DNA of 46,914 nucleotides, taken from a virus. The position numbers were made by a program, and so were the translations under genes. Of the stretch, positions 1-46,914 are shown one piece after another. Under the pieces are notes generated by a model, which was given only the letters and a program-made list of their open reading frames with translations, did no database searches and was not told where the DNA came from. Where the stretch lies: IMG/VR virus record IMGVR_UViG_3300049795_000028, positions 1 through 46,914 of that record; one strand, written 5' to 3'. How positions within the stretch are numbered: position 1 is the stretch's first letter; every line of letters starts with the position of its first letter.

Positions 1-162
1 CGTACACCTGAGCATCGCCGTACACCCAAGCATCGCCGTACACCTGAGCATTGCCGTACACCTGAGCATCGCCGTACACCTGAGCATTGCCGTACACCTG
101 AGCATTGCCGTACACCTGAGCATCGCCGTACACCCAAGCATCGCCGTACACCCGAGCATTGC
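1..162. repeat. 18-bp tandem repeat, about 9 copies, inside a coding region
   Basis: The unit is CGTACACCTGAGCATYGC, with copies differing at a few positions (CCTGAG, CCCAAG or CCCGAG; CATCGC or CATTGC). The period is exactly 18 nt, so each unit encodes one six-residue protein repeat on the minus strand. The window starts inside the array, so the true copy number is unknown; an assembly break in the repeat is likely. Confidence 0.95.
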
Positions 163-307
163 CATCTGGCAGATTTTCGCTTTCAATCCAGCCGCCTTTT
201 TCTCCTTTTTTGCCCCATTTACAATCTACAATCAGCTCTAATCTGAATAATTTGATCCCTAAAAAATTGACTTTTGTTTCTGCTGTTAATTTGAAGTATT
301 TTTCCAT
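1..307 (-). CDS. hexapeptide-repeat protein, 3' end cut by window edge
   Basis: The ATG is at 307-305 and the frame stays open to the window edge (102 codons), so the C-terminus is missing. The first ~45 residues are unique sequence (starting MEKYFKLTAE, ending GGWIESENLP). After that comes a six-residue repeat, G-[DN]-A-[QWR]-V-Y, nine to ten times in register. Such repeats are typical of left-handed beta-helix or related solenoid folds; I infer a repetitive solenoid and no enzymatic role. The leader is A-rich without a Shine-Dalgarno site. It lies downstream of a terminator that closes the 364-642 gene. No function is assigned. Confidence 0.8.
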   Translation of the reverse strand, partial: MEKYFKLTAETKVNFLGIKLFRLELIVDCKWGKKGEKGGWIESENLPDGNARVYGDAWVYGDAQVYGNAQVYGNAQVYGDAQVYGNAQVYGDAWVYGDAQVY

Positions 308-337
308 GTTTTTTGTTTTTCTGTTGGATTTATAAAT

Positions 338-365
338 AAAAAAGGCTATCAGTAGAGAACCTTTT
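338..365 (-). terminator. intrinsic terminator after the 364-642 gene
   Basis: On the minus strand AAAAGGTTcTC pairs with GAtAGCCTTTT around a 4-nt loop, followed by a T6 run. The stop codon of the upstream gene lies in the base of the stem. Confidence 0.7.
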
Positions 366-642
366 AGAACATTTGTAGTTGGGCGCCTGAGTCCGGCTGC
401 CAATTAATATCCATTGCCAAGGGATCATAGCCTTCCTTTTCGAGAACACCCATCAATGTTGAGTATTGTTCGTATGTTGCCGGTTCACATCCGCTTATAT
501 ACAGGATGTCTGCTTCATTTTGGCGGAGGTGCCCGCCATTATCGAGTTCGTAAATATCGAACATGTCGTCTGAACCCTTTTTGCTTTCAGGGTCGTAACC
601 AAATACACAGTTGTATTGGTCGATAAGAAAAATAATTTTCAT
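364..642 (-). CDS. hypothetical protein, 92 aa
   Basis: I do not recognise this small acidic protein. It starts MKIIFLIDQY and has no obvious signal peptide or membrane segment; the hydrophobic start looks like a buried first beta strand. The start is well supported: AGGAGG sits about 6 nt upstream, one of the few strong Shine-Dalgarno sites in the window. It is flanked by terminators on both sides (673-695 upstream, 338-365 downstream), so it is either monocistronic or transcribed by read-through of the upstream one. No promoter of the recurring type is visible directly before it. Confidence 0.75.
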   Translation of the reverse strand: MKIIFLIDQYNCVFGYDPESKKGSDDMFDIYELDNGGHLRQNEADILYISGCEPATYEQYSTLMGVLEKEGYDPLAMDINWQPDSGAQLQMF

Positions 643-672
643 TTGTTGCCTCCTTTTTAAAATTTTGTGAAT

Positions 673-695
673 AAAAAAACCGGCATTAGGCCGGC
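673..695 (-). terminator. intrinsic terminator after the 721-1105 gene
   Basis: Minus strand: CCGGC, loop CTAAT, GCCGG, then T7. It lies 26 nt past the stop of the upstream gene. Confidence 0.8.
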
Positions 696-720
696 GTCGT
701 GTTGTTTTCTGTCGTATTTA

Positions 721-1105
721 CTATAGCTGTGCTTTGAGTTCCTTTAAAATAGCTTTCAGGTGCTTTTCTGTAAGCGTATTATTCCATTGTTTTTGCAGGG
801 TCGGGCATTCTTGAAGTGCTTTTTCCCCGTGAATGTACGCGTACATATTTGCTACTTTTTCTGAACTGGAGAAATCCGTGTTCACCTCTCCGAAGTTCTC
901 TTTCTCGTATTGTTTAATTTCTTCGATAGCGGCGAATATTCCCGGGCCATCAGCGAGGAATTTCTCCGCGGCGGAATAGCCTATAATAAAGTAGTCATTG
1001 TTAAATAGTTCATTATGCAAATCCCTGGCGTTAATCCCTGGATCAATTGCCTTCTAACTTTTGGATTCCGTGCGCTACAACAGCGCTGTTGATTTCTGCT
1101 TTCAT
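721..1105 (-). CDS. conserved phage protein (INARDLHNELF type) broken by a +1 frameshift
   Basis: The main frame (721 to about 1075) carries KAIDPGINARDLHNELF and then FIIGYSAAEKFL and EKVANMYAYIHGE. These look like a family of small proteins I remember from Bacteroidota phages and prophages, possibly DUF7222; the name is from memory. This frame has no ATG at its start, only a TTG at 1020, although conserved-looking sequence continues upstream of it. A second frame supplies an ATG at 1105 and the residues MKAEINSAVVAHGIQKLEGN before a stop at 1043. Skipping one base near 1053-1056 (GAAGGC) joins them as ...QKLE-AIDPGINARD..., about 127 aa. The extra base is either an assembly error, a real mutation or a recoding site. 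The segment resembles the start of the 9173 protein (MTKAEINST), perhaps by chance. Confidence 0.7.
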
Positions 1106-1127
1106 TTTTGGGGGTTTTGTGGGAAAT

Positions 1128-1156
1128 AAAAAAGCCCCACATTTCTGTGAGGCTTT
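1128..1156 (-). terminator. intrinsic terminator of the large ncRNA
   Basis: Minus strand: AAAGCC-T-CACA, GAAA loop, TGTG-G-GGCTTT, then T-rich tail (A run at 1128-1133 on plus). It lies just upstream of the 721-1105 gene and so closes transcription from the 1933 promoter. Confidence 0.85.
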
Positions 1157-1927
1157 CTATTGCTCGGTTTATTTACTTATTTTTGGGTTGAACTGCTATG
1201 TTAATGCCCAGGTTTTTAAAGCCTGCATTCTGTTAATAACGGGCGGTTAATTGGATAGCGTCCAATGCGCTTAATATTATATAGTTCTGTGATTTTTTAT
1301 TGATTCGGTGCCATAATTGGCACGGGGGTACAGTCATAACCCTGAGTTTATTAATCCGCCCAGCTCGTATTGCCGTATTAAAAGAATTGCTTTTTATTGG
1401 TTCCCTCACCGAAGATAAAAAGCCTTTTAACCGCTTTGGCACAATAACCGCTAATATATAGGCTCGTATTCACTGCGATAACACAAACACGTTGAAAGGG
1501 GTAGGTATTAAAAGAGGTGTACAAAAAACCACCTGAGCGCGTCCGTAAGAGTTGCCCCGTTCCCATCTATTCAAAGTATTCATTAAGTCAAAGAACTCAG
1601 AAAATAGACCCCAAAAATCGATTGGCGGGGTCAAACCTGATATTAAAACTTTCCTAACCTATAAGAGAGAAGTAAACAATGCACTGTTGTATATGTACGC
1701 AATAGAATGTTTTCACTCTCATTTAGCTTGCATCGTTGCCACTGTTTACCAGCGTTCCCGCTGTTGTCCTATGCTTGCTATCAAGCTACTGGCTTCCCTA
1801 TTACCACTAAGGCCCGCCTCCGTTTCATTATAGGGCTTTAACTTTACAGATACGGCACTATTCGCACTCGTATATATGGTATTAAAAAGGCTTTAAAGAA
1901 CGATTATCAAATAATTGCTTTGTTTGA
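1128..1927 (-). ncRNA. large structured non-coding RNA, about 800 nt (candidate)
   Basis: The region is bounded by a full promoter (1933-1965) and a strong terminator (1128-1156), both on the minus strand, and no ORF inside looks like protein. Perfect local helices, given as plus coordinates of the two arms: 1250-1255/1261-1266; 1308-1313/1318-1323; 1378-1384 plus 1389-1397 with 1415-1430 (16 bp with a 4-nt bulge); 1515-1519/1530-1534; 1607-1612/1627-1632; 1750-1754/1759-1763, closed by a GGAA (GNRA) tetraloop on the minus strand; 1773-1777/1782-1786; and 1796-1801/1830-1835. The motif CTTTTAATAC occurs three times (1375-1384, 1505-1514 and, with one extra T, 1879-1889). Size, phage context and lack of ORFs recall the large ornate RNAs GOLLD and ROOL, but membership is not shown. 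Confidence 0.6.
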
Positions 1928-1932
1928 CGTTA

Positions 1933-1965
1933 CAAATATACGGCAATATGTGATGTGATTCCAAA
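1933..1965 (-). promoter_or_regulatory. promoter, TTTG-N21-TATATTTG, for the ncRNA
   Basis: On the plus strand CAAATATA (1933-1940) is followed after exactly 21 nt by CAAA (1962-1965). On the minus strand this is the Bacteroidota -33/-7 promoter with the same 21-nt spacing as the promoters at 7068 and 8427. Predicted start about 1927. Confidence 0.75.
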
Positions 1966-2642
1966 TTGAAAATCGCAAATTTTGATTTTAACATTTGCAA
2001 TATTTGCAAATGAGCCGCTGCAACCCTTGATAATAGGGCAAAGTAGAAATTATTTAGAATGAGTATAAATAATATTGGCTATAATGATGAGGTATATATT
2101 ATTTTATCGCAGATAAAAACCCCTTTCCCGCCCCATATTCCCAGCCGCTAAGATCATGCATTTAATAATATGGTGAATATCTCCAAAGACCTTGTATATA
2201 ATTATGCTTTTCTACCCTAAAAATATACGCCCTATATTGTCGTATAATAATAATTATGTTAAATAGCAATGATCTATCCCCATGCCCAGCCCCTCCCCTA
2301 CCCCACTACATAAGCGCGGCATTCAATTATAAGACGCTCTCAAGTGCCGGGCGTTCGCTTTGCGTTCGGGATTGGGATGGGGGGCAGGGGTGCTTTTGTA
2401 GGACATAATCCCCCATCACAGATTTTTCATACATTTCGAACCCCTCTTACCTAACTACCTGATAATGAACCACTTGAATAAAACAGCTATTTCTTGATGC
2501 CTTGCCCGGCCCGACTTCCGGAAATAAATGACCCGGAGGGGTGTTTCGGGACCCGAGTACCTGGAGCTGGTCATAAATATATTTCTCTCGTTGAATTTTG
2601 CCCTCATTCTCCGCCCAGGTGGGGTGGAGCTATGAGAAATAC
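1966..2642. other. apparently non-coding region; AT-rich inverted repeats and a G-rich tract
   Basis: I see no convincing ORF on either strand. The left part (1966-2280) is AT-rich and holds overlapping inverted repeats, such as ATTTGCAATATTTGCAAAT near 1991-2009 and AAAATC...GATTTT near 1970-1990. The middle (2280-2400) switches to C-rich then G-rich sequence on the plus strand. An origin, a packaging site or a regulatory hub are all possible; nothing decides between them. Confidence 0.4.
2368..2390 (+). other. G-quadruplex motif
   Basis: Four G runs with short loops: GGG-ATT-GGG-AT-GGGGGG-CA-GGGG. This meets the usual G3+N1-7 rule. A C-rich tract (about 2282-2305) lies 70-90 nt upstream, so the strand could instead fold into a hairpin. 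Confidence 0.6.
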
Positions 2643-2747
2643 ATGAACTTCGAAAAAGGGAAGCGCGTCAACATGTGTGACGGTGATCTTAAAACGATCT
2701 GCGGTGCCCTCGGGCTGATCGTGACGGTGAGTGTGGTGGTGAACTAA
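2643..2747 (+). CDS. small hydrophobic-tailed protein, 34 aa
   Basis: ATG at 2643 and TAA at 2745-2747. The first half is polar (MNFEKGKRVN) and the C-terminal half is hydrophobic (LGLIVTVSVVV), compatible with a short membrane-associated peptide. No strong ribosome site is seen. It lies 42 nt before the next small gene on the same strand, and that gene has its own promoter. It could be a chance ORF; support comes from its position and composition only. Confidence 0.4.
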   Translation: MNFEKGKRVNMCDGDLKTICGALGLIVTVSVVVN

Positions 2748-2754
2748 ATTTCAC

Positions 2755-2762
2755 TATGTTTG
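2755..2762 (+). promoter_or_regulatory. -7 element TATGTTTG before the 50-aa gene
   Basis: Matches TAnnTTTG and lies 28 nt before the ATG at 2790. No exact -33 TTTG lies at the usual spacing, so this is a partial match. Confidence 0.45.
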
Positions 2763-2789
2763 CACCCAACTTAAAAACTTAAAGAAGCC

Positions 2790-2942
2790 ATGAACAAGTA
2801 TTTCACAACCGTAAAGAACCACGAGAATCACATCGTTTTCGCGGGCATCGTCCTTTTTGAATCTGACGCAAAGGCGCAGGACTACAAAATCTCAGCTGAG
2901 GCAGGTGGCAACACCGTGATCTTGGTGTATCAGGCGGAGTAA
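2790..2942 (+). CDS. hypothetical protein, 50 aa
   Basis: ATG at 2790, TAA at 2940-2942. The sequence (MNKYFTTVKNHENHIVFAGI, then a C-terminal NTVILVYQAE) looks like a compact alpha/beta fold of real coding character. It has a promoter-like element upstream and a perfect terminator 20 nt downstream, so it is probably a monocistronic small gene. The function is unknown. Confidence 0.65.
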   Translation: MNKYFTTVKNHENHIVFAGIVLFESDAKAQDYKISAEAGGNTVILVYQAE

Positions 2943-2960
2943 TATCCTACTGACAAATGA

Positions 2961-2993
2961 AAAAGCCCTTGATGATCTCAAGGGCTTTTTTTA
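2961..2993. terminator. two-way terminator between converging genes
   Basis: AAAAAGCCCTTGA and TCAAGGGCTTTTT form a 13-bp perfect stem around TGATC, followed by more T. It works for the plus gene ending at 2942 and for the long minus operon whose last stop is at 2991-2993. Confidence 0.95.
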
Positions 2994-3227
2994 TGCTGCC
3001 ATGTGAGTCGGAAGGAGGAGCTTCGCTTTCCTCGTGCCTGGCAATTTCGTAGATACAACGAGCACCTTCTCCACCGTCCAGCCGTGCTTTTTCCATATAG
3101 CCCATGGCATCCTGTCGCCAATGTAGTCACTGATGCAGTCCTTCCGCAGGTAGCGCGTGGAGTTGATCATCATGGCACCCTTCGGGTCCCGGATGCAGTA
3201 TGCAATGTGTGATTCTGGTTTGCTCAT
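2991..3227 (-). CDS. hypothetical protein, 78 aa; last gene of the minus operon
   Basis: Basic protein starting MSKPESHIAYCIRDPKGAMM, with a central WAIWKKHGWTVEKV segment. I do not recognise it. It starts 5 nt after the stop of the 44-aa gene, and its stop codon touches the operon terminator, so it is the distal gene of the 7062-2991 operon. The wording of the N-terminus (a short protein that handles a single residue pattern, INSTRYLRKDCI) suggests a small beta-rich domain; no function is inferred. Confidence 0.75.
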   Translation of the reverse strand: MSKPESHIAYCIRDPKGAMMINSTRYLRKDCISDYIGDRMPWAIWKKHGWTVEKVLVVSTKLPGTRKAKLLLPTHMAA

Positions 3228-3231
3228 AGCT

Positions 3232-3366
3232 TTAATAATTTTCCATTACCCCGTCATATTCAAGCTGGGTCATCATAAACATTCCGCCCTCCGGATTTCC
3301 TTCGCGGTCAATCTCCTGCTCCATGAGCTGCTCGATCTCTGTGAGGTCGGAAGGTTCTGGATTCAT
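3232..3366 (-). CDS. hypothetical acidic protein, 44 aa
   Basis: ATG at 3366-3364 overlaps the stop of the preceding gene as ATGA, and the stop is at 3232-3234, five nucleotides before the next start. The protein is acidic and Met-rich (MNPEPSDLTEIEQLMEQEID, then MFMMTQLEY). The overlaps on both sides are good evidence that this short gene is translated, by coupling. Function is unknown. Confidence 0.75.
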   Translation of the reverse strand: MNPEPSDLTEIEQLMEQEIDREGNPEGGMFMMTQLEYDGVMENY

Positions 3367-3773
3367 TTTACTGGCAGATTTTCTATGTGTCCTTTAACGA
3401 GCTGATCAATGCAGCAGTGTCCGTGCCGATAGGGCCTGTCCCCGTCCTTACATCGGTCGTAGTACTTGCAATTTTTAATGTCCGGCTTATCCACCACAGC
3501 CTGAAAAATCTGCTCTTTAGTGGGTGACACCTTATGCAGCTTGTAAAGGTTGTGCAGCGTCCGCAGGATATCACAGCTTGCCGTAGTGGAGCTGTAACCG
3601 ATATGCTTCCGCGCCTTCGCCACGACCTCCCTGCCGGCATCCGTCATGTGATCACTGATCTTATGGTGATATGCCTGCCACTCCATCCGATGAAAGATAG
3701 GAGAATACAACTCCACAAAGCGGAGCTGCATCTTCTGTCTTATGCGGGTGCTGAATAGCATTTTAGTCTGCAA
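3363..3773 (-). CDS. hypothetical protein with C-terminal Cys/His cluster, 136 aa
   Basis: A basic helical N-terminal half is followed by a C-terminal segment with five cysteines and two histidines in a short span (CKYYDRC... about 10 residues ...HGHCC near residues 102-124), which could hold a metal ion. It overlaps the upstream Tad2-like gene by 11 nt and is coupled downstream through ATGA. The second in-frame ATG (residue 5) would remove most of the upstream overlap. Not recognised. Confidence 0.75.
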   Translation of the reverse strand: MQTKMLFSTRIRQKMQLRFVELYSPIFHRMEWQAYHHKISDHMTDAGREVVAKARKHIGYSSTTASCDILRTLHNLYKLHKVSPTKEQIFQAVVDKPDIKNCKYYDRCKDGDRPYRHGHCCIDQLVKGHIENLPVK

Positions 3774-4125
3774 GGTTTATTACTTCGTACCAGTCTTCTG
3801 CCATCACATCCTGGGAGGATGCGTTCCACCCGGAGATATTGTTGTCCTTGTCAACGATCGCCATCTGGTTGTTATAGTGAATTGCGCGCCCGCGACTTGC
3901 GAAAACGTTTTTCACCAATGCTGGCACCGAAGTCATCTTCGGAATGATATCCATCTCAATGGTTGCCGGAACCTGTCTGAAAACAAACATCCCTTTGCCA
4001 TTCCATCCGGCACGTTGAACAAGTCCACCAGCCTTTAACGTTTTTGTAGCTTCACCAAAAGAGAATGGCCCTGCTACCTGTTTTAAATTATCCATGATTC
4101 GTATCGGGTTCATTAAGCCGCCCAA
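3763..4125 (-). CDS. DUF2829 / Tad2-like protein (possible Thoeris anti-defence)
   Basis: From about residue 20 the protein follows the DUF2829 pattern: SFGEATKTLKAGGLVQRAGW then NGKGMF, a variable middle, and a C-terminal GWNASSQDVMAEDWYEV matching the family ending (W-x-A-S-x-x-D-x-x-A-x-D-W). Length (120 aa) is normal with a ~15-residue N-terminal extension; ATGs at residues 5 and 11 are alternatives. Known: the phage protein Tad2, of this family, binds the cyclic ADP-ribose signal of Thoeris defence and so blocks abortive infection; relatives bind other defence nucleotides. Inferred: the same kind of role here. DUF2829 proteins are diverse, so the ligand is open. It sits mid-operon among small unknown genes. 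Confidence 0.8.
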   Translation of the reverse strand: MGGLMNPIRIMDNLKQVAGPFSFGEATKTLKAGGLVQRAGWNGKGMFVFRQVPATIEMDIIPKMTSVPALVKNVFASRGRAIHYNNQMAIVDKDNNISGWNASSQDVMAEDWYEVINLAD

Positions 4126-4130
4126 GGCTG

Positions 4131-4559
4131 TTATTCACATTCGCAAAATTTCATTCTTGACCCGCAGTATCTGCAAATTTTTCCATCATAGCTGATGAAT
4201 TCAAGGTTGTCGAAAATACAGAAGGCGTATTCTGTTGGCACATTCGTTGAAGCGTTGCCATCTTCGCTGTTCAGATGTACGGAGCCGTCCTTTAAAAATA
4301 TTTCCTTCACCTTCCATTCGAAGGCTTCTGTCTCCCAGTTCTTAAATTTTACAGTCGCAGATACCGGGAATTTGCTTTCTATGTGGTGAAGTATGGCAAG
4401 CTCAAAATAGGAGTGCTGACATAAGGCGGATTTGATAACCTCGAAGCTGCGCGGGATATCGATTGTTTTATCCACCGCCTTTTGCATGATCTCACGAATG
4501 TAATCCTGCTGCTCCCTAACGCGCTTAGCGAGGAATCTTATGTCATCCATCTCCTTCAT
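4131..4559 (-). CDS. hypothetical protein with C-terminal zinc-binding motif, 142 aa
   Basis: The N-terminal part is helical and polar (FLAKRVREQQDYIREIM), the middle is beta-like, and the last 15 residues hold CRYCGSRMKFCEC: a CxxC plus CxC pair that could bind one zinc. It overlaps the stop of the small membrane gene upstream as ATGA and ends 5 nt before the Tad2-like gene. The family is not recognised. Confidence 0.75.
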   Translation of the reverse strand: MKEMDDIRFLAKRVREQQDYIREIMQKAVDKTIDIPRSFEVIKSALCQHSYFELAILHHIESKFPVSATVKFKNWETEAFEWKVKEIFLKDGSVHLNSEDGNASTNVPTEYAFCIFDNLEFISYDGKICRYCGSRMKFCECE

Positions 4560-4675
4560 TTTTTCAAAATCTCTTTAACGTTTTCCATCACTGTGGCGAT
4601 CACAGCGTATGCAAAGACAGCCGTAAGAAACGCCTCCGTAGGGTATTCACGTATTGTTTCAAAGAATGTCGCCAT
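4556..4675 (-). CDS. single-pass membrane protein, 39 aa
   Basis: The frame is open further upstream to 4786, but that part lies inside the preceding gene. I choose the ATG at 4675 because it overlaps the preceding stop as TGATG, and because the protein then is a neat short membrane peptide: MATFFETIREYPTE, a hydrophobic stretch FLTAVFAYAVIATVM, and a basic tail ending KEILKK. Its own stop overlaps the next ATG (ATGA). Function is unknown; an inner-membrane location is likely. Confidence 0.7.
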   Translation of the reverse strand: MATFFETIREYPTEAFLTAVFAYAVIATVMENVKEILKK

Positions 4676-4950
4676 CAGATAATTGGTTTTATGGGGATCC
4701 GCAACTCTGTTTGATCTACGTTCACCGTTGGGTAACTCGGAGTATAACCTCCCGGTATGCCAGGGAAGATGAATTGCTTCCCACATTGGGTGCAGTTGAT
4801 CTCCAAATCAGCGCGATATCCGGTCACGGGGCCACCATCGACCTCCGTGAGGCGGGTGACGTTACACTGAGCATGGAAGCGCTCGTGTGCGCACTCCTTA
4901 CCGAAGTTCTCCATCGGATTATTTGCCTGTTCCTGCCCCATCCTCTGCAC
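4675..4950 (-). CDS. hypothetical protein, 91 aa, zinc-ribbon-like half site
   Basis: Contains CTQCGKQF near residue 53, a zinc-ribbon-like CxxC, with earlier Cys/His residues (ECAHERFHAQC, residues 19-29) that could complete a metal site. The C-terminus is Pro/Ile-rich. It overlaps the preceding gene by 32 nt; the ATG at residue 13 would shift the start to 4914 and remove the overlap. Not recognised. Confidence 0.65.
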   Translation of the reverse strand: MQRMGQEQANNPMENFGKECAHERFHAQCNVTRLTEVDGGPVTGYRADLEINCTQCGKQFIFPGIPGGYTPSYPTVNVDQTELRIPIKPII

Positions 4951-5119
4951 TGTTAGAATCGTTTGCCAGCTTTTCCACCTGCTTCGGAGGATTCAGCATG
5001 TTTGTCATCAGTGTCGCCTTTGCGAACTCCAGCATGCCAAGCGTTTCAATGTTGGAGACTGTTCCCACCACAGAGAAAGCGCCTTTCTCATCTTGTTCAA
5101 TTACTACTCTTTTGCTCAT
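4919..5119 (-). CDS. hypothetical protein, 66 aa
   Basis: The N-terminal beta strands (MSKRVVIEQDEKGAFSVVG) lead to an amphipathic helix (LGMLEFAKATLMTNML) and a disordered polar tail. It overlaps the upstream gene by 23 nt and the downstream gene by 32 nt. Small proteins of this look (beta hairpin plus LGxLExA helix) are common in Bacteroidota phages; no function is known to me. Confidence 0.65.
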   Translation of the reverse strand: MSKRVVIEQDEKGAFSVVGTVSNIETLGMLEFAKATLMTNMLNPPKQVEKLANDSNSAEDGAGTGK

Positions 5120-5489
5120 CTTCTTTTTGGGTTTTATTGATAGTTGATTTTAACTCTTCCAGCTCCTCCGGGCTCATATCCATGGGCACCCTTTCGATGC
5201 GCGCATGCTGCCCGTTCCAAAAGCCTTCCTTGTAGGATTCGGACCGCTCTTTCACCACGAACCGGTACATGTAGGTGATCATCATGTCCACATCGAGCGA
5301 TGCATGGTCGCCCTGTAATCCGGAGCGTATAAGCGCATCCCGTACAGCATCTTCGGTACGCTCGTAATCGCTTTTTTCTTTTTGCTCGTAATCGACCTGC
5401 TCATCCTCGTTCTTTGATGAGCGCCAGGCCCACACGCAGCAGGTGCCGATGCATAGGGCGACCACTAAAAGCAGCTTAGCTATGTCCAT
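5097..5489 (-). CDS. membrane-anchored protein, 130 aa
   Basis: One N-terminal membrane segment (LLLVVALCIGTCCVWAW, residues 6-22) is followed by a long charged, largely helical soluble part. It could be a signal anchor with the C-terminus outside or inside; the charge balance does not decide it. Neighbouring genes overlap on both sides (14 and 23 nt), so it belongs to the operon. Not recognised. Confidence 0.75.
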   Translation of the reverse strand: MDIAKLLLVVALCIGTCCVWAWRSSKNEDEQVDYEQKEKSDYERTEDAVRDALIRSGLQGDHASLDVDMMITYMYRFVVKERSESYKEGFWNGQHARIERVPMDMSPEELEELKSTINKTQKEDEQKSSN

Positions 5490-6201
5490 TGTCGCCCTCC
5501 CCTCTTATCCATTCGAAATCCTCGGAATTTACTTCCGTCCCCCAAAGCCTTTCCGGGTAATCGTTATTTTTTGGCACTATAAACCGGTTTTTTTCATCAT
5601 CCCAGATCGCTTTTCCCTGCCCGAACTTTGTCAGGTGCTCACGTCTCTTTTTCACCTGCTCCCACTCCTCTTCACTGAGTCCTTCCGGCTTCGGATCCGC
5701 AGAGCTGAATTCCAGCTCCTCCTCGAAGTCTGCATCTGATACCACTCCCAGGGATCTTAACACAAGGAACGCAATGTGCGCATTATGCAGGCCCACAGGA
5801 ATACCTTTTTCGGCTATGCCGGTGATCATCCAGTTATCATCATCGATCCGCGCGATCATGTGTTTTCCCTTGGCATAACAGGTGGGAGAAAATCCTTCGT
5901 CCGTAAGCTTGAGCGTTGTCTCCTCAAATCCGAAGTCCTGCGGGATGAATGGATATTCGGCATGCATGTCCCTGATCTGCTGCTCGGCTATTCCCAGCGC
6001 AGTGTTGGCATCGTGCAGGCGGTCCATAAAGAAGTCCCGCTGCTGCTCCGGGCTCTGCTGATCTATCCACGCAGGATAAACTGTCGTGTCGATATCCGCG
6101 AAAACACGATTTTCGACAATGGATGTTTTTACTCTGTTGGGAAACACTTCCTGTGTCTTTATCCCATCGTGCGGATATCCTCCGAATAGTGATTTTCTCA
6201 T
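5476..6201 (-). CDS. hypothetical protein, 241 aa
   Basis: The largest protein of the left operon. It is soluble and acidic, without signal peptide or membrane segment. The C-terminal third is highly charged (EGLSEEEWEQVKKRREHL near residue 172) and ends in an acidic tail. The overlap with the next gene and the 1-nt gap to the gene before show operon membership. I recognise no motif. Confidence 0.8.
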   Translation of the reverse strand: MRKSLFGGYPHDGIKTQEVFPNRVKTSIVENRVFADIDTTVYPAWIDQQSPEQQRDFFMDRLHDANTALGIAEQQIRDMHAEYPFIPQDFGFEETTLKLTDEGFSPTCYAKGKHMIARIDDDNWMITGIAEKGIPVGLHNAHIAFLVLRSLGVVSDADFEEELEFSSADPKPEGLSEEEWEQVKKRREHLTKFGQGKAIWDDEKNRFIVPKNNDYPERLWGTEVNSEDFEWIRGEGDNGHS

Positions 6202-6202
6202 A

Positions 6203-6619
6203 TTAAAAGTCTGCTGGTTTTTCTGTGAATGTATAGTTGTGGCGAGTGTTTACAAGGTTTATGCAATGAATAAATATTCTGGAGCCTATACGATTATCGC
6301 CTTCCTTGCGCAGGGTGGCACGTTTATTTATGTTGTACAATACGTCTTCGGACACCTCATGCCAGCGCTTTGTGAGGTAGAATTCGAAGAGAAAACCGAC
6401 CTGTAAATGGTTGTTCAGTGGTTGCCATATCGCCCAGCCGAGAAGCGCTTTAAGAAAGATGAAAATGAAATAAGGAATTAAGAAAAAAATGTAAAAAAGG
6501 CAGGTCAATATTGCCATGATCTTCTCGGCTCCATCGCGAGCCCAGGTCATCTTGTTGTGTAGCTCGTAGCCTGCACAAAGGATATTGATTGCAAAGTAAA
6601 TCTCTAAAAGTGTTCTCAT
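6203..6619 (-). CDS. membrane protein, 138 aa
   Basis: Two hydrophobic stretches: a short one near residues 5-17 (LEIYFAINILCAG) and a long one near residues 34-67 (ILTCLFYIFFLIPYFIFIFL and onward) that could span the membrane once or twice. The C-terminal half is basic and soluble. The ATG overlaps the preceding stop at 6619. The function is unknown; membrane-located early proteins of phages often block superinfection, but nothing here shows it. Confidence 0.75.
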   Translation of the reverse strand: MRTLLEIYFAINILCAGYELHNKMTWARDGAEKIMAILTCLFYIFFLIPYFIFIFLKALLGWAIWQPLNNHLQVGFLFEFYLTKRWHEVSEDVLYNINKRATLRKEGDNRIGSRIFIHCINLVNTRHNYTFTEKPADF

Positions 6620-7062
6620 TAGCTGAAAGGTGTTATGATGTGTGCGAGCATCCCATCCTGTACCTGATCGGGCGACTTATTTGAGAAGTCGAACCCCTTC
6701 GGGTACATGGTGCTTATCATGTAGCTCTTGTCCTGGTCGAAGTATGTTTTTATGGGGCCGTTGTAACTAAGCTTTTTTTTTGCGGAGCGCGCATCGAGTC
6801 TTCCGATCTGCGCGAGGAACTCTTCGTGCACCTTGTCAAACTCTTCGTAGGAGATACGCAAGATTTGTGACGGGGTGTTCGTGTTGTAGCGCACATAAAT
6901 GCGCTTCTTGCCGTCTGTAAACCTGTCATCCGCCAGCTCCTCAAAATCTTGGACCGTTCCGAGGTCCATCGTCTTCCGGGTGGAGATGATTCGCTTCAAA
7001 TCATCGTCAAACCAGTCAACGATGCATTTGTACTTACGATAAAATCTGTGTGGTTCAATCAT
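6619..7062 (-). CDS. hypothetical protein, 147 aa; first gene of the minus operon
   Basis: Soluble alpha/beta protein with aromatic-rich N-terminus (MIEPHRFYRKYKCIVDWFDD) and a central beta segment. Not recognised. It is the promoter-proximal gene: the -7 element TATATTTG ends 5 nt before its ATG, so the mRNA should start at or within a few bases of the start codon, i.e. be leaderless or nearly so. Confidence 0.8.
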   Translation of the reverse strand: MIEPHRFYRKYKCIVDWFDDDLKRIISTRKTMDLGTVQDFEELADDRFTDGKKRIYVRYNTNTPSQILRISYEEFDKVHEEFLAQIGRLDARSAKKKLSYNGPIKTYFDQDKSYMISTMYPKGFDFSNKSPDQVQDGMLAHIITPFS

Positions 7063-7067
7063 CGGGG

Positions 7068-7100
7068 CAAATATATAATTTATTTCACAGTTTTGTCAAA
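7068..7100 (-). promoter_or_regulatory. promoter of the 7062-2991 operon, TTTG-N21-TATATTTG
   Basis: Plus strand CAAATATA at 7068-7075, 21 nt, CAAA at 7097-7100. It overlaps the end of the preceding minus gene (stop at 7080). No terminator is seen between 7062 and 2993, so one transcript can cover all 12 genes. Confidence 0.75.
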
Positions 7101-7451
7101 AACATCGTAAAAAAATGAAATTAATTTTCCATTCGGGTCGGAAGGGAACAACCACACGACTCCGAGCTCAGTTTGGAACACTACGGTGCACACATCCCGG
7201 TCGTTTATGTCCAGAATAATGCTCGCCTCGGTGTCGGTGCGCTTCCGGATCCGCATTTGATGGGATTCCTTCGTCTCAAGGTTGGTGACGGTGAGAAAAG
7301 TGGTGTCAACCTGCATTGTCGTAGCCAGGGTGAAGGAGTTTGTGATCTTCGCACCCCTCACCTGTTCGGTGAAGTTGTTGCCGGTGACGGTTACTGTCTG
7401 CGCCAGCATGCTGCCGGTGATCAGGGATAGGAATAGGATGAGTTTTTTCAT
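7080..7451 (-). CDS. exported protein with signal peptide, 123 aa
   Basis: The N-terminus is a clear signal peptide: KK, a hydrophobic core LILFLSLITGSML, then A-Q-T as likely cleavage near residue 18. The mature part is beta-rich with Thr/Val-rich strands and no cysteine pair that would suggest a lipobox. Exported proteins are uncommon in lytic phage genomes; periplasmic or surface action, such as superinfection exclusion, is possible but unproven. Its ATG overlaps the stop of the GIY-YIG gene (ATGA), so the two are translationally coupled. Confidence 0.8.
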   Translation of the reverse strand: MKKLILFLSLITGSMLAQTVTVTGNNFTEQVRGAKITNSFTLATTMQVDTTFLTVTNLETKESHQMRIRKRTDTEASIILDINDRDVCTVVFQTELGVVWLFPSDPNGKLISFFYDVFDKTVK

Positions 7452-7972
7452 AATGATGACAAATATTTAATTATTGATTCGCAATCTTGCGAGGAAAGAT
7501 TGAACCATTCTCCACGCAGCCGTTTTTGACTATAAGATGTGTGCAAGTGAAGCTCTTGCCCTTCTCCGTTTTCAAGTAGTCCAGTTTTGAATATTAATTC
7601 TACCTCTGGCTCTTCCGATTGAAGCGTTTTTTCTCTGAATACAGGATTTTGGGACACGCCAATTTTGATGTAACCATTCCTTTTGTTTTTCATTAAATAA
7701 ACGCATGTGGGCTCAGGAATGGATTGTAATTTAGCCCCTGTATTTTGCTCTTCCCAAATCTTGTTCCAGCGTAACCTGTCTCTTTCGTCTAAGTATTCAT
7801 TTGCTTTTTCAAAATCAAAACTATTCTCTTCGTATGATTTAATTGTGTGTTCAACGTGCTTTTTTAGTTCGCGCAAAACACCTATACTGTAAAACCTGTG
7901 TTTGTCGTTTTCGATAAATCCGTCTTCCGAAACAGTGAAGATATCTGCATGATTAGTTCTTATAATTGGCAT
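7448..7972 (-). CDS. GIY-YIG-superfamily protein (T5orf172/MUG113 type)
   Basis: Residues ~90-172 follow the T5orf172/MUG113 pattern: CVYLMKNKRNGYIKIGVSQN (YLM...YIKIG replaces GIY...YIG), then R at about 112, and HTSYSQKRLRGEWFNL with the family's EWF motif. These are minimal GIY-YIG relatives, often in phages, some nuclease-like and some of unknown activity. The N-terminal ~85 residues are charged and helical, perhaps a DNA-binding or adaptor part. The gene follows a structured RNA region (7985-8290) and is coupled to the signal-peptide gene downstream. A mobile or homing role is one reading; a regulatory one is equally open. Confidence 0.75.
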   Translation of the reverse strand: MPIIRTNHADIFTVSEDGFIENDKHRFYSIGVLRELKKHVEHTIKSYEENSFDFEKANEYLDERDRLRWNKIWEEQNTGAKLQSIPEPTCVYLMKNKRNGYIKIGVSQNPVFREKTLQSEEPEVELIFKTGLLENGEGQELHLHTSYSQKRLRGEWFNLSSQDCESIIKYLSSL

Positions 7973-7984
7973 ATTTCAGTTATT

Positions 7985-8290
7985 TACAATATCTCTTTTA
8001 ATCCCGGCAACACCCCACCCTCGCCACTGGTGATGTTGCAGAATCGACAGATGAACCTTTTAACCCTCGCTCAATCTGTAAGCTATCTATACTCAAGTCT
8101 CCCACTCCGGTCGCGGGTGCTAAGTTGTTCCCTAAAGGTCGTTGCCGGTCGTTAGATGTCAGTTTTCGACAGAGCTAACACATTTTTCAACTTAGCGCAA
8201 GTAACATAACTACTGGTTTATTCTGCGGCCTGGGGACCGCTGGGCGCTTTCGCATGTAAACCTGGACTCAAAACCCTATGTAATACCAAA
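7985..8290 (-). ncRNA. structured RNA or structured leader upstream of the GIY-YIG gene (candidate)
   Basis: No ORF here is convincing, but complementary arms are dense. Plus coordinates: 8119-8127 with 8188-8196 (9 bp perfect, long range) enclosing 8151-8155/8175-8179 and 8157-8160/8168-8171; 8215-8220 with 8257-8262 enclosing two hairpins, 8225-8230 with 8234-8240 and a GC hairpin with GAAA loop on the minus strand (8246-8253); 8047-8052/8074-8079; 8008-8012/8034-8038. Nested arms around junctions suggest a folded RNA rather than random sequence. Strand is inferred from the minus promoter at 8427 and the downstream minus gene. Confidence 0.5.
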
Positions 8291-8293
8291 AAC

Positions 8294-8340
8294 AAAAAAC
8301 CCTCAAGTTTACAGGGATGAGCTGCACACAAGAGGGCTTT
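8294..8340 (-). terminator. terminator or attenuator, minus strand
   Basis: Minus strand CCCTC (8332-8336) pairs with GAGGG (8300-8304), followed by T6. The 27-nt loop itself folds partly (CAG/CTG). It lies between the 8427 promoter and the structured region, so it would make a ~125-nt RNA or act as an attenuator for the genes downstream. Confidence 0.55.
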
Positions 8341-8348
8341 TGTAAAAG

Positions 8349-8390
8349 TCAGAATCGGAATCCTAACTCTATATCTTTAAAATCTCTCAT
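8349..8390 (-). CDS. possible 13-aa leader peptide
   Basis: ATG at 8390-8388, TGA at 8351-8349, encoding MRDFKDIELGFRF. It begins about 30 nt after the predicted start of the 8427 promoter transcript and ends 9 nt before the terminator hairpin, the layout of a leader-peptide attenuator. No clear ribosome site is seen, and a 14-codon ORF can arise by chance. Confidence 0.25.
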   Translation of the reverse strand: MRDFKDIELGFRF

Positions 8391-8426
8391 CCAGATTTTG
8401 TTTTTTATATTTTTTAAGAACTTTGG

Positions 8427-8459
8427 CAAACATAGGGAATAACTTTCACAAAAAACAAA
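8427..8459 (-). promoter_or_regulatory. promoter, TTTG-N21-TATGTTTG
   Basis: Plus strand CAAACATA at 8427-8434, 21 nt, CAAA at 8456-8459. Spacing is identical to the promoters at 1933 and 7068. It partly overlaps the terminator of the upstream 92-aa gene, so the two units are packed back to back. It should serve the structured RNA, the GIY-YIG gene and the exported protein. Confidence 0.75.
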
Positions 8460-8488
8460 TGCTTGTGAAAACTTTTCCACAAGCATTT
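8449..8488 (-). terminator. terminator of the 8513-8791 gene
   Basis: AAATGCTTGTG (8457-8467) and CACAAGCATTT (8478-8488) form an 11-bp perfect stem; on the minus strand a T-rich stretch follows. Confidence 0.85.
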
Positions 8489-8512
8489 GCTAATAAACTT
8501 TGTACCAGCGAC

Positions 8513-8791
8513 TTAAACTGTTGTCTGAGCGGCAGCAGCTTTAACGGCAGCGAAAGAAGCATCACGAGTGACGATCTTAGCCGCTGTGTTCGCGCCTGGG
8601 TACTTCAATTTGATCTCCCGCTGAGGGCTGGTAGTGTCCATGTGAAAGATGATACCTACGTCTTGTTTCGTAGCATCATTCACATCTGTTCCGACCTGGT
8701 ATTTGTCGAAACCTACCACCTTATCCATCGGGATCTGGATGTTTGGTGTAGTGTTGGTAGAGCAGTTCACCATTTTTTGAACTATTGCCAT
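8513..8791 (-). CDS. hypothetical protein, 92 aa, isolated
   Basis: Small soluble protein starting MAIVQKMVNCSTNTTPNIQI; the C-terminal part is Ala-rich (FAAVKAAAAQTTV). It is not recognised. It stands alone: divergent from the late operon (8875), with its own strong terminator, and no exact promoter match upstream (a near match, TACATTTA on the minus strand, lies at about 8825-8832). A separate, strongly terminated unit beside the late promoter suggests a protein needed in quantity or at a different time. Confidence 0.75.
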   Translation of the reverse strand: MAIVQKMVNCSTNTTPNIQIPMDKVVGFDKYQVGTDVNDATKQDVGIIFHMDTTSPQREIKLKYPGANTAAKIVTRDASFAAVKAAAAQTTV

Positions 8792-8860
8792 GGCTTTTTT
8801 GTGTTTGTTGGTTAATACAGATTGTAAATGTAATATATTTTTTTATTCAGCGAAAAAAAT

Positions 8861-8868
8861 TATATTTG
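8861..8868 (+). promoter_or_regulatory. late promoter -7 element TATATTTG before the packaging genes
   Basis: Located 6 nt before the ATG at 8875, with a T-rich -33 region at 8838-8844. The transcript would start at or next to the start codon. Confidence 0.65.
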
Positions 8869-8874
8869 CCACGA

Positions 8875-9153
8875 ATGGGACTTCTTGACACAGCAGAAAA
8901 GTTCAAACGTATTGCCGAAGGATGGAAAAATGTGGTATTTACATCACCAACAGTTGAAGTGATCGCCAAGGGCCGCGCCAAAGTTTGTGCCGCCTGCCCG
9001 CATGCTGTTCCATCCTCATGGCTTCAAGCCGTAGTAGGTGACGAGGTAAAAGAAATACAAGGCCTTAAATGTGAGCTTTGTAATTGCCCGATCTCCGCTA
9101 AGGTGCGCTCGTTGAACGAAAAATGTGCCATGCAACCTGACCCTCTCTGGTAA
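8875..9153 (+). CDS. cysteine-rich zinc-ribbon-like protein, 92 aa
   Basis: The frame is open from 8785, but the upstream part runs through the promoter and an odd hydrophobic sequence, so I take the ATG at 8875 (MGLLDTAEKF). Cysteines: VCAACPHA (CxxC near residue 42), then KCELCNCPISAKVRS (CxxCxC near residue 66) and a final C before MQPDPLW. This CPH...CxxCxCP...K..S..C..W arrangement is widespread in Bacteroidota phages as a small zinc-binding protein, often near the packaging genes. Function is unknown. It opens the late operon. Confidence 0.8.
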   Translation: MGLLDTAEKFKRIAEGWKNVVFTSPTVEVIAKGRAKVCAACPHAVPSSWLQAVVGDEVKEIQGLKCELCNCPISAKVRSLNEKCAMQPDPLW

Positions 9154-9172
9154 ACCCTTAAAACCAAAATAA

Positions 9173-9748
9173 ATGACAAAAGCAGAAATCAACTCAACCC
9201 TTGACATCGCGTATGACCAGCTTACAGGCCTTGCTGACGTGGTAAAAAAAGAACTTAAAGAGATCGTTGTAAAAGTGGACAAAGCGCTACATACAGCAAT
9301 CGAGGCATCTGATGCATTTACTCCGGTAGAGCACACAGATACGCCTAAGATGACCGAAGGAACGGAAGTTCAAAAGGAAATCGCTCTTCGCAAGATGAAG
9401 GATATCGGAACCCGTATCGAAGCATGCGCACAGAGTTGCGGAACAGAAGATGCAGAATTGAAAGCGAACCTGGCGAAAGTTATGGAGCCTATCAATGAGT
9501 TCGTGGAGAAAGCGGAAGAGGAAAGAAAAGCGATCGCTGCCGCTAAAGAAGCTGCTGAGGTTGCTGCAAAAGAACTTGCTGAAAAAGAAGCAGCTGAAAA
9601 AGAGGAGAAAACAAAGCAGGAAGCCGCTGAAAAAGAAGCTGCCGACAAAGCTGCTGCTGATAAGGAAGCTGCGGACAAAGAAGCAGAATCGCACAAAACC
9701 GATGCTATTCCTGAAAAGAAAACAACGGATAACCCTGTAACAGAGTAA
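9173..9748 (+). CDS. Ala/Glu/Lys-rich coiled-coil protein, 191 aa
   Basis: Residues 1-120 look like a helical bundle (MTKAEINSTLDIAYDQLTGL); residues ~120-175 are a repetitive K-E-A-A-E/D-K stretch, a single long helix or coiled coil; the last ~20 are disordered. It lies directly before TerL, where a small terminase is often found, but I see no helix-turn-helix and do not assign that role. It may be a structural or assembly protein. The repeated GCTGMN-like codons are low-complexity and give spurious long ORFs on the opposite strand. Confidence 0.75.
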   Translation: MTKAEINSTLDIAYDQLTGLADVVKKELKEIVVKVDKALHTAIEASDAFTPVEHTDTPKMTEGTEVQKEIALRKMKDIGTRIEACAQSCGTEDAELKANLAKVMEPINEFVEKAEEERKAIAAAKEAAEVAAKELAEKEAAEKEEKTKQEAAEKEAADKAAADKEAADKEAESHKTDAIPEKKTTDNPVTE

Positions 9749-9754
9749 ACCGTT

Positions 9755-12085
9755 TTGAGTGACAAGTCACAAATAAACGCTACCGCCAAGGTAAACCATC
9801 TCGATTTTCTCTACGACCTGCATACTCAGGACGTAGAGATCGGGGAGGACAGCAGAACGCTGCTCCGAAAGCATGGTTACATCAAGGATGTAGATGTCAT
9901 AAAAAAGGTTGTTGAGGAAAAACTCGAAAGGGAAAAAATCCACAACAACCCTTTTTTAACTGACGATGAAGTATCACCGTTCGACCACTCCATCGATGTG
10001 GTACACGAGAGCGGTGCACTACCTGATAACTCCACCATAACGGAGGAGGCATACAGAAAGATCGTTGAGGAGAAAGGCAGTGTAATTTATTCGGGCCTTA
10101 AAATCGATATCACCCCGGAAGATTGGATGCCCGCATCCATCACCGACCATACAGAGGAATTCGTAGAGTGGATTGACAGTATAAGCTTTGCCGGCTTTGC
10201 AAATCGTGGCAATTACAGAAAATTTAATCTTTATTGCCAGCAAGCATACCAATGGCTTGCCGAAAATGATTCTCTGGCAAACTATTCCGATCACGATGAT
10301 CGCGAAAACTACAAAGATCAGGAGATAGAAAGATGTTCCCAGAACACGCTTTACTTCCTGAATAAATATTTGCAGCTCAAGGAATCAACCCTCGTTGCCG
10401 GGCTACGTCAGTACCTGGCATCTAAGGCGCATGAGATTTTGATCTACCTTTTTGATTGCGGTTACTCTTATTACCTCGGGAAGCCCCGCCAGATCGCTGC
10501 AACATCAACACTGGGAGGCTGCGCATTGAAGCGCACCATATTCAAACGAAATCACTTTATAAAATTCATAACTGAGAACGATTCGAAGGGCCAGGAGATT
10601 TTTGAGGACAAGATAAAATATCCATTCGCGGAACTTCCCGACTGGATGCGTGACGACACACGTAATGACTCCGGGACAAAATTTGTCCTCGGGTACAAAG
10701 ATAAAAAAGGTGATCGCGGAGGAACAAACTCCAACATATTCGTATCACCTCCAACACCTACTGCCATATCGGGTGGTTCGCCCCAACTTGCATTGGTTGA
10801 TGAGGCAGGTAATATTCCGATCTTAACGCAGATCATCGAAGATGCCCGTCCTACATCCTTCTGGATGAATCCACTCACAGGACGCATGGAGCGTAAGCGC
10901 CAGATCATCGTATGGGGAACAGGCGGAGACATGGAAAAGGGCGGAAAGGCTTTCGAGAGAGAGTTTATGTCTGCACTTAAAAACTGGAGAGAAAGAAAGT
11001 TCTCCAGCGGAATTATTCCATTGTTTTTTGACTGGACAACGAGGATGGGGATCTCTCCGGAAATTTATGAAAGTGAAAAAGAATTTTACTATTCGAAAGA
11101 AGGCCCGGAAGCCGAGGCTTCACGCATCATGTTCCGTCAGCAATACCCTTCATGCGTAGAAGACATGTTTTTGACCTCTGCAAAGACGCTCGTTTCTCAG
11201 GAATACATTGCTGAGCAAATTGATCGTATTCGCAGGACAAAGGCTGTAATGAAGCCGCAATGCGGTTATTTTGAACCCATCTACGGAGATGTAGAGCAGC
11301 CGGAAGGCAGCGACATCCCGTTTAACATCATCGGGGCAAACTTTGTTCCGCTGGAAATTGGTGACAAACGGATATCCGTGACGATCTTCCAGCATCCGAA
11401 GAGGTGGAGAAACAGATATTACAAAGGAACGGATCCGATCGCATCCGATAGCGGAATGTCTAAAATGGCGGGAGCCATTTGGGACAAATATTACAACACT
11501 GTTTCCGCTGTTGTGAATTACAGAACGAACGATTACCGCGAAGTATATCTGCAAACATTACTGCTCGGAATTTATTACGACTGGGAAAATAATGTCGGAG
11601 TAAAAGAGTTGCTTGAGACAAATATCGGTATTGCATATCGTGAATACGCAACGACAAAAGGCCGCTTCGACACGCTTGTGTTCAACTCCGAATTGCCGGA
11701 AGCATATCAGTCAGGAAGCGGAAATTTAGTCGGGATTGATAACCGTGGAGTGCGGAACAAAATGATCATAAATGATCTTTTTGAGCTTATTCAGGGCTTC
11801 GGTGGAAAGATATATATTGAAGAATTTTTCATACAGTTAAAAACCTTCGTTTCCACAACAACAGCGAGAGGAAACGAAACCTGGGGACCTGCCGACAGGA
11901 AACATTATAACGATGACATTCTGTTTGCGATTGTATTTTCATATATTTGTGCTCACTGTTTTATGGATGAAAAGCCTTATAGCGTAGATGAGGACAAAAA
12001 AGGAGGCATTATGATCGTCTCCAGGCTCAAGTACGACAAAAACTATAACATGCACAGGGTTTACGAAAAAGTAAAAGTTCATTAA
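9755..12085 (+). CDS. terL: terminase large subunit (TerL)
   Basis: DNA-packaging ATPase and nuclease. The ATPase has a Walker-A-like LGKPRQIAATST (residues ~241-252), the variant used by TerLs of crAss-like and related phages, and Walker B with catalytic Glu, LALVDEAG (~345-352). The nuclease part has YKGTDPIASDSG (~555-566, first Asp) and HYNDDILFAIV (~719, last Asp pair). Length 776 aa fits crAss-like TerL. The start is TTG: no ATG lies in frame until well inside the protein. The stop overlaps the next ATG (TAATG). The product acts at the portal during head filling. Confidence 0.93.
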   Translation: MSDKSQINATAKVNHLDFLYDLHTQDVEIGEDSRTLLRKHGYIKDVDVIKKVVEEKLEREKIHNNPFLTDDEVSPFDHSIDVVHESGALPDNSTITEEAYRKIVEEKGSVIYSGLKIDITPEDWMPASITDHTEEFVEWIDSISFAGFANRGNYRKFNLYCQQAYQWLAENDSLANYSDHDDRENYKDQEIERCSQNTLYFLNKYLQLKESTLVAGLRQYLASKAHEILIYLFDCGYSYYLGKPRQIAATSTLGGCALKRTIFKRNHFIKFITENDSKGQEIFEDKIKYPFAELPDWMRDDTRNDSGTKFVLGYKDKKGDRGGTNSNIFVSPPTPTAISGGSPQLALVDEAGNIPILTQIIEDARPTSFWMNPLTGRMERKRQIIVWGTGGDMEKGGKAFEREFMSALKNWRERKFSSGIIPLFFDWTTRMGISPEIYESEKEFYYSKEGPEAEASRIMFRQQYPSCVEDMFLTSAKTLVSQEYIAEQIDRIRRTKAVMKPQCGYFEPIYGDVEQPEGSDIPFNIIGANFVPLEIGDKRISVTIFQHPKRWRNRYYKGTDPIASDSGMSKMAGAIWDKYYNTVSAVVNYRTNDYREVYLQTLLLGIYYDWENNVGVKELLETNIGIAYREYATTKGRFDTLVFNSELPEAYQSGSGNLVGIDNRGVRNKMIINDLFELIQGFGGKIYIEEFFIQLKTFVSTTTARGNETWGPADRKHYNDDILFAIVFSYICAHCFMDEKPYSVDEDKKGGIMIVSRLKYDKNYNMHRVYEKVKVH

Positions 12086-12696
12086 TGGAAGACAACAAAA
12101 AAATGATTCTTTTTGGGCCGAAGAACGAGAAAGACTTAAAACGTCAATATCCGGAACTCGCCAATACGCCTGAGTATGATAAGCTCACTGCGGGAGAACT
12201 TCTTTTTATTTGGTGGTACGCAAATCCCACATCTCCATTGATCACTGATGATAACGTTCCAGACAAAATTCGTGTCGGGCTGGCATACGAGGAAGCTTTT
12301 AAGTCACACCCGAACCAAGACAGGAAAGATAAATTTTTGTCCTTCGACTTCCCGGACCGCATCCGCCTGGCGATCGACAAAATGAAAAGTTACAACCCAT
12401 CTGCGCGCATACGTTCGCAAATGATCGTGAATAAAATTCTCCAGAACTTTGAAGCGATGGTGAATGTCGATACTGATGACTTTGTAACTGAAAGCACTGA
12501 TGAAAAAGGTAAGATCGTTAAAGAAATAAATTTCACAGCTCGTAACAATTATGTGAACAGCTGTTCAAAGATATCCGAAACGCTACCCCGCTTAATTGAG
12601 CAGGTAGAGCAAGGTTTTGGGGTAACAGAAAGTAAGTCCGGAGAAGAAGGAACGACAAAAGCTATTCATAGATTTCACTCATCACATAAAGACTAA
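12085..12696 (+). CDS. hypothetical protein between TerL and portal, 203 aa
   Basis: Coupled to TerL through TAATG and ending 3 nt before the portal ATG. The protein is charged and helical: a phrase LLFIWWYANPTSPLITDD near residue 40 and a helix-rich centre (RIRLAIDKMKSYNPSARIRS). Not recognised. Position suggests a packaging or portal-assembly accessory; this is inference only. Confidence 0.8.
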   Translation: MEDNKKMILFGPKNEKDLKRQYPELANTPEYDKLTAGELLFIWWYANPTSPLITDDNVPDKIRVGLAYEEAFKSHPNQDRKDKFLSFDFPDRIRLAIDKMKSYNPSARIRSQMIVNKILQNFEAMVNVDTDDFVTESTDEKGKIVKEINFTARNNYVNSCSKISETLPRLIEQVEQGFGVTESKSGEEGTTKAIHRFHSSHKD

Positions 12697-12699
12697 ACC

Positions 12700-14964
12700 A
12701 TGTTACTACTTTTAAGCTCCGGGGTACAAAGGCCAAACCGTCTGACCGACATCAAAGATGAGTTATACCACGCTCGTTGGGCGCGCTATGCTGCATACGA
12801 TGCAAACAACTTTCTCCAGCAGCAATTTATTGCCCGGACAAAGCTTAATAAAAAATTCTACAAAGGTGAGCAGTGGATCTTAGAGGAGGATCTTGAAACT
12901 TTTTTCAAGGATGAAAGCGGGCAGGAAAGAAACAGGTTGAAGATCATTCACAACATCATCCGCCCGATGATCGAGCAGTATCGAGGTAATGCGATACGCA
13001 TGAAAATAAATTATCGCGCGAAAAGCATCTCTCAGAAAGCGATCAATCGCAGAGAGGAAAAGTTGAATGAGATGCGCCTGTACACGCAGGTGGCGAATAA
13101 AATAAAATTGCCAGGCATCGCGGAAGACATGCGAAGCAAGCTGCCGATAGGCAAAAGCGAGGCTGAGACAAAGCAAATTTTTGATAACCTCTGGGTGGAC
13201 AACTACGCTGAGGACATCAATGCACTGTTAGAATATGTTTCAAGCTTAAATAGCTTTGAAGACAAACAGCTTCGTATCGCTGAGGAGATGGCGTTCTCCG
13301 GAATTGCTGTAATGGAAGCATACGAGCATAACGGTCATCAATATTTTGATCTTGCACGTTCAGAAGATTATTTTTTCGACAGATCATGTAAAGAGTACGA
13401 TCACTCTGATGCCGAATACTGGGGCCGTCAGCACTACATGAATGCAAGTGATATCTACGAAGATTATCAGGACATAACAAGTGATGAAAGACGCGCTATT
13501 GAGGCTTATGCCACTACATACCAGAAGAACGCAACCACCGAGGAACACATGATGTTTGGCGGAAAGGTGCCTGTTTTAAAGGTGTACTGGAGAGATACTT
13601 GTAAATATGAGTACGGTTATGTTATGGATGAATTCGGATATCCATACTTGACAAAAATAAATTTCACTTACGAAGGCGAAGAGAAGCCGAGATACACAGA
13701 TAAGGATCTTATCGTAGTGGATTCAGAGCGTTCCCGCAGAGTTTTGAAAGGAAAGAAAAAAGCAAATCTTTATGTTGACGAACTTCGTTACTGCGTTTTT
13801 ATTCCGCAGGAAATTCTTTCCGGAGTATTGAACCAAACGAATGGCGACATCATTTTAGAATACGGGCTGGTGCCTTATCAGGAAACAGACAACCTCGATG
13901 TGTCGAGTGTTAAGTCTCCGTTTAAAGTTTATTGCTGGGGCTACGTTGACGGAGAGATACTTTCTCCTGTTGATGATGCCATTAACCCGCAGCGCTTTAT
14001 GAATCGATTGTTATCGGTTGCTGAAAATCAGATCAACAACTCTCGCGGATCCGGAACAGTTTATGATAAATCTATTATTGACTCACAAACCGGTGAACAG
14101 GAGATGATCAGAAACATGAATCAAAGTAAGCCAGTAGGGGTGAATGCTCGCGGGCGCGGGATTCAAAATGTTATCGGAAGCTACGATGCCAGCATTAACA
14201 AGGGCACAATGGTCATGTTTGATATTATGTCATTACTGAAATCACAACTCAAAGATGTAACTGGGTTGAACGAGGCGATACAGGGTGAATCAATGGGAAG
14301 TGATCAGCTTGTAGGAGTAACACAGCTGATGATACAACGCGGATCTTTGATGCAGGAACCTTTCTATAACGCCATCACAAAAGTTTTTCAGCAGTGCTTC
14401 CAGGCGATTGCAACAGTTGGAAAAAGAATATATGCTGACAACGAAAGAGAGCTCGCCATCGCTGTTGGTGATGAAGGAGCTCGTGTCTTGAAAATATCTC
14501 AGGACATGAAGATGGAAGATTTCCGCGTATTTATTAAGCGTGAAAATAGCGAGGAAATGCTTGTTCAGGCTGGCAATTCAATGGCTCTTACATTGCTACA
14601 ACTTGGCTTTATTGATAAGTCAATATACGCGAATCTTTATAACAGGTCAACTCCTGATGATGTGGCAAGAGCGTTGAGAACATCCGCTAAGCTTGATATT
14701 GAAAAGCAGCGAATGGTTGATGCAGCAAATGAAAAAATGATGCAGGAGGAAAAGCAGAAAGAGCAGAACGAGGAAGGTAAGTCACTAATGCTGATGCAGC
14801 ACCAAATGGGTCGCGAAGATCAGCAGCAAGCAATGAACCACGACAATGAACTGGATAAGATCATTGCCAAGGGAATGACTGACCAGATGCGTCAAAGCTT
14901 AGTAGGAAATCAGCAACTCGTTCAGAATGCCCAACAGCAGACTCAACAAGTTTCTGCAAAATAA
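12700..14964 (+). CDS. portal protein
   Basis: 754 aa, directly after TerL, the usual position of the portal, which forms the dodecameric ring at the packaging vertex. Features: an N-terminal helical part followed by FYKGEQWILEEDLE and NIIRPMIEQYRGNAIRM (~85-105), a pattern common to the P22-like/crAss-like portal family; a helix-rich C-terminal barrel with Gln/Glu-rich sequence (residues ~680-754, e.g. MQEEKQKEQNEEGK). The C-terminal Q-rich tail fits the barrel crown inside the head. Start: ATG at 12700, no alternative is better. Confidence 0.88.
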   Translation: MLLLLSSGVQRPNRLTDIKDELYHARWARYAAYDANNFLQQQFIARTKLNKKFYKGEQWILEEDLETFFKDESGQERNRLKIIHNIIRPMIEQYRGNAIRMKINYRAKSISQKAINRREEKLNEMRLYTQVANKIKLPGIAEDMRSKLPIGKSEAETKQIFDNLWVDNYAEDINALLEYVSSLNSFEDKQLRIAEEMAFSGIAVMEAYEHNGHQYFDLARSEDYFFDRSCKEYDHSDAEYWGRQHYMNASDIYEDYQDITSDERRAIEAYATTYQKNATTEEHMMFGGKVPVLKVYWRDTCKYEYGYVMDEFGYPYLTKINFTYEGEEKPRYTDKDLIVVDSERSRRVLKGKKKANLYVDELRYCVFIPQEILSGVLNQTNGDIILEYGLVPYQETDNLDVSSVKSPFKVYCWGYVDGEILSPVDDAINPQRFMNRLLSVAENQINNSRGSGTVYDKSIIDSQTGEQEMIRNMNQSKPVGVNARGRGIQNVIGSYDASINKGTMVMFDIMSLLKSQLKDVTGLNEAIQGESMGSDQLVGVTQLMIQRGSLMQEPFYNAITKVFQQCFQAIATVGKRIYADNERELAIAVGDEGARVLKISQDMKMEDFRVFIKRENSEEMLVQAGNSMALTLLQLGFIDKSIYANLYNRSTPDDVARALRTSAKLDIEKQRMVDAANEKMMQEEKQKEQNEEGKSLMLMQHQMGREDQQQAMNHDNELDKIIAKGMTDQMRQSLVGNQQLVQNAQQQTQQVSAK

Positions 14965-14965
14965 A

Positions 14966-14996
14966 TTTGGAGAATTGAAAACATTCGCTATTTTTG
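14966..14996 (+). promoter_or_regulatory. late promoter, TTTG-N19-TATTTTTG
   Basis: TTTG at 14966-14969, 19-nt spacer, TATTTTTG at 14989-14996, 23 nt before the scaffold ATG. A second start here would raise scaffold and capsid expression over packaging genes. Confidence 0.65.
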
Positions 14997-15018
14997 TCAC
15001 AAATCACACACGGAACTA

Positions 15019-16257
15019 ATGGAAAATGAAAACGCGGGCAAGTCTGATGTTCAGATATCGCCAAAGATGCAAGAGCTTGCAGACTCACTACAAGGCCTTA
15101 ATGGAAGCGAACAGATTTTAAGAGAAGTTGGAAAAGAAGCCGTAGAAAAAGGGATCATAAAAGTTGGTGATGATAAACCGGCAGATGAAAATGCTGATGA
15201 TGATAACAAAACTTCTGGAGCAGATAAAACAGCTGCAAAGAAAAAACCAGATGCAAATAGCCAGGCAGATGCCGGCAATGAAAATGTAGAAGAGGAAGAG
15301 GAGGAAGAAAATACTGATCTCGAAGAGGAGGAGAGTGACGAAAACCCACTTTTGAAAACCGTTAAAGGTGAAAAGAAAGGTAAAAAGGGAGAGCCTGTCT
15401 TTGAAAATTTTGATCAGATAAAAGCGCATGCTAAAAAGGCCCTCGGTATTGAGGTGAAATCTGAAAAGGATTTCAATAAAGTTTTCACATCTTCACTAAA
15501 GTGGAGAGAAGACGCTCAGGAGCTGCCGAAGGTTAAAGAGAAGCTTGAAAAGATGGAGAGTGTTTTTAACGAAATGCCAACTCCACTTTTAGATAGTATA
15601 AAAGCGTTCTTTGATGGAGAAAGTGATTGGGACAAACATGTGGCTGCAAAGCCAAAGTTTGATTTCACAAAGCCTGCTGACAAGCAAGATAAAAAAGCTT
15701 TGGTGAATCACTATTATCCGGGTAAATTTACAGATGCTGACTGGGCGGAGGAAACTACCCCACAAGCATTAGAAATTGCAATACAAGCATCACAAACCCA
15801 GTATAACGTTGACAAACGTGATATCGAGAAGGATAGTGCTGACCGAGTAGAGAAGTCTAAAAGTCGCATGGCGACAGTTAAAGCTTCGATCGACAGTTCC
15901 TTGACTACGCTCAAATCATCGTTTCCTGACCTGGACGCAAAAGGTATCAAAGAGATATCTAAGGTCCTCGAAAGTGGCGATATTAATTCATTGTTTTTTG
16001 ACAAAAATGGGGCTTACAAGAAGGACGCAGCAGAACGCGTTTTACTTGCATTGTATGGAAAAGATACAATAAAAAGCATGATGAAAGTATCAGCAAAAAG
16101 GGCTGAATCAGCTACCAACGAGGATATCCTAACTCGCGGAGCAGACAAGCCTAAGCCAAATAAAGGTGGCGGATCACAAAAAGGTGTGGTTGACGAAAAG
16201 ACGAAAAAAGCGATTGGTGCATTAGTAGGAGGACTTAACAGAAACAGGACCTATTAA
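15019..16257 (+). CDS. probable capsid scaffold / assembly protein, 412 aa
   Basis: Lies between portal and major capsid protein, the normal place of the scaffold. The N-terminal ~130 residues are disordered and very acidic (a run of Glu at ~93-110 followed by ESDENPLLK), the rest is helical and Lys/Glu-rich with coiled-coil character, and the C-terminus is basic (GGLNRNRTY). This is the typical profile of scaffolds, whose C-terminus binds the capsid protein. I see no protease motif. It has its own promoter. Not confirmed by family recognition. Confidence 0.7.
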   Translation: MENENAGKSDVQISPKMQELADSLQGLNGSEQILREVGKEAVEKGIIKVGDDKPADENADDDNKTSGADKTAAKKKPDANSQADAGNENVEEEEEEENTDLEEEESDENPLLKTVKGEKKGKKGEPVFENFDQIKAHAKKALGIEVKSEKDFNKVFTSSLKWREDAQELPKVKEKLEKMESVFNEMPTPLLDSIKAFFDGESDWDKHVAAKPKFDFTKPADKQDKKALVNHYYPGKFTDADWAEETTPQALEIAIQASQTQYNVDKRDIEKDSADRVEKSKSRMATVKASIDSSLTTLKSSFPDLDAKGIKEISKVLESGDINSLFFDKNGAYKKDAAERVLLALYGKDTIKSMMKVSAKRAESATNEDILTRGADKPKPNKGGGSQKGVVDEKTKKAIGALVGGLNRNRTY

Positions 16258-16277
16258 CTCAAAATCTCTAAAAAACC

Positions 16278-17558
16278 ATGTCAAATACTAACTACACTCC
16301 AGGGTTAGGTAACTTACCTTTTGGTAACACAAACACCAACCCACAATCGTCACAATATGCCGGTATTTCCGGTTACTCTCCTGCTGAGAGTATCTTAATT
16401 GCGAAAGCGATTAAAAGAGCGATTTTTGATGCAGCCCCTGCACAATACAACGCTTTAAAGTTATTGTATGCAAAGCCTTTCGAGGATGTAAACAATGACG
16501 AGTTTGAATATCTTGAAAGCACGTTCGGACGTTCGGCACTTGTGTCAAACGCTATCGTTGCAGCAGTTGCGGCAGTTCCTGGAACACCGGCAGCTCAAAC
16601 GCTTACCCTTACAGCTGCGTCCATGACGAAGTTGACTCCCGATCTTATCATCATTTATCCTGACAACACTAAAGCGGTAATTCGCTCTGTGGCTGGCGCT
16701 ACAACTATCAACGTTGAGTCCCAAACGTCTGGAGGACTGCCTGCGGTAGTTGTTGGTGATGTTTTTGCGGTTCAGTCAACGATCATGGCTGATGCTATGG
16801 ATTATTTCTCTAACTACGAAAGAATGGAGACTGTAACTCGTTACAACTTCGTTCAGTTCTTCTTACGTGCTGCACGTTGGGGACGTATTGAGTTGCAGAA
16901 ATACGAAAACTCCGGGACCACCGATTTCTTGGTGCGCGATAAAGAGCAGAAATTAAAACAGCTGCGTGTTGACTTGTTCAACTCATTCTTTAACGGTAAC
17001 CGTGGAGAATTCCAGATCAGCAATGGTTATATTGCAAAATCAATGGGTGGTATTTACCCTACAATGGTTGCGGCAGGATCGATGTCCTCAAACCCAACAG
17101 TTGCAGGTTTAAAAGCTGCTTTCGAAGCCCTGGCTTTTGCAACTAACTACAAACAGGAAGGTGCCACTCGTTTCATCTACGGATGCGAAGAGATCCTGTA
17201 CGAACTGTCAAAAGTTTGGAAAGAGGCTGGTGTTCGTTACACTCCAAATGACGACATCGCAAACCTGAATTTAACGGAGTACAAAATCGGTACAATGCGT
17301 TTCGTTCCTGTGAACTGCGAATTGTTCCGTGAGTCATCTTGTTTCCCTGCTGACTGGAAGCGCAAGCTTTTGGTTATCGATCAGGAAACGATCACTCCAA
17401 TCAAAATGAAGGGCATCCCGGCTCTGGAAATGGGTTCTACCCTTGACAGACAGGGAGAAAGCGGAAGCCGCGAAAACTTCAAAGACTGGTGGGTAGGAGG
17501 GCAGTTAAGCCTTCGTATGGACAACCCATTGTCTTCTTTCTGGCTTGACGTTCAATAG
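16278..17558 (+). CDS. major capsid protein
   Basis: 426 aa, downstream of the scaffold and followed by a very strong terminator, as expected for the most abundant virion protein. The sequence fits an HK97-fold capsid protein: N-arm, E-loop region, P-domain helices, and a C-terminal GSTLDRQGESGSRENFKDWW then RMDNPLSSFWLDVQ. Residues ~95-165 (from AAVPGTPAAQTLTLTAASM) are Thr/Val-rich and look like an inserted beta domain. Codon use is more regular than in neighbours, as for a highly expressed gene. Confidence 0.88.
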   Translation: MSNTNYTPGLGNLPFGNTNTNPQSSQYAGISGYSPAESILIAKAIKRAIFDAAPAQYNALKLLYAKPFEDVNNDEFEYLESTFGRSALVSNAIVAAVAAVPGTPAAQTLTLTAASMTKLTPDLIIIYPDNTKAVIRSVAGATTINVESQTSGGLPAVVVGDVFAVQSTIMADAMDYFSNYERMETVTRYNFVQFFLRAARWGRIELQKYENSGTTDFLVRDKEQKLKQLRVDLFNSFFNGNRGEFQISNGYIAKSMGGIYPTMVAAGSMSSNPTVAGLKAAFEALAFATNYKQEGATRFIYGCEEILYELSKVWKEAGVRYTPNDDIANLNLTEYKIGTMRFVPVNCELFRESSCFPADWKRKLLVIDQETITPIKMKGIPALEMGSTLDRQGESGSRENFKDWWVGGQLSLRMDNPLSSFWLDVQ

Positions 17559-17567
17559 TAATTAACT

Positions 17568-17600
17568 GGGTAGCCACAATAAAAGTGGCTACCCTTTTTT
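17568..17600 (+). terminator. strong terminator after the major capsid gene
   Basis: GGGTAGCCAC, loop AATAAAA, GTGGCTACCC (10-bp perfect stem), then T6. Confidence 0.95.
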
Positions 17601-17621
17601 ATAAACCTCAAAAAAAAGACG

Positions 17622-18446
17622 ATGACGGTAGTTAAAGGTAACGTTGACGATTCAGAAGGAAAAAACAATCCGGAGAATAACGACACGAACAAAGAATTAC
17701 TCCTGAAAATGGAGATCATGCAAAAAGAGCTTTTTGAGCTCAAACAAAATAATAAACCGCAAGATTATCATGCCCCAGCTGGCATGAATCCGCAGCAGTT
17801 TATTGAGCTTGTTGCAGCGGTATCAAAAGCATCAAAAGAAAAACCGGATGATCAGAAGCTTTCTGTGAAACGTTTTGTTGATGAGCGCGACATCGATCCT
17901 AAAGATTTTGATAAGGATGGTGTATTGTTTTGCGCTTACAGCACAGGATATTTTATTACGGATGACGTTCGCCAGGGGTTCCCTGTTTCGACACCATACG
18001 GAAACGATATCTTCTTTAAATTCCAGGGACAAAACAAGAGCCGTGACTCCAGAGGGAGAGAAGTTCTTAATACATATTGTGCGTATCTGTCACGCAGTAA
18101 AAAAGAACAGCAATGGTTACGTGAGCACAGGTACTACGGAATCAAGTTCTTTGAATCTGCCACAGAGGCAATGTCAACAGATGCTGTAAGGGCACAAAAG
18201 TTAGCGAGATTCATCGATGCAGTAATGTCGATGGACCAGCACCAGGTAGTAATGAACTGCCAGGCTTACAAAGTGCCGGTATCTGAAAACATGAGAGCCA
18301 TGAGAATTACACTGGCAAGCAGGATGCTTGACGCGACAGAAGATCCGGGAGAAGTTGCTTCGAAAAAAGCACTCAAGGAGTTGGATGAGGAAAATCTTTT
18401 CCTTGCTGACAAGTCGAAGATGACACCGAGGAACACCACCACATAA
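17622..18446 (+). CDS. virion-associated hypothetical protein, 274 aa
   Basis: Sits alone between two terminators right after the capsid gene. Residues 1-75 are polar and helical (coiled-coil candidate ELLLKMEIMQKELFELK); the centre, from KRFVDERDIDPKDFD to a segment rich in aromatic and charged residues (KEQQWLREHRYYGIKFF), looks like a compact alpha/beta domain. Not recognised. Location between capsid and connector genes suggests a head protein (cement, vertex or head-completion). No promoter of the recurring type directly precedes it, so it depends on read-through of the capsid terminator. Confidence 0.75.
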   Translation: MTVVKGNVDDSEGKNNPENNDTNKELLLKMEIMQKELFELKQNNKPQDYHAPAGMNPQQFIELVAAVSKASKEKPDDQKLSVKRFVDERDIDPKDFDKDGVLFCAYSTGYFITDDVRQGFPVSTPYGNDIFFKFQGQNKSRDSRGREVLNTYCAYLSRSKKEQQWLREHRYYGIKFFESATEAMSTDAVRAQKLARFIDAVMSMDQHQVVMNCQAYKVPVSENMRAMRITLASRMLDATEDPGEVASKKALKELDEENLFLADKSKMTPRNTTT

Positions 18447-18479
18447 AGGAACGTTGTTATAAGTTTAGTTTGTAAGTGA

Positions 18480-18513
18480 ATGGCCTGTAAATTTTGCAGG
18501 CCATTTATTTTTT
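18480..18513 (+). terminator. terminator after the 274-aa gene
   Basis: ATGGCCTG, loop TAAATTTTG, CAGGCCAT, then TTATTTTTT. Confidence 0.9.
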
Positions 18514-18530
18514 GGTGAAAAAATATTATT

Positions 18531-18538
18531 TACATTTG
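18531..18538 (+). promoter_or_regulatory. late promoter -7 element TACATTTG before the connector genes
   Basis: Located 14 nt before the ATG at 18553 and just after a terminator. A -33-like TTTG lies at 18511-18514, at 16 nt, somewhat short. Confidence 0.6.
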
Positions 18539-18552
18539 TTTAAAACTCACCC

Positions 18553-19314
18553 ATGCCAATTCTCGTTCAGGAAATAGTAAACCGCTCAAATGCAGCTCTC
18601 GATGCGGAAGGCAGCGACAGGTATTTATTTGATCAGGATTTTAAGCCAGCAATACGATACGCCCAGGAGTGGGTGGTGCTGGCCCTTAATCGCGGATTTG
18701 AAATGAATAAGCATTCCGGGGAATCACTTCGGGAGCTTGTTAAGGTGAGCATCTGGCAGGCAAATAACTTTTCGCGAATAGCGTTCGACCCGGTAACGAT
18801 GGGGCACGATCTCTGGTCAATCCTTGCGCTGTACCCTAATCCGGTGGTTACTCCGTTTTCAAATCCTTCGCCACTTCCAAATAAGGCAGAAAGTAAATAC
18901 ATGCCAAATCTTTCCCTTGTTTCTGGAAAAGCCTGCACAAACAGGCTTACGCTGGAGCAATGGAACGACAACGTTGACAATGTATTTATGCCTGGCAACA
19001 GCGTTTTATCTGGTCCTCTCTCTGATTTTGCATATTTGAATTTTGCGGATTACTCATCTTCCACTTATTCTAATCCTGGGAAATTTGAACTTGAAATACG
19101 TCCTACGGTAGCAAACAAATACGTTGGAATGGCTTATTTGAGAAGGCCTAAAGAGATTAATTTGATAACCGATACAATGGAGTTTCCGGAGGCGTTAATG
19201 AATGTTATTCTTGAAAAAACGCTTCAATATGTGTCCTGGAAACAAGGTGATCAAACTACACTTTATCTGGTGACAGACCGGGACGTGAACAGATTAATGA
19301 CTTTAATTCAGTAA
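18553..19314 (+). CDS. probable head-tail connector or adaptor protein, 253 aa
   Basis: First gene of the connector/tail unit. The helical N-terminus (MPILVQEIVNRSNAALDAEG) and a mixed centre with long loops suggest a small adaptor. The last ~70 residues (IRPTVANKYVGMAYLRRPKE, then DTMEFPEALMNVILEKTLQY) resemble the beta/helix pattern of connector proteins that bind under the portal. The name is inferred from position and size rather than recognition. Confidence 0.6.
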   Translation: MPILVQEIVNRSNAALDAEGSDRYLFDQDFKPAIRYAQEWVVLALNRGFEMNKHSGESLRELVKVSIWQANNFSRIAFDPVTMGHDLWSILALYPNPVVTPFSNPSPLPNKAESKYMPNLSLVSGKACTNRLTLEQWNDNVDNVFMPGNSVLSGPLSDFAYLNFADYSSSTYSNPGKFELEIRPTVANKYVGMAYLRRPKEINLITDTMEFPEALMNVILEKTLQYVSWKQGDQTTLYLVTDRDVNRLMTLIQ

Positions 19315-19318
19315 GATC

Positions 19319-20023
19319 ATGGGATTCATATTAAGGCATTTTATTGATGATGTTGCCGTAACGCTGAAACAGACGTTCGATGACAAAATGATCCAGCGGT
19401 CACAAATCGCATACTGGACGCTTTTGTGTGGGAACACACTAAAGTCTCAACACATACTTAAACGTTCGTCCGGAGCCTTCCTGACAAGCTATAATGCCAT
19501 TCCTTTGTCGGTTGACGCAACTAACGGGAGAAAATACTTTGTTCTGCCTAAAACGATCTACGATTTTAACAATGACAGGGCCATTGATTGTGTGGCATAT
19601 ATGTCGGACGGGCTTCCATCTTGTCCCCCTCAGTTCACGCGTCAGACGTTCACCCGGACAACGAAAAAAACATCTGAGCGTCTTTATTATTCAAAATATG
19701 AAAAGCCTTCTCCGGCAAACCCTTTCTTTTATCGGATAAGCGATAAAATATATACGCTTGGAATCGAAAAAGTTGATATAAAATTTTTGGAAGTCGATCT
19801 GTTCACAGCATTTGACCCACTTACACAAATCGATATTGATCAGTATTTTGATTTCCCGGACGAACTTTTTTCTATACTTCGCAGAAACGTTATGGATCTT
19901 GCAAAATACAGTTACTTGTTTCCGCAGGAACGCGCGAATGATGGTAATGACGGGGTTTCTGAGAAGCAAACGAATTTACCAAAAACATCCAGTGTAAACG
20001 ATCAATTACAAGCTGAACAATAA
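19319..20023 (+). CDS. probable tail/connector protein, 234 aa
   Basis: Starts 5 nt after the previous stop and is coupled to the next gene by TAATG. The sequence has an N-terminal helix, a beta-rich middle with LPKTIYDFNNDRAIDCVAYM, and a polar C-terminus. In crAss-like phages the genes after the capsid encode ring or collar proteins in this size range; I place it there by context. No domain recognised. Confidence 0.6.
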   Translation: MGFILRHFIDDVAVTLKQTFDDKMIQRSQIAYWTLLCGNTLKSQHILKRSSGAFLTSYNAIPLSVDATNGRKYFVLPKTIYDFNNDRAIDCVAYMSDGLPSCPPQFTRQTFTRTTKKTSERLYYSKYEKPSPANPFFYRISDKIYTLGIEKVDIKFLEVDLFTAFDPLTQIDIDQYFDFPDELFSILRRNVMDLAKYSYLFPQERANDGNDGVSEKQTNLPKTSSVNDQLQAEQ

Positions 20024-20838
20024 TGAATGCATCGCAATATAACTTCGTTACCGTAAATGAAATCTTGTCCGATGTGCTCAAGCTCGTGGATGATGAACGT
20101 TACGAAACAAACTCTAAAGGATATTACACAAGCCTTGTGCAGCAAGCCTTAGAAGGTCTTGCTTTCGACACATTTTTTGATGTAAGAAGAGAAGATTTTG
20201 TATTTCCCATTGAAACGCTCGGCTTGCAAATGCCGGCAGGAGCATTTAACGTGAAAGAGGTTTATATTTATCACGGAACGGAATGCGACATCTCAAGGAG
20301 TCAAAAAGTTTGGTGGAAACGAAATTATTATACTACCGGGAACGGTTATTTCGCCAACAACAAAGGCGACAACGGTAACGATCCTATAATGCCTCATAAC
20401 TCATTGGGCCGCATGGCTCACGGTAATGCCAGGGCGAATCAGCACAGAACAAGCGTAGAGAGTCACTATTTTTACAATGTTCAGAATGGGTTAATAATGT
20501 TCAGTTCTTTCTGCCGCAGCTTCCCGCGTGTACACGTTGTATATAACGGTGTAGGTTGCGATATAGGTGATGCCCCAGTTATTCCGTTATTCCTGAGAGA
20601 GGCCGTTGTAGATTTTATGGCTGAATTCACACTCCGGATTAAAATGGCTAAGCCTGACGGAAGGCAGTGGACGCAGCTGTGGCAAGTTTATGATAAGCGC
20701 CTGAATCGTGACCTGCAATATGGCTGGGCTCAAGGTAGCTGGTATCGTGCAGATCAGCGCGTAAAAACAATGTCCTCCGGAGAACGCGAGGACCTATTTG
20801 AGTACTTAAACAGGGGCGCTTGGCAGAGCGGATTATAA
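20023..20838 (+). CDS. probable tail collar/tubular protein, 271 aa
   Basis: Coupled to the gene before (TAATG) and 8 nt before the long tail gene. The N-terminal part, with EILSDVLKLVDDERYETNSK and FDTFFDVRREDFVFP, and the later FLREAVVDFMAEFTLRIKM resemble the P22 gp4/T7 gp11-like tail-tubular or collar proteins, in which a helical part binds the portal and a beta part extends outward. The resemblance is from pattern and position; a profile search would decide. Confidence 0.6.
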   Translation: MNASQYNFVTVNEILSDVLKLVDDERYETNSKGYYTSLVQQALEGLAFDTFFDVRREDFVFPIETLGLQMPAGAFNVKEVYIYHGTECDISRSQKVWWKRNYYTTGNGYFANNKGDNGNDPIMPHNSLGRMAHGNARANQHRTSVESHYFYNVQNGLIMFSSFCRSFPRVHVVYNGVGCDIGDAPVIPLFLREAVVDFMAEFTLRIKMAKPDGRQWTQLWQVYDKRLNRDLQYGWAQGSWYRADQRVKTMSSGEREDLFEYLNRGAWQSGL

Positions 20839-20846
20839 GTTAAATC

Positions 20847-23800
20847 ATGGCAGAAGAATCGCAACCATACCACATAACCGCCTTCAATGCGGGAGCTAAT
20901 ACATCCGATGAAAAAGAGCTCACAGGGTCAAAAGAAGGCTCTGGAGAATACGTTGAGGGAAGGAATCAGCGATCGGTAAGCTCCGAAGGAAATACTGGCG
21001 ATTCTGAGAAGATCAGCGGGGAAGAGCTGTTCTATCAAAAGAACGTCCTCGGGCCATACAAATGTATTGGAGCAATTACAGTGAATGAAAATATTGTCGA
21101 AGTGTGGGCATCCACCAACCCGGCACTTGCTTCGTTCATCCGGGTAAATGGAATTGTCACGCTTAAAAATATTTTGTTCGATTATCATCCTGACATGCCA
21201 CTTCAAATGGATAAGAATGAGAACGAGCTGGGTGGCGAGGTTTTTATGACCGATGATCGTATTCCTCCATTTGTTTTTAACGTGCAGGACATGGTTGATT
21301 CGCTTACAGCGGATCCGTTCAAATATTTTTTAAACTTCGACCCGAAACTATATCAAATCAATTTATTTATTCCTCTCGATATTCCTGTATTCGTTGAAAC
21401 AGTGAACGTGGGTGGAGGTGGAGGACTTCCAGTAGGTGTGTATTCTTACCAGCTGCGCTACTCGAATAAAGAAGGTGACAGGACAAACATAAGTCAGCGC
21501 ACCCCTCAAATACCGATCGTACAGAACTATTCTGCGCAAAGCGCCCAATACCCTGGCGTTAAAACATACGGTCAGGAATCGAGCCCAGATTCAAATACTC
21601 GATACGGAATAAAACTTCGCTTCCGGGTAACGAATTTGCAGGGCTATGATTTCGTGGAGCTCATTAGAACATCCTACAACACGAATGGCGGAATAAGTTT
21701 TGTGCCGGCACCGCGCGTAATTGCAAAGATTGACATCTTTAACGGTGAAATCTCGGTTCGTGAATTCACAGATCCTGTGGAGTCGAACACAAACCTTGTT
21801 TTGTCAGATGAAGATATCACGAGAGAGATCACATTTATTGAAGCTGCAAAGGCAATAAGATATTTTGACCGCAGAATTATCCTTATGAATGTGAAGCTTG
21901 CTTCTAAAGAATCTGACCTGCAATTTCTGGAGCTCAATCAAAAGAAAATGTTTCCGGTTATTGAAAAGCTCGGAACCATTGGTTTTAACGATGCTTACAA
22001 TTACGTTTACAAAAGACACTCCATGCATGGGGAGAGAATTGGTTACGCTGTGGAGTGCTACGATGGTGTTGGAGGAAAAGGCTTTGCAACGAAGGTGCCA
22101 GGCTTTACCAACTATCAAATGCCGAACAGAAGGGACACGATATCTAATGAAACAGCCCTTTATTCATACGGTGGAACAGTAAAAACAACAAATGTTTATA
22201 ATCAGATCGTTCAGACACACGAGGTTTTTGATCACGTAAATGCGATCACTAAGCAGGATGTTTGTTCTTTCAAAAATATTTATCATAATAAAAATGCAAG
22301 CTTCATCCTTGGGACGAAGCTGAAATCAAACATTACAGACGATTGCGATGAAACAGAAGGAGAGATCGAATCACACGGAGCGAAGGTTTATACTTTCGTA
22401 AATGTTGGTCCGTATTATCATCCATTCACACCTACAAGGCAAAACGATACGGCTGTTGACGGTCACAATTACCGTGTAAACACAGAGGTTTGCAAAGCAA
22501 TGTCTAACGTGTTGCCAGCATTTATAAATCCACCTGCCGGTAAGCGCGAAGGATATAGCCCGAGAATATTTGCTCCGGAATATTATTCACAAGGAATGGC
22601 CCTTACGGGTGTCGATAACTTCCCTAATTGGGCGAAGGCTTTTTCTGTTGTGAGAACAGAGCCAGCAGGTCGCGTTGTTGCTCAGGGAATAGGAGTTTAC
22701 AGGTTAAGTCAGGCAGACTTTAAGGTTATCGGAGCCAATAAGCTTACAACAAAAGATGATGATCGCTTCTGGTTCTTTTCTCCGGATATTGAAAACGGAA
22801 TAGTGAGCGGCAAGCTCATCGATGATATTATCGAATCACCTGAAAGTTATAGCTTACAGTTTGTGTCTCCGCTCGGGTTTGCTTCCGAGGTTTACAGTTT
22901 TGATGCAAACAATGTAACAGAGCTCAGAGATCGTTGTGTGGACATGATGGTGTATGCCCGCATGCAACGTGACAAAACTGATGCGTGGGAAATAAATCCT
23001 ATGGAAGACTCGAATATGGGCTTTGATGGTGGTGATGGCTATCGTTACATTGGATATGGTAAATTTAGAAACATTAATCAGCAGCCCAGCACATTCTCCG
23101 GAGGTGCGGGAGGAAATACCATTTTCGGAATCACTGAGGTAGAAAGAATTTCCGAAGGTCGTGGTACATACATGTCGATTAAGATGGATGCCAGCCTTTA
23201 TGGTGTGAACAGTACCGGTGGAACGACAGATGCAGATTTTGAAGATGACGGATTAAAGGATTTTACAGAGCCTTTCTACATCGTAAACATCATTCAGGAT
23301 GGTGCAATAGTTAGAGATCAAAACATTGAGAACTATCGTGTAACAAGTCATTACCAAAAGCTTGAAAGTATTATAGGTGAAGGCAAAGGAACGTTGTTTC
23401 AAAAATTCATTCTTGTTGATGAACGTTGGGAGGATTGCATCCCTGCGCTGTCAGCAGGTCATCCGACAGCAGCAACAGAAAGACATATTTACATTAAAAG
23501 AGCTACTACTCATGCAGTAGAGAAGTGGGTAAACGTGTCATACAAAAGTCCCGCACAAATCGCAGCCATCGCATTTGCCATAAGTACAACAGGATTTTAT
23601 GCAGGTGACGTGAAAGGAATGTACCGTCACGAAATAATTGACGGTGCAAACAGATTTTTTAACATTGTTTTCAGCGTTCCTGGATTCTATCCTTTGAATG
23701 GTGATCTCGTAATGGTCCGCTATGATAACACGGCCCCTATTCGCTTCTGGGGAGGTGATTCAGTTATAGGCGAATCGGTGTTTGCGCCTATTGATCGTGA

Positions 23801-25388
23801 AGCCAGCGCTAATGGCGAGGGTCTTGTATCTGCAATAACGAATCTTGCACCTGAAAATCAGTTCCAATTTGGAATTGGCTTCCCTTATCGTTTATGGAAA
23901 CTGAATCCACGGTACTATCAAATTCGCAGGACGAAGGCTGGGGCCTTGGCAAATGTTATTCAGGATCGTGAGTGGGGTTATCTCGGATTGATGCGTCAAA
24001 TGTGCGTAATGTTCACAGCTGAGACAAGGATAGGGCTTCCGTATGCGCACAACAACGATTATCCATTGCAATTCTTTCCGCTTACTCATTATGTTATCAG
24101 GCCACACCGTTGGGATCCCGATCTCAGCTATGTTGATAATAATATTTACCCGGAGTATGAGGAGGACTATGGTGCTGATGAAAAAAAACAATGGAAGTGG
24201 GGCGGATTCAGATTCCGTCAAAACATTAATCCAGACTATTCGACCAGAGCACCGAAGGAGTTTGTGTCGAAGCCAAAATTCGGATTCGTTGAAAAGACAC
24301 GTTTCTACACTCGTGTAATGTGGTCGCTGCCGCGTCAAATAAACCAGCAGAACACGCCTGGCTTAAAAACATTCCCTGCAAATAATTCATTCGATATTGA
24401 TGACAATCAGGGAATGATAAAAAGAGCTTGGAGCGCCACAACCGACAAGGGTGACAATATTTACGCTATTACAGACTCCGGGATATGCTTGCTTGTAACA
24501 AAGAAGTCGATTCTTTCTGATCTTGATGGCGGAGAGATTGCGTACATGGCTGCAAACACTTTTGTAAAGCAACAGTACTGGATAAATAAAGAGGTTGGTA
24601 TGTCCGATGAATTTTGGAGATCCGCTTCCGAAGGTTATATTCCCGTTTCTCTGCAAGACGGAACTGAGGTGCGCGTAGAATCATTATTCTTTGCGAACGG
24701 TGAATCTGTTTTCAGGTTTATGAATAATGAGCTGCGGGATATCGGCAGAATAAAGTATCACAACACCATTTACAAAAAGGTGCTTGCAAACGTTAAGCCT
24801 GCTTACGGATCTCACGTTACCGCAATATTTGATAAGTATCACCAGGAATATTGGTTACACATTGACACTGCTCCAGGCGATGAAAATTCAGTGATCAGGA
24901 CAGATGTGTTCAGTCAAAAAAATGAACGTTGGTACGGCTACTACGATTACAGATTTGACAGATTTGCAGTTGTTGGAAATAGAACATTTGGCATGCGTGA
25001 CGTTCAAACTTTTGAACTCGGAAAAGGTTATTCAATAAATGGTTCAAACATCGTTTATGAAGTTACGGCAGCTGTTGCACCGAAGCAATTTGTTGACAAA
25101 GAATTTATTCGCGTAAGGATAAATACAGGTGACGAAGTTCGCCCAGTGAAGGTTGAATTCTATAAAAAGCATGACGGCCCAGTGGTAGCCAGAATAGATT
25201 CATCTCTCGGACCGCTATATTTAAAAAAATACAGAGGCTTTGAAGCTTACGTGCCGAGGATGCTTGCGTCCGAAAGTCCTAATCGTGACAGGTTGCAAGG
25301 AAGAATGATTTTATTCAAGGTAACGCATGATCTTCCAGAGGACTTCCGCCTTATCGATGTGGGGGTTCAGTACAAAGAGATAAAGTAA
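20847..25388 (+). CDS. large tail protein (tail stabilization/hub type), 1513 aa
   Basis: One of the longest ORFs of the window, directly after the connector genes. The N-terminus (HITAFNAGANTSDEKEL, then GSGEYVEGRNQRSVSSEGNT) has the same layout as the long stabilization proteins of crAss-like podoviruses, where a Gly/Asn-rich arm precedes stacked beta-propeller-like domains. The rest is beta-rich with many Tyr/Asn/Gly turns and no membrane segment. The C-terminal part (from about residue 1250) ends in a beta domain (DFRLIDVGVQYKEIK). I infer it builds the tail barrel beneath the collar. No enzymatic motif was seen. The gene is followed directly by a promoter, so it ends a transcription unit. 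Confidence 0.7.
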   Translation: MAEESQPYHITAFNAGANTSDEKELTGSKEGSGEYVEGRNQRSVSSEGNTGDSEKISGEELFYQKNVLGPYKCIGAITVNENIVEVWASTNPALASFIRVNGIVTLKNILFDYHPDMPLQMDKNENELGGEVFMTDDRIPPFVFNVQDMVDSLTADPFKYFLNFDPKLYQINLFIPLDIPVFVETVNVGGGGGLPVGVYSYQLRYSNKEGDRTNISQRTPQIPIVQNYSAQSAQYPGVKTYGQESSPDSNTRYGIKLRFRVTNLQGYDFVELIRTSYNTNGGISFVPAPRVIAKIDIFNGEISVREFTDPVESNTNLVLSDEDITREITFIEAAKAIRYFDRRIILMNVKLASKESDLQFLELNQKKMFPVIEKLGTIGFNDAYNYVYKRHSMHGERIGYAVECYDGVGGKGFATKVPGFTNYQMPNRRDTISNETALYSYGGTVKTTNVYNQIVQTHEVFDHVNAITKQDVCSFKNIYHNKNASFILGTKLKSNITDDCDETEGEIESHGAKVYTFVNVGPYYHPFTPTRQNDTAVDGHNYRVNTEVCKAMSNVLPAFINPPAGKREGYSPRIFAPEYYSQGMALTGVDNFPNWAKAFSVVRTEPAGRVVAQGIGVYRLSQADFKVIGANKLTTKDDDRFWFFSPDIENGIVSGKLIDDIIESPESYSLQFVSPLGFASEVYSFDANNVTELRDRCVDMMVYARMQRDKTDAWEINPMEDSNMGFDGGDGYRYIGYGKFRNINQQPSTFSGGAGGNTIFGITEVERISEGRGTYMSIKMDASLYGVNSTGGTTDADFEDDGLKDFTEPFYIVNIIQDGAIVRDQNIENYRVTSHYQKLESIIGEGKGTLFQKFILVDERWEDCIPALSAGHPTAATERHIYIKRATTHAVEKWVNVSYKSPAQIAAIAFAISTTGFYAGDVKGMYRHEIIDGANRFFNIVFSVPGFYPLNGDLVMVRYDNTAPIRFWGGDSVIGESVFAPIDREASANGEGLVSAITNLAPENQFQFGIGFPYRLWKLNPRYYQIRRTKAGALANVIQDREWGYLGLMRQMCVMFTAETRIGLPYAHNNDYPLQFFPLTHYVIRPHRWDPDLSYVDNNIYPEYEEDYGADEKKQWKWGGFRFRQNINPDYSTRAPKEFVSKPKFGFVEKTRFYTRVMWSLPRQINQQNTPGLKTFPANNSFDIDDNQGMIKRAWSATTDKGDNIYAITDSGICLLVTKKSILSDLDGGEIAYMAANTFVKQQYWINKEVGMSDEFWRSASEGYIPVSLQDGTEVRVESLFFANGESVFRFMNNELRDIGRIKYHNTIYKKVLANVKPAYGSHVTAIFDKYHQEYWLHIDTAPGDENSVIRTDVFSQKNERWYGYYDYRFDRFAVVGNRTFGMRDVQTFELGKGYSINGSNIVYEVTAAVAPKQFVDKEFIRVRINTGDEVRPVKVEFYKKHDGPVVARIDSSLGPLYLKKYRGFEAYVPRMLASESPNRDRLQGRMILFKVTHDLPEDFRLIDVGVQYKEIK

Positions 25389-25418
25389 ACTTTTTTCGTG
25401 TTTTTATCGAAAAAAATA

Positions 25419-25426
25419 TACATTTG
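25419..25426 (+). promoter_or_regulatory. late promoter -7 element TACATTTG before the internal virion genes
   Basis: Located 24 nt before the ATG at 25451; the -33 region is T-rich but lacks an exact TTTG. Confidence 0.6.
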
Positions 25427-25450
25427 TAAAACAACTTAAAAACTACTATC

Positions 25451-26311
25451 ATGGGAATGGGCATGGGACAGTGGGATAAAATTCTCACCAAAGGAGGAAA
25501 CCGGGCTGGGTCAGCTGTTGGAGCTGCTACCGGAGCCGTTCAGCTTATTAAGGCAAAAGCCAATAAGAAGCGAGCCATGGAGGCAACCCCGGAAGGTGTT
25601 GACCCACAACAAAGCGCATTCCTTGCAGAGTTGCAGCAAAAGAAAAATGCCCTCAACGTAGGCTCCGAATATTCATCTTCCATCGATGCGATCAACGATA
25701 AAATGTCGCAATCACAGGATGTCCTTGCTGGTAATTCTGGAGGGGACACAGGCTCGACAATCTCTGCGCTGTTAAAAGCTCAGCAGGTGGCAAATCAGGG
25801 CGAAGGCCAGGTGCTTGCTCAGGGTCAGCAAATGGAAGGCATGTACACCGGCTTGTATGGTGATCTTTTAAACAAAGTTGTACAAAGAAAATTAGAGCTC
25901 GGTCTTTTAGATCGCGCACAAAATATGGCTGAGTGGGCTCAGAACAAACAGTCTGGAGCCTCGAACTTCCTTGCCGGAGCTCAGAGCTTCCTTGATTGGA
26001 AGGGTGGAGACAAAAAAGCTCAAAACCCTATTGGTGGCTCAGGAATGGCGGCTACCGCTGAGAATACAGGTGCCAGTCCATTTGGATCTGCGCGTACAGG
26101 AGTTGAAGGCTTTAAGTTAGGCACCCAGAATCAAACGCTTGGGGCCAACAAACTGAATCTTGGAAGTACAAACCCGCTGGGTAACATGAAGGCTGGAACA
26201 GCTGCTAAAAGCGGCATTAATTTAAGTTCGTTAAAAGACAAATTCAGCGCTGCCGGTGGTAGCGGTGGTGGTAGTGGTTTTTCTCAAATGCTCTCAGGGT
26301 TCGGTAAATAA
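25451..26311 (+). CDS. probable internal virion/ejection protein, 286 aa
   Basis: N-terminal Gly/Met start (MGMGMGQWDKILTKGGNRAG), a short amphipathic stretch (SAVGAATGAVQLIKAKANKK), a long Gln-rich helical centre (about 55-175), and a disordered Gly/Ser/Asn-rich C-terminus (GGSGGGSGFSQMLSGFGK). This resembles small internal proteins of podoviruses that are ejected with the DNA. It is coupled to the next gene by TAATG. No family name recognised. Confidence 0.65.
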   Translation: MGMGMGQWDKILTKGGNRAGSAVGAATGAVQLIKAKANKKRAMEATPEGVDPQQSAFLAELQQKKNALNVGSEYSSSIDAINDKMSQSQDVLAGNSGGDTGSTISALLKAQQVANQGEGQVLAQGQQMEGMYTGLYGDLLNKVVQRKLELGLLDRAQNMAEWAQNKQSGASNFLAGAQSFLDWKGGDKKAQNPIGGSGMAATAENTGASPFGSARTGVEGFKLGTQNQTLGANKLNLGSTNPLGNMKAGTAAKSGINLSSLKDKFSAAGGSGGGSGFSQMLSGFGK

Positions 26312-28167
26312 TGGGTAAAAAATTAAGATCAACAGAGGCTATGGTAGAGAACGATTTTCCTGCAACAGGAAATGAAACTCCGCTAACAGATGTTCAAAGC
26401 TCCACTGGTGCCTATGGCACGAGTCCGGGCGAAACGTCTTCCGTTGATGACATTCTGAATAGCGTTCAAAATCCTTTTCAGGCTCAAAAGCCGCAGATCA
26501 ATCAATACATGGATATTCTTTCGAAGTTCACCGGTTCCAACAGGCCGCAGGTGAGCACTCAGGATATCATGGCTCCAAAGAATGATTATGAGCAGCAGGT
26601 TGCAGATGATGCAAACAGGTACGCTGGCGCAATGCCTGCACAAGCTGCATCAACATATTTCCCAAGTGCTAATAACAATATTCAACAAGGATATTATTCC
26701 GGGTCCGTAGTAGGAAGTAATCCTATTTACGCTCCGGAGGTTCTATATCCTTATGGTTTGATCGATGCCAGGCAGAATGCCTTAAAAAATGCTGCTGACA
26801 AAAAAGCCGCAGAGATGGAGGCTTTCAAAAATAAAATTCAGAATGTTAAAGCTCCAGTTACAAAGCATAAAGCTGTTCAGCCACAGATCACAGAGGCTTT
26901 TTATAGCGGGCTTAATGGATGGATTGAAAAGGCAAAAAAAGAGAACCCGAATAAGGATGCCTACAAAACATTGTGGTCGAATCCTGATTTTCATAACTGG
27001 ATGCAAAATCTTAACGATGTAGCTGGTTATGAAGATCAAGCGGTGGAACATGTCGCAGAGCTTGAAAAAGCTTCTGAGAAGGGCGAATACGCCCTCACTC
27101 CTGCGATCATGGATAAGATATCTGAATTCAAAACCGGAAAACATGGAATGCTTACCGCATCCATGAATCCGGAAGATAACCAGAAAGCACTTCAAATATT
27201 CAATCTCGGGCCTATAAAGGATGCCGCTAAAATGGCAAAGCTTACAGCTGATCACATTCAGCCTGACGTAATGGAAGGAGCTGCATCAATAACCCCTACC
27301 GGGCTATACGATATTTTAACCAGCACAAAAACAACCAGTACTGATGATCAAAGGATAAAAGATGCTGTTGACAACTCCTGGAAGTCATTGTATGGCGGTC
27401 GTGAGGATCTCGTTGGTTTGTCGAAACAGGAGTATTATAAACTTGTCGCTGCAAACTTCGGAACAAAAACGGAGACAACAACACAAACAGCATCTACCAA
27501 AGGCGGTGATGGCTCAGATGAGGCATTCGATGAATCAGCAATACAGCAGGAGGAATCCTCAATGCTTGTAGGTCGTGATGCTACCGATGCATCCGGTAAC
27601 GTGAATAACGTTCAGACATCTATGCCTGCGAGATACGGATATACAATGAAAAAGCCGGTAGCTGTAAAAGTTCCGGGCTCAGTTCAAATGTATGATCTTG
27701 GTGACTCTCAGGGTGGAATGATGAAAGAAGCTCCGACCGGTGTTAAGGATGTTCAAATACAGCAATTCACGAACGTTCCTACCGTTAGACAGATAGGTTC
27801 AAAAGAATATGTTCCAGTGGATGACAATGGGCTGGCTCTGGCTCGTAAAAGCGGCCTTCCTATCGAATGGAAAATGTACGGGGTAGCCCATGCGCTGTCT
27901 GATGATTCAAATTCAAAAGAAAAATATAGAAATTCATTTCTTGTTCCTGCGGAATCAGTTAAAAACTCTGTTCAAAAGACAAAAGGAAAAACTCATACAG
28001 GTGTTGACTTTGAGGTTATGGATAAGTACACTGTAAAGTTGAATGAGGAGGAAAAATCTCGTAATGAAACAGGCGGCAGCTACAACATCAAAGGAAAAAA
28101 ATATACACATAAAGAGTTGATTGATCTCGGTTATACCGCTGAACAAATTGCACCATATAAAGAATAG
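26311..28167 (+). CDS. probable internal virion/ejection protein, 618 aa
   Basis: The N-terminal ~200 residues are polar, Asn/Gln/Pro-rich and disordered. A Lys/Ala-rich helical region follows (near 150-185: DKKAAEMEAFKNKIQNVKAP), then folded segments up to the C-terminus (YNIKGKKYTHKELIDLGYTA). No lysozyme or peptidase motif is visible. It lies between the 286-aa and giant proteins, all in one unit, and I infer a shared role in the virion core or genome delivery. Confidence 0.65.
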   Translation: MGKKLRSTEAMVENDFPATGNETPLTDVQSSTGAYGTSPGETSSVDDILNSVQNPFQAQKPQINQYMDILSKFTGSNRPQVSTQDIMAPKNDYEQQVADDANRYAGAMPAQAASTYFPSANNNIQQGYYSGSVVGSNPIYAPEVLYPYGLIDARQNALKNAADKKAAEMEAFKNKIQNVKAPVTKHKAVQPQITEAFYSGLNGWIEKAKKENPNKDAYKTLWSNPDFHNWMQNLNDVAGYEDQAVEHVAELEKASEKGEYALTPAIMDKISEFKTGKHGMLTASMNPEDNQKALQIFNLGPIKDAAKMAKLTADHIQPDVMEGAASITPTGLYDILTSTKTTSTDDQRIKDAVDNSWKSLYGGREDLVGLSKQEYYKLVAANFGTKTETTTQTASTKGGDGSDEAFDESAIQQEESSMLVGRDATDASGNVNNVQTSMPARYGYTMKKPVAVKVPGSVQMYDLGDSQGGMMKEAPTGVKDVQIQQFTNVPTVRQIGSKEYVPVDDNGLALARKSGLPIEWKMYGVAHALSDDSNSKEKYRNSFLVPAESVKNSVQKTKGKTHTGVDFEVMDKYTVKLNEEEKSRNETGGSYNIKGKKYTHKELIDLGYTAEQIAPYKE

Positions 28168-28169
28168 AG

Positions 28170-31100
28170 ATGCCAGATAATAAAGATCCGTTGGGCATCT
28201 TGTCCAAAGACACGAAGCCGAAAGACCCGCTCGGAATCTTATCAGAAGATTCCGCAAAAAAAAAATATAGTAACACCTTCTGCGGAATCTATAACTCCAT
28301 CAAACGAGCCTTTAGCTCCAACAACAGGAATAGACCAAACAACGGAGCTAACTCCGGAGACAACCGCTGGCAGCAACCCCACACCATTCCAGCCGTTTCA
28401 GGGCTTCGAGAATACACAATCGTTGCCGTTGGGTGCTGGTATATCCGCTTTGGCCCCATCTACATTGGATGCCCGCCAAAAATCAAACGTTGATCGTATT
28501 GAGGCATTAAAAAATAAAACTCGCGAGGTAATGCTTGCGAATCCTGTATTTGATGATGCAAACCCAAATTCTGTAAAGAATAAAGAAATCTATTATAACT
28601 CATTCAAAAAGATGGGTTATTCTGATAAGGAAATTGAGGCCTTAAAAAAATACGGGTCATACGTTGATAGCAGCAAAAAACAATTTCAGGAGGCTGCTGC
28701 TGAGCTGGCTCAATATCAGGACGCACAAACCGCTTCCGCAGATCAGGCACCTACTGTCGGAGTATCTGCCGATGAGCTTGCAGCTCGTGATAATGCTCAA
28801 GGGCAGATCGCAGCCGAATCCATTGATAATGCTCCACTAAAAAAAGAAGGCCCGATTCCTACGGCCTTAACTTATAAGATGGCAAACTCTCTTCTCGGGC
28901 TCGGGAAGTACGGGGAGGCGATCAATTATTTTACCCAGACACTCGGTAATATTCAGAACCCAGACACGGGCCAGCGCGTTGCGCCAGGCGGTGAATTATC
29001 AATGAATATACCTACCACTTACAATGCTGGAGACAATCCATCAAACAGCTTGTATGGGATTGGGTACGCAATGTCTCAGCAGGGGCAATATCAGGATGCC
29101 ATCGATTATTTTGATCAGGCATTAAAAGCGGATCCGCAGAATTCATCTGCACAGAAAGGTTTAGCATACGCAAAATACAAGCTCGGGGATCGATCCGAAT
29201 ATAAGCAACACTTGCAAAAAGCATCTTTAATGGATGAGGCCCAAAAGCCAAACCTTGCACTCGTTGGGCAGATCAATGCTGAGGCGGAAGCGGAGAGAGA
29301 GCAGCAGCGGCAGTCCGATGAGATGAAAGGAATTGCAGATACTATCGAAGCGTTTGCAACCGGTGATCGCGAAGGAAAACTCGGCTTTGTAGGCTTCTTG
29401 AATCCTATTGGTAAAATGATATCCGGCATTCAGCAAGGAACGCTTAAAGGCGCTGAGGGAGTGAAAGAACTTGCAAACGGAGACATTTCCGAGGGAGCTG
29501 TTGATGTGGCAACAGGGGCTGCACATGTTATTTTTTCAGCTATTCCAGAGGTGCAAGCATTCAATACTGTTCTTGCAGGAGTAAACGAAACAGCAAAACA
29601 AACATTGTCGCCAGAAAATGCAAAATTTGTTGAAGACACGCTAAACCTGCCATTTACTGCGGCAAGCGCTATCGCATCCAATATACTTGGTTACACTCCG
29701 GAGGATGGAACGATGGGTAAAAAGGTGCTTGACCTGGCAGATGTTATTGCCAGCTTTGGCGCTATGCATGTACTTGCTAAAGGCGGGGAACAGCTTGTTG
29801 ACGGTGTAAAAAACACTATCGCAGAGAGAATAAAAACATTTGATGATCTTAAAGAAATATCGAAAGAGGCAGCTGCCGGGAAACTTTCAGACGCAGAGAT
29901 GAACGATCTGAAAGAGGTCACCACTGCAATGTCTGAGCTGACACCAAAAGATATTTTAGAACAGGCACACAAAAATCCTGACTTAAAAAAGGACATAGAA
30001 AAAGTTATTGATGATGGTGGCACATCTGCCGAAGCGAAGGACTTACATGATAAATTAAATGATCTCGAAAAAGCTGTCACTAATCCGGAAATATCTCCTG
30101 AAACAAAAACATTATACGAAACAACGATCAATGATCTCAAAGCATCGATCGCTGAATTGGATAATACTGAGACTACTGATCATGTTGTATCTGCTGAAAC
30201 GCAGGTTAAGCTTGACGAAGTAAACAGCCAGGTTGAAACATTAAAATCTGATCTTGAAAAAGCAGAAACGGACACCGAGAAGGATGTTATAAAGCAAAAC
30301 ATTGATTTGCTGGAGCAGCAAAAGAAAGATATTTCCGCAGCTATTGAGCCAGCAAAAGAGGAGCCTGTCCAAGAAAATAAACCGGTTGTTGAAGGCGAAA
30401 ATAAGCCTGTTGAAAATTCAGATGAAATCGTAACTGATGACACAATTACGGAGAATAATCCTCCTGAAACTCCAGTTACAGAGGAAAAGAAGGTTGATGA
30501 AGATTCGGAAAAAAAGATTCACTCAATTTGGAAAAATGCTTTATCTGAAATTAAAGATGAGGAATTAAAGAAGGGCATTGAGAAAAAAGGAATTGATTAC
30601 ATCGTTAAAAAAGATGCGATAACAGAAAGCTCGGCTCGGGAAGTGATGGCTGCGGCTATCGCTGGTGACAAGGTGAAAGACCTTGAAAAAGTTATTCTTG
30701 ATGATAAGAATGAAATGGATAATACCACTCGTGGTACGCTATCGGCTTTGCTCGGAAAACATTATTTTGATCTCGCAGAAGCTGCAACAGATGCCGCAGA
30801 AAAAGAGGCCCATTATAACGAATTTTACAAATACACTGATCGTGCCGCTGCACTTGCCACAGAAGGTGGACAGGCTGGTAATGCTATTGGTAAAATAATT
30901 AAAAAAATGTACGTGAGCAACCCGGAGACGGTTGTTGCAAAAGTGAAAAAACATTTTGACCAGGCGAATGAAAAGGAGCTGGGTAAACATGAAAAAGCAA
31001 TCACAAATACATACGAGGCAATAAAAGAAATCCTTGCTACCGAGGAAGGACAGAAGGTTATCACGGAAGAGATCGCAAAAAAGTCAGAGCGTATATTCGG

Positions 31101-33804
31101 AAAAGAAACACAGAAAAAAATATCTGATCTTTTCGATAAAGCTAAGATCGATACCAAAGGCACACTGAATTCATCGGTCATTCCCCCGCAACTTATTAAT
31201 GCTGCTATCGAAGTGATGAAGCAGGCTGCTTTACTCGGAGCAAAAGGAGCTGAGATCATCGAAGAGGGCATTCGTCACATAAAAGAAAATCACAAAGAAG
31301 ATTGGGACGAAAAAGCATTCCGGGATGAGTGGAAAAAAAATCTTGAAGATTCTGGAATTAAGTTCGGCAAAAAAAGGTCTGTTACTCCAAAGGAAAAAAC
31401 ATCAATATTGGATGCCATTGAAAAGAAGGCCGGTAAATTAAAGCCTGAAAATCGTGACAAGTTTTTGAAGGATATCGTGCAGGTGGTGGAAAGCGAAGGC
31501 GGACTGTCCGAGCAGCGATTCAAAGAATTGTATGCGCAGGCGTTAGGGCTTCCAGGTGTTGATGCCTCGCTGGTGGAAAGAATAAAAGGTTTTGCTAAAA
31601 TCATAAATGAAGGTGAAGCGGCAGAGAAAAATTATCTCAAAGCGCTTGACGACATCATTGATGCAGAAAGCAAGGGATCTCCGAAAGAGGAAATTGAAAA
31701 GTTGCAGGATGTAAAAAAGGAAGCGTTAAAAAAATCACTTGCCGCAGCTTTGGAAGCTAAAAAGGCAAACGAGGAGCTGAGTGAATTATTTAAGGGAAAT
31801 AAAAAACTTGCTGACACGCTCATCGGAATGATGCAGCTCGGGGCACTTACTCCGAAGTCGATCATCAAAAACGTGACAGCGATGCCGGCAGAATTGGCAT
31901 TCCGTGCGCTGTCTGGTCACATTACTGGAGCGCTTGACATTTTATTAACAGGAATGGCAAACATCGGCCTTGCTCCGGAAAGCTGGAAAGATCGAAAAGT
32001 TAATTCATTTGCCAGAGCAAAAGGTGCGTGGTATGCGCATCCAAGGGCTTTAAGGAAAATGTATGAAAACTTTTTGCATGGTAGCTTCGCGGAAGATTAT
32101 ACGATGCGGGAGATCAGCAACAAAATAACTCCTGTTCGCGCATTCAAAAATCTTGTTGAAGGGAAAACAAATAAGGATGCCAGCGCTATGGCTGCAAATA
32201 TTGTCGAGGCTATGCCAATGGGTTACATGGCAGCAGCATTCGGAAGAGCACTTGCCGGCCCGGATGCATTTTTCAGGACCGTTGGAGAGGGTGCGAAAGC
32301 ATACGAATTGGGAAGGCTTGAAGGTCTGGACGGTGCCAAGCTTGAGAAGTTCATGGCTGAGCCACCTGCGGAGGCCGCAGAGAAGATAAAAAAGGAAGGC
32401 GACAGAATCACCTTTCAGCAGGATAATGTTATCTCAGAAGGGATAAAAGGTGCCAAATCATTTATCGATCGTTTCTATGCTGGCAAAGTTGCCGAGCATG
32501 GAGAGCCTGGCGCATTCACTAAATTCATGGCTGGGGCAATGCGGGTTATTGCAAAATCACAGGCCCTGTATATAAAAACACCTACAAACGTGTTGGGTAG
32601 CACCCTGAGAATGATCTCTCCGGAACTATCCATTGCCAAGGCTGCGTATCACCTCTCAAAAGGAAACAAAGAGCTGTTTGCTCAGTCAATGGCTGATGCA
32701 GCTGTATCTTACGCGCTTAGATATGTGGTAGTGTCAACCATCAAAAATGGCATGGTCACCGCTCCGGTAGATTATCAATCGAAAGAAGGGAAGGCTCAGT
32801 CGGATAACGACATTAAGCATGCAGGAAAATTCAACAAGTCAGCATACTGGAGAATGATTTCCGGAGGAGACTGGAAAGAAAAGCCGGATGACGTTTGGGT
32901 GGATTATACCAAATGGACTGGCGGAATAGGTATCGCCATGGGAGCATACGCAAACATGCTGGATGGAATGTCGAAAGAGGAAATGAATGTTCTTACGATG
33001 TCCCAGAATTCAGGCAAAGCTTTACCGGCAGTATTTCAGCAGGTAATGGATCTTTCGTTTATGTCAACCACCGCGCAGCTCGTAGATGCGTTACGTGATA
33101 AGCAGGGTAACAGCTCGGCTCTGGACAAGTGGATAGCATCTACTACCGGCACCCTGGCTACACCACTTTTGCCGAACACCGTTGCCACAATTTCAAAAGC
33201 ATCGGAGGAGACAAAGAAGGAAACGCGTGGGGCGGATCTTATCGATCGCATTAAAAATGATTTTAAATACAAGCTTTTCATGGGTGGGGACCTGCCTTCG
33301 AAAATATCTCTTTGGGGAAGCAAAGTTACCACAGCACAAAAGGGTGACAATAGATACCTGAGCTACCTCTTTGACGTGACCGCCTCAGAAAATCCGAAGG
33401 AGGATGCACTGTCATACAAAATAATGGAGCTGTATCACAAAACAGGGGACGACAAAGCCCTTCCAACCCCTCCAGCAAACAGAATCACAATGAGTGGCAA
33501 ACCTGTTCTTTTGAGCCCAGAGCAATTCGAGAGGCTTCAAATATACGTGGGCACAACAAGGAAAGAGCTTGCTCAGGAATATTTGAATACCGATGACTAC
33601 AAGGATGACAGTGACTCGGAACGGATCCGTAAACTGGGTCGCATATATGCCGATTCTCACAAGATCGGCACGGATATGCTCATCAACTCAGATGATCAGC
33701 TCACAGATATGAAAAATGATCTTTCCGGAGTGTCGCCAGTTACAGGAAATAGGCATAACAAACGTAGGAAAGAACCTGTAAAAAGAAGGAAGAGGCAAAA
33801 ATAA
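28170..33804 (+). CDS. giant virion protein with TPR repeats, about 1877 aa, frame broken at an A10 run
   Basis: The gene has two parts in different frames. The start (MPDNKDPLGILSKDTKPKDP and a second copy of the DPLGIL motif) is at 28170; after the A10 run at 28256-28265 it soon leaves sensible sequence. Skipping one A joins it to the frame that runs to 33804: ...EDSAKK-NIVTPSAESITP..., with sensible sequence throughout. Without this the second part would start at a TTG (28423). The main part holds TPR-like repeats (NSLLGLGKYGEAINYF and YAMSQQGQYQDAIDYFDQAL, residues ~145-270 of the second part), hydrophobic helices (~360-470), a long coiled-coil region and a C-terminal membrane-active-looking region (~1150-1500), ending in a basic tail. 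I infer an ejected inner-core protein. Confidence 0.75.
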
Positions 33805-33837
33805 TGTCTAAAATATTTTTTTTAATCTAAAAAATAA

Positions 33838-33845
33838 TACATTTG
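33838..33845 (+). promoter_or_regulatory. late promoter -7 element TACATTTG before the fibre genes
   Basis: Only 7 nt before the ATG at 33853. The -33 region (33814-33824) is a T run. The transcript would be leaderless or have a leader of a few bases. Confidence 0.6.
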
Positions 33846-33852
33846 TAAAACC

Positions 33853-34422
33853 ATGTCGCTCCAACCAAATATATCAGCCAAAGAATCCAAAGACAAGATA
33901 ATCGTTCACGATTGTACTGGAATCCATGCTGGTGATAACAGAGGAGGATGGGGTAAACCAAACTATGAGCTGTCAATGGTTTTGACCTCTCAACTTGAAG
34001 TTTACCCTCCAGGAGTAACAACTCCTTTTATAGTTTCTGTTTTTCCTGATTTACCAACGATTGATACTGATCTCGGTTACGAGTTGCAAGTATCGTTATT
34101 TGGAATGACCGTAGTTAAAAGCGGTGTCTGGAAAATTGGAATGAGAACGACAGGCCGGGACATTAAAGATGTTCCTTTTGAAGTTTATACTGAAAGGCGA
34201 TTTATTTTTGCTGACGCTGCAAAATGCTGCGTGGATAAATTGATCGCCTCTACCGCCAATGTACCTGTTAATGTTTTGATGAAAGATGAAAAGAAGAAGG
34301 CCGCAGCTGAGTTATCTGCACTTCTTAAAGACGCTTTGTGGGCAAAAGAATGTGGCAAATTTGACGCTGCACAAAGAATCTTGAGTTTCATCAACCTCCA
34401 GTGTGAATGCCCTGGATGTTAA
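33853..34422 (+). CDS. tail-associated protein with C-terminal Cys cluster, 189 aa
   Basis: N-terminal ~110 residues are beta-rich with a conserved-looking HDCTGIHAGDNRGGWGKPNY; the C-terminal part is helical and ends in INLQCECPGC. The terminal cysteine cluster matches the C-terminal or N-terminal clusters of the next genes, so they may form one complex. The helical domain has KCCVDKL near residue 127. I infer a base-plate or adaptor role for the fibres; not recognised. Confidence 0.7.
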   Translation: MSLQPNISAKESKDKIIVHDCTGIHAGDNRGGWGKPNYELSMVLTSQLEVYPPGVTTPFIVSVFPDLPTIDTDLGYELQVSLFGMTVVKSGVWKIGMRTTGRDIKDVPFEVYTERRFIFADAAKCCVDKLIASTANVPVNVLMKDEKKKAAAELSALLKDALWAKECGKFDAAQRILSFINLQCECPGC

Positions 34423-34435
34423 AAACATCTAACAA

Positions 34436-35194
34436 ATGTGCGATACCTGCAATAAGAAAAAATGTTGCTGTGACGAAAAAAGAGTAAGCGTACAAGGTCC
34501 TAAAGGTCCGCAAGGACCTTCCGGAAAGTCCGTTTACATCTATATCGCGTATGCATCAAACGTAGTTGCCGGCACACCCGATGTGGTTACCGGATTCTCG
34601 TTGACAACTCCAGATTGCTGGCAAGCAACTCGCGTTTCCAATTCTCCGCTTACTCCTGTTCAGGGAGATTTTCAGGGCCTGTGGCACAAGACGTGTGGAG
34701 CAAATGGTACGAACGGAACCAACGGTACGAATGGTACTAATGGAGCAGATGGAGCGCCAGGCCCTACGGGACCTCCGGGCACTCCTTTAGCTGCCAGCTA
34801 CGATTCCGATGCTCTTATATTCGAGATCCGTCAATCAAACGCAAATCTTAACGTGGACATTTCCACTGGAAACAGCATTACTTGTGCTGCTGCTGGTTTA
34901 TATGCTATTCACGCCAATATTGAGTATGCAAAAATAACTTATGCATCAGCAAATGCATCTGCTGCAAACCTCCTTCACAGAATAAAGGTTAATGGTGCTG
35001 TCGTTGCTTTTGGTGTCAACAGTATGAATAACCAGATTTGTGATCTTGAGTGTTCTCCATCAATTTTTGTTTGTGTGGCTCTGGCTGCTGGTGACATTGT
35101 TACCACTACCGTACAGTCTCAAACTCCGAATACAGATGAGATCATAAACTTTTCAGCAAGCAGATCAAAACTTTTAATCCAGCAGTTAAACTAA
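34436..35194 (+). CDS. collagen-like tail fibre with C1q-like head, 252 aa
   Basis: N-terminal cysteine cluster MCDTCNKKKCCCDEKR, a first short collagen-like stretch (GPKGPQGPSGKS, ~21-32), a beta-rich part, then a run of G-T-N triplets ending in GPTGPPGTP (~88-117), and a C-terminal beta domain (~120-252: AAGLYAIHANIEYAK, FVCVALAAGDIVTTTV, ending SKLLIQQLN) with the pattern of C1q/TNF-like trimeric heads. Phage fibres use collagen-like shafts with such tips for receptor binding. It overlaps the next gene as TAATG. Confidence 0.8.
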   Translation: MCDTCNKKKCCCDEKRVSVQGPKGPQGPSGKSVYIYIAYASNVVAGTPDVVTGFSLTTPDCWQATRVSNSPLTPVQGDFQGLWHKTCGANGTNGTNGTNGTNGADGAPGPTGPPGTPLAASYDSDALIFEIRQSNANLNVDISTGNSITCAAAGLYAIHANIEYAKITYASANASAANLLHRIKVNGAVVAFGVNSMNNQICDLECSPSIFVCVALAAGDIVTTTVQSQTPNTDEIINFSASRSKLLIQQLN

Positions 35195-36090
35195 TGTGTG
35201 GAAAGTGTAAAAATAACAGTTGTAGTGGCGGATGCTGCGACCCGAGCCTCGAAGGATTAGCTTCGAAGATCGCTTCGTTTGAAGGCATCCTGAACACTCT
35301 GGCTGGACTTGTAAGATTTTTGAAGGGGCATCCGATCATTGCGATCGATCATCCTTCGGATATCGCGCAATTTAATGCTTCCACAGGCGAAGGTTTTAAT
35401 GACTGGATAGGATGGGGAGTTTGTAATGGTATCGCATATCCGAGTCCGACAGGACCAGTTGCAACGCCTGATCTTCGTGACAGGTTTTTAACAATGGCAG
35501 GAGGAACATACGCTGTGGGTGACATAGGAGGCGCAAATACTGTTACGCTTATTATTCCGCAGCTGCCGAAGCATAATCACGCCTTGACGGATCCGGGACA
35601 CACGCACGTTGTTAATGATGCAGGACATACGCATGGTATAACCGATCCGGGACATACACATGCTGCCGTAGCGTCACCTCATCAGCATTCGTTCACTTCT
35701 GATCCTTCGGCACATTCGCATAGTTACGAAGATCACGAACGCACAACGATATGGGTAGGATGTATTGCAGCTGGCCCGACAGGTACAGTGATGTATAAAA
35801 ACACCAGCTCGACAGTGCCAGGCGATGTTGAGTTAGCGAATGATAACGATTCGTCAGCAACCAGGACAACAGCGAATGCGACATTAACGATCAGCGGAAC
35901 AACAGACCAGACAACAGAAACAGTTGCTATATCTACATCGTTGACAGGCATAGTGGTGAGCTCTGCTGTAACAGGTGTGACAAATCAAACAGCATTGACA
36001 GGAATAACATTAGCAGACACCGGAGACGATAAAGAACACGAAAATCGTCCTCCTTATTACGCTTGCATATTCGTGAAAAAAATATTTTAA
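35194..36090 (+). CDS. short tail fibre / tail-collar protein with His-rich metal-binding region, 298 aa
   Basis: N-terminal cysteine cluster (MCGKCKNNSCSGGCCDPSLE). Residues ~80-125 have the phage tail-collar pattern (PDLRDRFLTMAGGTYAVGD, then LIIPQLPKHNH), as in T4 gp12-like short fibres. Residues ~128-185 carry repeated GHTH, HQH and HSH motifs, which in trimeric fibre needles bind iron along the axis. The C-terminus (ENRPPYYACIFVKKIF) is the usual end of collar fibres. It probably forms a receptor-binding trimer. Coupled to both neighbours through TAATG. Confidence 0.85.
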   Translation: MCGKCKNNSCSGGCCDPSLEGLASKIASFEGILNTLAGLVRFLKGHPIIAIDHPSDIAQFNASTGEGFNDWIGWGVCNGIAYPSPTGPVATPDLRDRFLTMAGGTYAVGDIGGANTVTLIIPQLPKHNHALTDPGHTHVVNDAGHTHGITDPGHTHAAVASPHQHSFTSDPSAHSHSYEDHERTTIWVGCIAAGPTGTVMYKNTSSTVPGDVELANDNDSSATRTTANATLTISGTTDQTTETVAISTSLTGIVVSSAVTGVTNQTALTGITLADTGDDKEHENRPPYYACIFVKKIF

Positions 36091-36344
36091 TGAGCCTTTG
36101 CGAGAAAATAAAAAGTGCAAAATGTTGTGTTGTCGATATTGCTGGAGCCTATGTAAGGGCCAGCACAATGGGCGAAAACACCACTGCGCTGTTAAGTGAG
36201 CTGCTTCTCGTTAATGCATACATAGAAGCCCTTGAAAGATATGGCTGCGAATGCAGTAAAAATAATTGCCTTTCCGAACAGGAAGTTTGTTTCATCTTAG
36301 AGCAGATTTCTTTACTTTGTGAAAGTTGTGAATGCGGATGTTAA
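36090..36344 (+). CDS. cysteine-rich protein, 84 aa
   Basis: The frame is open from 36063, but I take the ATG at 36090 because it overlaps the previous stop as TAATG. Eleven cysteines in 84 residues: KCCV early, CECSKNNC in the middle, CFILEQISLLCESCECGC at the end; the rest is helical. The spacing suits metal binding or disulfide bonds. It stands in the run of cysteine-tagged fibre genes. No family recognised. Confidence 0.7.
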   Translation: MSLCEKIKSAKCCVVDIAGAYVRASTMGENTTALLSELLLVNAYIEALERYGCECSKNNCLSEQEVCFILEQISLLCESCECGC

Positions 36345-36367
36345 ACCTTTTTTAAAACACAGAAAAC

Positions 36368-36685
36368 ATGGCTTACGACAATCAACAAACTTATAATAAA
36401 TACAGAGCCTCTAACTGTGGCTGTACTGGTGAAAAGCATGAGCATGGCTGCGGTTGCAAAAAAGACGACAAATGCGGATGCTGCCCTACCGGGTTGGTAG
36501 CCGTTGAAGATAATAACGGAAACAACATCGCCTGCCTGAGCCCTAACGATGCCCAGGAATATATGGCTAATACATTCCGTTGCCCGGATGGTTACATTCG
36601 TGTGTTGAACAGTGACGGTAAATTCGTTGCGTGTCTTTCACCATCTGAATACGCTGAATACATTGCTGCTGTGCCAGCTCCATAA
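36368..36685 (+). CDS. cysteine-rich virion protein with twin repeats, 105 aa
   Basis: N-terminal ~40 residues are a dense Cys/His patch (CGCTGEKHEHGCGCKKDDKC then GCC). The rest is a twofold repeat: GLVAVEDNNGNNIACLSPND and YIRVLNSDGKFVACLSPSEY, i.e. two copies of a ~45-residue unit with x-V-x-x-x-x-G-x-x-x-A-C-L-S-P. The repeat looks like a small folded module. I infer a structural, perhaps surface-exposed, protein. Confidence 0.7.
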   Translation: MAYDNQQTYNKYRASNCGCTGEKHEHGCGCKKDDKCGCCPTGLVAVEDNNGNNIACLSPNDAQEYMANTFRCPDGYIRVLNSDGKFVACLSPSEYAEYIAAVPAP

Positions 36686-36713
36686 TTTTATAAACAATTA
36701 AAAAATACATATC

Positions 36714-37061
36714 ATGGCTATCACTATCGAAGGAAATATCTTAACGGATGCTCCTGTTAATATCCCGGTTCCAGCAGCAGGTCAAAGAAGACTGTTTTTT
36801 AATACAGAAGATGGAAACAAGCTGTATTATAAAAATGAGCTTGGCGGCTTTTTCCCTGTGGAAGATGAGGAAGACTGCTGTTGCATAATTGCCGAAAACA
36901 TCATGTCTGGAATCACATGCGCCCTGAAAGGTGGCATGATCACGATGACGGAATTTACAGCATTTATAGCTGCCGGAATGACTGTTACAGGAGCCTCAAC
37001 TTCTGACGGTAGCGGTGGAAGAACTTGTTCAATAACAATCGGGCCTCCAGCAGGTGCGTAA
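36714..37061 (+). CDS. tail-associated protein, 115 aa, with CCC motif
   Basis: N-terminal ~45 residues (PVPAAGQRRLFFNTEDGNKL then YYKNELGGFFPV) are a beta hairpin pattern seen at the start of many phage fibre or tip proteins. A central CCCII motif and Cys residues later (TCAL, RTCSI) continue the cysteine theme. The C-terminus is small-residue rich (GSGGRTCSITIGPPAGA). Inferred as a fibre-tip or adaptor protein. Confidence 0.65.
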   Translation: MAITIEGNILTDAPVNIPVPAAGQRRLFFNTEDGNKLYYKNELGGFFPVEDEEDCCCIIAENIMSGITCALKGGMITMTEFTAFIAAGMTVTGASTSDGSGGRTCSITIGPPAGA

Positions 37062-37065
37062 TTAA

Positions 37066-37365
37066 ATGAGGACCATGAATCACAACTTCAACAACCTAAC
37101 TGAATTAACTGACTACTTAAAAGTTAATCCTGTTCTAAGTTTTATTGTCGGGATCTTCGTTCTCATTGCAACAAATGGTTCGAACGGAGTTTACAGTTGG
37201 GCGCTTCCTCAGATTGTTATGCAGGTAGGTCAATGTATCGCGTGGGCATTTGTTTATTGCACCGGAGCGATCACAATACTCGGATTCCTTGAGAATAAAA
37301 TGGGATTGAAAATAAACTGGAAATTCTTTAAAAGAAAAAAGAAAGATGGACAAGATAACTCTTGA
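37066..37365 (+). CDS. holin-like membrane protein, 99 aa
   Basis: Two membrane segments (LSFIVGIFVLIATNG about 24-38; and CIAWAFVYCTGAITILGFL about 56-74) and a strongly basic C-terminus (KFFKRKKKDG). Placed just before the endopeptidase gene, which it overlaps by 20 nt. Size, topology and place fit a class II-like holin that opens the membrane for the enzyme. A second ATG at 37075 is an alternative start. Confidence 0.7.
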   Translation: MRTMNHNFNNLTELTDYLKVNPVLSFIVGIFVLIATNGSNGVYSWALPQIVMQVGQCIAWAFVYCTGAITILGFLENKMGLKINWKFFKRKKKDGQDNS

Positions 37366-37837
37366 TAGAATTGAACTTCTTCACCCAAAATTGCGTGACG
37401 AAGCGAAAGCCATTTATGCCGAGATTTGCACAGCCTTAACAGGCAGAGCAATGTGTCGCTTTGCGTACACCCTCAGAACTTTTGCAGAGCAGAATATTTT
37501 ATACGCTCAGGGCCGCACGAGTCCGGGCAAAGTTGTTACAAACGCGAAGGGTGGTCAATCCTTTCATAACTACGGCCTGGCTGTGGATATCGTTCTTTTG
37601 GTTGACAAAGATAAAAACGGATCTTACGAGTCTGCATCGTGGGAAACTACGGTTGATTTTGATGGAGACGGAAAATTTGACTGGCAGGAAGTGGTTGCCA
37701 TTTTCAAACGCTATGGATGGGCGTGGGGTGGAGACTGGAAATTTTCAGACATGCCACACTTTGAAAAAACATTCGGCTACAATGTTATGCAGCTGCAAGC
37801 AATGGATAAAAAACACGAGGGATATTTGACGATATGA
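37346..37837 (+). CDS. endolysin, M15-family (VanY/CwlK-like) peptidase
   Basis: 163 aa. Zinc peptidase of the D-Ala-D-Ala carboxypeptidase / L-Ala-D-Glu endopeptidase type. Motifs: QGRTSPGKVVTNAKGGQSFH (~54-73), SFHNYGLAVDI with His and Asp ligands (~72-82), and DMPHFE (~135-140) with the third His ligand. The N-terminus carries the substrate-binding region. There is no signal peptide, so it needs the holin to reach the peptidoglycan. It overlaps the previous gene by 20 nt and the next by 4 nt (ATGA). Confidence 0.9.
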   Translation: MDKITLDRIELLHPKLRDEAKAIYAEICTALTGRAMCRFAYTLRTFAEQNILYAQGRTSPGKVVTNAKGGQSFHNYGLAVDIVLLVDKDKNGSYESASWETTVDFDGDGKFDWQEVVAIFKRYGWAWGGDWKFSDMPHFEKTFGYNVMQLQAMDKKHEGYLTI

Positions 37838-38067
37838 AAATTTTCAGTCTCACTAAAATAGAAAAGTTAAAGCTTATCGGCACCTGCATAAAAGCAGCTA
37901 CCGGTATCGCTGGTGGAAGCCTTGTTCTTAGTGAGGGTCATCCATATCTTACAATAGCAATTCTTGCAATAGGGGCTGTTGCAAGCGAAGTGGTGAGTTT
38001 TATAAAGGAAAAGGAAAACGCTCAAAATCTCGAAGACGCGAAAGCAGCTCCGGCAGAAAATATATGA
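37834..38067 (+). CDS. small membrane protein of the lysis cassette, 77 aa
   Basis: One or two membrane stretches: an early IGTCIKAATGIAGGSLVL and then YLTIAILAIGAVASEVVSFI, with a charged C-terminus. It follows the endopeptidase by a 4-nt overlap and precedes the spanin-like gene by another. A second holin, antiholin or spanin partner are options; the sequence does not decide. Confidence 0.65.
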   Translation: MKIFSLTKIEKLKLIGTCIKAATGIAGGSLVLSEGHPYLTIAILAIGAVASEVVSFIKEKENAQNLEDAKAAPAENI

Positions 38068-38738
38068 AAAGCAACAAATCATACATAGGAATAATTATCC
38101 TGCTTGTTCTGGCTCTTTTGTTTCAGGGCTGGCGATCGCAATCGCGGGAGGATGATCTTGTGTCGAAGATAACAACGTATTCGGATATCGCAAAAGTGTA
38201 CGCTCTAAAATCGGGCGCTCAGGTTGCAACCAACACTGCGCTGTCTGTTTCAAGCCAAAAACAAATGGCTGCATTTGCAGCATCTATAAACGATACCCTA
38301 AAACAGATCGTTAAGCGCTTCAAGTCGGTGAATAATATCACCTACGCAACAACAAATTTTTATGCAGGCAAAGATACTGTTCGAACTGTAAATATTCCTT
38401 GTAACTTTACCCCGTTCAAAGTACGCAGATCAGATAGCACATATAAGTTCGTAGGAACGATTGCGCAGAATTATTTCTCTGTGGACAGCGTCTATATCCC
38501 AAATAAGATATCGATCGTCTCAGGGCGCAAAAAAATAGGTTTTATGAAATACGATTACTCGGTGGATATTAATAATAGCAATCCGCTGATGAGAACAACA
38601 AATATTCAGGCCTATCAGTATAGCCCACAAAAGAAGTGGTATGAAAAGACTTGGGTTCACATGCTTGCCGGTGCAGCCATTCAAACAGGTGTACATGCAG
38701 GCGCAAATTATTTAATAAAGACACAACCATGGAAATAA
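38064..38738 (+). CDS. spanin-like membrane-anchored protein, 224 aa
   Basis: N-terminal membrane anchor (GIIILLVLALLFQGW, residues 8-22) followed by a helical/beta periplasmic part, then a hydrophobic C-terminal stretch (WVHMLAGAAIQTGVHAGANY). Bacteroidota phages place Rz-like inner-membrane spanins with such anchors after the endolysin; the C-terminal hydrophobic segment is an added feature. Function is inferred from context. The stop overlaps the start of the fibre gene by 10 nt. Confidence 0.6.
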   Translation: MKSNKSYIGIIILLVLALLFQGWRSQSREDDLVSKITTYSDIAKVYALKSGAQVATNTALSVSSQKQMAAFAASINDTLKQIVKRFKSVNNITYATTNFYAGKDTVRTVNIPCNFTPFKVRRSDSTYKFVGTIAQNYFSVDSVYIPNKISIVSGRKKIGFMKYDYSVDINNSNPLMRTTNIQAYQYSPQKKWYEKTWVHMLAGAAIQTGVHAGANYLIKTQPWK

Positions 38739-40993
38739 TCTCGTTGCTCGTAAAGACCCGCAGGGGTGTAGTTACAAACCAAACACAGTTGGTGGACATT
38801 GATGATATGGCAGCGCCACTTGTTGCGGTAGCCTCTGGCCTTGATACTCAATTTACGTTGAGAGAAGGAAAGAAAGGCCCGTTCCCGAATGGACCTACAA
38901 ATACAGCTATCGAAACATACGTTGTTGATCAGACCCTGGCACAGATTGCTGTGCTTGCCGGCAGCATCTTTACTGCGAATGTTACCTCTGTAAAAGGACG
39001 TGCAAAGGCTGGCTCTCCACTGATGGGCTTCAATGCGAAGTTTATCTGTGGAAACATTAAACCGAGTGGAACCGGTTCTATTTTCATGTATCAGGAGGAT
39101 TCGGATCCTGCTCTGGTAGAATATATTGTTTCTCAAAACCCTGCCGCAATTCTTGCGCAAATCACAAATAACAGCGTTTTCACTGGCTGGTCGTTAAATG
39201 GCAACACCAATGGTGCCTTAAAATATATCGGTACGAATGACAATTTTGATTTCCCTGTTCGTGTGAACGGTGTTGAAACATTCCGATTCCTTGCAAACGG
39301 AACAATTCAATATCCTTTGGGTGCTGCGGCAGGTTATGTCCTTACCTCTGATGGTACAGGCATCGCAACCTGGCAACCAGCTCCGGGTGGAGCGGGAGGA
39401 ACTCAAAATTTCCTCGATCCTGCGATTGATTATATCACAACTCCTCCGGTAGGCCCTTCTGTGGGTGACAGATATGTGGTGCAACCGTCAGGCTTAGGCG
39501 CTTGGGTGGGTCACGACAACGAAGTTGCGGAATGGGATGGGGCAGTTTGGACGTTCTATGTTCCGGCTCTCGATGATTATATTTTCACAACACTGACGCT
39601 TAAAACATACAGATTCAACGGTGCTTCATGGGACCTGAATCCCGGCATCGCTATACTTCAAAATGGTAACAGCCTTGGTGCTGGCGGGGTAAGAATCGGA
39701 ACGAATGATAATGCATCGTTATATTTTAAAACGAACACAGCTCTAAGGGCGTTTATTACCAATACTGGAGACAGTCGCTGGTCATCAAACATGCATGTAG
39801 GTTACCTCGTAACTGCTGCTACGGCAAGATTGCACGTTCGTGGGGCCACTGCCGATCTTACAACTTATGCATTAAAGGTTGATAACTCCAGCCCGGCAAC
39901 TTTGTTCTGCGTTCGTAATGACGGGTTTGTAAGCGTTGGCGCTTTGGCTCCGACAAGCGTTGAAAAATTCAACGTGTCCGGCACCACTGCACTGGGAGAA
40001 AAACTGATCGTACTATACTCTACTGACTGGGCAACCGTTGGAGAGAGAGAGCGTTTATACTTAACTCAGGGAGCTTTCTTTGTTCGTGCAAATCAGCACA
40101 CATTTAAGCCTGCTGGTGGTGGTGACTCCGTTATGACCATTTACTCGGAAGGTGGAGCAAATCCAACACTTAACTTCTGGACTGACGTGATCGGAGCAAC
40201 AACGCTTAGTATTACTGGCTTAAATGTTCCTGAGATCACAGCAAACAATACTGGAAGAATTAAGTTCAATTCGAACCTTGGAATAAACGTTGCCCCATCA
40301 CTTACAACAGGGGTTATTATACAGGGGCCTGGCGCAACATCTGCAACCTACGCTTTAGAGGTGACAAGCAGCGCTCCTACAAACCTTTTCTCTGTTCGAG
40401 GTGATGGACATATATTCCAGGGAGTTGTTCCGGCACCAACGTATGACGATCCTCAAGTTTTTGCAAGATTCGTAAATGCCGGATTAATGAGAGCGCTTTA
40501 CTTGGGTGATGACATAGAAAACCACTCAACCGACATTCCGAAATCAACATTGAGAATGGGCAAAGGTGGACAGATAATGTTTTATGCCGATTACGGTGGG
40601 CCTGGGCAGTATAATTACGGTGGATTGATGTACTCAGATTATACAACCGGACTTCTTTCCATTCGTGGCGGAGTTGGTGGGCTGGAGCTATTAGGTGGAT
40701 TCAGCGGAACTCGCGGAGTCCATGTTTCAGCAAGTGGAGAGGTTGGCGTAGGCGGTGCTGCAAGTGGAATCATTGCATTAGCTGTTACTGGTTCAACAGC
40801 TGACAATACGAGATATTCATTTGTTGCTTACAACAGCGCTGCTGCCGGACTTTTGTATGTTAAAAACGATGGAACGATAAGCATGCCTCTTGTTCAAACT
40901 GGAAATGCTGGACTTGTTACAGGTGATCTTTATTTTGACACAGCTGCAAATATTCTCGGTAACGGTGATCTTGTTTGCGGACGTAAAGTTTAA
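38729..40993 (+). CDS. tail fibre with DUF2793-like domain, 754 aa
   Basis: The frame is open from 38651, but the first 26 residues lie in the spanin-like gene, so I choose the ATG at 38729 (MEIISLLVKTRRGVV). A DUF2793-like fibre module is clear at about 230-300: PPVGPSVGDRYVVQPSG, then GAWVGHDNEVAEWDGAVWTF. The second half holds three copies of a repeat, ALKVDNSSPATLFCVRNDG, ALEVTSSAPTNLFSVRGDG and a diverged YNSAAAGLLYVKNDG, typical of repeated fibre shaft or tip units. I infer the main receptor-binding fibre. No chaperone domain was seen at the C-terminus. Confidence 0.8.
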   Translation: MEIISLLVKTRRGVVTNQTQLVDIDDMAAPLVAVASGLDTQFTLREGKKGPFPNGPTNTAIETYVVDQTLAQIAVLAGSIFTANVTSVKGRAKAGSPLMGFNAKFICGNIKPSGTGSIFMYQEDSDPALVEYIVSQNPAAILAQITNNSVFTGWSLNGNTNGALKYIGTNDNFDFPVRVNGVETFRFLANGTIQYPLGAAAGYVLTSDGTGIATWQPAPGGAGGTQNFLDPAIDYITTPPVGPSVGDRYVVQPSGLGAWVGHDNEVAEWDGAVWTFYVPALDDYIFTTLTLKTYRFNGASWDLNPGIAILQNGNSLGAGGVRIGTNDNASLYFKTNTALRAFITNTGDSRWSSNMHVGYLVTAATARLHVRGATADLTTYALKVDNSSPATLFCVRNDGFVSVGALAPTSVEKFNVSGTTALGEKLIVLYSTDWATVGERERLYLTQGAFFVRANQHTFKPAGGGDSVMTIYSEGGANPTLNFWTDVIGATTLSITGLNVPEITANNTGRIKFNSNLGINVAPSLTTGVIIQGPGATSATYALEVTSSAPTNLFSVRGDGHIFQGVVPAPTYDDPQVFARFVNAGLMRALYLGDDIENHSTDIPKSTLRMGKGGQIMFYADYGGPGQYNYGGLMYSDYTTGLLSIRGGVGGLELLGGFSGTRGVHVSASGEVGVGGAASGIIALAVTGSTADNTRYSFVAYNSAAAGLLYVKNDGTISMPLVQTGNAGLVTGDLYFDTAANILGNGDLVCGRKV

Positions 40994-41006
40994 ATTTATA
41001 TATTTG
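40974..41006 (+). promoter_or_regulatory. late promoter, TTTG-N21-TATATTTG
   Basis: TTTG at 40974-40977 (inside the end of the fibre gene), 21 nt, TATATTTG at 40999-41006; 29 nt before the ATG at 41036. Confidence 0.7.
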
Positions 41007-41035
41007 CCACACAACCAAAAAAAACATAACGTAAT

Positions 41036-41443
41036 ATGAAAATCAAAAACGCAAAACTGGGAGACGCTATCGCAAATTTTGAATGCCTGAGAGGCCTTAT
41101 TCTTGATGGAGACATCGCACTGGAAGCAGTGAAAATGAAAAAAGCTCTTAAAGATAAATTCGAAGAGGTAGAAGAAGCAAAAAAGAATGTTATTGAGGGG
41201 CTTGCTGAGAAAGGCGAGGATGGAAAGCCAAAAATAACAGTTGTTGAAGAGGGCCGTCACAAATTTGTTAATTACAGCTTTGGTTCATCGGAGGTTCAAG
41301 CCAAGTGTGGTGAAGAGCTTGCGAAAATTGAAGCAGCAGAAAGTGAGATTCCTAACGGAACGATTTTGTCAGGCCGCATCACTATGATCAAATGCACAAC
41401 AGAACAGCTTGAGGCATTAATAATGCTTACACCACAAGGATAA
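41036..41443 (+). CDS. hypothetical protein, 135 aa
   Basis: N-terminal half is helical and very charged (ALEAVKMKKALKDKFEEVEE), the rest mixed with a beta segment (GRHKFVNYSFGSSEV). It resembles small phage head- or tail-maturation helpers, but no family is recognised. It heads its own unit with a full promoter match and ends in a hairpin (41450-41485). Confidence 0.7.
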   Translation: MKIKNAKLGDAIANFECLRGLILDGDIALEAVKMKKALKDKFEEVEEAKKNVIEGLAEKGEDGKPKITVVEEGRHKFVNYSFGSSEVQAKCGEELAKIEAAESEIPNGTILSGRITMIKCTTEQLEALIMLTPQG

Positions 41444-41449
41444 TAACCA

Positions 41450-41485
41450 TTTATAGGCTCATATAAATTTATGTGAGCCTATAAA
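41450..41485 (+). terminator. terminator-like hairpin after the 135-aa gene
   Basis: TTTATAGGCTCA and TGAGCCTATAAA form a 12-bp perfect stem around a 12-nt loop. The T run after it is short (TTTAT), so termination may be partial and read-through would reach the next genes. Confidence 0.6.
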
Positions 41486-41503
41486 TTTATAAACTCAAAA
41501 AAC

Positions 41504-42106
41504 ATGGCATCAGCAGCTAAAACATATCAGATCGATATTACAACCAATCCGTCAGTTATCTTGCAAACGGCTGAGCCTGTTGCATCGAATATCCCGAGCC
41601 CTATCTCTGTTGCCGCAATAGTTGCTGTTACACCTATTTATTACAATTTCAGACAACCTTCTGGACCTGTTACCGGTGCAATCACAGGATATACCACAGG
41701 TCCTGAAACAATAACGCTTGCCGGAACTTATAATTCTGACCAGATCAAGGCTGGGGACATAGTTGTTATTTCCGGATCTACAAATAACGATGGTTCATAC
41801 ACTGTTATCAGTGTAGCAAATGCCGGAGGAAACACAACCATTACAGTCCTTGAAACGATCGATCCTTCCGTTGTGGATGGAAACGTTACGTTCACCCCTC
41901 ATGCCGGTTCACCGGAAGCAAATGAAACAGGTGCTCAGTTCGGAGAAACTTATCCATACCCGACAATGACAAAGCTGAGATTCACTTTGTACGATGACAC
42001 ATCCCATGAAATCGAATTGCAATCAGTAACAAATCATCCAACCTGGAGCACCGGAACGTTTGCGGCATTACAAACAGCTGCGGCAGCTATAAACGCTCTG
42101 TTGTAA
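41504..42106 (+). CDS. beta-rich hypothetical protein, 200 aa
   Basis: Small-residue and Thr/Ile/Val-rich throughout, with repeated strand-turn patterns (PETITLAGTYNSDQIKAGD, IVVISGSTNNDGSYTVISV, TTITVLETIDPSVVDGNVTF), like Ig-like or carbohydrate-binding-like beta sandwiches of virions. The C-terminus is helical (FAALQTAAAAINALL). Inferred virion protein; no family recognised. Confidence 0.7.
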   Translation: MASAAKTYQIDITTNPSVILQTAEPVASNIPSPISVAAIVAVTPIYYNFRQPSGPVTGAITGYTTGPETITLAGTYNSDQIKAGDIVVISGSTNNDGSYTVISVANAGGNTTITVLETIDPSVVDGNVTFTPHAGSPEANETGAQFGETYPYPTMTKLRFTLYDDTSHEIELQSVTNHPTWSTGTFAALQTAAAAINALL

Positions 42107-42131
42107 AATATAATTTTAAAAACTAAGAACC

Positions 42132-42392
42132 ATGGCAAAAGGAATCGTAACAAACCTGAATATCAAAGCTGCAACAAATGGCTTCACGCTAAGTTATTGC
42201 GTAAAGACAAAACAACCGCTGCAAACGGGGCAAACGTATCAAAATACTGACTACAAAGATGTGGATGAGGTGTTTGCTGATGCGGATAAAGAAAGTCTCT
42301 TAAAACGCATCGGGCAGATGATCGGTGTGATCGAGGCAGGGGCTGATGAGGAATCAGAAGGAACAGACGTTCCAATGTTGTCTAAGGAATAA
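42132..42392 (+). CDS. hypothetical acidic protein, 86 aa
   Basis: Beta strands in the first half (GFTLSYCVKTKQPLQTGQTY), then a helix (KESLLKRIGQMIGVIEAGAD) and an acidic tail. Last gene of the plus-strand region, 20 nt before a two-way terminator. Not recognised. Confidence 0.7.
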   Translation: MAKGIVTNLNIKAATNGFTLSYCVKTKQPLQTGQTYQNTDYKDVDEVFADADKESLLKRIGQMIGVIEAGADEESEGTDVPMLSKE

Positions 42393-42411
42393 TATTGCTT
42401 CTTCATAAAAG

Positions 42412-42449
42412 AAAAAAATCCGAGAACCATAACGATTCTCGGATTTTTT
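42412..42449. terminator. two-way terminator between late and replication regions
   Basis: AAATCCGAGAA, loop CCATAACGA, TTCTCGGATTT (11-bp perfect stem) with A and T runs on both sides, so it stops transcription from both directions. Confidence 0.95.
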
Positions 42450-42466
42450 ATTTGTGTTGATCGATC

Positions 42467-42742
42467 CTATTTGAATGGATCTTCCTCATTCGAGGCATCA
42501 CCTGCCGCAGCAGTCTCAGTAACTTTTGCCGGGTCCCAGATCACTTTGATCTCGCACTCCAGTTTATTTTCCTGAATGAGGGTGATGACATCCTTCATGG
42601 TAACCTTTTGAGCTACCGGAAGGCCCAGCTCTCCGCGAACGGTGTTTACTGGCTTCTTGAGGATTTCCTTGCAGATCGAGTTGAACAGTTCATTACCGTC
42701 CTCATTCGATGCGCTGTCGATTGCTAAAAATTGTTTTGACAT
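42467..42742 (-). CDS. hypothetical protein, 91 aa
   Basis: Helical protein with an N-terminal ELFNSICKEILKKPVNTVRG and a C-terminal acidic, disordered tail ending NEEDPFK, faintly like the acidic tips of SSB proteins. It is the last gene of the replication unit and lies 27 nt after the SSB-like gene. Not recognised; a role with the SSB or replisome is a guess from position. Confidence 0.7.
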   Translation of the reverse strand: MSKQFLAIDSASNEDGNELFNSICKEILKKPVNTVRGELGLPVAQKVTMKDVITLIQENKLECEIKVIWDPAKVTETAAAGDASNEEDPFK

Positions 42743-42769
42743 AATATTTGATTTTACAAGGTTGCTAAT

Positions 42770-43288
42770 TTAGAATGGAAGATCATCTTCCTCACTTGCA
42801 GCCGTAAATGTCTGTCCGGCAGTAGCACCCTTCTGTACTCCAGCACCGTTACCCGTAGCACCATTTGACTGAGCTCCAGCATTTGAGTTTTGAGCCGGTG
42901 GAGCAGACTGAGAAACAGACATCGGAGCCACTTCGTCATCAACGAATACCTCCCAGTTGTGGAATGAATTTGTTGCTGTCATTGTTTTCGCATTTGCAAA
43001 GCTCTTTTTCAGCTTCTTGCCATGCCACTGGATGCGCACATATTTGCCCAGGCGGATCTTATCCATTTCACTGGTTAATACTGTGTCGCCCCACACGTCA
43101 GTATCTTCGCCCGTTTCTTTGTCGGTGAATGTGAATACTGATGAACCATGTTCACCTACATTGTCTTTGCGCCCGGAGTAATATCCGTCAAGATAATCTT
43201 TGTCCGTTGCTGTCGTTCTTTCGTTGCCTTCTGTGTCCTTTTTAGGATTCCAGACATTGCCACTGCCTTTGGTTGATTTAAAAGCCAT
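42770..43288 (-). CDS. single-stranded DNA-binding protein (SSB-like)
   Basis: 172 aa. N-terminal ~120 residues fit an OB-fold-like phage SSB (GNVWNPKKDTEGNERTTATD, VFTFTDKETGEDTDVWGD, then GKYVRIQWHGKKLKKSF), followed by a disordered Gly/Ala/Gln/Asn linker and the classic acidic tip EEDDLPF. The tip of SSBs recruits replication and repair proteins. Not a canonical E. coli-type SSB by pattern; the DDLPF ending and a nearby primase-helicase carry the call. Confidence 0.8.
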   Translation of the reverse strand: MAFKSTKGSGNVWNPKKDTEGNERTTATDKDYLDGYYSGRKDNVGEHGSSVFTFTDKETGEDTDVWGDTVLTSEMDKIRLGKYVRIQWHGKKLKKSFANAKTMTATNSFHNWEVFVDDEVAPMSVSQSAPPAQNSNAGAQSNGATGNGAGVQKGATAGQTFTAASEEDDLPF

Positions 43289-43312
43289 TTTTCGTTTTGG
43301 TTTTTTGGTTAA

Positions 43313-43615
43313 TTAATTTATTGAATTGTCTGCATTATCACTATTGTCGTTGAGCTTCAACGTATCTTTTTTGGGTCGCTTTATTTCGCGGCCCTTGGTA
43401 GTATTTATGTCCACCCGGATGTTACTGATCTCATTGCGGAGATCCGGAAGATGAATATTGTTAATTTCTATCAGCGCTTTACGAACACGCTTTGAAGCCT
43501 GCTCGTTATCCGTCAGCTCCAACTTCGCAATGTCACCCGTGAGAGCTGCAAGCTCCGTGATCACTTTGTTAAGCTTGGGAAGTAACGTCCTTTTTTTGGG
43601 AATCAATGTACTCAT
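43313..43615 (-). CDS. hypothetical helical protein, 100 aa
   Basis: Basic N-terminus (MSTLIPKKRTLLPKLNKVIT) and a long helical coiled-coil-like part, ending in a polar, Asn/Asp-rich tail. It overlaps the HTH-like gene upstream by 47 nt in a different frame and lies 24 nt before the SSB-like gene. No family recognised. Confidence 0.65.
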   Translation of the reverse strand: MSTLIPKKRTLLPKLNKVITELAALTGDIAKLELTDNEQASKRVRKALIEINNIHLPDLRNEISNIRVDINTTKGREIKRPKKDTLKLNDNSDNADNSIN

Positions 43616-43967
43616 CTTTAAGCATTTTTTTTATTTGTAGGGCCTCTTCCGAGAAAACCTTATCATCCTTTACCACAATCACCGTTCGCACGTCCAGGCC
43701 CACTAATTTTGCCATCTCCACCAGCTTGAGATCGTGCAACTCTACGTCCGCATCTCTCAGGTTCTTAATGTTGGCATATCCTTTTAGAAAGGTCTTGTAG
43801 TCGATGCCCACTCTTTTGCAGATATGCATGAAAGGAATGTTATACCTCTCTGCCTGCTGAATGAGAAGCTTGCGCAGCTCATCGGAGTGGTTTATCAGTC
43901 CTTTAGGCATCCAGTCCGATAACCACTGAGGGGCCGAGCCTTTTACCAAAGTCATCGGCTGACTCAT
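43569..43967 (-). CDS. possible DNA-binding (HTH-like) protein, 132 aa
   Basis: Contains a helix-turn-helix-like stretch: LLIQQAERYNIPFMHICKRV then GIDYKTFLKGYANI (residues ~34-67), with following helices. The frame starts at 43967, overlapping the upstream gene by 65 nt; an ATG at 43910 (MPKGLINHSD) would leave only an ATGxxTAA overlap and is an attractive alternative. A small transcription or replication regulator is suggested; no specific family recognised. Confidence 0.6.
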   Translation of the reverse strand: MSQPMTLVKGSAPQWLSDWMPKGLINHSDELRKLLIQQAERYNIPFMHICKRVGIDYKTFLKGYANIKNLRDADVELHDLKLVEMAKLVGLDVRTVIVVKDDKVFSEEALQIKKMLKDEYIDSQKKDVTSQA

Positions 43968-44184
43968 TGATTTTTATATTGTAAAAACCCTCTTTGCCAA
44001 CGGTGGAGAAAAGAGATACCTGGCACATGTCCCCTTCAACCTGAGCTTTCTCCTTATGGTCCTTATGCCATGGGCGGAAGTTCTTGATTTCAGAGATCAG
44101 GATGCTGTCCTGTTCTGTTCCTATGCTGTCGTCTTTCCTGACAACAACCTTTTTTATGGTGATGAATTTTGGCTGAGAGCTCAT
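43903..44184 (-). CDS. hypothetical protein, 93 aa
   Basis: Beta-rich small protein (FITIKKVVVRKDDSIGTEQD, then VEGDMCQVSLFSTVGKEGFY). It is first after the 44210 promoter and overlaps the next gene. No family recognised. Confidence 0.7.
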   Translation of the reverse strand: MSSQPKFITIKKVVVRKDDSIGTEQDSILISEIKNFRPWHKDHKEKAQVEGDMCQVSLFSTVGKEGFYNIKINESADDFGKRLGPSVVIGLDA

Positions 44185-44209
44185 AAATGTCTGTTTTGTG
44201 TAACAGCAG

Positions 44210-44243
44210 CAAAATTATAAAAAGATTCGAGATAACAAACAAA
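44210..44243 (-). promoter_or_regulatory. promoter -7 element TAATTTTG before the 93-aa gene
   Basis: Plus strand CAAAATTA at 44210-44217; CAAA follows at 44236 (18-nt spacer) or 44240 (22-nt spacer). It lies in the only sizeable gap of the replication region and drives 44184 to 42467, which includes the SSB-like gene. Confidence 0.55.
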
Positions 44244-44256
44244 ACTCTAAATAAAG

Positions 44257-44736
44257 TTATTGGCGAACGGGGAGTTTCATGTACTCATCGATCACATGTA
44301 CGGCATCATCAAAAGAGCAGACAAAATTCGCCCAGTAGCCTTTTCCTCTCAGCCGCTCAAGCATTTTTGCCTGCTTATGAATATGCTCATCCTGTTTAAG
44401 CGTCACACCATCCTTGAGGTACACTTCGCTCTTATCCTTTTTCAGCTCCATGCACATGGCTCCATACTTGCCACGCGGCTCCATGATCGTAAGATCAGGC
44501 TGACCCGATTCGGATCGCATCATTTTTGCGATCATCGCCTGGCCCATGTTCATGCGCATGCCGCTGGCTACATCGGAGTTGAATATCGTTCCCGGATAAG
44601 CAAGCCTCACATACTTCGCAACTGAGAGCTGCAACTTTTCCTCATTTTTTTTATTTTTTGGCTTTTTGAACCCTACCGGATTCTTTGGGACCTTTATCTC
44701 TCCGAATGGTAGCTGACTGCTGTTTTCGTTGTTCAT
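44257..44736 (-). CDS. VRR-NUC domain nuclease, 159 aa
   Basis: After a ~30-residue basic linker, the rest fits VRR-NUC, a PD-(D/E)xK-type nuclease found in phages and recombination proteins: EEKLQLSVAKYVRLAYPG (~32-49), GQPDLTIMEPRGKY (~77-90, the Asp), CMELKKDKSE (~94-103, E-x-K) and QDEHIHKQAKMLERLRGKGY (~112-131). The catalytic D...ExK set is present. A Holliday-junction-type or flap nuclease in replication is the usual guess. It overlaps the 62-aa gene upstream by 86 nt. Confidence 0.85.
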   Translation of the reverse strand: MNNENSSQLPFGEIKVPKNPVGFKKPKNKKNEEKLQLSVAKYVRLAYPGTIFNSDVASGMRMNMGQAMIAKMMRSESGQPDLTIMEPRGKYGAMCMELKKDKSEVYLKDGVTLKQDEHIHKQAKMLERLRGKGYWANFVCSFDDAVHVIDEYMKLPVRQ

Positions 44737-44839
44737 TTTCGAATTCTTTGTATAATGTTTCCGGAGTGTTCCGGTAGTAATATATTTTTATGTGGCCCGA
44801 TCTCAGAGCCCACTTCATAAACTCCAAATCTTTTTTCAT
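44651..44839 (-). CDS. hypothetical basic protein, 62 aa
   Basis: N-terminal helix (MKKDLEFMKWALRSGHIKIY) followed by a very basic, polar tail (RRDKGPKESGRVQKAKK). It starts 2 nt after the primase-helicase stop and overlaps the nuclease gene by 86 nt, covering only that gene's linker. The unusual overlap lowers confidence, but the tight junction with the primase gene supports it. Confidence 0.55.
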   Translation of the reverse strand: MKKDLEFMKWALRSGHIKIYYYRNTPETLYKEFENEQRKQQSATIRRDKGPKESGRVQKAKK

Positions 44840-44841
44840 CG

Positions 44842-46836
44842 TTACCCTATTTTAACCTCCAGCGCTGCGGGGTCAACATCCAGCACCACCATTTCCATGG
44901 GGCGGTTCACCTGGATGATCTTCGACTCAATAGCTCCGGAACCACGCTTGTCAATAAAGCGCAGGTAGAATTTATTTTTTATGTACATAAGATCCCCGTT
45001 TTCCATGTCGGAAGACATCTCATCGATAAGCAGGGAAGTGCAAAACATGGCATCCATGTTATTGATAACCTTGTCCCCGCCACGCACAAACTTCGAGGTA
45101 TCGCGCACATGTTTTTCAATGCCGCCAGATACGTGGATGAGGGCCGCAACGGCAACGTTCGATTCTTTGGCGATTTCTTTCAGCACTCCGGAGTTATGTA
45201 TCGCTGACTTTATCTCGTCACGCTTCACATCTTCCATCTGGGTGAGTCCGTCAGCAATGATCAGGCGCACCTTTTTCTTGAGCTTCGCCTCGATCTTCTG
45301 CACCGTTTTACAAATCGTTTCCTTGTTCCAGCCGGTAGAGCTCACCATCTCGAAGTTATCCTTCAAAATTTCTTTGAGCCTGCGGGCGATATCCGGAACA
45401 TCATCGCGGGTGATCGTTTTAGTTCTCAGCCCACCCAGAAGGTCAAGCTTGAGCTCTTTATTCACCATGCGGTCGAGCAGCTGCAATTCAGACATCTCAC
45501 CATTGAGGTATAGCACCACTTCATCCTTTTTCGCCCCTTCCGCCCCGATGCACTGTACCAAAAGGCTTTTGAAGGATCCACCCTTGCCGATGAATCCATA
45601 AAAGGAGCCTGGCATAAGTCCGCCATTCGTGGCGGCATCGATCTCCGGAACGAGTGAAGACACGCCACCGGTATCTTTGTATGAGTCAATGGCGCGAAGT
45701 AACGCTTCGTCCGCAGAGGTGCTGTCCAGTGAGTTTGTGGAAAGATCATCCTTATGCTTCTTTACAGCCATGTTCATCACGTTGCCTACCTCTTTCTCCT
45801 CCATACCAAAGAAAGAGATGCCAAAGGTTTTAATGAGCTTGGCAATAAGATTTTTCGGCACGTTAGCATTCAACAGCTGCACCGTATCGTTGTAAATCGT
45901 TTCGGACTGTGCATCGAGCCCCAAGTCTTCGGTATGCTCCGGCAGGTTGTTTGCTTCGGTGTTGTAAATGTCAATTGTGTTATGTTCCGACTCCCTGCGA
46001 TAGGAGCTGTTCACCGTTGTTTCTATCTCTTTGTATGGCAGATCGGGATAGGTGTTGTAGATCATCAACATCGCATCGTTGCGGTCAACACCAGCACGAT
46101 TGAGGTTGCAGGAAAGGACGTGAATATAATTATTTCTATTCCCAGCCTCATATTGGTGGTGCCGCTGCGTCCACTGCTCACAAACTTTAAATGCATACTT
46201 CGCATCTTTGCTGATCACATATCCCTTAAACTTCTCCGGGCGCTCATCGAACTTCGCAACGAGTGGGCCGGTAGAAATTTTGTCAGGCTCGAAAGCAAAC
46301 TCCTCACTGTCGGGGTTAAAATACATTTCAGGGTCGTAGGACACATAACAAAGCCTTGAGATGTCTTTTCCTGACTTGTCGAGTGCTACGGCATAGTTGT
46401 TCTTAAAATAGTCCTCCAGAGCCAAAAAAGCACGTAAGTGATTCTCGGGACCTACGACATTCAGAACTTTGATGAGGATCTTCAAACCTGCCTGGCTCGG
46501 AGAGATGAAGCATGCATGTACATGCTTATCCTCCGCAAAGGCTACTTTATAGTGATTCACCTGCGCGGTGGAGAGGCCGTCAATATCCAGAATGATCATT
46601 CCTGACCACTCTTTGAGGCTGTCCATGGCGCGCTTGGTAAAGGTTCCGGCAAAAGTAACGGACGGAAGCATCTTCTTTGACTCCGTGTAACGTTCTTCTC
46701 CACTACTTTCACGCAAGGAGATGAGGTCCTGTATGTCTTGTTGATACTTGCCGCCCGAAATTGCTTTCAATACTTTTGTGTATTCTACCTCCGCCCCAAC
46801 GGTGTCGGTAGAATTTTTATACATGCTTATCTTCAT
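44842..46836 (-). CDS. primase-helicase-like protein (BT4734/VirE-N-like plus RecA-like ATPase), 664 aa
   Basis: N-terminal ~40-190 residues match the BT4734-like domain (EWSGMIILDIDGLSTAQVNH, then HACFISPSQAGLKILIKV and ISRLCYVSYDPEMYFNPDSE), related to primase-polymerase folds and common in Bacteroidota replication proteins. The C-terminal half is a RecA/DnaB-type ATPase: Walker A IGKGGSFKS (~415-423), ESPQxx-like region, and Walker B RLIIADGL (~523-530) with a following LIHVSGG. It should unwind and prime DNA in the cytoplasm. Together with the SSB-like gene it forms a minimal replication module. No DNA polymerase is present in the window. Confidence 0.85.
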   Translation of the reverse strand: MKISMYKNSTDTVGAEVEYTKVLKAISGGKYQQDIQDLISLRESSGEERYTESKKMLPSVTFAGTFTKRAMDSLKEWSGMIILDIDGLSTAQVNHYKVAFAEDKHVHACFISPSQAGLKILIKVLNVVGPENHLRAFLALEDYFKNNYAVALDKSGKDISRLCYVSYDPEMYFNPDSEEFAFEPDKISTGPLVAKFDERPEKFKGYVISKDAKYAFKVCEQWTQRHHQYEAGNRNNYIHVLSCNLNRAGVDRNDAMLMIYNTYPDLPYKEIETTVNSSYRRESEHNTIDIYNTEANNLPEHTEDLGLDAQSETIYNDTVQLLNANVPKNLIAKLIKTFGISFFGMEEKEVGNVMNMAVKKHKDDLSTNSLDSTSADEALLRAIDSYKDTGGVSSLVPEIDAATNGGLMPGSFYGFIGKGGSFKSLLVQCIGAEGAKKDEVVLYLNGEMSELQLLDRMVNKELKLDLLGGLRTKTITRDDVPDIARRLKEILKDNFEMVSSTGWNKETICKTVQKIEAKLKKKVRLIIADGLTQMEDVKRDEIKSAIHNSGVLKEIAKESNVAVAALIHVSGGIEKHVRDTSKFVRGGDKVINNMDAMFCTSLLIDEMSSDMENGDLMYIKNKFYLRFIDKRGSGAIESKIIQVNRPMEMVVLDVDPAALEVKIG

Positions 46837-46839
46837 GGG

Positions 46840-46914
46840 TTAGCTCATTGGGGAGATAATGAAAAATCTGTCGTTATTTTTAATGGTGCTTGCCGGCTCA
46901 ATAAATATCGGTAG
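46840..46914 (-). CDS. C-terminal end of an unknown gene, cut by the window edge
   Basis: Minus strand frame open from the edge for 24 codons (IFIEPASTIKNNDRFFIISP is in it) with a TAA at 46840-46842, 3 nt before the primase-helicase ATG. The tight junction suggests that it belongs to the same operon. The identity cannot be judged from 24 residues. Confidence 0.5.
   Translation of the reverse strand, partial: LPIFIEPASTIKNNDRFFIISPMS

Follow-up and report, generated by a model that had tools for sequence, protein, structure and literature searches.

In the 46,914-nt DNA analyzed here, from a virus of Bacteroidota (positions 1 to 46,914 of IMG/VR record IMGVR_UViG_3300049795_000028; hereafter the window), the minus strand from 1927 to 1128 is well supported, judging from the signals and coding scores of its sequence, as a transcribed and untranslated stretch. 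We consider the chances slightly better than even that the phage has here a gene dedicated to a large untranslated RNA, new and fast-evolving, which would be made by antitermination of the type used for rRNA. Having a start, a stop and an rRNA-type signal but no protein coding, the stretch probably gives rise to a large RNA, and the locus is unlikely to be an artifact. The RNA lies outside GOLLD, ROOL and the other Rfam families. The main features of the locus, and of a second unit elsewhere in the window, are the following.

721-1105, minus strand: downstream gene, phrog_10208, function unknown; ATG at 1105, frame broken near 1043-1050
1128-1156, minus strand: intrinsic terminator, hairpin AAAGCCTCACAGAAATGTGGGGCTTT-TTTATTT with a T-run end
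1128-1927, minus strand: putative untranslated RNA of ~800 nt, with no positive-scoring ORF on either strand and with the promoter and the terminator at its ends
1589-1596, minus strand: second boxA-like word GTTCTTTG (GTTCTTTGACTTAAT), at about RNA nt 332
1891-1902, minus strand: boxA-like word CGTTCTTTAAAG, at about RNA nt 26-37
1933-1965, minus strand: promoter of the Bacteroidota (sigma-ABfr) type; -33 box TTTG at 1962-1965, 21-nt spacer, -7 box TATATTTG at 1933-1940
1992-2012, strand not assigned: inverted repeat with perfect 9-bp arms, CATTTGCAA-TAT-TTGCAAATG, lying upstream of the RNA promoter, a possible regulator site
2233-2266, plus strand: motif B, TATNNTGTCNTATAATNNNNATTATGTTAAATAG, a conserved 34-bp DNA element beside the RNA, in single copy
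7976 to ~8420-8430, minus strand: second ORF-less stretch; promoter at 8427-8459, boxA-like word GTTCTTAA at 8414-8421

The first-pass annotation of this DNA had described a promoter of the form TTTG-N21-TATATTTG and a strong intrinsic terminator around ~800 nt with no credible ORF. Each of these was confirmed: the promoter stands at 1933-1965 on the minus strand, the terminator hairpin and its T-run at 1128-1156, and the hexamer coding scores of the stretch are negative on both strands. From the promoter position, the start site of the RNA is expected near 1927. The Bacteroidota promoter consensus is TTTG / TAnnTTTG (PMC7366714). Sites of the form TTTG-N18-22-TAnnTTTG occur eight times in the window versus 1.4 expected (at least eight in 0 of 100 shuffles), so the phage probably uses this type of promoter. 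Hairpins like that of the terminator are also common elsewhere. Altogether, we regard transcription of the ~800-nt stretch as likely.

Coding potential was scored by hexamer, with long ORFs from the window and its relatives as the training set; such a caller can overlook genes of differing base composition. All ORFs of at least 35 aa between 1047 and 2607 scored negative on both strands (-1.3 to -29), and the sole positive-scoring ORF, at 2598-2747 on the plus strand (score 4.0), lies ~670 nt outside the RNA. A conserved gap in three other records (L069, L070 and L072) was considered as a non-coding RNA and rejected, as it reads as coding sequence overlooked by the hexamer caller, which can therefore miss genes.

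The rRNA-type signal is a boxA-like word in the leader. Its core (GTTCTTTAAA, near RNA nt 27) equals 10 nt of the boxA whose activity was tested in long CRISPR arrays, where boxA raises transcription (PMC7862264); in rRNA antitermination, NusB-S10 is bound by boxA (PMC10931766). The shorter word GTTCTTT[AG] was found seven times in the sense and not once in the antisense orientation in six stretches (that of the window and those of five related species), against 0.40 expected from its genome-wide density, and among all promoter-like sites a boxA-like word accompanied 7 of 98 versus 2.1 expected, a modest excess of about three times background; the count was made only after the word had caught attention, so the enrichment is partly post hoc. 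By a looser pattern, the window contains 13 promoter-like sites, and only those at 1933 and 8427, both more than 360 nt from the first ORF, have a boxA-like word at a distance of at most 70 nt. In relatives, the promoter and boxA pair stands ahead of the permuted tmRNA of L084 and of the L131/L082 counterpart of the RNA stretch.

A longer form of the word, GTTCTTTGACATATTG, was searched for in 84,980 species, each represented by one genome. The matches listed were mostly from Bacteroidota, and 47 of the 113 usable ones lay upstream of 23S rRNA, 36-285 nt from its 5' end, a position that, read from the genome sequences, is that of the spacer boxA. Among the 66 others listed, 12 had TAnnTTTG just downstream, indicating that similar words can also serve as -33 boxes; the first boxA-like copy of the window reads TTTA, not the TTTG of a -33 box.

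The second promoter and boxA pair opens the ORF-less unit at 7976-8430, which lies upstream of a T5orf172/GIY-YIG gene. Its minus strand folds with a z-score of -2.65 (0 of 100 shuffles) and has a terminator-like hairpin inside, and the unit has no Rfam match. It was considered as a paralog of the ~800-nt RNA and rejected, the local alignment of the two being no better than that of shuffles.

The size and phage setting of the RNA had been likened to those of GOLLD and ROOL, and a cmscan search against GOLLD, ROOL, OLE and HEARO had been proposed as a check. The analogy of size and setting holds, but no Rfam match to any of these families was obtained. At the gathering score, cmscan of the whole window matched no Rfam family, and with E-values up to 10 it gave nothing convincing in the RNA region, where several low scores fell on the terminator. 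The GOLLD covariance model (RF02032), which covers a conserved 3' region, gave no match at either of these thresholds, in a search run without a GOLLD positive control; the ROOL model (RF03087) likewise found none in the window, the same model scoring the true ROOL of plasmid pMP118 at 130 bits. OLE and HEARO were not matched in the full Rfam scan. Neither Rfam nor ARAGORN detected a tmRNA or permuted tmRNA in the window, which also has no match to the group I and group II intron models and no tRNA.

Homology searches were similarly empty. No convincing homolog of the RNA was found among 50,697 phage records and none in the related viral records, which were searched whole. Blast against 395 Bacteroidota genomes gave no homolog, matching mainly the terminator hairpin along with short scattered pieces. 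Pattern scans of blocks of the RNA over viral contigs and genomes returned nothing beyond chance matches: 28 matches to the GNRA-hairpin pattern were attributed to chance, one of them within a tRNA-like sequence, and five matches to AATACGGCAATACGAGC were judged from their frames to code for ARIAVL-type peptides.

No close relative of the phage was found among isolates. To find relatives, searches with single proteins failed, and the motif region of the terminase followed by an alignment search succeeded, yielding 47 viral contigs, mostly with amino-acid identities of 42-67%. When the ORF-less gaps of these contigs were compared all against all, conserved non-coding DNA of two main kinds emerged, namely motif B and a permuted tmRNA. 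The latter (RF04321) was detected with E-values of 1e-10 to 1e-7 in L057 (457-673), L078 (3814-4199) and L084 (1460-1711), each time on the minus strand, and similar sequence is present in L059, L060, L067, L072 and L081. Motif B occurs once per genome and was found in six more records, which represent five species (L129-L134); in L130, L132 and L133, similarity extends ~300 nt further across its other side. It is possibly a replication origin or a packaging site.

The RNA keeps a conserved place beside this element. Followed from motif B along the RNA strand, the next 0.7-1.1 kb contain no credible gene in the window or in any of the five related species, and genes on the same strand come after. 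A Bacteroidota promoter match falls within this stretch at +302 from motif B in the window, +238 in L130 and +475 in L131, the last having just ~230 nt of the stretch after its promoter. These ORF-less stretches do not align with one another in sequence. Two of the counterparts fold better than expected (z = -2.1 in L130 and -2.6 in L133, with 0 of 48 shuffles as low), and in three the fold is not significant (-0.8 in L132, 0 in L131 and +1.7 in L129); L129 retains motif B but lacks both the boxA word and a good fold. The window is alone in ending the stretch with a strong terminator; the relatives have none there, and their stretches may therefore be the leader of the next operon.

As separate observations on these relatives, tRNA-like T-arm sequences (GAGGGTTCGAATCCTG; GGCAGGTTCGATTCCTGCC) are found on the RNA strand ~930-990 nt past motif B in L130 and ~955-1000 nt past it in L131. 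They stand near the end of the counterpart stretch or after it, and gave no tRNA or Rfam call. Within the window, the first 20 residues of the phrog_10208 gene (MKAEINSAVVAHGIQKLEGN) are in another frame, through either a sequencing error or a real break. An 18-bp unit is repeated in tandem at 1-163 (9 copies, 91% match) within a minus-strand ORF that runs off the window, and a Tad2-like gene of the Thoeris anti-defense family (PF11195, E 2e-18) occupies 3763-4125 on the minus strand. One end of another record, L002 (IMGVR_UViG_3300049795_000031), codes for 26 residues that match the N-terminus of the primase-helicase of the window (44842-46836) exactly; L002, with SNF2-helicase-like and sliding-clamp-like genes, appears to extend the genome of this phage, or of a close relative, past 46914.

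We then considered the structure of the RNA, for which the following helices are present in the sequence.

1215-1224, minus strand: 3' arm (AGGCTTTAAA) of a closing helix of 10 bp that may form with 1888-1897
1250-1266, minus strand: hairpin ATTGGACGCTATCCAAT
1308-1323, minus strand: hairpin GTGCCAATTATGGCAC
1389-1423, minus strand: 9-bp hairpin GCTTTTTAT...ATAAAAAGC
1607-1632, minus strand: hairpin GACCCC...GGGGTC
1750-1763, minus strand: GGAA-capped (GNRA) hairpin CAGCG-GGAA-CGCTG, of a kind no commoner than in shuffles
1888-1897, minus strand: 5' arm TTTAAAGCCT of the possible 10-bp closing helix, overlapping the boxA-like word

The first-pass annotation had read at least eight helices, a GNRA-capped hairpin and three copies of CTTTTAATAC as marks of a large structured RNA. 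The GNRA-capped hairpin was verified as CAGCG-GGAA-CGCTG at 1750-1763. The helices do exist, but their number is at the level of shuffled sequence: four hairpins of at least 6 Watson-Crick pairs were seen versus 4.0 expected, three of at least 7 pairs with loops of at most 60 nt versus 3.4, and nine of at least 5 pairs with loops of at most 8 nt versus 5.5, a count reached by 11 of 100 shuffles. Two of the CTTTTAATAC copies are exact (1375-1384 and 1505-1514), and the third has one mismatch (1879-1888). A helix as long as the 10-bp pairing of 1888-1897 with 1215-1224 arose in 0 of 60 shuffles, a test made after the helix had been noticed; no such 5'-3' closing helix was seen in related phages, and we therefore do not claim it as conserved.

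Compared with dinucleotide shuffles, the fold of the whole RNA has a z-score of -0.6 to -0.7, and of +0.5 when the terminator is removed. Two controls were scored as well: the true ROOL RNA of pMP118, placed by the Rfam model, gave -1.3, and the region of phage ICP1 that holds its ~800-nt RNA gave -1.5. As these also score weakly, fold energy alone cannot decide on an ornate RNA. What stands of the large structured RNA is its signals, its non-coding character, its boxA-like leader and the layout shared with related phages, whereas structure is conjectural for this sequence, with a z-score of about -0.6 set beside -2.1 and -2.6 in the two related counterparts.

A dedicated gene for an untranslated RNA is the most economical reading of the signals, the non-coding character, the boxA-word enrichment and the place beside motif B, and from these we infer transcription, antitermination, stability and structure, the step to a functional structured RNA included. 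Transcription would be initiated by the host primary sigma factor from the TTTG/TATATTTG promoter. Some 27 nt later, the growing RNA would expose the boxA-like word, to which host NusB-S10 may bind as on rRNA, allowing the polymerase to pass ~800 untranslated nt without being stopped by Rho. Release would occur at the terminator (1128-1156), ahead of the next operon, and the product would serve during infection as a structured, stable RNA, broadly comparable in kind to the large RNAs of ICP1 and of GOLLD/ROOL phages. Weighing against this reading, the RNA of the window folds no better than shuffles, the searches above gave no homolog, L129 has neither the boxA word nor a significant fold, the stretch of L131 is short after its promoter, the relatives have no end terminator, and the boxA enrichment is partly post hoc, with related words also acting as -33 boxes.

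A serious rival, although in our estimate a rather unlikely one, makes the stretch a long 5' leader of the minus-strand operon that lies downstream (its genes run from 1105 to 2), with the boxA-like word in a nut-type site of the phage. A modified polymerase would then pass the terminators at 1128-1156 and 679-695, the former acting as an attenuator. There is no strict promoter match between the terminator and the operon, just 22 nt separate the end of the T-run from the ATG, and successive genes are preceded by terminators; the lack of an end terminator in the relatives points the same way, as does the nearness of the boxA word to the 5' end, where lambda nut sites also have theirs. However, 800 nt far exceeds the length of such leaders (all nut or put leaders known to us are far shorter), the stretches of two relatives are significantly structured along their length, and these phages also have the same signals ahead of the permuted tmRNA, a genuine stable RNA. 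An RNA gene and a leader can also coexist, as in rRNA-like processing.

It is improbable, in our view, that the whole 1.6-kb gap works as DNA, as an origin or packaging region centered on motif B in which transcription is transient or regulatory and the sequence between is unconstrained. This would fit the conservation of the single-copy motif as opposed to the 800-nt sequence, the lack of folding excess in the RNA of the window, and L129, which has motif B without the boxA word or folding. It fits poorly with the strand specificity of the boxA word, with an ORF-less part exactly enclosed by promoter and terminator, and with the significant folding of the sense strands of L130 and L133. We give still less credence, and very little overall, to a decayed coding region or a divergent known RNA (tmRNA, intron, GOLLD or ROOL). 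The permuted tmRNA of related phages and the T-arm-like sequences near the end of the stretch in L130 and L131 could be taken in its favor, and the frameshift of the next gene shows that decay or sequencing error happens here; against it, Rfam is empty even with E up to 10, the window has no tRNA or tmRNA, and all ORFs score as non-coding.

Returning to the dedicated RNA gene, a broader proposal can be made, which we regard as tentative and short of an even chance. In this little-known group of Bacteroidota phages, promoter plus boxA may mark a class of long, fast-evolving untranslated RNAs, including the two in the window, the motif-B counterparts and the permuted tmRNA, with host rRNA antitermination being used for making large non-coding RNAs in quantity, one of them a new ornate class. 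To our knowledge, the GOLLD, ROOL and ICP1 RNAs can rank among the most abundant transcripts of the cell, and none has a known function. Another large RNA, unrelated to these and linked to a boxA-like leader in Bacteroidota phages, would offer an approach not available for the others: it would predict the means by which such RNAs evade Rho, the signature of promoter, boxA and ORF-less DNA would find more of them without homology, and the question could be tested by mutating ~10 nt.

The nearest published parallel is the RNA of Vibrio phage ICP1, ~800 nt between gp139 and gp140 and the most abundant phage transcript (PMC7567579). Like the RNA of the window, it is ~800 nt long in a roughly 1-kb ORF-less phage gap; a hairpin with a T-run stands close to its end, there is no tRNA in the vicinity, and no Rfam family matches at its threshold. 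By blast, the two share one 38-nt local match (79%) and nothing over their full length; the ICP1 RNA is a known transcript in its Vibrio host, whereas transcription of the RNA described here is predicted. GOLLD (RF02032) shares the size, the phage setting and the untranslated state but not a model match, and is often, though not necessarily, near phage tRNA islands, while the window has no tRNA. ROOL (RF03087) is of the same size class and phage setting, and the one true ROOL folded here also had a weak z-score, again with no model match in the window. The permuted tmRNA (RF04321) belongs to the same phage group and in L084 has a promoter and boxA-like leader, the window being without a tmRNA match. 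With the boxA leaders of rRNA and CRISPR arrays, the unit shares a promoter, a boxA word and a long untranslated transcript; unlike them it is phage-borne, consists of a single RNA with no ribosomal or CRISPR sequence, and its antitermination is a prediction. As a putative long ORF-less phage transcription unit with promoter and terminator, it belongs to the broad ICP1-like class; by analogy, the anatomy of its locus resembles that of the ICP1 and GOLLD/ROOL large-RNA loci, to which the boxA-like leader would add a new element.

Follow-up and report, generated by a model that had tools for sequence, protein, structure and literature searches.

Processive antitermination leaders such as HK022 put and EAR are promoter-proximal RNAs that head long operons and act independently of the gene that follows. 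In T-even phages, structured RNA controls the homing endonuclease genes I-TevI, mobE and segB, and intrinsic terminators are also found at homing endonuclease genes of these phages (PMC2988022). The T4 segB gene is located in a tRNA cluster (Table 1 of PMC2988022). The HEARO, or omega, RNA is structured and lies in the 5' UTR of the gene for the nuclease IscB (PMC9755519).

The phage RNA analysed here resembles each of these systems in part. It shares the operon-head position of the antitermination leaders, but a terminator-like hairpin precedes it. As at the T-even genes, RNA structure lies directly 5' of a GIY-YIG or HNH gene; however, the T-even leaders described in PMC2988022 are hairpins at the ribosome binding site, whereas this RNA is about 275 nt long, has a three-way junction and a candidate pseudoknot, and shows no evident sequestration in a folding that ignores pseudoknots. 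Compared with HEARO and IscB, the protein encoded downstream is a 174-aa T5orf172 GIY-YIG protein or a small HNH protein of 180 aa, and RuvC was not found. No published account of the RNA was found in the literature searched, a scope outside which most subscription papers lie.

The locus and its upstream signals

The window, by which we mean the whole stretch of DNA analysed, is a linear-class virus record of 46,914 bases whose proteins have only remote matches to phage terminase, portal and primase-helicase families. Its minus-strand genes span 364-8791, and its plus-strand structural genes begin at 8875. The RNA region is non-coding according to the list of open reading frames and is flanked by a 92-aa gene (8513-8791) and by the nuclease-like gene, the first in a run of minus-strand genes. 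A domain search of the 174-aa product of this gene found MUG113/T5orf172 only. The main elements are as follows.

8427-8459, minus strand: Bacteroidota-type promoter-like site TTTG-N21-TATGTTTG, found by pattern search and compared with shuffles
8294-8340, minus strand: terminator-like hairpin CCCUC...GAGGG, then U6GU5, just 5' of the conserved RNA
8004-8279, minus strand: conserved structured RNA of about 275 nt, identified by covariation; model match at 8078-8279 plus the 3' pseudoknot strand
7448-7972, minus strand: GIY-YIG (T5orf172/MUG113) nuclease-like gene, the first after the RNA (PF13455, E 1.2e-9; PF10544, E 6.7e-7)

An nhmmer search that used the RNA region of the window as query detected a single similar site in L033, L034 and L035 (E ~1.5e-8). 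These three loci are near-identical to each other and are counted as one lineage; their terminases are ~42% identical to that of the window, and in all four the RNA is oriented alike with respect to the terminase gene.

The earlier note on this DNA had proposed a promoter at 8427-8459, and the motif TTTG-N21-TATGTTTG, which we take to match the Bacteroidota promoter consensus, lies exactly there. The window holds nine sites of this pattern against 2.39 expected in shuffles, and 1 of 100 shuffles had as many. The terminator-like hairpin proposed at 8294-8340 has a stable minus-strand fold (z -3.45, equalled by 1 of 200 shuffles), but it is absent from a strict terminator scan whose sole entry listed is 8454-8491, presumably because of its long loop. 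At the equivalent place L035 has a similar hairpin, AUCCCU...AGGGAU-UUUUCUUUU, with a weaker z of -1.45. The entry at 8454-8491 is itself a 17-pair terminator-like hairpin with a T run on the minus strand, after the 92-aa gene, and overlaps the upstream element of the promoter-like site. By eye, the promoter region before the RNA in L035 resembles a copy before the neighbouring 83-aa gene (3520-3620 and 3900-4030).

The fold and its comparative support

Single-sequence folding of the whole region gave no excess stability (z -0.08 on the minus strand and +0.50 on the plus strand), and for sub-regions and for L035 and L033 z ranged from -2.71 to +0.71 with neither strand clearly favoured. Because folding of single sequences carries no signal and Rfam offers no match, the window alone cannot be used to judge whether a structured RNA is present, and the relatives settle the matter. 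The elements of the fold that emerged from the comparison, all on the minus strand, are listed here.

8263-8279, minus: 5' block AUAGGGUUUUgAGUCCA, the same in L035 and L033 save one inserted g
8215-8262, minus: P1, GGUUUA/UAAACC, pairing 8257-8262 with 8215-8220 and enclosing two local hairpins
8198-8210, minus: 5' strand of P2, GUUAU-gu-UACUUG (helices 4 and 5; four pairs with two-sided changes)
8188-8196, minus: 5' strand of P3, GCUAAGUUG (helix 6; three pairs with two-sided changes)
8152-8178, minus: hairpin P4, UUAG-cuc-UGUC-gaaaacu-GACA-u-CUAA, within P3 (helices 7 and 8)
8141-8148, minus: candidate pseudoknot strand CCGGCAAC, in P3 after P4 (L035 counterpart CUGCCAAG at 3257-3264)
8119-8127, minus: 3' strand of P3, CAACUUAGC (helix 6)
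8101-8117, minus: hairpin P5, CCCGC/GUGGG (helix 9; one pair with a two-sided change)
8082-8095, minus: 3' strand of P2, UGAGUA-uag-AUAGC (from the stem scan and alignment A6)
8004-8011, minus: candidate pseudoknot partner GUUGCCGG (L035 counterpart CUUGGCAG at 3139-3146)

P2 is a long helix that closes a three-way junction around P3, which contains P4, and P5. The RNA family comprises two lineages and three distinct sequences, and its structure was drawn by hand and tested on sequences that informed it. It was first drawn on the L035/L033 pair, and that model scored window positions 8078-8279 (minus strand) at 59.1 bits; replacing a short hairpin at the 5' strand of P2 by the longer P2 from the stem scan raised the score to 68.4 bits. 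The latter value (E 7e-17) belongs to covariance model R2, which was built from L033 and L035 only, and it is not blind to structure, the R1 and R2 structures having been drawn with both lineages known. There are two less biased tests. A sequence-only profile of L033 and L035 scored 40.1 bits against the window, and the stem scan on a sequence-only alignment found 11 double changes, 5 stems and 25 pairs in stems with at least two double changes, values reached by 2, 3 and 0 of 300 column shuffles, respectively. One stem from that scan (ACCC/GGGU, AGUA/UACU) was an artefact of a misaligned P3 3' strand and is absent from the final structure.

In the structural alignment A6 (four rows, three of them distinct), all 135 of 135 cells are standard pairs and 12 of the 49 pairs show two-sided changes. 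When the alignment was slid by 1-3 columns, 28-44% of cells were paired and at most one pair had a two-sided change. None of 500 shuffles reached any of five measures, a count that the tool states is not a probability. On these comparisons, positions 8004-8279 of the minus strand very probably encode a genuine conserved structured RNA.

The candidate pseudoknot has eight base pairs, three of which are changed on both sides between the window and L035. A test for stems of at least six pairs with two double changes found 2 against 0.16 expected, and 16 of 1,000 shuffles gave at least 2. Taken alone, the long-range pairing of 8141-8148 with 8004-8011 is predicted with moderate confidence. An alternative pseudoknot in L035, CAACUGC with GCAGGUUG, was discarded, as the window retains only four of its pairs.

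Two observations bear on the strand. G.U pairs make up 15 of the 135 paired cells of A6, and these would be A.C if read on the plus strand. Across 268 nt of RNA plus leader, six sites distinguish L033 from L035: one changes A-U to G.U in P2, four lie in an 8-pair hairpin in which all pairs are kept, and one is in the loop of that hairpin. The RNA is thus placed on the minus strand, the strand of both promoter and nuclease gene.

The earlier note had assumed this strand for a structured RNA between the promoter and terminator and the GIY-YIG gene, and both the model built from relatives only and the covariation agree with it. Its long-range helix 8119-8127/8188-8196 has three two-sided changes relative to L035 and L033 (L035 has seven of the pairs, three of them changed on both sides), its junction helix 8215-8220/8257-8262 has one two-sided change and one change of G-C to G.U, and its inner hairpin (8152-8178) covaries in two of eight pairs. 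The junction closed by P2 and the candidate pseudoknot are new additions to those two helices. The covariation in homologues that the note had proposed as a check is thus present, in the 12 pairs given above.

Distribution of the RNA and exchange of its neighbour

The gene that follows the RNA differs between the two lineages. In L033-L035 it encodes a protein of 180 aa that matches HNH-type families only (domain test on L035), and the HNH gene looks maintained because L033 and L035 differ in it by 12 synonymous and 7 replacement codon changes. The GIY-YIG and HNH nucleases are separate genes in both lineages, and RNA and nuclease gene occur together in 4 of 4 carrier records. The distance from the 3' strand of the pseudoknot to the start codon is 31 nt in the window and 30 nt in L035, the two genes being unrelated. 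The RNA keeps its place ahead of nuclease genes that are swapped.

Relatives of the virus were sought by several routes. Neither the 92-aa protein alone nor the terminase alone yielded any, nor did tblastn of terminase, portal and capsid against the phage collection; 7 relatives came from one capsid query, and 57 loci from a terminase alignment. Model R1, run on 62 of 67 loci (the duplicates or near-copies L001, L008, L010, L033 and L034 were omitted), matched only L035, besides a 7.6-bit chance match in L003. Three DNA patterns searched against viral contigs recovered the three contigs already found and, beyond these, only contigs that lack the RNA, among which L071 is coding and L072-L087 have no R1 match; one DNA pattern searched against genome contigs (65 stretches) matched only the pattern itself. 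Model R3, run on 28 whole records, matched those of L033, L034 and L035 and gave one further match, in the L038 record (10.3 bits, E 0.09), which we take as chance. It matched 0 of 3 genomes and, under strict filters that left few candidates scored, 0 of 395 genomes from the phylum to which a Chitinophagales genome belongs. The RNA models thus found no third lineage in the loci, records and genomes searched. The regions upstream of the GIY-YIG relatives in L002 and L003 have no such RNA.

In a terminase tree of 30 rows, the window, L033-L035, L004 and L011 form one clade (support 100/99), and the other 24 rows gave no matches to the RNA models. RNA presence and absence require two label changes on this tree, and a single gain followed by losses may also give the distribution. 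L004 and L011 are the closest relatives of the window by terminase identity, and the RNA is absent from their equivalent slot: L004 has an HTH-like gene behind an attenuator-like leader, and L011 has neither RNA nor nuclease. By eye, the leaders at L004 2640-2760 and L022 3000-3140 (both minus strand) contain complements of 9-11 nt (GGAAAGGUC/GACCUUUCC; GGAAAGGGGUU/AACCCCUUUCC) that could compete as a switch with a terminator hairpin, as in an attenuator.

Searching both nuclease proteins in named phages led to Vibrio phages with a parallel arrangement, in which ~500 nt of non-coding DNA precede a GIY-YIG gene (phages 1.016 and 1.265) or an HNH gene (2.095.A). Similar non-coding DNA is present at 15 loci (L158, L159 and L161-L173). 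The first annotated gene after it encodes a GIY-YIG protein at two loci, an HNH protein at two (with HNH second at one more), a phosphatase or phosphoesterase at two, an auto-processing chaperone domain protein at one and an unknown protein at six, and at one locus there is none. The conserved part spans ~300-500 nt and falls into at least two sequence groups (L158 1200-1700, L159 1230-1750, L162-L173). By eye, it is preceded by a TATAAT-like box together with an inverted repeat that has a T run. Its consensus fold is weak, Rfam has no match in it, and R3 gave no credible match in the 8 of 17 phage loci searched (L157-L173). The Vibrio region is therefore at most an analogue, unrelated in sequence to the RNA of the window, but it is a conserved non-coding region whose downstream gene is swapped.

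Known RNA classes and possible roles

Rfam gave no match in the window at gathering score, and the 23 matches obtained in 7900-8530 up to E 10 are all far under the gathering scores of their families. The earlier note had proposed such a scan with group I introns included, and no family was found. Its remark that no group I core sequences are visible holds for the covarying fold, which has no recognisable group I elements; with no interrupted gene or exons seen and no Rfam match either, a group I intron, the intron-type element raised in the note, receives no support. HEARO, which has an Rfam model, is likewise unsupported, given the lack of a match and of a RuvC and HNH architecture in the downstream proteins. 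The comparative evidence firmly supports an RNA family that appears to belong to no recognised class and has no Rfam match, at a place invisible to free-energy screening.

The likeness to permuted tmRNA (RF04321) is that related phages have one in this neighbourhood. A permuted tmRNA is not supported, and we dropped a plus-strand tmRNA reading based on a tmRNA-like 5' string near 8024 and the tmRNA in L009: RF04321 gave nothing at E 10 or better in the window, in a search that also gave matches in 14 control genomes, above cut-off in one; the covarying fold has no T arm or CCA end; and the covariation is that of the minus strand. In the relatives, permuted tmRNA genes (RF04321) lie at L009 2296-2523 (plus strand), L011 67-283 (minus strand) and L022 3819-4014 (plus strand), and ARAGORN also calls tmRNA in L037, L040, L043 and L044.

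We tentatively read the RNA as a cis-acting 5' leader of the nuclease-led operon that is indifferent to the coding sequence behind it, and we put the chance that this is correct at slightly under even. A leader is favoured because the RNA retains its strand, its adjacency to the gene and its spacing even though the coding sequence differs, and this reading is supported by the common strand of RNA and nuclease gene, by the promoter and terminator-like hairpin upstream, and by the T-even precedent (PMC2988022). Transcription would start at the 8427-8459 promoter, and many transcripts may stop at the 8294-8340 hairpin by partial termination. Those that read through would fold the three-way junction, with P2 around P3/P4 and P5, and the long-range pseudoknot would anchor to the core a segment lying ~30 nt 5' of the start codon, which might limit ribosome access or set transcript processing or elongation. 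Such an effect would come from the leader, whatever the coding sequence, so that one nuclease type (GIY-YIG or HNH) could take the place of the other behind a retained leader. Against a leader, no sequestration of the start-codon region is predicted (the start codons are 0.51 and 0.72 unpaired in a folding that ignores pseudoknots), and a terminator upstream of a simple leader is odd, with no alternative antiterminator fold evident. Were regulation specific to the nuclease, unrelated nucleases would be unexpected.

The main rival, which we consider rather unlikely, is an independent phage non-coding RNA, acting in trans or as a scaffold and cut from the operon transcript, beside which the nucleases arrived by intronless homing. 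It would account for an RNA retained while its neighbour switches from GIY-YIG to HNH and for the unrelated Vibrio region that precedes GIY-YIG, HNH, phosphatase or unknown genes, and T4 segB in its tRNA cluster is a precedent (PMC2988022); however, no copy of the RNA was found without a nuclease gene, no terminator of its own is seen 3' of it, and its spacing to the start codon is near-identical in both lineages. The constant pairing of RNA and nuclease gene in the carrier records also suits a functional cassette, in which the RNA is bound by the nuclease, serves as a guide or is an mRNA-processing ribozyme and moves with the nuclease. Its absence from that slot in L004 and L011 of the same terminase clade and its placement upstream of the nuclease gene, like that of HEARO (PMC9755519), point the same way. 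Such a cassette is nonetheless improbable: one RNA would have to serve nucleases of unrelated folds, neither nuclease has the RuvC and HNH architecture of HEARO/IscB systems, the RNA models reached no third lineage, and two losses in a small clade explain the distribution equally well. It is just as doubtful that this RNA class is the constant half of a cassette in which one pseudoknotted RNA cooperates with, regulates or processes any small nuclease (GIY-YIG or HNH) encoded ~30 nt downstream, an unrelated RNA filling the equivalent role in Vibrio phages. A folding energy no better than that of shuffled sequence would fit complementarity by chance or the decay of coding DNA, but, unless the alignment is an artefact, either is scarcely credible beside a homologue of E 7e-17 at the corresponding position in a distant phage, with its compensated pairs. 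Of the roles suggested in the earlier note, a regulated leader and a separate small RNA are thus both possible, and of the mobile element the combination of nuclease and RNA is possible but the intron is not supported. The RNA offers a concrete model (fold, strand and ends) for phage control or mobilisation of nucleases, with a parallel in cultured Vibrio phages.

Elsewhere in the window, 1020-2990 is a non-coding block of ~2 kb with few credible reading frames, in which Rfam gave nothing near gathering score. At the end of the record, positions 1-170 form, by eye, a tandem array of short units of the CGTACACCTGAGCATCGC type.
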